The notes under the pieces are model-generated. The model worked only from the letters and a program-made list of their open reading frames with translations, did no database searches and was not told the origin of the DNA. A DNA stretch of 41,279 nt from Hyphomonadaceae bacterium (GTDB lineage Bacteria > Pseudomonadota > Alphaproteobacteria > Caulobacterales > Aquidulcibacteraceae): contig JAKFWO010000021.1 in the NCBI GenBank assembly GCA_021731815.1, positions 1 to 41,279 of the forward strand, given 5' to 3'. Both the position numbers and the translations under genes were made by a program. Positions 1-41,279 of this stretch are shown piece by piece. The first letter of the stretch is position 1. Each line of letters opens with the position of its first letter.

Positions 1-2
1 GC

Positions 3-713
3 GCGGGGTCGATCGCGGCGGTCCTTGCGGCGGTGCTGATGATCCCGTTGCGGCCGGGACCCGCGACGGTTTCCCCGGCACCGGCGGGCACCGGTTTCGA
101 CTGGCGTGCGCTGGGAATCGTGTGGAGCGACCGGCGGCTGCGCCTGAGTTTTGCCGGCTATCTCGGGCATATGTGGGAATTATATGCCTTTTGGGCGTGG
201 GCGGGCTTTGCGGCGGGGACCTCGTTCCGGATCGCAGGCATGGGCGGGGAGCGCACGCAATTTCTCGCGAGCCTGACCGCCTTTCTTGCGGTCGGTTCTG
301 GTGCGGTCGCCTGTGTCGGTGCCGGCCTGCTCGCCGACCGCCTGGGCAAGGCCCGCGTGGCTCGCTGGGCGATGATCGGCTCGCTGGGTGCCGGATTATG
401 CTCGGCTGCGGCGTTTGGCCACGCCCCATTCTGGCTGATGGCGACCTTCATCCTGTGGGGGATCACGATCATCCCTGATTCAGCACAGTTTTCTGCCCTG
501 GTGTCGGAATATGCGCCGCCGGGACGCGCGGGAAGCCTGTTGGCATTCCAGACGGCGCTGGGCTTTGGCCTGACGTCGCTCACCGTCCAGCTTTTGCCGG
601 CGGTGGCGGGCGCATGGGGCTGGCCCGCGGCCCTCGCGGGGTTAAGTGTCGGGCCGATGGCGGGAATTTGGGCGATGTACCGGCTTGAGCAGATGAGCCG
701 GATCCGGAAGTGA
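3..713 (+). CDS. MFS transporter, C-terminal part (5' truncated by window edge)
   Basis: Inner-membrane secondary transporter of the major facilitator superfamily; the substrate cannot be told. The reading frame is open to the left edge, so the true start lies outside the window. The visible part begins with the end of a hydrophobic segment, then a cytoplasmic linker, then about six membrane segments. A loop reading GLLADRLGKARVA resembles the MFS motif A loop between helices 2/3 or 8/9, and the short charged end (LEQMSRIRK) is typical of an MFS C-terminus. It is followed by a 150-base gap and a cytochrome gene on the same strand. The superfamily call is fairly secure from the topology and the loop motif. 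Confidence 0.8.
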   Translation, partial: AGSIAAVLAAVLMIPLRPGPATVSPAPAGTGFDWRALGIVWSDRRLRLSFAGYLGHMWELYAFWAWAGFAAGTSFRIAGMGGERTQFLASLTAFLAVGSGAVACVGAGLLADRLGKARVARWAMIGSLGAGLCSAAAFGHAPFWLMATFILWGITIIPDSAQFSALVSEYAPPGRAGSLLAFQTALGFGLTSLTVQLLPAVAGAWGWPAALAGLSVGPMAGIWAMYRLEQMSRIRK

Positions 714-865
714 CTGCGGCGGAGGCCCCCGGCCGGTCAATGCCGCCGATGCGGTAACACAGGATTTACCGGGCAGTGGCTTGTCTTTATAAGGGGAACA
801 TCTCGCGTGAATGACCGTAGCGGGAAGCAATCCGGCCCCGGTCGCTCGATTGACAGGAACAGTGT

Positions 866-1369
866 ATGGCCAATTTGATTTCACCACTCCGCATGTCGCG
901 TCCGGGAATGGGGATTCTGACGCTGGCGGCCGTACTCGGCATTTCCATTTTCACTGCCCCCATGGCCGCGGCGCAGGGGCTGCGGCCAATCCGGGTTGCG
1001 ACCCAGGTCAATAAGCCGGCAGCAGCTCCCGCAAAGGCTCCCGTGCCAGCAGCGCCGTCAGTGGCCCCGGCCGATGCCGGGAAGAAAATTTTCCGCCAAT
1101 GTGCCGCCTGTCATTCCGTGGTGGCGGGACAGCATCTGATCGGGCCGTCCTTGCACGGCGTTTTCACCCGCAAGGCAGGCTCCGCGCCCAATTTCAAATA
1201 TTCGACGGCGATGAAAAAATCGGCGATTGTCTGGAACGAGGCGGCGTTTCTGGATTATATCGCCGATCCGCGCAAGAAAGTGCCTGGCACCACCATGGCC
1301 TTTGTCGGGATCAGGAAACCAGAGGACCGCGCGACGCTTTATGCCTATCTGAAGAGCGCCACAAAATAA
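866..1369 (+). CDS. Secreted class I cytochrome c
   Basis: Periplasmic electron carrier with one covalently bound haem. The N-terminus has a signal peptide whose hydrophobic core covers about residues 14-33 and ends at an AAAQG-like cleavage site. A 35-residue Ala/Pro-rich linker follows, then the cytochrome domain with the haem-binding CAACH motif at residues 79-83 and a Met ligand candidate in PGTTMAF near residue 144. The domain has the usual class I pattern (GPSLHGVF, then a C-terminal LYAYLK helix). The ATG at 866 has AGGAAC upstream; an internal Met at codon 10 would give a shorter signal peptide. Which respiratory or detoxification partner it serves cannot be seen. Confidence 0.9.
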   Translation: MANLISPLRMSRPGMGILTLAAVLGISIFTAPMAAAQGLRPIRVATQVNKPAAAPAKAPVPAAPSVAPADAGKKIFRQCAACHSVVAGQHLIGPSLHGVFTRKAGSAPNFKYSTAMKKSAIVWNEAAFLDYIADPRKKVPGTTMAFVGIRKPEDRATLYAYLKSATK

Positions 1370-1594
1370 CGAAACAGCCGGGGTCCCGGGCTGCGATTTC
1401 CCCCTTGCGCGACTGAAACCGGCGTCGTCGGGCCAGCCTTGGTGCGACTTTCACCACATTGGCCGCAAAGCAAGGCTTTTTATTCCCGCGCAGGCTTGGT
1501 ATGACGGGCGGTGTCCGGGGACTTGCCTCGTCCTGAAATGCACGCGGGAACCGAATTCCGGCAGAGGGCGCTGGCACGAAGGGGAGAAGCGGGG

Positions 1595-2677
1595 ATGGCG
1601 GTTCTGGCGGGATTGGTGCGACGGCTTCCCGTTTTCGGCGTCCTGTGGGCCGTGATCTCGCTGTCTTTGGCTCCTGCTGCATCCGCCCAGCGCGGGGATC
1701 TTTACGTCGTTGCCGGCGTTCAGGTGGATGCCCAGGTAGCCAATGCCCGCGATGCCCGTGCTTTGGCCATCGATGCCGGCCAGATCGAGGCCGCGAGTCG
1801 GATGATTGCGCGCGTGACGCTGGCGGCCGAACGCGCCAGCCGCGGAGCGATAACGCTGGACAGCGCTTCGGCCCGGCGCATGATCGTGGGGCTCGAGGTC
1901 GAGCAGGAACGCCAAAGTGCGACCCGTTATCTCGCGAGCCTGAAATTCACCTTTGATCCGGGCGAGGTCCGCAATTATCTGCGAACCAGAAATCTGCAAT
2001 TCACCGAATATCGTGGCGCGCCAATTCTGGTCGTTCCGGTTGTCGAGGCCGATTCTGCGACCTATGCCGATTTCTGGCGGCGTTCCTGGCTGGTCGGCGG
2101 GTTCCGGAATGAATTGCGACCGTTCGAGATTGCGCCCAAGGGCTCTGTTCTGCGCGAGGATTGGGCAAATGCGGCACCGGTGGCCGGAGCAGTACTCGCG
2201 GATTCTGTCATTTTCACGCGTCTTTCGGTGGCAATTGGGCCATCCGGTGCCCGGGTGATCGCAAAAGCGCGTCAGTCTTCGGTCGCCGGCGAGATTGACC
2301 TCGGCATGGTCTCGCTTTCCGGGCCGGCCGGCGATGTGGCAGCGGTGCAGGCCCTTCTTGACCGCGCGGCACGCGATATTGTCGAGCGCGCCACCGAGGA
2401 GTGGAAGCGCCAGGCCTTCGGGCGCGCCGGCAGCGGCACCGGGCTGTCGGTAACTGCGCTTTATTCTTCGCATTCGGAATGGAACCGCCTTCGCGCTGCA
2501 CTTGAACGATCCCGGCTTCTGACCGGTGTCCGTCAACAAGCGATCAGCGTGGAGGGTGCCCTGTTGCGATTGTCCTTTGCCGGCGCTGAGGATCTCCTGA
2601 AAGCGGATCTCGCCAAACAGGGAATTGTTCTCGAATCAGGCGATATTGGCCCTGTATTACGATTGAAAGCGCCCTGA
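1595..2677 (+). CDS. DUF2066 domain-containing exported protein
   Basis: Member of the DUF2066 family, whose function is unknown. The frame is open from a GTG at 1511, but the ATG at 1595 is preferred. It has AGGGGAGAA upstream and gives a clean signal peptide (hydrophobic residues about 8-30, ending APAASAQ), so the product is predicted to be periplasmic or membrane-attached. The mature part, about 330 residues, shows the family pattern of an early DLYVVAGVQVDAQ strand followed by alternating strands and amphipathic helices. It lies 38 bases before hdaA and heads the hdaA-ppk-ppx run, an order I recall from other Alphaproteobacteria. No catalytic motif is evident. Confidence 0.8.
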   Translation: MAVLAGLVRRLPVFGVLWAVISLSLAPAASAQRGDLYVVAGVQVDAQVANARDARALAIDAGQIEAASRMIARVTLAAERASRGAITLDSASARRMIVGLEVEQERQSATRYLASLKFTFDPGEVRNYLRTRNLQFTEYRGAPILVVPVVEADSATYADFWRRSWLVGGFRNELRPFEIAPKGSVLREDWANAAPVAGAVLADSVIFTRLSVAIGPSGARVIAKARQSSVAGEIDLGMVSLSGPAGDVAAVQALLDRAARDIVERATEEWKRQAFGRAGSGTGLSVTALYSSHSEWNRLRAALERSRLLTGVRQQAISVEGALLRLSFAGAEDLLKADLAKQGIVLESGDIGPVLRLKAP

Positions 2678-2715
2678 TCGTTTCCGATGGGCCGCCGGCA
2701 AGGAGCATTCCCGGA

Positions 2716-3381
2716 TTGGCCTCGGATCTCCCGCTTTTTTCCTTTTCGGCAGACGGGCGCGACGGATTTGTCGTCGGCAGCTCGAATGCCGCTGTTTTGG
2801 CGCTCCTGTCGAAGGCTGCCTATTGGCCGTCGGGGACATTGTGGTTGACCGGGCCGGCAGGTGCCGGCAAATCCCGTCTGGCGAAAATATGGGCGGAGGA
2901 AAATGACGCGCGTTTGCTGTGCGGGCAAGGAATGGCCGAAGTCAGCCTGATCTCCCTGATCGAAGGGCCGGGAAAGGCCTGGGTCGTGGACAATGCCGAG
3001 ACTGTTCCCACCGAACGCCTGTTTGATTTTCTCAATCTGGCGCGTGAGGCATCCGGACAGCTTCTTCTCGTTTCGCGGCTTGGGCCAGCCGAACTGGTAC
3101 GCAATCACCCCGATCTTGCCTCGCGGCTGTCGGCAATGCCGGTGGCAACCCTTCTCGAGCCGGACGAGGATATGGCCCCGCGACTTCTCCTGGCGCTTGC
3201 GGCGCAGTCGGGCTTTGTGCTGAGCCCCACGGCCGCCCAATATGGCGCGCGGGTACTCGGGCGGACCTATGCGCGCGCGCATGAATGGGTTGCCCGGTTA
3301 CAAGCTCTCGCCGAGCCGAATGTAGGCTTGCCACAGGCGCGCAGCAGCCTGATAGAAGGCTTTGACGATGACGGAGAATGA
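2716..3381 (+). CDS. hdaA: HdaA, DnaA regulatory inactivation protein
   Basis: AAA+ protein related to the DnaA ATPase domain. In the family it binds the DNA polymerase sliding clamp and stimulates DnaA-ATP hydrolysis, limiting re-initiation of replication. The N-terminal DLPLF fits a clamp-binding peptide. A Walker A motif GPAGAGKS lies at residues 46-53 and a degenerate Walker B (WVVDNAE) at about 89-95, as expected for Hda. At 221 residues it has no DnaA domain IV, which excludes DnaA itself. The start is a TTG at 2716 with AAGGAG about 9 bases upstream. The stop overlaps the start of ppk by 14 bases, implying coupled translation. Confidence 0.88.
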
Positions 3382-5641
3382 TATGCCGCGCGCCAGGGCA
3401 CCCAGGGGTGGGAAATCCCATGCCGCTGTTCCATCCAGCGACGTTTTACCTGCAACCATGCGCAAGGCGGCCACGCCGGGAATCCTCGAGACAACCGACC
3501 CGACCGCATTTTTTGCCTCGCCGGGGCGGTTCTTCAACCGTGAGCTTTCCTGGCTCGCTTTCAATACGCGCGTTTTGGAGGAGGCAGGAAATTCCCGGCA
3601 CCCGCTGCTTGAAAGGCTGCGGTTTCTGTCAATTTCGGCCGGCAATCTCGATGAATTCTATATGGTTCGTGTATCGGGCCTGCGCGAGCAATTCAAAGCC
3701 GGAATCGTCGCCCGCTCGCTCGATGGACTGAGTGTCAGCGAACAATTGCTGGCGATCAATGCGCGGGCGGGTGCGCTGTTGCAGGCGCAGCAGCGGATCT
3801 GGCTGGATCTGCGCGAGGAGATGCGGGAGACGGGGCTCCTTGTCCTCGAATCCGGGGATCTCGACAAGGATGATCTCGAGCATCTCGGTGTCGTATTTGC
3901 TGAACAGGTGCTGCCGGTCCTCACCCCCCTCGCCATTGATCCGGCCCATCCCTTTCCGTTCATCCCCAATCTGGGCTTTGCGATTCTCTTGCGTCTCAAA
4001 CGCTTGGCAGACGGCAAATTGATGAATGCGCTGGCACCATTGCCGCTCCATTTGCCGCGATTTTATGAACTCCGGACCCGGGCGGCGAAAAAGAATGACC
4101 GGCATCTTCGCCGGTTCATTCCGATCGAAACCCTCGTGCTCACTTTTCTGCAGCAATTATTTCCAGGTTATAGCCGTGTCGCCCATGGCTGCTTTCGCAT
4201 CATCCGCGACAGCGACGTTGAAATCCTTGAAGAAGCCGAGGATCTGGTTCGTCAGTTCGAAACCATGCTCAAACAGCGCCGGCTGGGCGAGATCGTGCGG
4301 CTCAAATTCGAAGCCGCGATGCCCGAGAGCCTGCAAGCGTTCCTCCTGACCGAATTGCGGGCCGAGCCCCAGGACATGGTGCCCGTGGAGGGTATTCTGG
4401 GGCTGGAGCGTCTCAAGGAACTGATCGTCAGTGGGCGGCCCGAACTGGTGTTCCCCCCCTTTGAACCGCGTTATCCCGAGCGCGTGCGGGATTTCGGTGG
4501 CGATTGTTTTGCAGCGATCCGTGCCAAGGACCTCATCGTTCACCATCCCTACGAATCCTTTGACGTCGTGGTCGAATTTCTGCGTCAGGCTGCGCGCGAT
4601 CCTGATGTCGTGGCGATCAAGCAGACCCTCTACCGGACCTCCCATAATTCACCGATCGTGGCCGCGCTTATCGAAGCTGCCGAGGCCGGAAAAAGCGTCA
4701 CGGCTTTGGTGGAGCTCAAGGCCCGTTTCGATGAGGAAGCCAATCTGCGCTGGGCCCGCGACCTTGAACGCGCGGGCGCGCAGGTCGTTTATGGGTTTGT
4801 CGAATACAAGACCCATGCAAAGGTCAGCCTGGTTGTGCGGCGCGAGGCCGAGCAATTGCGCAGCTATGCCCATTTCGGCACCGGCAATTATCATCCGATC
4901 ACCGCGCGGGTCTATACGGATCTGTCCTTGTTCACGGCCGATCCGGCCCTGGGCCGGGACGCCAATCGCGTGTTCAATTTCATTACCGGCTATGCGCGGC
5001 CTGCCGAGCTCGAGCGCATCACCCTTGCCCCCATCAATCTCAGGCAATCGCTGCTGGAATTGATCGAGGACGAGATCGCCCATGTCCGCGCCGGGAAGCC
5101 GGGCGCGATCTGGGCCAAGATGAATGCGCTGGTTCACCCCGAAATTATCGATGCCCTGTATCGCGCAAGCCAGGCCGGTGTGCAGGTCGACCTCGTGATC
5201 CGTGGCATCTGCTGCCTGCGGCCGGGCCTTCCGGGATTGTCGGACAATATCCGGGTCAAGAGCATTGTCGGGCGATTTCTCGAACATGCCCGGGTCGTGG
5301 TGTTCGGCGCGGGTGCCGCACTGCCCCATCCGGGGGCAAAGGTCTATATCTCGTCGGCCGACTGGATGCCGCGCAATCTGGACCGGCGGGTTGAGGTGAT
5401 GTGTCCGATCCTCAACCCGACCGTGCATCAGCAGGTACTTTCGCAGATCATGATGGCCAATCTCAATGATGAATCCCAATCCTGGATTCTTGGCCCGGAA
5501 GGCGGATATCGTCGCGTGCCGGCGTCGGAAGAGGATTCCTTCGCCGCCCATTCCTATTTCATGACCAATCCGTCTTTGTCAGGACGTGGCAAGGCGCTCG
5601 CGGGTGCCGCCGGCAAGCCGCAAGAGAGGCCAAAATCGTGA
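3368..5641 (+). CDS. ppk1: Polyphosphate kinase 1
   Basis: Reversibly polymerises the gamma phosphate of ATP into inorganic polyphosphate through a phospho-histidine. The 757-residue length fits PPK1. The N-terminal domain opens with [19 protein letters not shown] and a [18 protein letters not shown] stretch typical of the family. The catalytic half carries EYKTHAK with His near residue 483 and HFGTGNYH with His near residue 502, the same 19-residue spacing as the two histidines of E. coli Ppk. Both lie in PLD-like folds. The ATG at 3368 has GAAGG 8 bases upstream and sits inside the end of hdaA. The last codons overlap the GTG of ppx. Confidence 0.96.
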
Positions 5642-7203
5642 ATTTCCTCGATGATTTGCTCGATCGCCATTCGCCGGAAAGACCGGAAAGAGAGAAGGGG
5701 CTGATCCTGTCGCCGGCAACGCGTCGCGAAATCGCAGTGATCGATGTCGGGTCGAATTCGGTGCGCCTTGTGCTGTACCGGGTAGAGGGCCGCTCGCTAA
5801 CGCCGATCCTCAACGAAAAGACGCTCGCCGGTCTCGGGCGCGATCTCAGCCGCAGCGGGCGTTTGTCGGCACCGGGAGTGGAGGCTGCGCTCGTGGTCCT
5901 CAAACGCTTCCGTGCGGTGCTTCAGGCGCTCGATGTCAAGGTGGTGCGCGCGGTGGCAACCGCCGCCGTGCGCGAGGCCAGCGATGGTGCCGCCTTTGTG
6001 GCGCGCGTGCGCGAGGAGACGGGGCTCATCCTGCGCGTACTGACCGGGGCCGAGGAAGCGCGTTTTTCGGCCCTGGGCGTGTTGGCGGGTGCCCCTGAAG
6101 CCCATGGCATCGTTGGTGATCTGGGTGGATCGAGCCTTGAGCTGGTTCCCGTCTCCGGTGGAGAACCGGGTCAGGGCGAGACGATGGCGGTCGGACCGCT
6201 GGCGCTGATGGGGCTGACACGCAACGCGCTTGCGGATGCGGCGAAACTCCGCGCGGAAATCGATGAACGCTTGCGCGACAGCACAGTGCTTCCGGCCCCG
6301 GGCCAGGTGTTCTATGCGGTAGGCGGTGCCTGGCGCGCGCTGGCCAAATTCGACATGGAGCTCTCGGACTATCCCCTGCATGTCCTCCAGAATTACGAGA
6401 TTCCCGCCGAACGCGTGATCGAACGGGTCGAACAGATCCTGAAGCCCAATCGCAAGATCCTCCAGCTCCTTCAGGCAATTGCCGGAAGGCGGGCCGAAAC
6501 CCTGCCTTATGCGGCGCTGGCGCTGGAAGGCGTGTTGAAGAAAGGCGGATTCTCCCGCCTTCTGATCTCGGCCTATGGACTTCGCGAAGGCGTGTTGTTT
6601 GACGAGATGAGCCCGGCCGATCGTGGACTCGATCCCTTGTTGTCGGGCATTGCGGCCATGGCGCATTCCGACGCGCGCTCGCTGCGATTTTGTCAGGCGC
6701 TCGAAATCTGGGTCGCGCCCGCCCTGTCGCTGGTACCGCCGGCTTTTGGTGTGGCGCGAGACCGGGTGCTCACGGCGGCGGCGGCCAATCTTGCCGATCT
6801 GGGCTCCGGGCTGCACCCCGATCACCGCGGCGAAATCGTCTTCAACCTGACCCTGCGCGGGGCTTTTTCGGGAGCCACCCATGCGGAGCGGGCATTTCTG
6901 GCGCTCGCTTTGTTGCGCCGCCATCAGCGTGCTTTGGGACCTGCCGCTCTCAGCGCCCGCAGCCTGCTCGATGACAGCCAGGCCGTGCGGGCTGAGGCGC
7001 TCGGTGCCGCGTTGAGACTGGGGGCGGAATTGTCGGGCCGCTCGGCTGCAATTCTCGGCCATTGTGCTTTGCGGGCCCAACCCGATGCCATCCTGCTGGT
7101 CCTGCCGGACACGCAAAGGGATCTGGTGTCGGAATCGATCGAGCGCCGGGTCGCCCAATTGGGCGAAGGCCTTGGCGTGGCGGGGCGCGTGGTGTCGCAA
7201 TAG
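5638..7203 (+). CDS. ppx: Exopolyphosphatase, Ppx/GppA family
   Basis: Hydrolyses terminal phosphates from polyphosphate (or pppGpp in GppA members), opposing the kinase encoded just upstream. The ASKHA-type actin-like fold is recognisable from the phosphate-binding segment [17 protein letters not shown] near residue 34 and from [10 protein letters not shown] near residue 160. A C-terminal HD-like helical region follows and completes a 521-residue protein of normal length. The GTG start at 5638 overlaps the ppk stop in a GTGA arrangement, so the two enzymes are probably translated together. The N-terminal 30 residues are charged and not conserved in my memory of the family. Ppx and GppA cannot be separated by eye. 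Confidence 0.92.
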
Positions 7204-7205
7204 AG

Positions 7206-7244
7206 GCGGCGGCTGCATGACCCCGAAGGCTCCGCAACCGCCGC
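7206..7244. terminator. Hairpin between convergent ppx and TonB receptor genes
   Basis: The only gap between these convergent genes contains an imperfect hairpin. The left arm at 7206-7216 (GCGGCGGCTGC) pairs at 10 of 11 positions with 7234-7244, around a 17-base loop. A short T-containing stretch follows on the plus strand. It could end transcripts from either side, but the U-tract is poor. Confidence 0.38.
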
Positions 7245-7267
7245 TCCATTTTCAGGACGAATGGCGC

Positions 7268-9775
7268 TCAGAACGAGTAGCGCAAGGAAGCCGAGATGGT
7301 GCGTCCATTGATCGGCCGTGCCCGCACGATGCCATTGGCTGGCAACACGCCTTCTTCGGCTTCGGTCAGGCCGAAGGCATTGCCGGCATTATTGACATTG
7401 AGCGACGCCAGAAGGCCCTTGGCCAGTTCGAAATTCAGGAAGAAATTGACCTGGGCAAAGCCCGGCAATTCGAGAACATTATTATCCTGGGCGAAAGACG
7501 ATGTGGTTCCCACGATATTGGCACCGACCGAATGCCCCCTGAAAGTATAGGACGGCGTGATCAGATAAGTGAGCTTGGCCTGACGACGGGGCCGGTTGCC
7601 GATATTGAGCGGATTTTGTGCATCCCGGCGGATTTCCGAATCCGTCCAGGTCACGCCGCCCGTAAGGCTGAAGCCGCCCAGCGAATAATCGGCTTCGGCT
7701 TCGATACCGAAGGCCCGGGTCGTCCGGTCGATCGCCAGCCCCGAAGTGATCTCAAAATTGCTTTCCTCGCTATCGGCATAGAAGCCGGTGAGAAATGCAT
7801 TGAGATTCCCCGGAATCGCATCGCGGGAGCGATATTTTAATCCGATTTCTGCCTGTTTGACGATATCGACGCCGATCCCGTCATCGATCAGGCCCCCGCT
7901 GGCATTGAAACCCGATCCACCGAGCACCAGGCGATCGCCATTGCCGACCCCGCCGCGGCTGTAGCGGGCAAACAGGGCCAGATTATCCAACAGCGTATAA
8001 TTCGCGCCAAAGGAATAGGAGAAATAGTCCACCGAATAATCAATGGTGAAGAGATTGGTCGGATCAACTGTCCCGATATTGGTTTCGGCCGGGGTGATAT
8101 TTCCGTCGCCATTGACATCGATGGTGCGCGGAAGGAATCCGCCGACATTGGGATTGGGGCTGGCGAGATTGCTGGTTCCGGTGCCGGCCAGATTGTCAAA
8201 CCGGAAGGAGGCATCCAGATTCAGCCGGTCATTCTTCCATTGCAACGCCCAATAAAGCGCGTCGCGGTCGAAGGAGAGATCGAAGGTCGGGTCAAAGATT
8301 CCAAATGCCCGCACGCCATTGACTGTCTGCGCGACCGGGCTGGGGCCTGTCGTGTTGAAGACGTCGATCAGGGCGGCATTGGACCCCAGCGCTTCCTGGA
8401 GGAAGAAGTTGAAAGACCACCGGGTCTCGACCTGCTCGATCGCCTTGTAATAGCCGGCGCTGGCTGAAAGTTCGCCGCCAGCAAAGGCGAAGCTGCGCTC
8501 GATCTTGAGATCATTGACGAACTGGCTGAGATCGTCCACCGCGACATCGAACAACAGATTGTCGATCACAAGGCCATTGCCATTGAGCGTGGCCGGATTG
8601 GTGATGACCTGCCCGGCATTGGGACCATTGGCAAAACGCAATTGGTTGCCGCCAAAGCTCGCCGCCACATTGGCCGCATTGAGTACGCCACCGGTAAAGG
8701 TGCCGACAAAGCCGCCGCGATTGTCAGAATAGCGGATCTTGTCTGTGATCTGCCAGCCGCCAAGGACCTCGAAATTGAACTCCGCCCCGATCGCGGTCGA
8801 CAGGGCGCGCACGCCGTCGCGAATATCGGTGACATTAAGCGCGCCGGAATCCACGCGGGTATTCTGCAACAGGAAAGGCGTCGAAAGTGTCTGGTCGCGG
8901 AAATCAAAGCCGGGAATGGGTGCTGCATTGCCACCGGCCAGCGATACGGGCGCGGGCAGGTATGGAATTGTCCGGTCATTCAGATGTTTGAAATAGAGCC
9001 GAACATAACCTTTCTCGAATTTCTTGGTGATATTGAACTTGATCTGCCCGCCTTCCTCGGCATTGAAACCTGCCTCGCGTGCGCCTTCACCCGTGCGGTA
9101 AAAGCCGCCGACATGGAAATGCAGGCCATCGGCGATCGGGGCACCATATTCGAAATCCACCCGCGTATGGCCATAACCGATGCCGCGCGTCACCCCGAAT
9201 GAGCCGCCTTCATTGCGTCCGGTCTTCGAAATGAGATTGATGACCGCACCGGGCGCGTTGGAAGCCAGTGTCGAGGAGGAACCACCCCGAACCGCCTCTA
9301 CCCGGGCAACGGTGGTGTCATAGCGCAGGAAATTGTCGGAATTGCCGAATGTGATGTCGCCAAAGGACAGGACTGGCAGTCCATCTTCCTGCAATTGTAC
9401 GAATTTCGCCCCGCCAGTAGTCACGGGAATGCCCCGGACCTGGATATTGGCGTTGTTTTCGCCGCCCGAACTTTCCGAACGGATACCCGGAATATTGCGG
9501 AAGATTTCGGAGGTGGAGCGCGGCGCAACATTGATGATTTCTGCGGCCGAGAGATCGCTGACCGATACCGAAGACTGGAACTTGCTGATCCCGGAACCCA
9601 CTGCGGCAGTCACCACGATCTCGTCGAAGCCCACGCCATCGGCGGCGTCTTCCGTTTCGGTTTGTTCTGAAGGATTGGCTGGCGGTGTCGTTTCCTGCGC
9701 CCGGGCGGAGGCCGAGAACAGCGCTCCAAAGGCGGCGGCAGCCAGCAAGGCACGTCTCAGTTTCGAGCTGTTCAT
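7268..9775 (-). CDS. TonB-dependent outer-membrane receptor
   Basis: Outer-membrane beta-barrel that imports a substrate with energy from TonB-ExbBD. The ATG at 9775 is chosen over an upstream in-frame codon because GGGGAGGA lies 6 bases ahead and a signal peptide (ALLAAAAFGALFSASARAQ) follows at once. After a Glu-rich linker comes DEIVVTA, a TonB-box-like segment, then the plug domain (SEIFRNIPGIRSES, VQVRG-like IQVRGIPV, VEAVRGGSSSTLASNAPGAV). A barrel then runs to the terminal aromatic residue in ASLRYSF. The 835-residue length is normal. One extracellular stretch (8084-8119) encodes an EF-hand-like calcium loop. The divergent symporter gene and operator-like sites suggest sugar or other carbon substrate import; the substrate is not shown. 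Confidence 0.93.
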   Translation of the reverse strand: MNSSKLRRALLAAAAFGALFSASARAQETTPPANPSEQTETEDAADGVGFDEIVVTAAVGSGISKFQSSVSVSDLSAAEIINVAPRSTSEIFRNIPGIRSESSGGENNANIQVRGIPVTTGGAKFVQLQEDGLPVLSFGDITFGNSDNFLRYDTTVARVEAVRGGSSSTLASNAPGAVINLISKTGRNEGGSFGVTRGIGYGHTRVDFEYGAPIADGLHFHVGGFYRTGEGAREAGFNAEEGGQIKFNITKKFEKGYVRLYFKHLNDRTIPYLPAPVSLAGGNAAPIPGFDFRDQTLSTPFLLQNTRVDSGALNVTDIRDGVRALSTAIGAEFNFEVLGGWQITDKIRYSDNRGGFVGTFTGGVLNAANVAASFGGNQLRFANGPNAGQVITNPATLNGNGLVIDNLLFDVAVDDLSQFVNDLKIERSFAFAGGELSASAGYYKAIEQVETRWSFNFFLQEALGSNAALIDVFNTTGPSPVAQTVNGVRAFGIFDPTFDLSFDRDALYWALQWKNDRLNLDASFRFDNLAGTGTSNLASPNPNVGGFLPRTIDVNGDGNITPAETNIGTVDPTNLFTIDYSVDYFSYSFGANYTLLDNLALFARYSRGGVGNGDRLVLGGSGFNASGGLIDDGIGVDIVKQAEIGLKYRSRDAIPGNLNAFLTGFYADSEESNFEITSGLAIDRTTRAFGIEAEADYSLGGFSLTGGVTWTDSEIRRDAQNPLNIGNRPRRQAKLTYLITPSYTFRGHSVGANIVGTTSSFAQDNNVLELPGFAQVNFFLNFELAKGLLASLNVNNAGNAFGLTEAEEGVLPANGIVRARPINGRTISASLRYSF

Positions 9776-9867
9776 ATCTTCCTCCCCTTTGTCGGCGGCG
9801 CGCCGATCTGATTTGCCAGGACCCGACACCCTCAGAAGGGTCCATAATTTCACATTTACGGATTTCA

Positions 9868-9877
9868 CAATCGATTG
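9868..9877. promoter_or_regulatory. Candidate LacI-family operator, site 1
   Basis: Perfect 10-base palindrome CAATCGATTG with a central CG. Its right half continues as GATTGCA, which is shared with the second site 34 bases away. It overlaps the possible -35 element of the receptor promoter, where a repressor would be effective. LacI-family operators typically have this central CG form; the assignment is by shape only. Confidence 0.45.
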
Positions 9878-9900
9878 CAAGATTGGATTTGGAATGTTAG

Positions 9901-9912
9901 GCAAACGATTGC
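9901..9912. promoter_or_regulatory. Candidate LacI-family operator, site 2
   Basis: Imperfect palindrome GCAAACGATTGC (one mismatched pair), matching site 1 in CAAnCGATTGC. The centre-to-centre distance to site 1 is 34 bases. It lies upstream of the receptor promoter and toward the symporter gene, so a dimer or tetramer could control both directions. Confidence 0.4.
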
Positions 9913-10176
9913 AGTGGTCCTGCTGAATGGCGTCCGGATTTCCGGGCGGGGTTTCGGACCCAGACGGCCGGCCAATGAATTTTCCGATCGAACGGAATCA
10001 TCGGATTGTGTGACGCACTGGTGCCTGCAGAAAATCGGTGCGATAGTTTGCCGGATATGTGTGAGAGTGGCCGAAACCTGTCGGTGCCCTCAGGACAATA
10101 CGAATAATGTGAGCCTCCCACCGGAAGTTCCGATGAGGAAGGCCGGCGCGAATGCGCAACCGGGGAAGGAAAAATC

Positions 10177-11757
10177 GTGGCCAATTTGCATTGGATCGAC
10201 GTCGCGGTCGTTGCCATTTACGCGATTATTGTCACCATGATCGGCCTGTGGGCATCACGGGGAGCCAAAAACGCCAGCGATTATTTCCTCGCGGGCCGAA
10301 GCATGAACTGGTTCATGATCGGTTTTGCGCTGTTTGCCTCCAATATTTCGAGCACGACCCTCGTCGGACTGGCGGGCGACGCCTATTCCACGGGCATTTC
10401 GGTTTATAATTACGAATGGATGGCCGCCGTCGTGCTGATCATCTATATCGTTTTCTTTTTGCCCATGGTGCTCAACAGCCAAGTCTACACGATCCCCGAA
10501 TATCTCGAACGGCGCTATGACCGGCGCGCCCGGACGGCCTTTGCGGGGCTGACGCTCTTCCTCAATATCGTGGTCGATACAGCGGCAAGCCTCTATGCGG
10601 GGGCATTGTTGCTGGCGCTGGTCTTTCCCGACGCGCCGACCTGGCAGATCGTGGCCGGGCTCGCGGTATTGACCGGCATTTACACGATCATTGGCGGCCT
10701 CTCGGCGGTGATGATTACCGAGGTGATCCAGGCGATCCTGCTGCTCATCGGCTCGCTTCTCATCACCATTTTCGCTTTTCAGAAGCTGGATGGCGGCTGG
10801 TCGGCGATTTTCGCCCAGGTTCCGGCGGAGAAACTCAGCCTGATCCGGCCGCTCGATGATAATGGCGTTCCGTGGCTGGGCCTGCTGACCGGGGTGCCCT
10901 TGCTCGGCCTTTATTTCTGGGGTGCCAACCAGTTCATGGCGCAGCGTATGCTTGCGGCCAAGACCCTCAATGAGGGCCGCTGGGGCGCGATCCTCGCCGG
11001 GTTCCTGAAGCTGCCGGTCATCTTCATCATGGTCCTGCCCGGAAGTGCGGCGATCCTGCTTTATCCCGATCTCGCGAAGCCGGATCTCGTCTTTCCGACC
11101 CTGATGTTCGATCTGTTGCCAATCGGCATTCTGGGCCTGGTTCTGGCAGGATTTATCGCAGCGCTGATGTCGACCATCGCTTCGACCCTCAATTCAGCCT
11201 CGACCCTCGTCACCATGGATTTTGTACGTCTGGCCCGTCCGGAATTATCGAGTGCGGCGCTGGTTCGGGTGGGGCGGATCGCGACCTTCATCCTGATGGT
11301 GCTCGCCGTGTTATGGGCCCCCCAGATCGCGCGCTTCGATTCGCTGTTCAAATATCTCCAGCAAGTGCTGTCTTATACGGTGGGGCCGTTTGTTGCCTTG
11401 TTCGTGATTGGCAGCTTCTGGCCGCGGGCCAATGCCCGTGGTGCATTCCAGGCGATCATTGTGGGCCTGTTGCTGGGGGCAGCCCTGTTCGTCGCCAATG
11501 AGATCCTTGGCCTGATCGATCTGCATTTCCTGTATGTGGCACCGATCCTGTTTGTGGTGTCGGGGCTTGTTCTGGTTCTGGCGAGCCTGACTGCGCCCGC
11601 GCCCTCGCGCGACCAGATCGAAACCCTGTTATGGAAGAAATCGCTTTCGGATCCCGACCCGATCAATGGCGCAAAGCCGCCATTCTGGCTGGATTACCGG
11701 GTTCAGGGCGCAGGATTGCTGGTCATGGCCTTTGCGATCGTCTTCAGCTTTCGCTGA
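10177..11757 (+). CDS. Sodium:solute symporter (SSS family, SGLT-like)
   Basis: Inner-membrane Na+-coupled importer of the SSS/LeuT-fold superfamily, 526 residues with about 14 hydrophobic segments. Family signatures include ASDYFLAGRSMNWFMIG after helix 1, FASNISSTTLVGLAGDAY, IYTIIGGLSAVMITEVIQ, and LNSASTLVTMDF, where Ser/Thr residues would form the Na2 site. The segment FWGANQFMAQRMLAAK is typical of glucose/galactose/myo-inositol-type members. The GTG start at 10177 has GGGGAAGGA about 7 bases upstream. Divergent transcription from a TonB receptor suggests one substrate is moved through both membranes in turn, probably a sugar or polyol. The substrate is inference. Confidence 0.92.
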   Translation: MANLHWIDVAVVAIYAIIVTMIGLWASRGAKNASDYFLAGRSMNWFMIGFALFASNISSTTLVGLAGDAYSTGISVYNYEWMAAVVLIIYIVFFLPMVLNSQVYTIPEYLERRYDRRARTAFAGLTLFLNIVVDTAASLYAGALLLALVFPDAPTWQIVAGLAVLTGIYTIIGGLSAVMITEVIQAILLLIGSLLITIFAFQKLDGGWSAIFAQVPAEKLSLIRPLDDNGVPWLGLLTGVPLLGLYFWGANQFMAQRMLAAKTLNEGRWGAILAGFLKLPVIFIMVLPGSAAILLYPDLAKPDLVFPTLMFDLLPIGILGLVLAGFIAALMSTIASTLNSASTLVTMDFVRLARPELSSAALVRVGRIATFILMVLAVLWAPQIARFDSLFKYLQQVLSYTVGPFVALFVIGSFWPRANARGAFQAIIVGLLLGAALFVANEILGLIDLHFLYVAPILFVVSGLVLVLASLTAPAPSRDQIETLLWKKSLSDPDPINGAKPPFWLDYRVQGAGLLVMAFAIVFSFR

Positions 11758-11910
11758 GGCGAGGCCACGAGGAACCAACCGGGCAGAAGCGGTCTCCGCC
11801 CCGGGCCAATTCTGTCCAGCGCCATTCCTGTAATGGCGAAACCTCGGTCATGGCGACAAATGGAGAGTCTTCTGACGGGCGACGACCCATGGCCGCTCCT
11901 CGTCGAACCA

Positions 11911-12867
11911 CTATTTCGGCTGGAGTGCGGTGACGACCTGGCCAGGCGAAATGGTTCCCGGAACCGGACGTTGGGGCGCAAGCCCGGGCCGCACTGCCGT
12001 GTCCGGGGTCCCTCGAACCGGTGGCCGGACATTCACCCGCCCACATTCCCTGATTTCCACACCGTTGGGTAACCGGGTGGCCGCATCGCCGCAGGCCTTG
12101 GCCAATTGCGCGCGCGTCAATCCCTGGGCGGTGCGAAAATCCACCCCCGTCAGGATGGCACCCTCAAAATCGGCCTCCCGCAGATCAGCGCGTGCAAAGC
12201 GCGTTCCCGTTAGCACTGCTTCCGCGAAGACCGCACCCCGCAAATCGGCACCACCCAGATTGGCGGCGGTGAGATTGGTGCGTGAGAAATTGGCCTCCGC
12301 GGCTACCGCTTCGCCCAAATTTGCCCCCGCCAGCACTGCGCCCGAGAAATCAGCCTTGAGCCCACTGAAGCGAATCATCACCGCACCGGTGAAATTCGAT
12401 CCGACCAGATTGGCACCGTTGAAATTGGTGACGCTGAGATCGGCTCCCGCAAAATCGGCACTGGTTCCGGATGCCCCGGCAAAGGTCGCCCCATGGGCTT
12501 TGACGCCACGAAAACTGACGCCGGAAAACCGTGCGCCCGCCAGACTCGCGCGGGTCAGATCAGCTCCGGTGAATACGACCCGCGCCAATTGCGCAAAGCT
12601 GAGATCCGCCCCCGTGAAATCCGAATCGCTGAAATCCGATCGGACAAAGTGAACGCCAGAAAAGCGCCGCCCGCGAAAATCGCATTTGGTACAGGAGCCT
12701 GAATATCGCTTGTCCAGCACGACCACAACGGAATCGCCATTTGCCTGGCCGTCAGGCACGCGAAAGGTGATCTGTGCATGCGCCGTCGCACTGGCCGTGA
12801 CGGCCATTGGACCCAAAACGCACAACTGAACCAGTTTCCGGATAATCATAGGCGACAAACTAGCCAC
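11911..12867 (-). CDS. Exported pentapeptide-repeat protein, long form
   Basis: Predicted periplasmic right-handed quadrilateral beta-helix. A signal peptide ends at TASATAHAQ. A CTKC pair near the start of the mature domain precedes roughly 35 repeats of the A(D/N)LxX type (for example FTGADL, LAGARF, LGGADL) spanning about residues 60-250. A terminal module GLTRAQLAKACGD...LPNGVEIREC follows and is shared with the neighbouring gene. The last 45 residues are a Pro-rich tail. The start is uncertain: a GTG at 12867, a TTG at 12858 or an ATG at 12849 all give a signal peptide, with GAAGAA nearby. The molecular role is unknown; pentapeptide proteins that bind gyrase are cytosolic, so that role is unlikely. 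Confidence 0.88.
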   Translation of the reverse strand: MASLSPMIIRKLVQLCVLGPMAVTASATAHAQITFRVPDGQANGDSVVVVLDKRYSGSCTKCDFRGRRFSGVHFVRSDFSDSDFTGADLSFAQLARVVFTGADLTRASLAGARFSGVSFRGVKAHGATFAGASGTSADFAGADLSVTNFNGANLVGSNFTGAVMIRFSGLKADFSGAVLAGANLGEAVAAEANFSRTNLTAANLGGADLRGAVFAEAVLTGTRFARADLREADFEGAILTGVDFRTAQGLTRAQLAKACGDAATRLPNGVEIRECGRVNVRPPVRGTPDTAVRPGLAPQRPVPGTISPGQVVTALQPK

Positions 12868-12891
12868 TTTCTTCAGACCGATACGACTTAA

Positions 12892-12920
12892 ATCATTTTA
12901 ACCCGCGGGATGCGTGTCAA
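12892..12920 (-). promoter_or_regulatory. Possible promoter of the long pentapeptide-repeat gene
   Basis: On the minus strand, a perfect -35 TTGACA (12915-12920) is followed 17 bases later by a weak -10 AATGAT (12892-12897) within an AT-rich patch just ahead of the start codons. A closer TAAAAT would leave only a 14-base spacer, so the -10 is uncertain. Confidence 0.35.
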
Positions 12921-12962
12921 GTGCTGAATCGTAAGAAATGTGGCCGCGGCGGTCGTCTTGAC

Positions 12963-13505
12963 TCACTTGCAACGGGGGATGGACAGGCCGGCAGGCAGAT
13001 GGGTTTCATTGTCACCGCAGGCGGTGTCGAGCCGGGATTGTGTCAGACCACGCACGGCATCGAGATCGGCACCCGAAAAATTGGCGCGGGCGAGAATCGC
13101 GCCGGTAAAATCGGCCCGCCCGAAATAGGAGCCTGTGAAGGTTGCATCCGAGAGATCGGCACCGGAAAAATCGGCATGCAGGAAGCGCCCCGCAAAGGCA
13201 TTGACGAAAGACAGATCTGCCCCGCGCAAATTGGCCTTGTCGAGCGTAATCGCCACCATTTCGGCCTGCCGCAATCGTGCACGCGCGAACGAACGTCCCG
13301 ACAGCACCTTGTAATTGAGATCGGCCTGAAAGAGGTTGCAGCCCGGGCAGGCCGATCCCCGCTGAACACGCGCGACTTCAAGCGCATCCTGGGCATGAGC
13401 GGGCGTTGCAATTGCGGCCAGGATTCCAGGCATCGCACCGGCCAGAGCCACAAATCGGAGGGCCCGGGACAGGACGCAAGACAAAGAGGATGCAAGGCGT
13501 GTCAT
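12963..13505 (-). CDS. Exported pentapeptide-repeat protein, short form
   Basis: Smaller partner (180 residues) of the adjacent pentapeptide protein and probably a paralogue. The ATG at 13505 has GGGAG about 9 bases upstream and starts a signal peptide ending ATPAHAQ. The mature domain begins with a CPGC pair directly before the first repeats (CNLFQADL), runs through about 15 pentapeptides (LRGADL, FSGADL, FTGAIL) and ends in GLTQSRLDTACGD...LPAGLSIPRC. The paired cysteines at both ends match the long form and could be disulfide caps. It lies 117 bases downstream of the NrdJ-like gene on the same strand. No function can be assigned. Confidence 0.88.
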   Translation of the reverse strand: MTRLASSLSCVLSRALRFVALAGAMPGILAAIATPAHAQDALEVARVQRGSACPGCNLFQADLNYKVLSGRSFARARLRQAEMVAITLDKANLRGADLSFVNAFAGRFLHADFSGADLSDATFTGSYFGRADFTGAILARANFSGADLDAVRGLTQSRLDTACGDNETHLPAGLSIPRCK

Positions 13506-13622
13506 TTTGGCGCTCCCTGACGGCTGGAACCAATGCCTTCTCACAGCAGAAACCCGCTCTGGTGCTTTGAAAATGCTCCGGAGAACGGGTCACTCTGCCA
13601 TTCTCCCGCCAGACCACGCAAA

Positions 13623-16394
13623 TTACGCGCCAGGATCAGCCGATTGCGCCGCGCGGGTCTCAAAGCCACAAGTTGCACAGCGCGCACCATCGCCGGAGCT
13701 TGCCAGGGTGAAATGACCGCAACGGGAGCAAGGCTCCCCCGAAAATGCGCCAAAGGGGCCGCTGGCAGCGGAGAATTCGGCCCCGGCATCCGGTCGTGCC
13801 TCTCCCGATTTCGGGCGTATATCGCCTTCGCGGGGTTTGAAGCGCACGATATTGTCGGGCAGGGTTCCCCGGCTGAAGCCCTTGGAGATCAGCCGCCGCG
13901 CCGTTTCCGCCGGGTCGTCGTCGGGTAGCAGCAAGGGACGGCGCGACAGGCCATCGCCATGCAATTCCTGTGGGTCCATATTGGCGAGATCCTGACGGTC
14001 GAGATAGCTCACCGCCAGTTCCCGGAAGATATAATCGAGGATCGACGTCGCCTGGCGGATGGAATCATTGCCGCTGACCGTCCCTGATGGCTCGAAGCGT
14101 GTGAACACAAAGGCATCCACAAATTCTTCCAGCGGAACGCCATATTGGAGGCCGATGGAGATCGCGATGGCAAAATTATTCATCAGCGAGCGGAAGGCGG
14201 CACCTTCCTTGTGCATGTCGATAAAAATTTCTCCGAGGCCGCCATCATCGAATTCGCCGGTATGGAGATAGACCTTGTGGCCACCGATCGCGGCCTTCTG
14301 GATATAGCCTTTGCGACGATCGGGAAGGCGGCGGCGTTCGATCGGACGCTCTATTTCCCGCTCGACCACGCGTTCGATGATTTTTTCGGGAAATGCCGGG
14401 GCCGGGGCCTTGCGCGAGATCAATCGATCGGTGACCCGCGCCTCGTCATGCGCATCCTCGAGCCGCGCGGCCAGCAGGGATGACGCCGCACCCGCCCCGC
14501 GGCGGCGCAGTCGCAGCCGGGTGATTCCGGAACGCACGGCCAGTTCCAGTGCAGCGCGAAGCTCCGATGGGGCGGCATCATTGGCAAATTCCAGCCTGAC
14601 CTCGACCTCGCCATCGAGCGCCGCGGAAATGGCAGCAGCCAAGGACAATTGGTCATGGATGGAAGACGGGCCGGGCTCATCGCGCTCGGCCGCGGCAAAG
14701 ACCCGGCGCGCGGCCGGCGGCAGTGCCGCGCAATCCGAAAAGGCGCCCGCGCCGCAGACAAAGGCCTCGGCGGCGTCGATCGTTTCCTTCCCATAGCCGA
14801 GCGCAACGAGAAAATCCCGCCCATCGGCGCGTTCGGGGTCGAGCTCGAGCGTCCGAAACGGGCCATTGCCGAGTGTCACGACACCAAATAATTGCGAAAA
14901 ATCGGGAGCCGCTGCCGCGGCGGACTCAAGAGCCACCAAAATCGGGGTCGGAAGCCCGCGCGCGCGCAGGCACTCGAGATCAATTCCCGGCGACGCCCGC
15001 AGGCTGCCGGACCCCAGTGCCCAATCGAGCGCAGCCTGCCGGGTTCCCGGCGATGTTCCCATAGCATCGAGTGCGATCTCCACGGAAGGGCTGGCGCGGC
15101 GTCGTCCGGACGGACCCGCGACGATGAGCGGGAATTGGCTCTGCACGCCGATGCTGTCGCAAGCCAGCACCGGGCAGGTCAAACCAGGGTCCCGCACCGC
15201 ACAAAACAGGCCCGGAACCGTTTCCTCGACAGCCTTTCGGACGAGGCGCACAGCATTGCCAGCACTTTCCCGTGCCTGCGGTGCCGCAAAAGCCAATCCC
15301 TGGCGCATGATAAAGGCGGCAAAGCCGGTGAGGATCACCACGCCTTGCGTCGACTTTTCCGGCGATGTTCTGGCACCGGATTCGGCGGCAAAAGCTGCAA
15401 GCTTCGCTGCTGTCCCCAGCGCTTCGCTGTTCAGGCGTCCATCGTCATCGATACATGCCGCGAGATCGAGCGCCAACGCACATTCAGCGGCATCCCCGCG
15501 GGTGCGGAAACGCACGGAACCGGCACCATCCTCCCACAGGCTGGCCAGCATCTGGTCAATTTTGGCTCCGTCCGCCCGGATGCCTTGCTGGGCCCCTGCA
15601 AACAGGGTTTCGGGACAGAAAATGTCGAGCGGATCACAGGCATCGCGATGCGCGTCGGCAAGGGCTGCGCCGCCCCGGGTCAGTGAAGGCGAGGGCAGGC
15701 CCGCTTTGGCTCTGGCCAGACATTCGGCAATGGCATCGGCGGGGACGCCGGCGAGCATCGCCTGTCCGATTCGCTGCCGCAACACGCCTGGTCCCGAAAA
15801 ATCGGTTCCGGCATGGGCAGCCTCACGAATGCCGCGCAGATGCCCGTCAAACATTGCAAGGCCTGCCGCAAGTGCCGAAGATCTGGCGCGATCGGCGGTC
15901 CGGGCATTCAGCCGCGCGACGAAATCTGGCGCATTGGCAGAGAACCGGGCGCTGCCAGGCGTGTCCTGAACGAAACCGATGACCCGCCGGGCAAAGAGGG
16001 CCCGCAATTCATCGAAAGCAAGGGTCGCAAGGCGCGGTGTGCCGATGATGCCCCGATGAAGCGCCGTTGCAATAATCTCCGCTGCCATGGTGTCATATGC
16101 AGCCGGAAGATCAAAGGGCGCTGCCGGATCCCGTGTCTCGCATTGGCGGACCGTTTCGCGCAATTTTTTTGGAGCCGCCATGATGACCGCCGGGTCGGCC
16201 AGTGATTGTGACGACATCAGAAAATTCAGGGCGCTGTCGACCACCTCGCCCGGCCAATCGGGCGGACATAGCACCTCGATCGGCATTTCGTCGGGAATTG
16301 GCCCGGAAAACGCCTCTTCGGACTGGACCCGGCGGACAGACAAAGGCCCCCAGATGTGCCCTGATTGCTGGCTCCACTGACGGATGATGTTCAC
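13623..16394 (-). CDS. NrdJ-derived pseudoenzyme with TSCPD domain and zinc ribbon
   Basis: A 923-residue relative of the adenosylcobalamin-dependent ribonucleotide reductase NrdJ that appears catalytically dead. The C-terminal TSCPD domain (about residues 690-780) is near identical to NrdJ as I recall it: RRKGYIQKAAIGGHKVYL, GEIFIDMHKEGAAFRSLMNN, FRELAVSYLDR. The tail (about 887-912) keeps the NrdJ-like zinc ribbon CSRCGHFTL...CATCG. The first 640 residues align only loosely (CIDDDGRLN near 315, CDSIGVQSQF near 411, FLVALGYGKETIDAAEAFVCG) and lack the active-site NPCSEY-type and PTGTIG-type motifs; about 250 residues are missing compared with usual NrdJ. The GTG start has GGGAG 8 bases upstream. 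The intact frame argues against decay; a regulatory or scaffolding role is inference. Confidence 0.8.
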   Translation of the reverse strand: MNIIRQWSQQSGHIWGPLSVRRVQSEEAFSGPIPDEMPIEVLCPPDWPGEVVDSALNFLMSSQSLADPAVIMAAPKKLRETVRQCETRDPAAPFDLPAAYDTMAAEIIATALHRGIIGTPRLATLAFDELRALFARRVIGFVQDTPGSARFSANAPDFVARLNARTADRARSSALAAGLAMFDGHLRGIREAAHAGTDFSGPGVLRQRIGQAMLAGVPADAIAECLARAKAGLPSPSLTRGGAALADAHRDACDPLDIFCPETLFAGAQQGIRADGAKIDQMLASLWEDGAGSVRFRTRGDAAECALALDLAACIDDDGRLNSEALGTAAKLAAFAAESGARTSPEKSTQGVVILTGFAAFIMRQGLAFAAPQARESAGNAVRLVRKAVEETVPGLFCAVRDPGLTCPVLACDSIGVQSQFPLIVAGPSGRRRASPSVEIALDAMGTSPGTRQAALDWALGSGSLRASPGIDLECLRARGLPTPILVALESAAAAAPDFSQLFGVVTLGNGPFRTLELDPERADGRDFLVALGYGKETIDAAEAFVCGAGAFSDCAALPPAARRVFAAAERDEPGPSSIHDQLSLAAAISAALDGEVEVRLEFANDAAPSELRAALELAVRSGITRLRLRRRGAGAASSLLAARLEDAHDEARVTDRLISRKAPAPAFPEKIIERVVEREIERPIERRRLPDRRKGYIQKAAIGGHKVYLHTGEFDDGGLGEIFIDMHKEGAAFRSLMNNFAIAISIGLQYGVPLEEFVDAFVFTRFEPSGTVSGNDSIRQATSILDYIFRELAVSYLDRQDLANMDPQELHGDGLSRRPLLLPDDDPAETARRLISKGFSRGTLPDNIVRFKPREGDIRPKSGEARPDAGAEFSAASGPFGAFSGEPCSRCGHFTLASSGDGARCATCGFETRAAQSADPGA

Positions 16395-16482
16395 CTGGTG
16401 CTCCCTTCGCCGATCTCCGGACGAATCCGGTTGTGATCGCCCATGCCGCGACGCGGGGAAGGTTAGGCAGTTTTTATACTCG

Positions 16483-16498
16483 ACGCAATAAATATGGA
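16483..16498. promoter_or_regulatory. Candidate NrdR box, left
   Basis: The 16-mer ACGCAATAAATATGGA agrees with the NrdR consensus ACACTATATATAGTGT (A/T positions degenerate) at about 11 of 16 positions. It is separated by exactly 16 bases from the right box, so the two centres are 32 bases (three helical turns) apart, the arrangement known for NrdR box pairs. Confidence 0.6.
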
Positions 16499-16514
16499 TG
16501 TTTTTCCACAGAAT

Positions 16515-16530
16515 CGTCTATATCTAGTGG
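16515..16530. promoter_or_regulatory. Candidate NrdR box, right
   Basis: The 16-mer CGTCTATATCTAGTGG matches the NrdR consensus at about 11 of 16 positions, including the core CTATAT and TAGTG. It is paired with the left box at the canonical spacing. NrdR is the ATP/dATP-sensing repressor of ribonucleotide reductase genes. Confidence 0.65.
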
Positions 16531-16710
16531 ATCGTCGTGGATTTCGATCGCTTGTGACGCGCCGTGAATGGACCGCCTTATTGGCACCGCACGCCGAATG
16601 GGCTAAGGGAGTCTGCGAATGCTGCCCCGTGTCCGGATTCGGGGAGTGATTCGGGAAATTTCGGGATATTCCCCGCTTGGGTAATGTTCTCCTCCCGCGA
16701 AAGGCTATGC

Positions 16711-17124
16711 GTGCTCAGGAAAATCTTTTTGTGGTGGAACGATGCGACCATCGGGGCCCTGTTCGATATCGGCCGGCGCGGGCAATTCATTGGCGACGAT
16801 GATTATGGCAATCGCTATTTCGAGGATCGCGAGGCAAGTCTCGAGGGTCGCAAGCGGCGTTGGGTGACCTATCGCGGCTATACGGATGCCTCACGCGTGC
16901 CGCCGGACTGGCATGGCTGGCTGCATTACACTTTCGACGACCCGCCCACCTACGCCCCTTTGAAGGCGAAGGCGTGGGAAAAGCCGCATTCCCCGAATTT
17001 GACCGGCACCTTGTGGGCGTATCGACCGCAGGGCAGCCTCGCAGGGACGGGCAAGCGCGCGGCCAGTGCTTCCGATTACGAGGCGTGGCAGCCGGAGACC
17101 GATCCCGGGACCCCGCCACAATAG
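16711..17124 (+). CDS. NADH:ubiquinone oxidoreductase NDUFA12-family subunit
   Basis: Accessory subunit of respiratory complex I, the bacterial homologue of mitochondrial NDUFA12 (B17.2), found in Alphaproteobacteria. The 137-residue product has the family pattern: IFLWWNDATIGALFD, then GDDDYGNRYFEDRE, RRWVTYRGYTDASRVPPDWH, GWLHYTFDDPP and WEKPHSPNLTGT. The GTG at 16711 is chosen because it has AAAGG 7 bases upstream and places the conserved W-W-N segment at the usual distance from the N-terminus. An ATG at 16684 would add nine unrelated residues. It is followed by mlaD and a DUF2155 gene, a conserved alphaproteobacterial order. Confidence 0.93.
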   Translation: MLRKIFLWWNDATIGALFDIGRRGQFIGDDDYGNRYFEDREASLEGRKRRWVTYRGYTDASRVPPDWHGWLHYTFDDPPTYAPLKAKAWEKPHSPNLTGTLWAYRPQGSLAGTGKRAASASDYEAWQPETDPGTPPQ

Positions 17125-17242
17125 GCCGGCTCTCCGGCGGGGCCTGTTGGCCGGCAGACGGCGCAACAGCAATTCTCCGGAATTGCAGAACAGTCAGGCA
17201 AAATGGTCACTCGAAATGAAATCGTGCGGTTAAGGTGGTGGG

Positions 17243-17737
17243 ATGACAAAACAAAGCCTTGAAACCATTGTTGGTGCTGCCGTGATCGCCGGTGCTTTCG
17301 GATTCCTCGCCTTCGCGCTGCAAAACGGAGCCGGTGCGGGCGTCCCGGCGGGTGCCTATACGCTGTCTGCGCGGTTCAATCAGGCCAGCGGAATCGCGCC
17401 GGGTGCAGATGTCCGGCTGTCGGGCGTCAAGGTCGGCTCCGTCTCGGCAATCACGCTCAATACAAAGACCTACCAGGCCGAAGTCAGTCTTGCCATTGCC
17501 TCATCCATCCCGGTTCCTGACGATTCCGTGGTCAAGGTCACTGCGGACGGGCTGCTGGGCGCGCCTTATATCGCGATTGATCCGGGGGCATCGGATGTCA
17601 ATCTCAAGGCCGGGCAGAGTTTCGAATATGCGCGCGGCTCTGTCGATCTTTTGACGCTTTTGTCGACTTTTATACAATCGGGCAGTTCGCCCGCGCCCGA
17701 TCCTGCCGATGCAGGAACGGAAAATGTACCGGAATAA
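17243..17737 (+). CDS. mlaD: MlaD, MCE-domain lipid transport protein
   Basis: Periplasmic-facing, membrane-anchored substrate-binding subunit of the Mla phospholipid transport system, which maintains outer-membrane lipid asymmetry. A single N-terminal transmembrane helix (about residues 8-27) is followed by one MCE domain (about 38-115) with YTLSARFNQASGIAPGADVRLSGVKVG and DGLLGAPYIAIDPG. A short C-terminal helix and an acidic tail complete 164 residues, a normal MlaD size. The ATG at 17243 has AAGGTGG just upstream. The ATPase and permease partners (mlaF, mlaE) are not in this window and must be elsewhere. Confidence 0.93.
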   Translation: MTKQSLETIVGAAVIAGAFGFLAFALQNGAGAGVPAGAYTLSARFNQASGIAPGADVRLSGVKVGSVSAITLNTKTYQAEVSLAIASSIPVPDDSVVKVTADGLLGAPYIAIDPGASDVNLKAGQSFEYARGSVDLLTLLSTFIQSGSSPAPDPADAGTENVPE

Positions 17738-17753
17738 ATCGGGTGGGCGGAAC

Positions 17754-18398
17754 ATGGCAGGGCGTCTGATGTCGGGAAAACCAAATATGGCGGCTCTCCG
17801 GAATATTGTGGGGATTGGTATGGCGTCGCTGGCGGGGGTGCTGTTCCTCCTCGGTGCGGCTTTTGCGCAATCGGCACCCCCTTCGCTCCCCCCTGCCGCG
17901 CCGGCGGCCGAACCCCCGACAGCCGCGCCTCCGCTGGCCCAGCCTGCCACGCCCGAAACGCTTCCGGGGGTCGATTCAACCGAAATCCCCCCGGGCGTGG
18001 TGGAAGGCGAACCGCTTCCACCGCCGGTGATCGCCGCCGAGCCCATCATCGGGCGGCTTGCCATCCTGCGTGGGCTCGACAAGGTTACGGGCCGGACCGT
18101 GGATTTCCGGGCCCCGATCGGACAAAAGGTGCGGTTCAAATCGCTGATTTTAGAAGCAAAAGGCTGCGAGAAAGCTGCCCCTGAAAGCCTGCCTGAAGTG
18201 TCGATCTATGTCGAGGTTGACGAGGCCGCCCGCCAGATCGCCCGCCCGCATGTGCGCAAGGGAGCAAATTCAGTCGCGGCGCAACCGGAAATCAGCATCA
18301 ACCGGATTTTCTCGGGATGGCTGTTTGCCTCGAGCCCCGGCCTTTCTGCTATCGAACACCCGGTCTATGACGTCTGGGCGATTGATTGCAGGATTTGA
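17754..18398 (+). CDS. DUF2155 domain-containing exported protein
   Basis: Conserved alphaproteobacterial protein of unknown function. The N-terminal hydrophobic segment (GIGMASLAGVLFLLGAAFAQ) acts as a signal peptide and is followed by a Pro/Ala-rich stretch of about 60 residues. The DUF2155 domain follows: AILRGLDKVTGRTVDFRAPI, RFKSLILEAKGC, and the closing FSGWLFASSPGLSAIEHP and YDVWAIDC, with two conserved cysteines that could pair. Starts at 17709 (inside mlaD), 17724, 17754 and 17820 are all in frame; 17754 is a compromise. The 3' end overlaps the end of the oppositely oriented aat gene by 34 bases. Confidence 0.85.
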   Translation: MAGRLMSGKPNMAALRNIVGIGMASLAGVLFLLGAAFAQSAPPSLPPAAPAAEPPTAAPPLAQPATPETLPGVDSTEIPPGVVEGEPLPPPVIAAEPIIGRLAILRGLDKVTGRTVDFRAPIGQKVRFKSLILEAKGCEKAAPESLPEVSIYVEVDEAARQIARPHVRKGANSVAAQPEISINRIFSGWLFASSPGLSAIEHPVYDVWAIDCRI

Positions 18399-19015
18399 GC
18401 ACCGCGCAAATCGCCAGGTAACGCCTGGAAATCCCCGATGCCGACAATCGCAGCGGCCAGTTTCTGCCGGAACAGCGCGCGCTCTACTTCAATCGCCCCG
18501 AATTGGATCAGATGCTGCGTCAAGAATTGCGTATCGAGAAGCTGAAACCCGCCGGCTATCAACCGGGCGACCAGAAAGACCAGCGCAATCTTTGAGGCAT
18601 CGCGGGCACGGGAAAACATGCTTTCGCCGAAAAAGGCGGCACCGACCGCCACGCCATAAAGCCCGCCAACCATTTGCTCGCCCTGCCAGCATTCCACGCT
18701 ATGGGCGTGACCAGCATGGAACAGGCCCTGATAACATTCGGCAATGGGCGAATTGATCCAGGTTTCGCTGCGATCGGAACTGGGTGCCGCACAGGCGGCA
18801 AGGACCTCGGCAAAGGCGCTGTCCACGCGAATATCGAAGGGATCGGTACGAATGAATTTCGCCAGCCGTCGCGGGACATGAAACCCGTCGAGCGGCAATA
18901 TGCCCCGTTTTTGGGGATCGAGCAGGAACAGACGCGGGTCATGGCGGCTGTCGGCCATGAAAAACTGGCCACGCCGATAATGGAAAAGAGCTTCCTCCGG
19001 CGTCAGCGTGGTCAT
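18365..19015 (-). CDS. aat: Leucyl/phenylalanyl-tRNA-protein transferase
   Basis: Transfers Leu or Phe from aminoacyl-tRNA to the N-terminus of proteins starting with Lys or Arg, making them substrates for ClpS/ClpAP (the N-degron pathway). The family core is present: WINSPIAECYQGLFHAGHAH, SVECWQGEQMVGGLYGVAVG, FFGESMFSRARDASKIAL and GFQLLDTQFLTQHLIQFGA. The length of 216 residues is normal for the short alphaproteobacterial form. It lies 28 bases downstream of accC on the same strand, so it is probably the last gene of the accB-accC-aat transcript. It runs convergent to, and overlaps, the DUF2155 gene. Confidence 0.95.
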   Translation of the reverse strand: MTTLTPEEALFHYRRGQFFMADSRHDPRLFLLDPQKRGILPLDGFHVPRRLAKFIRTDPFDIRVDSAFAEVLAACAAPSSDRSETWINSPIAECYQGLFHAGHAHSVECWQGEQMVGGLYGVAVGAAFFGESMFSRARDASKIALVFLVARLIAGGFQLLDTQFLTQHLIQFGAIEVERALFRQKLAAAIVGIGDFQALPGDLRGAQILQSIAQTS

Positions 19016-19043
19016 GGAATGACAGGATCCTCCATGTCCGGAA

Positions 19044-20381
19044 TCAGCGCTTCAGATATTCTTCCAGCCAGTGAATATTGTAATTGCCATCGAGAATGTC
19101 AGGTTCCTTCAGCAGGCGCTGGAACAGCGGGATCGTCGTTTTCACTCCGCCCACCACCATTTCGCCCAGCGCACGGCGCATGCGCAGAATGCATTCCTCC
19201 CGCGAGCGGCCGGAAACGATGAGTTTTCCGATCAGGCTGTCATAATAAGGCGGGATGTCGTAGCCGGTATAGATCGCGGAATCGAGCCGCACGCCGAGCC
19301 CGCCAGGGGCATGAAACTCGGTGATCCGGCCGGGTGAGGGGGCAAAGGTCTGCGGGTCTTCGGCATTCACCCGGCATTCCATGGCCCAGCCATTGAACTG
19401 CACCTCGTCCTGGGTAAAGGACAGGCGGGCACCATTGGCGATGCGGATCTGTTCGCGCACAAGGTCGACGCCCGTGATCATTTCGGTCACCGGATGCTCG
19501 ACCTGGAGCCGGGTATTCATCTCGATGAAATAGAATTTTCCCTCGGCCCAGAGAAACTCGATCGTGCCGACCCCGAGATAGCCGAGCTTGCGGATGGCGG
19601 CGGCGACGATTTCGCCAATCTTTGCGCGTTCTTGGGCATTGAGCGCCGGCGAGGGCGCTTCTTCCAGAACCTTTTGGTGGCGACGCTGGAGCGAACAATC
19701 GCGCTCGCCCAGATGGACGACATTGCCATGGCTGTCGGCAATGACCTGAATTTCAATATGGCGCGGCTTGTCGAGATATTTTTCAAGATAGACGCTGTCA
19801 TCACCAAAGGCGGTTCGGGCTTCCGAGCGCGCCGTGGAAAAGGCCTCGGCCAATTGTTCCGGGCTGCGGGCGACCTTCATGCCGCGTCCACCCCCGCCGG
19901 CGGCGGCCTTGACCAGAACCGGATAACCGATCTCGCCGGCCACACGCCGCGCTTCCTGGACCGTGGCGATCGAGCCATCCGAACCCGGTACGCAAGGAAT
20001 GCCGGCACTCAACACTGCCTTTTTGGCGGCGATCTTGTCGCCCATCAGGCGGATATGGGCGGGCCTTGGCCCGATAAAGGTCAGCCCATGGGCCTCGACG
20101 ATTTCGGCAAAGCGGGCATTTTCCGAAAGAAAGCCATAGCCGGGATGCACAGCCTGGGCGTGGGTGATCTCGGCCGCCGAAATGATCGAGGGAATATGCA
20201 GATAGGATTTGGCCGAGGGCGGCGGTCCGATACACACGCTTTCATCGGCCAGCCTTACATGCATGGCCTTGGCATCCGCAGTCGAATGCACGGCCACGGT
20301 GGCGATTCCCATCTCCTTGCAGGCCCGATGGATGCGAAGCGCGATCTCGCCACGATTGGCGATCAGAATTTTTTCAAACAT
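19044..20381 (-). CDS. accC: Acetyl-CoA carboxylase biotin carboxylase subunit
   Basis: ATP-dependent carboxylation of biotin carried on AccB, the first half of the acetyl-CoA carboxylase reaction that commits carbon to fatty acid synthesis. All three domains are present: the N-terminal [17 protein letters not shown], the ATP-grasp domain with the [13 protein letters not shown] glycine-rich loop near residue 160 and [16 protein letters not shown] near 287, and the C-terminal domain with [15 protein letters not shown]. The length of 445 residues matches AccC. The ATG at 20381 has no strong ribosome-binding site. The accB gene lies 75 bases upstream and aat 28 bases downstream. Confidence 0.97.
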
Positions 20382-20456
20382 GGCCGATGGGTGTTTTTTT
20401 CGCCATTGATTCCGCCCTGAGACCTGCGGATGCTCGCGTGTCTGCCCTCATGGCGT

Positions 20457-20960
20457 TCATTCGATCACGATCAGCGCCTGGCCAAATTCGACCGGCTGGG
20501 CGTCCTGCACACAGATCTCCAGCACCTTGCCCGCTTTGGGTGCCGGAATCGGGTTCATGGTCTTCATTGCTTCGACGATCAGCAGGGTTTGTCCCTCGCT
20601 CACCATGTCGCCCACCTTGCAGAAGGGTGCGGCTTCGGGCTCTGGCGCGAGATAGACCGTCCCCACCATGGGGGAAGGCACCGTGCCCCGCTTTGTCCCG
20701 CCGGACGGAGTTTCCGCAGGCGATGATGTGGGAGCATATCCGGATGATGCGCCCGGTACAGAACCTTGAATCTGGCCCGGCATTGGTGCGTGATAGACGG
20801 GGGCAGGTGCGTAGTGAATTGCGCCTCCCCCGCGGCTGATCCGCAATTTGAGATCCGCGTGCTCAACCTCGATTTCGGTAAGATCAGTGTCTCTCAGGAT
20901 CTGGGCGAGCTCGCGCACGAGACCCGGATCAATACCAGATATTTTGCCCACAGCAGCCAT
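20457..20960 (-). CDS. accB: Acetyl-CoA carboxylase biotin carboxyl carrier protein
   Basis: Carries biotin for acetyl-CoA carboxylase. The N-terminal helix region (residues 1-45: IDPGLVRELAQILRDTDLTEI) is followed by a flexible Pro/Ala/Ser linker and the biotinyl domain. The latter has PSPMVGTVYLAPEPEAAPF and the biotinylation site EAMKTMN, whose Lys is modified by BirA. The ATG at 20960 is chosen to match the usual short N-terminus; the frame stays open upstream to 21080 without family similarity. A GAGGG lies about 11 bases upstream of it. The 167-residue length is typical. The gene opens the accB-accC-aat transcript and faces a divergent CopL-like gene. Confidence 0.95.
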   Translation of the reverse strand: MAAVGKISGIDPGLVRELAQILRDTDLTEIEVEHADLKLRISRGGGAIHYAPAPVYHAPMPGQIQGSVPGASSGYAPTSSPAETPSGGTKRGTVPSPMVGTVYLAPEPEAAPFCKVGDMVSEGQTLLIVEAMKTMNPIPAPKAGKVLEICVQDAQPVEFGQALIVIE

Positions 20961-21137
20961 CGCCGTCAAATTCCCTCTTCCCGACACAGATCGCGTCCGC
21001 CGGTTCGACGCTCTCATACCCCACGCCCATTGAAATGTCCCGCGCTTACCGTCGTTTCGCCGATCAGGGGCATGATTCATCAGGGGACGCCACCCATAAA
21101 CCGCTTTGACGGGAGTCGGCTACAAAAAATGCTGAAC

Positions 21138-21166
21138 TTGACAGACCTTGGACCAAAAGCTATCTT
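21138..21166 (+). promoter_or_regulatory. Near-consensus promoter of the CopL-like gene
   Basis: A perfect -35 TTGACA (21138-21143), a 17-base spacer and a -10 TATCTT (21161-21166). Transcription would start at about 21172-21174, on the first Met codons of the CopL-like frame, so the message may be leaderless. Confidence 0.6.
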
Positions 21167-21171
21167 GTGGG

Positions 21172-21726
21172 ATGATGTCTGTGCGAACATCCTTGCGTAT
21201 ATCGGTGCGAGCAAGGATGCTGTTCCTGCTGTTTGTGACGCTTGCCGGGCTTGTTGGCCCTGTTGGTCAGGCGCGCATGCTGGTCATGGCACAATCTGCG
21301 GAGAGCAATTCGGCCCGCATTTCCTGTGATCATGCAGTAGACAGCGCAGGCCGGACTTCCCGACAAGACCTCCACATTTCTCACGGCAATGCTTATCAAG
21401 GTAGCAGGGCCGAGATGACCGCTTCGGCGGTTTTTTCGGGCATTTCGGCGGAGAGCCACGCCTGCTGTCCCGAACAGGCCGGGCATGCGTATTCGGACTC
21501 AGGCGGTGACGCGAATACTGTTGATTGCGGCTCTGGCAGCGACAATGGGAGCTGCGGGGATCTGCGCGATTGCGCGATCTATTGCAGTGTCATCGACATG
21601 GGGCTGGTTCCGGCCGCCGAGGCGAAGACGAATCTCGCCGAATTTCTTTCTATCCGCTTCCCGCGGGAACGGATTGGACATATCAATGCCCTTTTTGCGC
21701 CAGAGCCGCGGCCCCCACGCGCCTGA
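21172..21726 (+). CDS. CopL-like Cys/His-rich exported protein
   Basis: Predicted exported 184-residue protein with an N-terminal hydrophobic segment (MLFLLFVTLAGLVGPVGQ). The rest is rich in cysteine and histidine: ISCDHAV, HACCPEQAGHA, DCGSGSDNGSCGDLRDCAIYC. It ends in RPPRA, a tail I recall from small CopL/DUF2946-type proteins of metal resistance loci. The likely role is metal (copper) binding or sensing in the envelope; this is inference from composition and layout. The paired ATG codons at 21172/21175 sit on the predicted transcription start. A later Met at codon 16 (21217) would also give a signal peptide. No copper ATPase or oxidase is nearby. Confidence 0.6.
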   Translation: MMSVRTSLRISVRARMLFLLFVTLAGLVGPVGQARMLVMAQSAESNSARISCDHAVDSAGRTSRQDLHISHGNAYQGSRAEMTASAVFSGISAESHACCPEQAGHAYSDSGGDANTVDCGSGSDNGSCGDLRDCAIYCSVIDMGLVPAAEAKTNLAEFLSIRFPRERIGHINALFAPEPRPPRA

Positions 21727-21800
21727 TTCCCGGATTTTTTCGTGTTGTATCCGGCGATTTTGTCGGTCACCAAACCAAATCTGAGATTCAGGAGAATCCA

Positions 21801-21974
21801 ATGAAGAAGTCCCGTAATGCCAAAGCCCTGCGCAAGGCTGCGATCATTGCTATCGGTCTGGCCAGTGTCGGCACGGCCGCTTATGCCGCAGCACCCGAAT
21901 CCGTGCGTTCGGCGCTTGCCGATTGCTGCGCGCTGATCGGCGTCTGCTGCAGTTTCATGTCCTGCTGCGGGTGA
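21801..21974 (+). CDS. 57-residue exported peptide with three Cys-Cys pairs
   Basis: Unrecognised small gene with a strong AGGAG 6 bases before its ATG. The product has a basic N-terminus, a hydrophobic stretch (AAIIAIGLASVGTAAYA) and a likely signal peptidase site after AYA. This leaves a mature peptide of about 28 residues ending DCCALIGVCCSFMSCCG: six cysteines as three vicinal pairs spaced by 5 and 4 residues, on an otherwise uncharged tail. It lies 74 bases after the CopL-like gene and is followed by a strong terminator, so the two are probably one transcript. Soft-metal binding is a natural guess; a modified-peptide precursor is a less likely alternative. Function is unknown. Confidence 0.75.
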   Translation: MKKSRNAKALRKAAIIAIGLASVGTAAYAAAPESVRSALADCCALIGVCCSFMSCCG

Positions 21975-22020
21975 GGACCCATTTGATCGAACACCTGTGT
22001 TCGGTCGGATGAATTCGGAA

Positions 22021-22061
22021 ATCGGGAAGGGGGAGGGGAAACCCTCCCCCTTCCTGATTTT
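22021..22061 (+). terminator. Strong intrinsic terminator after the Cys-Cys peptide gene
   Basis: A 13-base-pair perfect stem (GGAAGGGGGAGGG at 22025-22037 with 22042-22054) is closed by a GAAA tetraloop and lengthened by four more pairs (one G-U) to 22021/22058. It is followed by TTTT. It ends the CopL-like/peptide transcript. Confidence 0.85.
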
Positions 22062-22104
22062 GGCCCCTTCCTGATTTTGGCCCCTTCTTCGTTTTGGCCC
22101 CTTC
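22054..22104. repeat. Three tandem copies of a 17-base unit
   Basis: The unit CTGATTTTGGCCCCTTC occurs at 22054-22070 and 22071-22087 exactly, and at 22088-22104 with its first bases changed (TTCG in place of CTGA). The array starts inside the 3' arm of the terminator, so it looks like duplication of the terminator tail. Confidence 0.9.
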
Positions 22105-22160
22105 TTTGTTGCCGGCGCGGTTGATGGTCATCGCCACCCTGCTGCCTGACGCGCGTAACG

Positions 22161-22189
22161 AAAAAGGGGTGCCTTCTGGGCACCCCTTT
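22161..22189 (-). terminator. Intrinsic terminator of the rplM-rpsI operon
   Basis: A perfect 11-base-pair stem (AAAGGGGTGCC, 22163-22173, with 22179-22189) around a 5-base loop. Read on the minus strand it is followed by a run of T and lies 50 bases past the rpsI stop. Confidence 0.85.
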
Positions 22190-22238
22190 GTTTGTATTGC
22201 CGTTGATCCGTATTGGTTCCAATCCGTGGCCAAACAGA

Positions 22239-22733
22239 TCAGCGCTTGGAGAACTGGAAGGAGCGGCGGGCTTTCGCCTTGCCATATTTCTTCCGTTCCA
22301 CCACACGGCTGTCGCGGGTGAGAAAGCCACCGGCCTTGAGCGCACCACGCACCGTGGGATCATAGAGGCACAGCGCCTTGGCAATGCCATGGCGCACGGC
22401 ACCAGCCTGACCCGACAGGCCCGAACCGGTCACAGTGCACATCACGTCGACTTCGCTGGCCCGCGCAGCCGCCAGCAATGGCTGCTGGATCAGCATGCGC
22501 AGAACCGGGCGCGCGAAATAGATTTCCTGGACGCGGTCATTGACCACGATCTTCCCCGAACCGGCCTTGAGCCACACGCGGGCGATGGCGGTCTTGCGCT
22601 TGCCCGTGGCATAGGCCCGACCAAAGGCATCGAGAACCGGCTTGCGTTCGGGCATTGGCTCTGGCGCATTCGGTTTCGGCGCATTGGTCAGGGCCCCGAG
22701 GCCCTCCATTCCTTGTACAATGTCACTCATCAT
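22239..22733 (-). CDS. rpsI: 30S ribosomal protein S9
   Basis: Small-subunit ribosomal protein whose C-terminal tail reaches the P-site tRNA. The conserved body [41 protein letters not shown] and the closing [16 protein letters not shown] with terminal Lys-Arg are present. At 164 residues it has an N-terminal Pro-rich extension of about 35 residues, common in Alphaproteobacteria. The ATG at 22733 overlaps the rplM stop in an ATGA arrangement; a second ATG at 22730 is equally possible. Confidence 0.97.
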
Positions 22734-23197
22734 CAGCCTCGGGCGTTTTTGCGATTGCGGGATTTGAACGCCACGGCTTCCGGCGTCTGGGCGGCATGGG
22801 GGTGTTCAGGTCCGGCATAGACGCGGAGCTTGGCAAACTGGTGGCGCGCCAGCGGGCTTTCTTTCGGCAGCATGCGCTGCACCGCTTTCTCGATCACGCG
22901 TTCGGGATATTTTCCGCCAAGGATCTTGCCAGCCGTCCGTTCCTTGATCCCGCCCGGATAGCCGGTGTGCCAGTGATAAAGCTTGTCGGACAGCTTGTTG
23001 CCGGTAAAGGCGACCTTTTCGGCATTGATGACGATGACATGATCGCCGCAATCGGCATGCGGGGTGAAATCGGGGCGATATTTGCCGCGCAAGCGCATGG
23101 CAATGAAGGCCGCAAGGCGCCCGACAACCGCGTTTTCCGCGTCGAGCACGATCCATTTGGGCTCTATATTGGCCGCTTTGGCCATGGGACTATACAT
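22733..23197 (-). CDS. rplM: 50S ribosomal protein L13
   Basis: Early-assembly large-subunit protein. Diagnostic segments are [48 protein letters not shown] and the [19 protein letters not shown] region. The start at 23197 places the conserved Trp at residue 15, as in other alphaproteobacterial L13 proteins; the ribosome-binding site is weak. Its stop overlaps the rpsI start, giving coupled synthesis of L13 and S9. A good promoter lies 60 bases upstream. Confidence 0.97.
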
Positions 23198-23257
23198 GGG
23201 ATGCCTGTGGGCTCCGGAGTGATGGCGACGCCGAGCTGGCGTGCAAGGAAGGCGCGG

Positions 23258-23285
23258 TTTGTAGCGGCGAATTTTTCCGTGTCAA
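23258..23285 (-). promoter_or_regulatory. Promoter of the rplM-rpsI operon
   Basis: On the minus strand, a perfect -35 TTGACA (23280-23285), a 16-base spacer and a -10 TACAAA (23258-23263), giving a leader of about 50 bases. The gap to ctaA is AT-rich compared with its surroundings. Confidence 0.55.
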
Positions 23286-23336
23286 GTATCGATAAATTAC
23301 TGAAGTTCTACAGCTACTTGATTATGAGGTATTATA

Positions 23337-24503
23337 TTACCGCAGATATTCCTGCGACGAATCCCGATCGTCTGTCCGGCGTACCGGGAGAACGGCTGAC
23401 GTCCGACAGAGGAGGGTGATTGCTCCGAGCCAGGTCACGACGCCGAGGATTTGGTGGGCGAGCGCAAGCCCGATTGGCGATGCCCCGATCAGGGTCACGA
23501 TTCCAAGCGCGGCCTGGGCGGTGACGAGCACTGCGAAGAGAAAGAACGGATGGCGCCATGCCCCGGTCCGGGCCTTCTTCGCCTGAAGAGCAAATGCCAG
23601 CCAGGCGGCAGCCAATAGCAAATAGGCCAGAATGCGGTGGTTGAATTGCACTGCGGCCGGGTTTTCGATGAGATTATGCCAGAATGGTGTAAGATCGGCA
23701 TAGGATTCCGGCACCAACGCGCCGCCCATCAGTGGCCAATCGGTGTAGATGCGGCCCGCGCGATTGCCTGCGGTCAGCGCCCCCAGCATCATTTGCAGGA
23801 ATGTCAGCCCGCACAGGCCATAGGCCATCAAGGAGAGCGGCCTTGCTTTTCCAGGGTCAGATTTCACCTGATTCACGCTTGCGCTCAGGCCGGTCAGAAG
23901 CACCGCGAACAGCACGCCCAGAAGGGCGACCGGAATGAGGAGATGCACCATCAACCGCCAGGGCACCACATGCACGCGGTCACTGGTCAGCCCGCTTTGG
24001 ACCATCCACCAGCCGACGAGACCCTGCATTCCACCAAACAGCAGTAGCACAAACAATGTCGTCCACAGCCGCAAATTGAACGCGCCACGCATCCAGAACA
24101 CCAGAAATGGCAGCAGAAAGACCAGACCGAGCGCGCGTGCGAGATTGCGATGCGTCCATTCCCAGAACCAGATCTGTCGAAACTCCCCAAGCGTCATATC
24201 GGGATTGACGATCGCAAATTGCGGGATTTGTTGATATTTGCTGAATTCTCTTTGCCAGTCCTCGGCGGATAAAGGCGGCAGCGCACCGCTGATCGGACGC
24301 CATTCGGTAATCGACAACCCTGAATCGGTCAGGCGTGTGATCCCGCCGAGAACAAGCGTCGCCGCAATCAGTGCGCATAATATTGCCAGCCATATGGCAA
24401 AGCCGGGCGCATCACGCCGGAGGCCGATCGCCGCAAAATTTCCGCCGTGATGGTCCGGCTTTCGCCCGGGGTTCCGTCTCAGGGAAGGCAATGACAGGAT
24501 CAT
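23337..24503 (-). CDS. ctaA: Haem A synthase, COX15/CtaA family
   Basis: Inner-membrane enzyme that oxidises the C8 methyl of haem O to make haem A for cytochrome aa3 oxidases. The 388-residue product has eight hydrophobic helices in two repeats, and haem-ligand histidines appear in WEWTHRNLARALG, VHVVPWRLMVHL, VQFNHRILAY and LALAHQILG. The loop ITRLTDSGLSITEWRPISG is typical of the COX15 (type 2) branch. The ATG at 24503 overlaps the folK stop in an ATGA arrangement, so the larger open frame from 24602 is not used. It implies a haem A-containing terminal oxidase elsewhere in the genome. Confidence 0.95.
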   Translation of the reverse strand: MILSLPSLRRNPGRKPDHHGGNFAAIGLRRDAPGFAIWLAILCALIAATLVLGGITRLTDSGLSITEWRPISGALPPLSAEDWQREFSKYQQIPQFAIVNPDMTLGEFRQIWFWEWTHRNLARALGLVFLLPFLVFWMRGAFNLRLWTTLFVLLLFGGMQGLVGWWMVQSGLTSDRVHVVPWRLMVHLLIPVALLGVLFAVLLTGLSASVNQVKSDPGKARPLSLMAYGLCGLTFLQMMLGALTAGNRAGRIYTDWPLMGGALVPESYADLTPFWHNLIENPAAVQFNHRILAYLLLAAAWLAFALQAKKARTGAWRHPFFLFAVLVTAQAALGIVTLIGASPIGLALAHQILGVVTWLGAITLLCRTSAVLPVRRTDDRDSSQEYLR

Positions 24504-25072
24504 AAGGCAGAAATCTCTGGCGAGGACAGCGGATATCCACCATCCGGCGGCAGGAGCGCCGCCAGTTCCACCGCCCTTAGCCCGAGAATCGGATGATGCC
24601 AATCGGGCGCGAGGTCGGCGAGCGGTCCGAGCACGAAATGCCGGCTGTCGAGAAACAGATGTGGCAAATGCAGTCCCTCCGCCACATCCGCCACATGGAT
24701 TTCGCCCCGCCAGTCGAGGATGTCGAGGTCAAGCACACGCTCGCCCCATTTGGCTTCGCTTGCGCGATTGCGCCCGGCGTCCTGTTCCACTTCGTGGAGA
24801 AGCGCCAGAAACCCGTGCGGATCCGACGCGCAAAAATCGGGCGGGGTGATTTCCACCACCGCATTCCAGTAATCTTCGTCGTGGGGGGCAGGCTGTTTGG
24901 GATCCCGCGCGGCCGGAAACGTCCAAGCGGGTGTCCGCCACAGCCGGGAACGATCCCGAACCGTGATTCCCTTCCCTCCCAGAAGCGCCTCGACCCGGAC
25001 AAGCGGCTTCGAATCCGACAGGAGACGAATGGTGCCGCCAATCCCGAGATAAATCTTGCCTGGCTGTGTCAT
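24500..25072 (-). CDS. folK: 2-amino-4-hydroxy-6-hydroxymethyldihydropteridine diphosphokinase
   Basis: HPPK of folate synthesis, transferring pyrophosphate from ATP to hydroxymethyl-dihydropterin. The N-terminal IYLGIGG replaces the usual LGLGSN. The most diagnostic stretch is ERVLDLDILDW (usual RxLDLDLL), followed by LHLPHLFLDSRHFVLGPLADLAPDW, which carries the family LPHP/R-x-FVL-PL-E-P pattern. The DEDYWNAVVEI segment matches the usual FLNAVV. The 190-residue length is a little long. It overlaps ctaA by four bases and faces the NYN gene across a 190-base divergent gap. Confidence 0.88.
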   Translation of the reverse strand: MTQPGKIYLGIGGTIRLLSDSKPLVRVEALLGGKGITVRDRSRLWRTPAWTFPAARDPKQPAPHDEDYWNAVVEITPPDFCASDPHGFLALLHEVEQDAGRNRASEAKWGERVLDLDILDWRGEIHVADVAEGLHLPHLFLDSRHFVLGPLADLAPDWHHPILGLRAVELAALLPPDGGYPLSSPEISAL

Positions 25073-25171
25073 TTATCCGGGTTCCGGGAACCGGTCCGGG
25101 GAATGTGTTTCATACCCCGATTCCGGCAAAGGCCGGGGCTTCAATATCGGTTCCCGTGCATGTCGGCGCAA

Positions 25172-25203
25172 GATCTGATCCAATGCACTTTTTGATCTGA
25201 TCC
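25172..25203. repeat. Two direct copies of GATCTGATCC, 22 bases apart
   Basis: Exact 10-base direct repeats at 25172-25181 and 25194-25203, spaced by two helical turns in the divergent folK/NYN gap. They could be half-sites for a regulator. No family is recognised. Confidence 0.5.
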
Positions 25204-25210
25204 TCTGGCC

Positions 25211-25229
25211 AATCACAATTTTTGTGATT
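25211..25229. promoter_or_regulatory. Perfect inverted repeat upstream of the NYN gene
   Basis: AATCACAA (25211-25218), TTT, TTGTGATT (25222-25229): a perfect 8+3+8 inverted repeat 33 bases before the NYN start codon. It may be an operator or a leader hairpin. The arm order (TCACA then TGTGA) is the reverse of a CRP site. Confidence 0.55.
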
Positions 25230-25262
25230 AGAGCGGTGCCTCCCATATTCGAGGATAAATCA

Positions 25263-25832
25263 ATGAGTTTTTATCACGGCGAGAAAATTGTATTGTTTAT
25301 CGACGGTGCGAATTTATATGCCGCGACCAAGGCGCTGGGATGTGAAATCGACTATCGCAAATTGCTGGATGAATTTCGCTCAAAGGGCAAACTCATTCGG
25401 GCCTATTATTACACGGCCCTGGTTGAGGATCAGGAATACAGCCCGCTCCGGCCATTGATAGACTGGCTGGACTATAATGGCTATTATGTTGTCACCAAAA
25501 CCGCGCGCGAATACACCGATTCCCAGGGCCGGCGGCGCGTCAAAGGGGATATGGATGTGGAAATTGCGGTCGACATGCTCGAGCTCGCCTCCCATGTCGA
25601 CCATGTGATCCTGTTTTCCGGAGACGGCGATTTTCGCCGCCTCGTGGAAGGCGTGCAGCGGCGCGGCACAAGGGTCACGGTGATTTCGACCATGAAATCC
25701 AATCCGCCCATGGTCGCGGATGATTTACGCCGGCAGGCCGATAATTTTATCGATCTGGCCGACCTTGTCGCCCGGATCGGACGCCCGCCCCGCCCGGCTC
25801 AGAGCGAATCGGCGTTCGAGGACGAGAACTGA
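25263..25832 (+). CDS. NYN-domain (LabA/DUF88, PIN-like) protein
   Basis: Predicted metal-dependent ribonuclease-like protein of the NYN/PIN superfamily, 189 residues. The acidic motifs expected for the active site are present: LFIDGANLY near residue 15, KGDMDVEIAVDMLELA near 97, and LFSGDGDFRRLVEGVQRRG near 119, followed by STMKSNPPMVADDLRRQADNFIDL. Members are implicated in RNA processing, but the substrate of this subfamily is not known to me. The ATG at 25263 has GAGGAT about 8 bases upstream; the 13 in-frame codons before it are ignored. The stop codon overlaps the next gene by four bases. Confidence 0.9.
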   Translation: MSFYHGEKIVLFIDGANLYAATKALGCEIDYRKLLDEFRSKGKLIRAYYYTALVEDQEYSPLRPLIDWLDYNGYYVVTKTAREYTDSQGRRRVKGDMDVEIAVDMLELASHVDHVILFSGDGDFRRLVEGVQRRGTRVTVISTMKSNPPMVADDLRRQADNFIDLADLVARIGRPPRPAQSESAFEDEN

Positions 25833-26518
25833 ACGTCGCCGGCGATAAAGAAATTTCGGCCGAGCCCGGCCGGGATTGCCCGCTATGTCCGCGGCTGGTC
25901 GAATATCGCGCGGCCAACCGGAATGCTGAACCCGGTTGGTGGAACGGGCCTGCGCCCTCTTTCGGCAGCGCCAGCGCGCGCCTGCTGGTGCTCGGACTAG
26001 CGCCTGGCCGCAATGGTGCCAATCGCACCGGGCGGGTGTTCACCGGCGATCATGCGGGGAATTTGCTTTTTGCGACCTTGCTGAAATTCGGCTTTGCGGA
26101 GGGGGAATACAGCGCCGATCCAGGCGACAGCCTCGTTTTACGCCACACCATGATCTCGAATGCGGTTCGCTGTGCACCACCCGAAAACAAGCCGAATCCC
26201 GCGGAAATCCGGACTTGCGGACGCTTCCTGCGCGAAAGGATCGCATCGCTTCCTCATCTGCGCGTTATCGTGACACTCGGAGGGATCGCGCATGAAGCCT
26301 GTCTGCGCGCACTCGACCTCAAAGCGCGTCTGGCCCCATTCGCTCATGGGGCGTCGGCCGATCTCGTATCAGGTCAGCGGAAATTGCGCGTTGTTTCGAG
26401 CTATCATTGCTCGCGCTACAACACCAATACCGGAATTCTGACGGCCGCAATGTTCGAATCGGTGTTTTCGTCCGTTCGGGCGTTTCTGGACACTGAAGAT
26501 TCCACAAGTCCTGTCTGA
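25829..26518 (+). CDS. Family 5 (UDGb-type) uracil-DNA glycosylase, CTG start
   Basis: Excises uracil (and often hypoxanthine) from DNA in base excision repair; family 5 enzymes carry a 4Fe-4S cluster. Motifs are VLGLAPGRNGANRTGR, FTGDHAGNLLFATLL, ISNAVRCAPPENKPNPAEI and the closing SSYHCSRYNTNTG. Cluster ligands would be the early CPLC pair and the two Cys of the NAVRC...RTC region. The conserved N-terminus (CPRLVEYRAANR, GWWNGPAPSFG) lies upstream of every in-frame ATG, GTG or TTG. The frame is open back to a stop at 25742, and the best start is CTG at 25829. That codon has GAGGA 6 bases ahead and overlaps the NYN stop as CTGA. Confidence 0.85.
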   Translation: MNVAGDKEISAEPGRDCPLCPRLVEYRAANRNAEPGWWNGPAPSFGSASARLLVLGLAPGRNGANRTGRVFTGDHAGNLLFATLLKFGFAEGEYSADPGDSLVLRHTMISNAVRCAPPENKPNPAEIRTCGRFLRERIASLPHLRVIVTLGGIAHEACLRALDLKARLAPFAHGASADLVSGQRKLRVVSSYHCSRYNTNTGILTAAMFESVFSSVRAFLDTEDSTSPV

Positions 26519-26544
26519 ATGCCGACCGCCTTCGGGCGACAGGT

Positions 26545-27651
26545 TCAGGCACTGATTTTCAGCCGGTAATTTTCGCGCCGCAACCGGAAGGGCATGTGAC
26601 CTTCAACCAGATTCCCGGCACCGATCGCGTGCAGGAATGCGAGAGCGCGCTCGCGATCCTCGCCCGTCAGCCCTGCCAGATGGTCGAGCGCGCGCTGGAG
26701 CATCCACAATGGATAGGGCATTGCCGCGCGCTGACTTTTGACCTCCGCACCATGGGGACCAGCCAGCGTGAAATCCATGAGGCCGAGCATGCGCGGCGGC
26801 GAATCCTTGCCCGGATTTTCCCCCATCCATTGACTGAGGAGCTTCATGGTCTGCACGAGAACCGGCAATTGCTCGCGTGCCTGACGCCGCAGGATGGGGA
26901 GAAGGGTGTCCGGGATCTGGTCTTCCGAAAGGAATTCGCCACTGCCCCGGGTTGCGGGAAACTCCACCCGCTCAACCCATTCCGCCACGCGCGGCGCAAG
27001 GCGGCGCATCAGATCCCCCGAACGCGGGTCGCGCCAGAGATGGGCGTAAAGCGGCCCGATCAGCCCATAATCCCCGATCGATGGCCGAGTGCCGAACAGG
27101 AATGGATGATCGGCAAGGTGACGGTCGAACTCGCCCAGAAATGCCTCGTAAGAGGCCTCGATGGCCGGGATAGTGTTCGCATCGATGCCGAGTACCGGAA
27201 CGAATTGCCGGAAACGTGCACCCGCCTCGCGACCGGCCGCCAACCGGATTTCGGGTGAGGCACCGGGCGCGACCACCGCCCCGAATTCGCCGTAAACCCA
27301 TTCCTCATTATGATTCCAGCGATAATGCATGGCGGGAATGAGCAGCCATTCATCGCCATAGAGCTCGAGCAGCAGGGCAGCGAGCTTTTGCACGGCGCCT
27401 GCGGGGTAAATGGAAGGCACTGGTTCCAGCGCCTCGAAGTGATCGATGATCTCTGTGGTGTCCTGAATGATCTCGCCGCATTCCGTCCCGACCACCGGGA
27501 TTATCGGGATCCCGACTTTGGGAAGAATGATGGTGCGATAAATGTCTGGACTTGCGAGGATCTCCTCATAATCGACATTTTTCCAGTTGAGAAAAGCCCG
27601 CGCTTTGCCGGTATAGAGCGACAAAGGAGCGCCATAGAGATAATGGGTCAT
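26545..27651 (-). CDS. Glutathione S-transferase family protein, extended
   Basis: Soluble protein with an N-terminal thioredoxin-like GST domain (residues 1-80: YLYGAPLSLYTGKARAFLNW, VGIPIIPVV with the expected cis-Pro, DTTEIIDHFE) and an all-helical C-terminal domain (about 100-220). At 368 residues it is about 150 longer than a standard GST. The extra C-terminal part (from about residue 225) is helical and of unknown use. No catalytic Cys stands out in the N-terminal domain; Tyr or Ser near residues 11-13 could serve. The substrate is unknown. It lies convergent to the glycosylase gene and downstream of an SDR gene. Confidence 0.82.
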   Translation of the reverse strand: MTHYLYGAPLSLYTGKARAFLNWKNVDYEEILASPDIYRTIILPKVGIPIIPVVGTECGEIIQDTTEIIDHFEALEPVPSIYPAGAVQKLAALLLELYGDEWLLIPAMHYRWNHNEEWVYGEFGAVVAPGASPEIRLAAGREAGARFRQFVPVLGIDANTIPAIEASYEAFLGEFDRHLADHPFLFGTRPSIGDYGLIGPLYAHLWRDPRSGDLMRRLAPRVAEWVERVEFPATRGSGEFLSEDQIPDTLLPILRRQAREQLPVLVQTMKLLSQWMGENPGKDSPPRMLGLMDFTLAGPHGAEVKSQRAAMPYPLWMLQRALDHLAGLTGEDRERALAFLHAIGAGNLVEGHMPFRLRRENYRLKISA

Positions 27652-27691
27652 GGAATTCTGACCTTCGCGGGTAAAAATGGAGAAATAAAAT

Positions 27692-28489
27692 CTAATCCAT
27701 TCGTCTTATATTGGCGGCCGTCTTGCGCAGCAGGTGATTTTTCGCGGCACTCGGCAACAGCCAGTCCAGAAACACCAGAAATTTGGATCCTGCCCCGGTG
27801 ACCAGGATCGGGCGATTGCGCTCGACCGCCGCGATCGCCTGTTCAACCACCGGCCCGGCAGCCATCCATAACCATTTCGGCATTTTCGAGACCCCTGCAC
27901 GCGTGCCATTGGAATCGTGGAATTCCGAATAGGTAAAGCCCGGACACAGCGCCGTGACGTGAACACCGGTACCGGCGCATTCATGCCACAGCGACTGGCT
28001 GAAGCGGATGAGAAACGCTTTGACGGCGGCATACAGCGTGTGGCCCGGCCCACCGGGCAGGATCCCGGCAATGGACGCGACATTGATGATCCGCCCATGG
28101 CCACGCGCGATCATTCCGGGCAACAGCCGGTGGGCAAGCTCGGCCGGGGCGGTCGCCAGCACCTGAACAAAGGCGGCCTGATCGGCCCATGTGGTCCGTG
28201 CATAAACACCCGGCAGGCCATAGCCGGCATTGTTGACAAGCCCATCCACATGCCGGCCGGCCGCGGCAAGCCGGTCAACGATCATGTCCACGGCACCGGG
28301 AAGGGCGAGATCGGCCTCGATGACCAGCGTGCTGATCGAATGGGCGGCTTCAAGTTCGCGCGCGAGGCTGTTGAGCCGGTCGCCGCGCCGGGCGGTCAAG
28401 GCAAGGTCATAGCCTTTGGCGGCATAGGCACGCGCAAAAGCGGTGCCGATCCCCGCCGAGGCGCCGGTGATGAGAATGAGCCTGCGCAT
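27692..28489 (-). CDS. Short-chain dehydrogenase/reductase
   Basis: Classical SDR with a Rossmann fold, 265 residues. The cofactor motif TGASAGIG is at residues 8-15, with ARRGDRL after strand 2 suggesting NADP(H) preference. NNAGYG follows, then a catalytic Ser in NVASIAG and the YxxxK pair in LYAAVKAFL. The C-terminal part, ending in LLPSAAKNHLLRKTAANIRR, resembles membrane-associated lipid or retinol-type SDRs, but the substrate cannot be told. The ATG at 28489 has a GGGGGA about 8 bases upstream; an open frame continues to 28603 without SDR similarity. Confidence 0.92.
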   Translation of the reverse strand: MRRLILITGASAGIGTAFARAYAAKGYDLALTARRGDRLNSLARELEAAHSISTLVIEADLALPGAVDMIVDRLAAAGRHVDGLVNNAGYGLPGVYARTTWADQAAFVQVLATAPAELAHRLLPGMIARGHGRIINVASIAGILPGGPGHTLYAAVKAFLIRFSQSLWHECAGTGVHVTALCPGFTYSEFHDSNGTRAGVSKMPKWLWMAAGPVVEQAIAAVERNRPILVTGAGSKFLVFLDWLLPSAAKNHLLRKTAANIRRMD

Positions 28490-28824
28490 CTGAAAATTCC
28501 CCCTGACCAAAATATTCCGGCAAATCATACCCGGCAAATCATAAAGGGCCATTCCTGTGATCTGCGCCAGCCATTGCAACAGAGCTCGCAGGCTACCCGG
28601 CAATCGAGCTACCGGGCAATCGGGCTACCGGGCAGGCCGGATCCCGGAAATCGTACCGGATTTCTACGCCGTTGCGCCCGCGAGTTGCCAAGGCGGGGGA
28701 AAAGGCGTAACGCCGCCGGCGCGCCATCCGGGTCGTCTCGTATCGGGTACCGGTTTGCGCCAATTGTCGCCGGCACCTCCATCTCTGGAACCAGCCCGGA
28801 GCGACCTGAAGAAGGAACGTCCGC
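28490..28824. other. Divergent gap between SDR and kup genes
   Basis: 335 bases with no supported gene. It contains the 16-base tandem array at 28592-28639 (listed separately). The part next to kup is GC-rich, and GAAGGA about 8 bases before 28825 is the kup ribosome-binding site. No convincing -35/-10 pair was seen on either strand. Confidence 0.5.
28592..28639. repeat. Three tandem copies of a 16-base unit
   Basis: Copies of GCTACCGGGCAATCGG-like sequence at 28592-28607 (two changes), 28608-28623 (reference copy) and 28624-28639 (last bases diverged to GGCAGGCCG). The period is exactly 16. With no spacers it is a minisatellite rather than a CRISPR array. Confidence 0.85.
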
Positions 28825-30828
28825 ATGGCGTCGGACAAGACAGGCAGCGACAAGGCTGGTGGTCATAATGGCGGCCAGAACGGTGGTTCCAACGGTCACG
28901 CTGCTTCGAACGGTCATTCCGCCGTAAAGCCGGGTTTCATGGCGCTGGCCATCGGCTCGATTGGCGTGGTGTTCGGCGATATTGGCACGAGCCCGCTTTA
29001 CGCCTTTCGCGAAGCCCTCGCCCATTCCAAAACCGTCAATGAAACTGCCGTGTTCGGCGTCGTTTCACTGATGTTCTGGGCGCTGATTCTGGTGGTGACC
29101 GTCAAATACACCATTTTTCTCATGCGCGCCGATAATAAGGGGGAGGGCGGAACCCTGGCGCTGATGGCGCTGGCGCAAAATGCTCTCGCCAAGCGCTCGG
29201 TCATTGTTCTGTTCCTCGGCGTCTGTGGTGCCGCTTTGTTCTATGGCGATGGCATGATCACGCCGGCAATTACGGTGCTGGGAGCGATTGAAGGGTTCAA
29301 AGACGCGCCGCCTTTGTTCGGCGTGGATGTCAGTGCGCTGGCGACCCCCTATGTCACGCAGACGGCGGTCGTCATTCTGATTGCCCTGTTCCTCGTGCAA
29401 TCGCGCGGCACCCATTCCATGGCGCGCTGGTTCGGGCCCATTACCGTTGTCTGGTTCCTGACGATCGGCGCATTGGGGCTCATCCATATTTTTGGCGATT
29501 TCCGGATTTTCCAGGCGATGTCGCCCCATTATGCAGTGCTGTTTCTGGGCGAGAACAAGGTCCAGGCGCTGGTCATTCTGGGCTCCGTCTTCCTCGCGGT
29601 GACGGGGGCGGAGGCGCTTTATGCCGATATGGGTCATTTTGGCCGCTGGCCCATCCGCATGTCATGGTGGTGCTTCGTCCTGCCATGTCTTGTCCTGAAT
29701 TATCTGGGACAGGGCGCATTCGCGCTGTCGAACCAGTCCCGGATCATCCTGTCTTCGGAAGCAGGGCATACCCAAATCGCCAATCTGTTTTTCATGATGG
29801 TTCCCGAGATCATCTATTGGCCCATGCTGCTATTGGCGACGGTCGCGGCGATCATCGCCAGCCAGGCCGTCATTACCGGCGCATTCTCCATGACCCAGCA
29901 GGCGGTGCAATTGGGCTTGCTGCCGCGCATGGAGATACGCAAGACATCTGCCGCCCATTCGGGCCAGGTCTATGTTCCGCAGGTCAACACTTTTCTGCTG
30001 ATCGGGGTTCTTGTTCTCGTGGTGGTCTTTCAGACATCCTCGGGGCTTGCTTCGGCCTATGGGGTTGCCGTGACCGGCACGATGCTGGTGGACACCCTGA
30101 TCGCCTGGGTGGTGTTCCGGCAGATCTGGAAATGGGGTCTGCTGCGATCGCTGCTGCTCACCATCCCGCTTCTGCTGCTTGATATCGTGTTTCTGTCCGG
30201 CAATTTGCTGAAATTCTTCAATGGTGCCTGGGTTCCATTGCTGTTTGCGGCTGTGCTCATTGTGATGATGGCGACCTGGCGGCAGGGAACCTCAATCGTC
30301 GCGAGAAAGGTCAAGCGCGATTCCATTCCGCTTTTGACGCTGATTCAGGATCTTGCGTTCAAGGAACCACCCCGCGTTCGCGGGACGGCGATCTTTCTGA
30401 CCAGCGAGCCCGATCTCGCCCCCCCCGCTTTGCTGCATAATCTCAAACACAACAAAATCCTGCACGAATCCAACGTTATCCTGACGGTTCAGACCCTCGA
30501 GGTCCCACGCATCGATGAACAGGACCGGTTCGAAATCCTGATGGTCAACAAGGATTTCACCCGCTTGACCCTGCGGTTTGGTTTCATGGAAGAGCCCAAC
30601 ATCCCCAAGGCGCTGGGCGTGTGCCGCAAGCAGGGCCTGAAATTCGACATCATGTCGACGTCGTTTTTCCTCGGCCGGCGGACAATCGTGCCCGATCCCA
30701 AATCCGGGATGCCCCTGTGGCAGGATCGTTTGTTCATCTATCTGGCCAAGAATGCGACCACGGCCAGCGAGTTCTTCCATATCCCGACCAATCGGGCGGT
30801 CGAACTGGGCACCCAGGTCAGCGTTTGA
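28825..30828 (+). CDS. kup: Low-affinity potassium transport system protein Kup
   Basis: K+:H+ symporter of the KUP/HAK/KT family in the inner membrane. After a 37-residue Gly/Asn/His-rich cytoplasmic head comes the diagnostic first helix ALAIGSIGVVFGDIGTSPLY. It is followed by KYTIFLMRADNKGEGGTLAL, GAALFYGDGMITPAITVLGA, VTGAEALYADMGHFGRWPIR and FSMTQQAVQLGLLPRMEIR. About 12 membrane helices end near residue 490, and a soluble C-terminal domain of about 175 residues completes 667 residues, normal for Kup. The ATG at 28825 has GAAGGA upstream. It runs toward, and ends just before, the oppositely oriented radical SAM gene. Confidence 0.96.
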   Translation: MASDKTGSDKAGGHNGGQNGGSNGHAASNGHSAVKPGFMALAIGSIGVVFGDIGTSPLYAFREALAHSKTVNETAVFGVVSLMFWALILVVTVKYTIFLMRADNKGEGGTLALMALAQNALAKRSVIVLFLGVCGAALFYGDGMITPAITVLGAIEGFKDAPPLFGVDVSALATPYVTQTAVVILIALFLVQSRGTHSMARWFGPITVVWFLTIGALGLIHIFGDFRIFQAMSPHYAVLFLGENKVQALVILGSVFLAVTGAEALYADMGHFGRWPIRMSWWCFVLPCLVLNYLGQGAFALSNQSRIILSSEAGHTQIANLFFMMVPEIIYWPMLLLATVAAIIASQAVITGAFSMTQQAVQLGLLPRMEIRKTSAAHSGQVYVPQVNTFLLIGVLVLVVVFQTSSGLASAYGVAVTGTMLVDTLIAWVVFRQIWKWGLLRSLLLTIPLLLLDIVFLSGNLLKFFNGAWVPLLFAAVLIVMMATWRQGTSIVARKVKRDSIPLLTLIQDLAFKEPPRVRGTAIFLTSEPDLAPPALLHNLKHNKILHESNVILTVQTLEVPRIDEQDRFEILMVNKDFTRLTLRFGFMEEPNIPKALGVCRKQGLKFDIMSTSFFLGRRTIVPDPKSGMPLWQDRLFIYLAKNATTASEFFHIPTNRAVELGTQVSV

Positions 30829-30837
30829 TCAAGCCTC

Positions 30838-30866
30838 GTGCCAGCAGCGGCGAAACCGCCAGGCAC
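30838..30866. terminator. Hairpin between convergent kup and radical SAM genes
   Basis: A two-part hairpin: outer stem GTGCC/GGCAC (30838-30842 with 30862-30866) and inner stem GCGG/CCGC around a CGAAA loop. It fills the 43-base gap but has no T-run on either strand. Confidence 0.35.
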
Positions 30867-30871
30867 CGGTT

Positions 30872-31975
30872 TCAGTCGAACAATCCGGCTGTGGGATCGG
30901 CCCGCACGAGGCGTGCGGCGATGTCCTCATCGCGCTTCATGATCCGCTCGGCCCGGATATCATCCAGAATTCCGGCCACTTTTTTCTCAAAGAAATGGTC
31001 GCAGCCAAGGCACGGGCTGGAGAGGAATCGCCCCTTCGGGTCGGTAAGTGATGCAGCCTCAAAAAACGCCTCGCGAGACAGGCCTTTTTCGAGCCCCATG
31101 GCTTCGGGATCGCCGCGATTAAGCGCTTCAAACACCGGATGGCCGCGCAGACTGTCGAGAATATCGAGCAAACGTTCCTCGGTGAGATTGCCAAGCCGCG
31201 TCTTCGTCTTGATCCGGCAGGGAAAAAGATCGCCATTCGGCTCGATCGCCACTTCGGCCCCCGCAAATCCGACATTGAGGAAATTACGTGCGCCGAAAGG
31301 CCCGGCGCAAAGATTATGCGCGTAATTTCCGTCCGCCAGCCCATTGGCCAAAGCCCGGCCGCGAGGCCAGATCTCGCCGATATGGGATTTCGGGATGGCG
31401 TCGTAGAAGAGAAAAAACGGTCCCTCTTCCAGGATGTAATCGCGTTCGCTTTCGCCGGGCGAAACCTCGCTCACGTTGCATTCCCGCATCATCTGCCGAA
31501 TCCCGGCCCGGAATCCTTCGCGTGCTTCGCCGGAAATCCCCTGATGGAAATCGGAATTGCCGGCGATCATGATCATCCACACGCCGCGTTCGGTCATTTC
31601 CCGAATGAAGCGGGGCTGAAGCAGGTCGCCCGTGGTTTCCACCGCCAAACGAGCTTCAAGCCCCCAATATTTGGCCTGAATTTCATCGAGAATGGGGTAG
31701 AATAATTGCTCGCGCACGGGATCGATCAGGACCTCGCCGCCACCAATGATGATGCGACCGATTCTTTCGCCCGGCTTGCCATCGGGCCCAGGACGCGCGG
31801 GATCGAGATAAAGAAAGGTCTCCGGCAGGCTCGCAATTACCTTGCGATTGGTGCGCACGCCTTCTTCGACCAGACGGGTCAGTTCCTCGCCCGCATAGGG
31901 GCGGAAGCGGTCATCATTGCAATGCGCGCAAGCCCGGTGACAGGCCCAGGTCACCGCCCAATAGACGCTTTCCAC
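30872..31975 (-). CDS. Radical SAM enzyme with twitch-like C-terminal domain
   Basis: A 367-residue member of the radical SAM superfamily. The 4Fe-4S/SAM motif CHRACAHC (CX3CX2C) sits at residues 12-19, unusually close to the N-terminus. IGRIIIGGGEVLIDP provides the SAM-binding GGE motif. The C-terminal part has a Cys in NLCAGPFGAR, NGDLFPC (a GX4C pattern) and a late PCLGC pair, which together could hold one auxiliary cluster, as in twitch/SPASM domains. The full SPASM CX5CX3C end is missing. The GTG start has AAGGAG 6 bases upstream. Substrate and product are unknown; bfr and bfd lie upstream on the same strand, and no precursor peptide gene is obvious next to it. Confidence 0.85.
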   Translation of the reverse strand: MESVYWAVTWACHRACAHCNDDRFRPYAGEELTRLVEEGVRTNRKVIASLPETFLYLDPARPGPDGKPGERIGRIIIGGGEVLIDPVREQLFYPILDEIQAKYWGLEARLAVETTGDLLQPRFIREMTERGVWMIMIAGNSDFHQGISGEAREGFRAGIRQMMRECNVSEVSPGESERDYILEEGPFFLFYDAIPKSHIGEIWPRGRALANGLADGNYAHNLCAGPFGARNFLNVGFAGAEVAIEPNGDLFPCRIKTKTRLGNLTEERLLDILDSLRGHPVFEALNRGDPEAMGLEKGLSREAFFEAASLTDPKGRFLSSPCLGCDHFFEKKVAGILDDIRAERIMKRDEDIAARLVRADPTAGLFD

Positions 31976-32138
31976 ATCCGGCTCCTTCGGCGCACCGCCC
32001 GGGCGGGGTATGGCACCGTTTCAATGGGCCGATGGCGAATCACCGCCACTGGCATATTGATATTCATGCGAGATGGTCCGCGCTTGCGCAAGCATGGGGC
32101 ACCGGAACAGGGAATGTTCCCGCCCGCTGGTTCCCCCC

Positions 32139-32624
32139 TCAGTGCCCATCGACCCGAGGCTTATATTGCGACTGAAGATAATTCTGGAGCCCAATATCGC
32201 CCAGAACCGATAATTGGGTCTCAAGAAAATCGATATGTTCTTCTGTATCTGACAGGATTGTTTCCAGCACTTCGCGCGAAACATAATCCTTCATCTTTTC
32301 GCACAAGGCCACGCCCTCGATCAGGGTCGTCCGCCCGCGCACTTCCAGCGCGAGATCCGCGGCCAGCGACTCGGCCACATTTTCGCCTATCGCGAGCTTG
32401 TGCATGTCCTGCATATTGGGCAGGCCCTCCAGAAACAGGATCCGCTTGATCAGCAGATCGGCATGTTTCATCTCACCGATCGATTCGGCATAGGTCTTCT
32501 CGCCCAGCCGCTCAAATCCCCGGTCCTGATAGATACGGGCATGCAGAAAATACTGGTTGATTGCTGTCAGCTCGTTGGTAAGCACGGAATTCAGAATTTT
32601 GATGATCGCGGCATCACCCTTCAT
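32139..32624 (-). CDS. bfr: Bacterioferritin
   Basis: Haem-containing iron storage protein that assembles as a 24-mer. Residues at the expected E. coli positions are Glu18, Tyr25, Glu51, Met52 (haem ligand), His54, Glu94 and His130, in NELTAINQY, EMKHAD and EEHIDFLE. By direct alignment the residue at the usual Glu127 ferroxidase position is Thr, with Glu at 128 and 129. The ATG at 32624 has AAGGAA about 5 bases upstream, and the 161-residue length is normal. The bfd gene lies 108 bases upstream on the same strand, an iron-mobilising pair. The frame upstream to 32717 is not coding. Confidence 0.95.
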   Translation of the reverse strand: MKGDAAIIKILNSVLTNELTAINQYFLHARIYQDRGFERLGEKTYAESIGEMKHADLLIKRILFLEGLPNMQDMHKLAIGENVAESLAADLALEVRGRTTLIEGVALCEKMKDYVSREVLETILSDTEEHIDFLETQLSVLGDIGLQNYLQSQYKPRVDGH

Positions 32625-32732
32625 CGGGTTTCCTTTGCAGGTGAAAAAATCACGTGGCCCTATGGCGCATCGCCCGGGCCAGCGCGCATCATTCTGCGAA
32701 GTCGGGGATCGGGTCAAGCCGCCGGGTGAAGC

Positions 32733-32942
32733 CTATCCGGCTTTGGCGGGGCGAAGTTTCACGCAATTTGCCGCATCCGCCGGGCGAGCGGCACGAATGC
32801 GGTCCACCATTTCGGGCACGCAGCGCGCGCATTGCGCCTGACAGTGATGGTGCCGGAAAACATCCTGCGGCCGGCGGGCGCCCGCGGCCAGGGCCGATTC
32901 GACATCTGCCGGTCGCAACCCATTGCAATTGCATATATACAT
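32733..32942 (-). CDS. bfd: Bacterioferritin-associated ferredoxin
   Basis: Small 2Fe-2S protein that delivers electrons to bacterioferritin so stored Fe(III) is released as Fe(II). The 69-residue product has Cys at positions 4, 6, 38 and 41 (MYICNCNG and CARC), exactly the Bfd ligand pattern, plus two extra Cys at 34 and 60. The ATG at 32942 is fixed by the conserved start MYICNC; the longer frame upstream is not family-like. The tail is rich in Ala and Arg. Two Fur-like palindromes lie 40-100 bases upstream, in line with induction under iron starvation. Confidence 0.93.
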   Translation of the reverse strand: MYICNCNGLRPADVESALAAGARRPQDVFRHHHCQAQCARCVPEMVDRIRAARPADAANCVKLRPAKAG

Positions 32943-32983
32943 GCGAAATAACGCCTGTCGAAGCCATTCGATAGGCATAAGGT

Positions 32984-33002
32984 ATTGCGAATGAATTGCA
33001 AT
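32984..33002. promoter_or_regulatory. Candidate Fur box 1 upstream of bfd
   Basis: Nineteen-base imperfect palindrome ATTGCGAATGAATTGCAAT with outer arms ATTGC/GCAAT perfectly paired, the length and AAT-n-ATT core of Fur-type boxes. It is about 40 bases from the bfd start. Confidence 0.5.
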
Positions 33003-33022
33003 TTCAAGTGTCGTCCTGCGTA

Positions 33023-33041
33023 ATTGCGTCGCGTTCGCAAT
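33023..33041. promoter_or_regulatory. Candidate Fur box 2 upstream of bfd
   Basis: Inverted repeat ATTGCG, 7 bases, CGCAAT, 19 bases long like box 1 and sharing its ATTGCG...GCAAT arms, 39 bases away centre to centre. AATTGCGTCG is also directly repeated at 33022 and 33039. The core is GC-rich, so this is the weaker site. Confidence 0.35.
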
Positions 33042-33051
33042 TGCGTCGAGC

Positions 33052-34689
33052 TCACAACCGTCCCCGGCCGAAGGAATTCCAGCGCCGGCGCTGTTCCTGC
33101 AAATCGCCAATGCGCTGCTTGAGCTCCCAGCGGCGCGCCAGCAAGGTTTGCGCCTCCGCATCGAGAACCTCTGGCGGGGGCCAGAATTGTTGCTCAAGAA
33201 CCGCCAGTGTTTGCTCGGCCTCGGTGATTGCAGCGTCAAGTGCCGATGCGTCAGGCGCCGCAGCCGCCGGGACTGAAGCGATACGGATTGCACCACGCCC
33301 GGGGCCTTCGCCGGAAAGCACCACGCCATCGGGCGAAATACGCGCCGCAGAGGATGGCGGACCAGCATTCACCAGCGGCACAGACCCATTTTCGGCGAAT
33401 GTGGTGTTGAACGAATTGTTTGCGGGCGGGGCTCCGGGTGCCGTGGCCGCCGGCCTGGGCCCGGAATCCGGCGCAATTGGGGAAGAGGAGAATTCGGCCG
33501 AAACCGAGCCGGAATTCTCTGGTTCCGCCTCGGGAATGATCTCCAGCGCCGCTGCCGGCAGCGAGACGGCATCCGGGGTCAATGCCGGAACGGCAGTGAT
33601 CCCGGCAGGAGGCGGCGGAAGGGAACCTGCCTCAGCAAGCGCAGTATCGTTGCCCGGGGTGCCGCGTTGCATGGCATTGAACAACAATGCACCGCTCCCG
33701 ATAATCGCCACCAGAGCCACACCAATACGCAGCGGTTCCCAGCCACGCGCTGACCGCGCATTTTGCATCTTGCTGGCCGCAAGGCCCGGCTTCGCATTCC
33801 CGTCTGTGCTCGCGCGCGGCGGAAGCATCGGGGCTTCCATCGGGCGCGCGCCGGAACCCGTGGAGTGTGCCGTCACAGACGCAGCGAGATTGGGCCAGGT
33901 CGATGCTGCTGCCGCGTTCGGTGCTGTCACGGGCGTTGGAGTGTCTACCCGCGTAGATTCGGTTTTCGGCGGATGATCCGGCTGTGACAGGTTCATTCCG
34001 GAGTCCGGTGAAAGAAAATGGCCGGCCTGTTTCGGGCTGGAGGCTGCCGCAATGCTCGATGCGGGCACTTCTTGCGTCCCGGGCGCATTCGCCGTCGGAA
34101 TCGTATCGGGCATGGAATCCGCAACCAGATCGCCGAGATTGCGTTCCGCCAGTCGTTGAATATCTCCGCGATCGTCTATTGCGGTTGCCGGGATAGCGGT
34201 TTCCGCGGCAAAGTCCGGCTCTGCGGGGGCTGGATCGACAGAAAGCACCGCTTCAGCCAGCGCTTCGGTCACCGGATTCTCTTCCGCCATGAATGCCGAG
34301 ATGAATTCAGATGTCGCCGGGATCGTTTTTTCGGAAGACAGGGGCGGCGGCGCGACATCGGCCGACAGGGTGTTATATTCGGTCATTTCCGGGGCGGTGG
34401 GCGAGATCGCGGGAATCGCACCAAAAAACTCATGGCGGTGAAGGATCTGTGCGGACAAGAGCGAGGGCGGCACCGTCACTTCGCTCGACAGCAGAATGGC
34501 CAGTTTGCCTCGTTCGGCATGTTGTGCGGCTGCCTCGAGCAGCGCACCGCGTGCAGCACTGGTCTCGGCCTCTGGCGTCCAGATCAGGACGGCCTCGCGG
34601 CCGGCATCGGAAAATTGCGCCAGTCGCTCGCGCACTTGATCATGCTCATGCATGTTTTCCGGTGCCGCAATGAGAATGGGTTGCGCCAT
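33052..34689 (-). CDS. Unrecognised single-pass membrane protein
   Basis: No family recognised. The 545-residue product has four parts. An N-terminal alpha/beta domain (about 1-90) starts with QPILIAAPEN and has LAILLSSEVTVPPS, giving a Rossmann- or TIR-like rhythm but no motif I can confirm. A long Pro/Ala/Ser/Glu-rich disordered stretch follows (about 95-315), then one transmembrane helix (about 318-337, RIGVALVAIIGSGALLF). After another disordered Pro/Ser-rich stretch comes a C-terminal coiled coil (about 480-540, with EAEQTLAVLEQQ and LARRWELKQRIGDLQEQ). The topology would place the N-domain in the cytoplasm and the coiled coil in the periplasm. The ATG at 34689 has GGGG 6 bases upstream. 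Confidence 0.7.
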   Translation of the reverse strand: MAQPILIAAPENMHEHDQVRERLAQFSDAGREAVLIWTPEAETSAARGALLEAAAQHAERGKLAILLSSEVTVPPSLLSAQILHRHEFFGAIPAISPTAPEMTEYNTLSADVAPPPLSSEKTIPATSEFISAFMAEENPVTEALAEAVLSVDPAPAEPDFAAETAIPATAIDDRGDIQRLAERNLGDLVADSMPDTIPTANAPGTQEVPASSIAAASSPKQAGHFLSPDSGMNLSQPDHPPKTESTRVDTPTPVTAPNAAAASTWPNLAASVTAHSTGSGARPMEAPMLPPRASTDGNAKPGLAASKMQNARSARGWEPLRIGVALVAIIGSGALLFNAMQRGTPGNDTALAEAGSLPPPPAGITAVPALTPDAVSLPAAALEIIPEAEPENSGSVSAEFSSSPIAPDSGPRPAATAPGAPPANNSFNTTFAENGSVPLVNAGPPSSAARISPDGVVLSGEGPGRGAIRIASVPAAAAPDASALDAAITEAEQTLAVLEQQFWPPPEVLDAEAQTLLARRWELKQRIGDLQEQRRRWNSFGRGRL

Positions 34690-34914
34690 TTTTGCCCCGT
34701 CAACCACAGATTTCGGATGTTTCCGATTTGACCCGGTTCATCATGCACTTTTCCGGCAGGAAAGTCCAATCCCCAGGGTTACGCCCATGTAATTCCGGTC
34801 GATTGCGGCGACAATAAAACCCGGAAATTGCCCATGTCCGGATTCATCGATAGGGGTGTTGGTGGTAGCCCACCGGATTCCCCTGGCGGGCCATCGGTAC
34901 AGAAGGCAAAAGGA

Positions 34915-36114
34915 ATGGCATCCCGACCCGGACCGAAATTCGGACATTGCTTCGTCACGCTCGCATTCCTTGCCCTGATGGGCTGTGCGCACGCGACCAG
35001 GCCACCGGCAAGAGCCCCGATCGATACATCGCGGCTGGATGTGCTGGCGGCCCAGGCCATGACAGCGACGGGTGCACGCGGCCTTGCCATCGCCGTGATC
35101 GAGGCGGGGCGAATGGTCTCCGCCCGGAGCTATGGCGTGCGCAATGAAGCGGGCGAGCCCCTGACCACCGACACGATCATGTATGGAGCCTCGCTCACCA
35201 AGGCCGCCTTTGGCTATTTCGCGCTGCAATTGGTGGACGAAGGAAAGCTCGCTCTGGACCAGCCGATCGCCGCACTTCTGCCGCGGCCATTGCCGGAATA
35301 TTCAACCCAAGCCGATCACGATGCCTATGGCAATTGGGGTGATCTTGCGGATGATCGCCGCTGGCGGGACGTCACTCCCCGACATGTCCTGACCCACAGC
35401 ACCGGCTTTGCCAATTTTTCCTTCCTCGAACCCGACGGGAAGCTGAGATTCCATTTCGATCCCGGGGCGTATTATTCCTATTCGGGCGAAGGAATCATGT
35501 TGCTGCAATTCGGCCTCGAGCGGGGGACTGGCCTCAGGGTCGGCGCGGAGATGAAGCAGCGATTTTTCGATCCGCTCGGCATGACGCGCACCAGCCTGAT
35601 CTGGCGGCCTGACTTCGTGACCAATCTGGCCGACGGATTTCGGGCCGATGGCTCGGTCGAGCCCCATGACGAGCGTTCCCGCGTGCGGGCGGCGGGCTCC
35701 ATGGACACGACGATCAGTGATATGGGCCGGCTCGCGGCGGCCATGGCGCGCGGATTCGGCCTGAGCAAAGCCGCCCGGCGTGCTTTCGTGAGTCCGCAGC
35801 TGGCAATCCTGTCCCCGGGCCAGTTCCCGGGCCTTCAGCCGCCGCCAGCGCAGGCGGCCTTTCCTGGCCTCGCTGCGGGGGTGGGAATCATTACCTTTGA
35901 AGGTCCCATGGGGCGTGGCTTTTTCAAGGGTGGCCATAATGACAGCACGGCCAATATGATGGTGTGCCTTGAGACCGGGCAGCGTTGCGTCGTGGTTCTG
36001 GCCAATGATGTGCGTGCCGAGCCCGCATTTCCGGCCTTGTTTGGGGCCATTCTGGGTGAAACCGGAATGCCGTGGGGCTGGGAATATGGCGGGATGAAAT
36101 TCTGGACTCCCTGA
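34915..36114 (+). CDS. Beta-lactamase-fold serine hydrolase, lipoprotein
   Basis: Envelope serine hydrolase of the class C beta-lactamase/penicillin-binding-protein fold. The ATG at 34915 has GAAGG about 8 bases upstream and starts a lipoprotein signal with the lipobox LMGC (Cys near residue 23). The SxxK catalytic pair is in GASLTKAAFGY, a second Tyr motif is YYSYSGEG, and the third element is GGHNDSTAN in place of KTG. The 399-residue length and PRHVLTHSTG block are typical of esterase or peptidase-like members (family S12), which are often not true beta-lactamases. The substrate is unknown. It is alone on its strand between two oppositely oriented genes. Confidence 0.88.
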   Translation: MASRPGPKFGHCFVTLAFLALMGCAHATRPPARAPIDTSRLDVLAAQAMTATGARGLAIAVIEAGRMVSARSYGVRNEAGEPLTTDTIMYGASLTKAAFGYFALQLVDEGKLALDQPIAALLPRPLPEYSTQADHDAYGNWGDLADDRRWRDVTPRHVLTHSTGFANFSFLEPDGKLRFHFDPGAYYSYSGEGIMLLQFGLERGTGLRVGAEMKQRFFDPLGMTRTSLIWRPDFVTNLADGFRADGSVEPHDERSRVRAAGSMDTTISDMGRLAAAMARGFGLSKAARRAFVSPQLAILSPGQFPGLQPPPAQAAFPGLAAGVGIITFEGPMGRGFFKGGHNDSTANMMVCLETGQRCVVVLANDVRAEPAFPALFGAILGETGMPWGWEYGGMKFWTP

Positions 36115-36154
36115 TAACAGCCGACCTGCATGTCGGGTTGATCTGTGCCCCATG

Positions 36155-36190
36155 CAAAAGAAAACGCCCCGCAGCCAGGCTGCGGGGCGT
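36155..36190 (-). terminator. Intrinsic terminator of the YHS lipoprotein gene
   Basis: A perfect 12-base-pair stem (ACGCCCCGCAGC, 36164-36175, with 36179-36190) around a 3-base loop. Read on the minus strand it is followed by TTTTCTTTTGC, 25 bases past the stop codon. It may also stop the convergent hydrolase transcript. Confidence 0.85.
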
Positions 36191-36214
36191 CGTCAGACTT
36201 GCCTTAAAAGGAAA

Positions 36215-36760
36215 TCAGAGCGATTCCTTCGGGGTGTCCTTGATGGTCGTCCAGGCTTCATTGGCCTTGGTGATGTGGCCGGGGACGTCTTCGTTCCACT
36301 TCTTGGCAACGTCGAGATTCTTGTTCAGATAGAGCTTGCCGTCAACAATCTTAAAGGCTTGCGGATCGGTCGGGAATTTCTTCGCGAGCGTCGCTCCATA
36401 GGCGCAGAAACCACCGAAAACCGGGGTGTATTTGGCGTTGTCCGCATCGAACAGGGCCTTGTTTTCGGCCGAGGCAAAGCGGTAGATCGCACCGTCAACT
36501 TCCGAAGTGATTTCGGCGAGGCCCACTGTCGGCTTGCCGACGGTGAAATAGGCCACCGGGTCATAGCCATTGATGGCAACGCGGTCGGCGTCGACATAGA
36601 CGCTTGCCGGTGCAGCAACGGGTGCCGGGGCTTCGGCGACCGGAGCAGGGGCTTCTGCCACCGGGGCTGTTGCGTCCTCGGCCTTTTTGGCGGGAGTGCA
36701 GGCGGCAACCAGTGCCAGAGCCGAAAATCCGGCAATGAGGAATGCTTTATTGAAGTTCAT
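36215..36760 (-). CDS. YHS-domain lipoprotein
   Basis: Small 181-residue exported protein with a YHS domain, a fold linked to metal-handling proteins but without a fixed function. The ATG at 36760 has AGGAG 8 bases upstream. The signal sequence ends in the lipobox VAAC (Cys near residue 21), so the product is membrane-anchored. A spacer of repeated VAEAPAPVA units follows. The domain has VAINGYDPVAYF, GAIYRFASAENKALFDAD and PVFGGFCAYGATLAKKFP, the pattern of YHS proteins that carry one Cys. It ends in a charged helix. An 8-residue repeat in the linker and a 6-base-pair hairpin (36777-36793) just upstream of the ribosome-binding site are visible. Confidence 0.85.
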   Translation of the reverse strand: MNFNKAFLIAGFSALALVAACTPAKKAEDATAPVAEAPAPVAEAPAPVAAPASVYVDADRVAINGYDPVAYFTVGKPTVGLAEITSEVDGAIYRFASAENKALFDADNAKYTPVFGGFCAYGATLAKKFPTDPQAFKIVDGKLYLNKNLDVAKKWNEDVPGHITKANEAWTTIKDTPKESL

Positions 36761-37004
36761 TGGGGGCTCCTGTCGACCGGTCGGGGTGACCGGCGAATCT
36801 GTTAAGATACGCGCCAGATAGGCGAAGATTCTCAATTCCACAAGGGGCGTAATGCTGCATATGCGAAAAGGTACAGCATGAGAGCTCCGAGGTTTTGAGG
36901 AGAGAATTGGAAACATAAAATCGCATCAAAACGTGATCCAAAAAAATAAAAATCACTGTATTTTATCAATTTTCAAGTATTAGCCAAGAATTAACTCGGA
37001 GGTT

Positions 37005-37775
37005 TCAGGAATTCTTCCTGCCTCGGCCATGCGCCAGCGCCTTGATGATCCCTCGCCACGTTCGCACTTCCTGTTCCGTAAATCCGGGACGGGCGAGACT
37101 GGCCCGGATATTTCGAATCATGGCCGGCGTTTTCTCGGGAGGATGAAAAAACCCTGATTCGTTGAGTTCAGCCTCTAAATGGTCGAAGAGGCCGGCCAGC
37201 TCGGCCTGATTCGCAAGAATTTGCGGAAATGCCACGTCACCGAGCGAAAATCTTCCTCCGGTTTGCGCCCACTCATAGGCCAAAATCACGACAATTTGAC
37301 CAAGGTTGAGACTCGGGAATTCCGGATTGACCGGCAAGGTAAGCAGCGCCTGGCAGGATGCGATTTCGTCGGTTTCAAGCCCTGCGCGCTCGGGCCCGAA
37401 CAGGATGCCGGCTGCGATCCCGGATCGCGAGGCGCCCTCAAGCCTCGAAATCGCCGGGCGCGGCCCCAGCACTTCCTTGACAAATTCGCGGCGTCGGCCG
37501 GTCGTGGCATAGACCAGTGCGAGGTCGGCCATGGCATCATCCAGGGTCGGAAAAATCCGGGGAGTGATGAAATCGAAAGCCCGGGAGGCGGCGGCAATGG
37601 CGCGCTCATTGGGCCAGCCATCGCGCGGGGCGACGATGCGCAGGTCGTCGAGCCCGAAATTGACCATCGCGCGGGCGGCCGCGCCGATATTTTCGCCCAA
37701 TTGCGGGCGAACGAGGATGAAGGCCGGCGCGCGCAGGGCGACAGGTGCAGGATCGGCCGAGGCGTGCGAAGTCAT
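37005..37775 (-). CDS. trmJ: tRNA (cytidine/uridine-2'-O-)-methyltransferase TrmJ
   Basis: SPOUT-class enzyme that 2'-O-methylates position 32 of certain tRNAs. The knotted SAM-binding fold is shown by RPQLGENIGAAARAMVNFGL near residue 24, GILFGPERAGLETDEI near 122 and TLPVNPEFPSLNLGQIV near 145, the three SPOUT motifs. The C-terminal part (FFHPPEKTPAMIRNIRASLAR) is the TrmJ extension and helps separate it from other TrmH-family members. The length of 256 residues is normal. The ATG at 37775 has no clear ribosome-binding site. The AT-rich stretch downstream (36860-37004) has a long T-run on this strand but no clear hairpin. Confidence 0.92.
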   Translation of the reverse strand: MTSHASADPAPVALRAPAFILVRPQLGENIGAAARAMVNFGLDDLRIVAPRDGWPNERAIAAASRAFDFITPRIFPTLDDAMADLALVYATTGRRREFVKEVLGPRPAISRLEGASRSGIAAGILFGPERAGLETDEIASCQALLTLPVNPEFPSLNLGQIVVILAYEWAQTGGRFSLGDVAFPQILANQAELAGLFDHLEAELNESGFFHPPEKTPAMIRNIRASLARPGFTEQEVRTWRGIIKALAHGRGRKNS

Positions 37776-37981
37776 TGCAGATTTGGCTATCCATGCCCGG
37801 GAAAGGATGCGGCCAGGAAGTGACCATTCGGGATGTTTGCTCCGGATGCGATATCAGGGCAAGGTCGGAGATGGAATCGGAAATTTCCGGATCGAAAGCA
37901 CCCTCCCGCCAGAAATATCCTTCAATTCAGAAAACGCTTCGGAACACGGCCGGTAGCCCCGGCAATTGCGAGGATTTCGTC

Positions 37982-39373
37982 ATGATTGCAGCCCGCCGTA
38001 AATCCCTGTGCAAGGGCGCTCCTGAGCTCCCGAAAGCCCTTGCGCCCGGAGCTGCCATCATGGCCGCGGCAGTGTTGTCCATATTGCCGGGCACGGCATT
38101 CGCCGAAAATCTGGTCATCCGGGCCGGACAGATGCTGGATGTCGAAAGCGGGCGGGTATTGAAGGATCAGGCACTGGTCATCGAGGGCGAGAAGATCATT
38201 GCTGTGATGTCCTGGGCGAAGCATAAATCCCGAAAACCGGAAAAGCTCATCGACCTTTCCGGCTATTGGGTTTCGCCCGGCCTGATCGACACCCATGTCC
38301 ATCTCACCAGCGAGCCCACGCTTTCGCCATATGAGAGCTATAACGTCTCTGCCGCGCGTGAGGCCGTGATCGGGGCGGCCAATGCCCGGAAAACCCTGCT
38401 CGCAGGGGTAACTACCGTGCGCAATCTTGGCGCTGGAGGTTATTCCGATATTGCGCTCCGCGACGGGATTGCCCGGGGGGAGATCCCGGGGCCACGCATT
38501 TTCGGCGCGGGGGCCTCGATTGGAATCACGGGCGGACATTGTGACGAGAACAATCTCGCGCCGGAATATGGCTGGTCGGCACCCGGTGTAGCGGATGGCG
38601 TGGATGGGGTGCGCAAGGCGGTACGGCGGAATATCAAATTCGGCGCCGATCTCATCAAATATTGCGGCACCGGGGGCGTGTTTTCGAAGGGGACGCTCGT
38701 GGGAGCGCCGCAATACAGCCCGGAGGAAGCCCGCGCGCTCGTCACCGAAGCCCATTCCCAGGGCCGCAAGGTTGCGGTCCATGCCCATGGTGCCGCCGGG
38801 ATCAGGATCGGGATCGAGGCCGGCGTTGACACGGTCGAACATGCCAGCCTGATCGATGATGAGGGAATCCGGATGGCGAAAGCCGCCGGAACGATTCTGT
38901 CGATGGATATCTACAACACCGATTACACCCAGGCCGAAGGCAAGAAAAACGGCGTGCCGGAGGAATTTCTGCAAAAGGATCGGGATATCGGCGAAATACA
39001 GCGCCAGAATTTCCGGAAAGCCCATCTGGCCGGGGTTAAATTGTCCTTTGGCACCGATGCGGGGATCTTTCCCCATGGCGACAATGCGCGGCAATTGGCA
39101 GTGATGACCCGCTATGGGATGAGCCCGATGCAAGCCATTCAGGCGGCGACCCTGGTGGGTGCCGAATCGCTCGGACCCAATGCCGGGCCCGGCCTGCTTG
39201 CGCCCGGTCATGCGGCCGATGTGATTGCGGTCGCCACTGATCCCCTGGCCGATATCAGCGCGCTCGAGCGCATGGCCTTTGTGATGAAAGCAGGCAAAGT
39301 CTATCGCGGGACTCCTGCCCAATGCGCAGCCGCACCGGCATCATGGGCGTGCGAGCCGCCGGCGGGTCAATAG
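37982..39373 (+). CDS. Exported amidohydrolase (imidazolonepropionase/prolidase-like)
   Basis: Periplasmic metal-dependent hydrolase of the amidohydrolase superfamily, 463 residues. The ATG at 37982 has GAGGAT about 8 bases upstream, and a signal peptide (AAIMAAAVLSILPGTAFAEN) follows a basic head. Metal ligands are the HxH in IDTHVHL, a carboxylated-Lys candidate in GADLIKYCGTGG, His in VAVHAHG and VEHASL, and Asp in SFGTDAG. The segment GLLAPGHAADVIAVATDPL is the usual C-terminal return to the beta-sandwich. Related exported enzymes hydrolyse Xaa-Pro or Xaa-Arg dipeptides, so peptide scavenging is plausible but unproven. It ends 19 bases before dapE. Confidence 0.88.
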   Translation: MIAARRKSLCKGAPELPKALAPGAAIMAAAVLSILPGTAFAENLVIRAGQMLDVESGRVLKDQALVIEGEKIIAVMSWAKHKSRKPEKLIDLSGYWVSPGLIDTHVHLTSEPTLSPYESYNVSAAREAVIGAANARKTLLAGVTTVRNLGAGGYSDIALRDGIARGEIPGPRIFGAGASIGITGGHCDENNLAPEYGWSAPGVADGVDGVRKAVRRNIKFGADLIKYCGTGGVFSKGTLVGAPQYSPEEARALVTEAHSQGRKVAVHAHGAAGIRIGIEAGVDTVEHASLIDDEGIRMAKAAGTILSMDIYNTDYTQAEGKKNGVPEEFLQKDRDIGEIQRQNFRKAHLAGVKLSFGTDAGIFPHGDNARQLAVMTRYGMSPMQAIQAATLVGAESLGPNAGPGLLAPGHAADVIAVATDPLADISALERMAFVMKAGKVYRGTPAQCAAAPASWACEPPAGQ

Positions 39374-39392
39374 GTTGGAGGCGGGACTGCCG

Positions 39393-40547
39393 ATGGATGA
39401 GATTGCAAAGCCACAGCTCGAGGACCCGGTTCTGCTGACCCGGGCGCTGTTGCGCTGCGAGAGTGTCACCCCGGAGGATGGCGGCTCGCTGCGGAAGCTG
39501 GCGTCCTGGGGGGCAATGCTTGGCTTTGACGCGCAATTTCTGCCATTCGGGCCGGTCAACAATCTTTCGATGCGGCGTCCGGGAAGCGGTGCCCGGGGGC
39601 ATCTCGGCTTTGCGGGCCATGTCGATGTGGTTCCGGCCGGCGATATCGCTGCCTGGACCCATCCACCCTTTGGCGGTGCATTGGCCGATGATTGCGTCTG
39701 GGGGCGCGGGGCGGTGGACATGAAGGGGGCGATCGCCGCCTTCATGGCCGCATTAGCCGAGCTGGTGAATGGCGGGGCGAGGATGCCGACCCTGTCATTT
39801 CTTCTCACCAGCGATGAGGAGGGGCCCGGTGTCGATGGCACCGTCCGGGTCCTGCCGGTACTGGAAAAATCCGGCCGCCTGGCCGATCATTATCTCGTGG
39901 GCGAGCCGACTTCGGAAATGCGAATCGGCGATGTGGTGAAAAATGGCCGCCGCGGGTCGCTCAATGGCGTGCTGACGGTGACCGGTCAGGGTGGTCATGT
40001 CGCTTATCCGAAGCTCGCGCGCAATCCGGTTCCTGTCCTTCTGGACCTGCTCACCGAATTACGGGCGCGGCGGCTCGATGACGGGGCACCGGGCTTCGAT
40101 TCGTCCAATCTCGGGATCACCTCGGTGGATGTCGGGAACCCCACGCATAATGTCATTCCGGGAAAGGCTTCGGCGCGGTTCAATATCCGCTTCAATATTG
40201 CCCATCGCGGTGTTGATCTCATTGACTGGATCGAACGGATCTGCGCCGAACACGCGCGCCGGACGGGAACGGAGATCGTGCCGGAACTCCGCGTGACAGG
40301 CGAAGCATTCCAGACCCCGCCTGGCCCATTCACCGATCTGTTGCTGGCGGCGGGTGGCGGAAAATTGTCGACCACTGGCGGCACTTCCGACGCCCGCTTC
40401 ATTTCCGGGTTTCGGCCCTGCGCGGAACTGGGGCTCAGCAACAGCCTCGCCCACAAGGCGGACGAACGGGTGTCCGTCGCGGATCTGTGGGCCCTCAAGT
40501 CGCTCTATCGTGATATCCTGCGCGACTATCGGACAATGTCGGGATAA
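39393..40547 (+). CDS. dapE: Succinyl-diaminopimelate desuccinylase
   Basis: Zinc-dependent deacylase of the succinylase branch of lysine and meso-diaminopimelate synthesis, essential for peptidoglycan. M20-family motifs are GHVDVVPAGD (first metal His), GRGAVDMKGAIAAF (bridging Asp), SDEEGPGVDGT (catalytic Glu pair), GEPTS and the late GGTSDARFI. A dimerisation lid (VKNGRRGSLNGVLTVTGQGGHVAYP) sits between. The 384-residue length is normal. The ATG at 39393 follows GGAGG by about 10 bases; an earlier TTG at 39375 lacks a site. The last 22 bases overlap the end of the convergent truA gene. Confidence 0.96.
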   Translation: MDEIAKPQLEDPVLLTRALLRCESVTPEDGGSLRKLASWGAMLGFDAQFLPFGPVNNLSMRRPGSGARGHLGFAGHVDVVPAGDIAAWTHPPFGGALADDCVWGRGAVDMKGAIAAFMAALAELVNGGARMPTLSFLLTSDEEGPGVDGTVRVLPVLEKSGRLADHYLVGEPTSEMRIGDVVKNGRRGSLNGVLTVTGQGGHVAYPKLARNPVPVLLDLLTELRARRLDDGAPGFDSSNLGITSVDVGNPTHNVIPGKASARFNIRFNIAHRGVDLIDWIERICAEHARRTGTEIVPELRVTGEAFQTPPGPFTDLLLAAGGGKLSTTGGTSDARFISGFRPCAELGLSNSLAHKADERVSVADLWALKSLYRDILRDYRTMSG

Positions 40548-41278
40548 TCGACGCTGATGAGATAGAGCCCGCAGGCCGGCGCGACCTGCCCGCAGCGGGT
40601 ACGATCGCGTGCCTCGAGCGCCTCGCGGAGCGCCTCGGGTGGCCAGCGACCGAGCCCGATCTCAGCCAGACTCCCCACCATGGACCGCACCTGTCGATGC
40701 AAAAAGGAGCGGGCCGAGAAACAGAGATGGATTTCGTTTCCTTCCGCATGGATCTCGACCCGGTCGAGGGTGCGGATCGGGCTGTCCGCCTGACATTGGG
40801 AATCGCGAAAGGTCGAGAAATCATGGCGCCCGCGCAGATCGGCAGCCGCTTCGCGCATGGCGGCGAGGTCAAGCGGCCGTGCCAGCCGCCAGGCGCGGTT
40901 GGTTTCGAGGGTCAAGGGTGACCGGCGATTGATGATGCGATAGCGGTAATGGCGCGCGATTGCGCTGAACCGGGCGTGGAAATCCGCGCTGACTTCCTCG
41001 GCGTGGAGAACCGCCACCGGGTCGGGGCGCAGAAAGGCATTGAGTGCGTCGCGAATTTTCGCAGGCACATAGGATTTCGGGAGATCGAGATGCGCGCATT
41101 GGCCGAGCGCATGGACGCCCGAATCGGTCCGCCCGGCACCAATCACCTCGCAAGGCATCCCGCACAGGGCCAGTGCGGCGCGTTCGAGGCTCGCCTGAAC
41201 GCTGGGCAATTGCCCCTGACGCTGCCAGCCTGCAAAGGGGCCGCCGTCATATTCGATCCACAGGCGATATCTGGGCAT
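40526..41278 (-). CDS. truA: tRNA pseudouridine synthase A
   Basis: Converts uridines 38-40 in the tRNA anticodon arm to pseudouridine. The catalytic Asp is in GAGRTDSGVHALGQ near residue 52. Further family blocks are the N-terminal YRLWIEYDGGPFAGWQRQ, ARHYRYRIINR near 108, DFSTFRD and SFLHRQVRSMVGSL near 200. The length of 250 residues fits a complete TruA. The ATG at 41278 lies one base from the window edge, so its upstream signals are not visible, but the N-terminus is where the family starts. It is convergent to dapE with a 22-base overlap. Confidence 0.95.
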   Translation of the reverse strand: MPRYRLWIEYDGGPFAGWQRQGQLPSVQASLERAALALCGMPCEVIGAGRTDSGVHALGQCAHLDLPKSYVPAKIRDALNAFLRPDPVAVLHAEEVSADFHARFSAIARHYRYRIINRRSPLTLETNRAWRLARPLDLAAMREAAADLRGRHDFSTFRDSQCQADSPIRTLDRVEIHAEGNEIHLCFSARSFLHRQVRSMVGSLAEIGLGRWPPEALREALEARDRTRCGQVAPACGLYLISVDYPDIVR

Positions 41279-41279
41279 C

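Follow-up and report, generated by a model that had tools for sequence, protein, structure and literature searches.

An NrdJ relative without catalytic motifs is under purifying selection in Caulobacterales

The gene and its reading frame

The window, that is, the whole 41,279-nucleotide stretch of DNA that was analysed, is a contig of a Hyphomonadaceae bacterium, which GTDB places in the family Aquidulcibacteraceae of the order Caulobacterales. A preliminary description based on the letters of this stretch had proposed an intact 923-residue gene for a catalytically dead relative of the B12-dependent ribonucleotide reductase (RNR) NrdJ. The frame is indeed open from its GTG start, and the gene, its parts and its neighbours are arranged as follows.

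13623..16394, minus strand: gene for the non-catalytic NrdJ relative (923 aa, GTG start, stop included); open frame, NCBIfam profile match
14475..16394, minus strand: residues 1-640, what is left of the N-terminus and barrel, collinear with NrdJ; alignment, model, PDB matches
15486..15503, minus strand: about residues 298-303, place of the missing finger loop (NPCSE, radical Cys); alignment, model strands
14475..15185, minus strand: residues 404-640, C-terminal barrel half, where the NrdJ match resumes just past the lost PTGTIG block; profile match and alignment
13980..14336, minus strand: residues 687-805, TSCPD domain, weakly IscU/SufU-like fold, most conserved part; Pfam, model, selection
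13659..13745, minus strand: residues 884-912, zinc ribbon with Cys 889, 892, 906 and 909, without the NrdJ redox Cys pair; alignment
16564..17124, plus strand: NDUFA12, divergent neighbour and marker of the shared nrdJ slot; Pfam, synteny
17243..17737, plus strand: MlaD-domain gene, synteny marker; Pfam, synteny
17709..18398, plus strand: DUF2155 gene, synteny marker; Pfam, synteny
18365..19015, minus strand: aat (leucyl/phenylalanyl-tRNA transferase), synteny marker; Pfam, synteny
19044..20381, minus strand: accC (biotin carboxylase), synteny marker; Pfam, synteny
20457..21080, minus strand: accB (biotin carboxyl carrier), synteny marker; Pfam, synteny

Hereafter, "short form" denotes the non-catalytic NrdJ relative and "long form" the catalytic-type NrdJ; long forms were sorted by their PTG pattern. 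The window protein matched two profiles: NCBIfam NF005736 (alphaproteobacterial NrdJ) with an E value of 2e-106 and 357 bits, far under the family cut-off of 1737, and Pfam TSCPD (PF12637) at residues 702-794 with 40.9 bits against a gathering cut-off of 22.8. The alignment pairs its start with residue 1 of the catalytic enzyme; from there the two proteins are collinear, except that the finger loop is deleted and other sequence stands in place of the PTGTIG block. This alignment, together with the NF005736 match, upholds the full-length collinear descent from NrdJ that had been suggested; a frameshift or a merger with another gene is ruled out by the open frame and the collinearity. The shorter length also proved to be general, with short forms about 300 aa below long forms (median 913 aa for the 54 short forms whose start lies inside the locus, against 1236 aa for 70 long forms). 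A search of the window for RNA genes and elements, the B12 riboswitch included, gave no Rfam match at gathering score and no tRNA.

Loss of the catalytic motifs and retention of the zinc site

Motif positions were compared in an alignment of 82 short forms and 33 long forms (out of 98), in which partial rows were checked for reaching each position. The NPCSE loop with the radical Cys was present in 33/33 long forms and in none of the 82 short forms, 78 of which reach the position. The column of the first active-site Cys (ACF position) was empty in 82/82 short forms (73 reach it) and held Cys in 32/33 long forms, while the second (TAC position) was Cys in a single one (L091) of the 78 short forms extending that far and in 33/33 long forms; the window protein has a gap at the first position and Glu at the second. 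The PTGTIG block was found in 0/82 short forms (81 reach it) against 98/98 long forms, a count that is partly a product of the sorting by PTG pattern, and specificity loop 2 (SGGT..RR) in 0/82 (73 reach it) against 91/98. The dead active site of the preliminary description is therefore confirmed in the window protein, which lacks NPCSE, PTGTIG, the radical Cys and both active-site Cys, and the same loss was seen in its relatives across the 82 short forms read. As judged from these sequences, reductase chemistry by the known route would be impossible for the short forms.

The C-terminal part had been called almost identical to that of NrdJ, which holds for the TSCPD domain and the four zinc Cys and fails for the ribbon's two redox Cys. 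The zinc Cys were kept in 81/82 short forms and 33/33 long forms, whereas neither redox position holds Cys in any of the 82 short forms, against 33/33 long forms with the pair. L193 is the sole short form of the 82 without a ribbon, and another, L084, carries an additional Cys that lies two residues ahead of the second zinc pair, not at the redox positions. In the passages of PMC5704485 on S. nassauensis NrdJ, four Cys are proposed as zinc ligands, and C933 and C945 as the redox pair by which the active site is reduced again. Since the short forms keep the zinc Cys and lack the redox Cys, the electron path of the ribbon would have been lost together with the active site, with the structural zinc site remaining. 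This second loss, newly seen here, extends the initial claim beyond the active site.

Predicted structure

The AlphaFold model of the whole window protein had a mean pLDDT of 62.7, with many barrel blocks at 80-95 and values below 50 in residues 58-174 and in the linkers; strands 293-297 and 304-310 flank the missing finger loop. When superposed on known structures, the model matched RNR large-subunit barrels, including those of class II enzymes: T. maritima NrdJ (3o0q; Z 18.1, 332 residues aligned) and R. sphaeroides NrdJ (7b9q; Z 16.3, 381 aligned). The barrel fold is thus retained in the model.

A separate model of residues 670-923 reached a mean pLDDT of 74.3. Its TSCPD region resembled IscU/SufU weakly (Z about 4.5), lipoate-ligase domains scored higher at 5.2-5.8 (the best being a lipoyltransferase at 5.8), and Foldseek with the C-terminal model returned no match at an E value of 0.001 or better. 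Because the IscU/SufU match is weak and no Cys is conserved within the TSCPD domain of the short forms, a function of this domain as an Fe-S scaffold is unlikely.

Distribution in the order

A match was found in 54/60 genomes of the window's family, 44/45 of the good ones among them, and in 375/398 genomes of its order. By score, 282 of these 398 carry the short form, 94 have an NrdJ-model match of at least 648 bits (78 above the cut-off and 16 lower-scoring or in pieces) and 22 have neither. The scores are bimodal, with short forms at or below 407 bits among the matches listed; 82 short-form sequences were read, and the remaining short forms of the order were assigned by score. Among the 16, G217 encodes a barrel without the C-terminal part and had given no match in the search that yielded 375/398. 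Because 22/398 genomes hold neither form, the role of the short form seems dispensable in some lineages; several of these 22 genomes are incomplete.

Named carriers of the short form include Maricaulis salignorans (L004), M. maris (L006) and Marinicauda pacifica (L013). In genome G275, the NrdJ homologue (L176) is a 937-aa short form, and the same genome encodes a protein 98% identical to C. crescentus PopZ. The Caulobacter vibrioides control also matched the NrdJ model below the cut-off, although this match is weak evidence, as E. coli and others match too, presumably via NrdA. C. crescentus CCNA_01966 is named NrdJ in the nucleotide-reduction part of a B12 figure in PMC6538847, whose relevant passages also count dNTP production among the uses of B12 in this bacterium. 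CCNA_01966, annotated as a B12-dependent reductase, appears to be a short form; the published passages that name it give neither its essentiality nor a phenotype.

Selection on the barrel and the TSCPD domain

Omega was estimated for 27 short-form pairs, which share 78-99.5% DNA identity and are not independent. The medians were 0.129 for the barrel and 0.014 for the TSCPD core, with a median ratio of 0.075; the ratio of TSCPD core to barrel was below 0.5 in 25/27 pairs, and two showed no strong skew. In catalytic NrdJ (80 of 369 pairs, 79 with a ratio), the corresponding values were 0.143, 0.068 and 0.42, with 51/79 ratios below 0.5. The TSCPD core of the catalytic enzyme is thus also more constrained than its barrel, to a lesser degree. 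For the whole C-terminal part, including linker and ribbon, omega in the short pairs was 0.00-0.15 against 0.08-0.31 for the N-terminal part, a skew that was not seen in long forms (25 of 371 pairs).

The short-form protein is under purifying selection and is not decaying, with the TSCPD domain as its most constrained part. Constraint on this domain is higher than in catalytic NrdJ, and constraint on the barrel is alike in the two; because barrel omega is as low as in the catalytic enzyme, the barrel of the short form matters too. That an open frame of this length reflects selection for a non-catalytic role, as first proposed, agrees with these values and with the intact frames. A slowly decaying relic without function is, accordingly, barely credible. 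The lost active site, the 22 order genomes without any form and a stop inside the match of one short form (L194) would fit such a relic, but the TSCPD core motifs persist in 82/82 short forms, the gene is present in nearly all good genomes of the family, and omega far below 1 across deep divergence refutes decay for most lineages.

Locus and origin

Synteny was compared in 28 regions, 21 with a short form and 7 with a long form. NDUFA12 lies upstream on the opposite strand in 21/21 short-form regions and in 4/7 long-form regions (L007, L017, L039 and L222, not L064, L223 and L224), mostly within a few hundred bases of the gene in the nrdJ slot. Past NDUFA12 come the MlaD and DUF2155 genes and then, where the region extends, aat, accC, accB and aroQ, so that the slot reads aroQ-accB-accC-aat / DUF2155-mlaD-NDUFA12 / nrdJ. 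In a second set, the long forms of named records, NDUFA12, MlaD and DUF2155 were upstream in 4/7 (L017, L036, L039 and L063) and missing upstream of L005, L053 and L073. The slot is common to the short forms and to some, not all, catalytic nrdJ genes of other orders. Because the short forms occupy this common slot, we infer that the slot is the ancestral one and that the resident gene itself was altered there, not a copy of it.

The preliminary description had instead suggested duplication followed by decay of one copy. Short and long NrdJ occurred together in 0/110 genomes (60+20+30; all first-look candidates were scored in 109), and where one genome of this set gave two NrdJ matches, they were neighbouring pieces of a single gene; in the wider search of 398 order genomes, mostly two candidates were scored per genome. 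The genome of the window itself contains no second, catalytic nrdJ, only class I NrdA and NrdB. Duplication is rejected by the shared slot and by the lack of a second NrdJ of the same kind in the 110 genomes.

In a gene tree built from 39 short forms and 32 long ones, one branch parts short from long with an SH-aLRT support of 100; the tree came from a quick search, has some long branches and is rooted for drawing only. The simplest reading is one origin of the short form within the window's order. A contig of a "Brevundimonas" metagenome-assembled genome (L008), with TAC, PTGTIG and a short-type ribbon, was considered as an intermediate; it joins a Paracoccus-like barrel to a Brevundimonas-like tail and is most likely a mis-assembly.

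Other ribonucleotide reductases and possible partners

In the window genome, NrdA scored 1012 bits (cut-off 620) and NrdB 568 bits (cut-off 237). A PF02867 search of this genome found no RNR large chain besides NrdA and hence no class II barrel and no NrdJa. A second full-length large chain was found by PF02867 in 22/60 family genomes, and the short-form protein occurs with or without it; three of these 22 chains were read and are NrdJ_Z class II enzymes, with NPCGE and a six-Cys tail of their own. Because the window genome lacks a class II enzyme and an extra large chain occurs in only 22/60 genomes, the short form cannot in general serve as the partner of a class II enzyme, and the partner or decoy of a true NrdJ that had been proposed is excluded in the window genome. 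An electron carrier like NrdJb, passing electrons in trans to a catalytic RNR subunit, is very improbable: the TSCPD domain and zinc ribbon are shared with NrdJb as described in parts of PMC9669993 and PMC5704485, and the extra large chains could be its targets, but both redox Cys are missing from every short form, there is no class II barrel to serve in the window genome, and the extra class II chains of the three relatives bring their own six-Cys tails. The missing redox pair mostly rules it out.

NrdB was present in 159/160 sampled order genomes, with short and long NrdJ alike; the one sampled genome without it (G154) has a long NrdJ. The presence of NrdAB is a possible explanation for the loss of NrdJ catalysis but does not point to NrdAB as a partner. 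We regard it as unlikely that the short form binds NrdA or NrdB and tunes the class I enzyme as an allosteric antenna left over from NrdJ. An RNR-derived barrel could conceivably pair with the NrdA barrel, and NrdA and NrdB are both at hand in the window genome; however, NrdB is equally present beside catalytic NrdJ, which leaves no specific association, and specificity-site loop 2 is lost. As to the nucleotide sensor suggested at the outset, dNTP sensing by the usual specificity site is unlikely with this loop missing.

Dead forms in other orders

A search of the class matched 122/190 genomes, or 120/187 with the window's order excluded. Of these 120 genomes, 109 have their best match within a frame of at least 1120 aa, the size of catalytic NrdJ, as judged by length, G539 alone having been read. 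Ten genomes outside the order with a short, partial or split match were examined; G495 and G460, with short frames near contig ends, were left out. Catalytic motifs were found in 3/10 (G539, G413 and G569), whereas 7/10, spread over six families, had neither NPCxE nor PTGT. Two of these seven are very small proteins: G405 (278 aa) consists of TSCPD and a four-Cys ribbon without the redox pair, and G494 (272 aa, in a single-contig genome of 1.2 Mb) of TSCPD only. The others are G423 (526 aa), G554 (533 aa), G496 (663 aa), G517 (963 aa) and G511 (730 aa). Pfam TSCPD was matched in 5/7; G517 and G511 keep a barrel remnant and gave no Pfam TSCPD match, so the TSCPD domain is not always the part that is kept. 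NDUFA12 lies upstream in 7/7.

In a test on a tree of TSCPD alone, one common clade was not rejected (p-AU 0.318). Nevertheless, independent erosion of the dead forms outside the order seems likely, because most matching genomes in those orders keep full-length frames.

These proteins bear on another explanation, in which TSCPD would handle nucleic acids or cofactors in every alphaproteobacterial NrdJ, independently of ribonucleotide reduction, the dead proteins keeping only that job. Conservation is highest in this domain, its basic run (R687..K700) included, and two small genomes from other families (L226 and L227) have it alone or together with a ribbon. Two dead forms without TSCPD (L232 and L234) speak against it, and we consider this explanation rather unlikely.

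Proposed role of the short form

The account that we favour, with moderate confidence, is that a vertically inherited nrdJ was remodelled in place into a pseudoenzyme, a non-catalytic scaffold or regulator that works through TSCPD. The nrdJ of the lineage would have been inherited vertically and then turned in place into a non-catalytic protein, whose eroded barrel and zinc ribbon may form an oligomerising frame that presents the TSCPD domain. This domain would bind a partner protein or a small ligand, so that the short form would be a scaffold or regulator; nucleotide metabolism, alongside the dNTP-making class I NrdAB, is a plausible setting. In S. nassauensis NrdJ, the C-terminal region drives dATP/dGTP-induced oligomerisation (PMC5704485, in the passages on this region). 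The tail end of the short form probably does another job.

A broader reading, which we put forward tentatively and hold to be possible, is that NrdJ has two jobs in Alphaproteobacteria: the IscU-like TSCPD domain would have a role independent of ribonucleotide reduction, and several lineages would have stripped the reductase in place and kept that role. If true, this would apply to the greater part of the window's order and, beyond it, to at least four families, with proteins pared down to 270-280 aa in small genomes.

Across most of the window's order, the proteins that score as diverged B12-dependent reductases cannot be reductases by the known route. This changes the predictions of B12 dependence for these bacteria, apparently including the model organism Caulobacter. 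A domain of class II RNRs for which the pertinent passages of PMC9669993 report no role is kept here without the enzyme; its function is therefore open to Caulobacter genetics free of class II reductase activity.

Comparison with known systems

In the literature, searched mostly at the title and abstract level, we found no published description of a dead bacterial NrdJ. A few Alphaproteobacteria have two NrdJd proteins, one of which alone has the C-terminal domain (PMC5704485, in part), which is a different case, and a 2022 phylogeny of the RNR family dropped sequences below 400 or above 1100 residues, according to the section of PMC9531940 concerned. The inactive R1 homologues of betaherpesviruses, such as HCMV UL45, are likewise relatives of the RNR large subunit without activity and with another role; UL45, however, is viral, a homologue of cellular R1 and involved in signalling in host cells, as the passages of PMC5469499 on it state, and is a precedent rather than a close relative.

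Compared with alphaproteobacterial NrdJ (NF005736; 7b9p, 7b9q), the short form shares ancestry, locus, collinear layout, TSCPD domain, zinc Cys and barrel fold, and differs in lacking the catalytic, specificity-loop and redox motifs, in being about 300 aa shorter and in scoring far under the family cut-off. With NrdJb of the split class II RNRs it has in common the IscU-like TSCPD domain and the zinc ribbon, and the 278-aa L227 is similar in layout (PMC5704485 and PMC9669993, in the portions describing NrdJb); unlike NrdJb, the short form has no redox Cys pair, and no NrdJa was found in the window genome. Lastly, its TSCPD domain corresponds to the IscU-like domain in the C-termini of long class II enzymes, whose role goes unreported where PMC9669993 describes it, and the model obtained here is weakly IscU/SufU-like. 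Whereas in the enzymes described there the domain forms part of a catalytic protein, here it outlasts catalysis, sometimes nearly alone.

Dead NrdJ derivatives outside the order

The genomic slot occupied by the dead nrdJ gene of the window, beside the NDUFA12, mlaD and DUF2155 genes, also holds dead nrdJ derivatives in six families outside the order, represented by seven genomes (loci L226-L230, L232 and L234; genomes G494, G405, G423, G554, G496, G517 and G511). These derivatives range from 272 to 963 aa; one of the seven consists of TSCPD alone and another of TSCPD plus the ribbon, while two of the seven have no TSCPD match.

Short forms with losses and a fused contig

Within the order, one short form from a single-contig genome of family f3 (L194, G239:C1:1849316-1850095) contains a TGA within the match and is possibly a recent pseudogene. 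Another (L218, 5314-8106; genome G391) has kept TSCPD and lost the zinc ribbon. In a MAG contig named Brevundimonas (L008, 1-2119), a Paracoccus-like, catalytic NrdJ barrel is joined to a Brevundimonas-like short-form tail, a fusion that is probably a chimeric assembly.

Other frames in the window

11911-12867, minus strand, pentapeptide-repeat protein, a short way downstream of the dead nrdJ gene
12963-13544, minus strand, second pentapeptide-repeat protein, likewise a short way downstream
3362-5641, plus strand, polyphosphate kinase
5638-7203, plus strand, exopolyphosphatase, overlapping the kinase frame by four bases
33052-34707, minus strand, open frame of 551 aa, with zero matches in a Pfam search at E 0.001, which may not be a gene

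Distribution of NrdJ forms and second large chains

A full-length second RNR large chain occurs in 22 of the 60 genomes of the family; a search of the genome that carries the window found none. The three that were read (L237-L239; G031:C1:1676683-1678083, G019:C11 and G013:C39) are class II enzymes of the NrdJ_Z type; they are about 750-780 aa long, and each has a six-Cys tail.

Neither the short nor the long NrdJ was found in most of genus g24 (family f4), of which G260 carries the long form; both forms are also missing from three g16 genomes (G061, G085 and G101). Genomes with neither form are of use for phylogenetic profiling of a partner.

In G217, another genome of the order, a search for the short protein gave no match. 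A 902-aa frame of this genome (G217:C1:1106544-1108709) holds the NrdJ barrel (model positions 1-741), which is the reverse of the arrangement in the dead forms.
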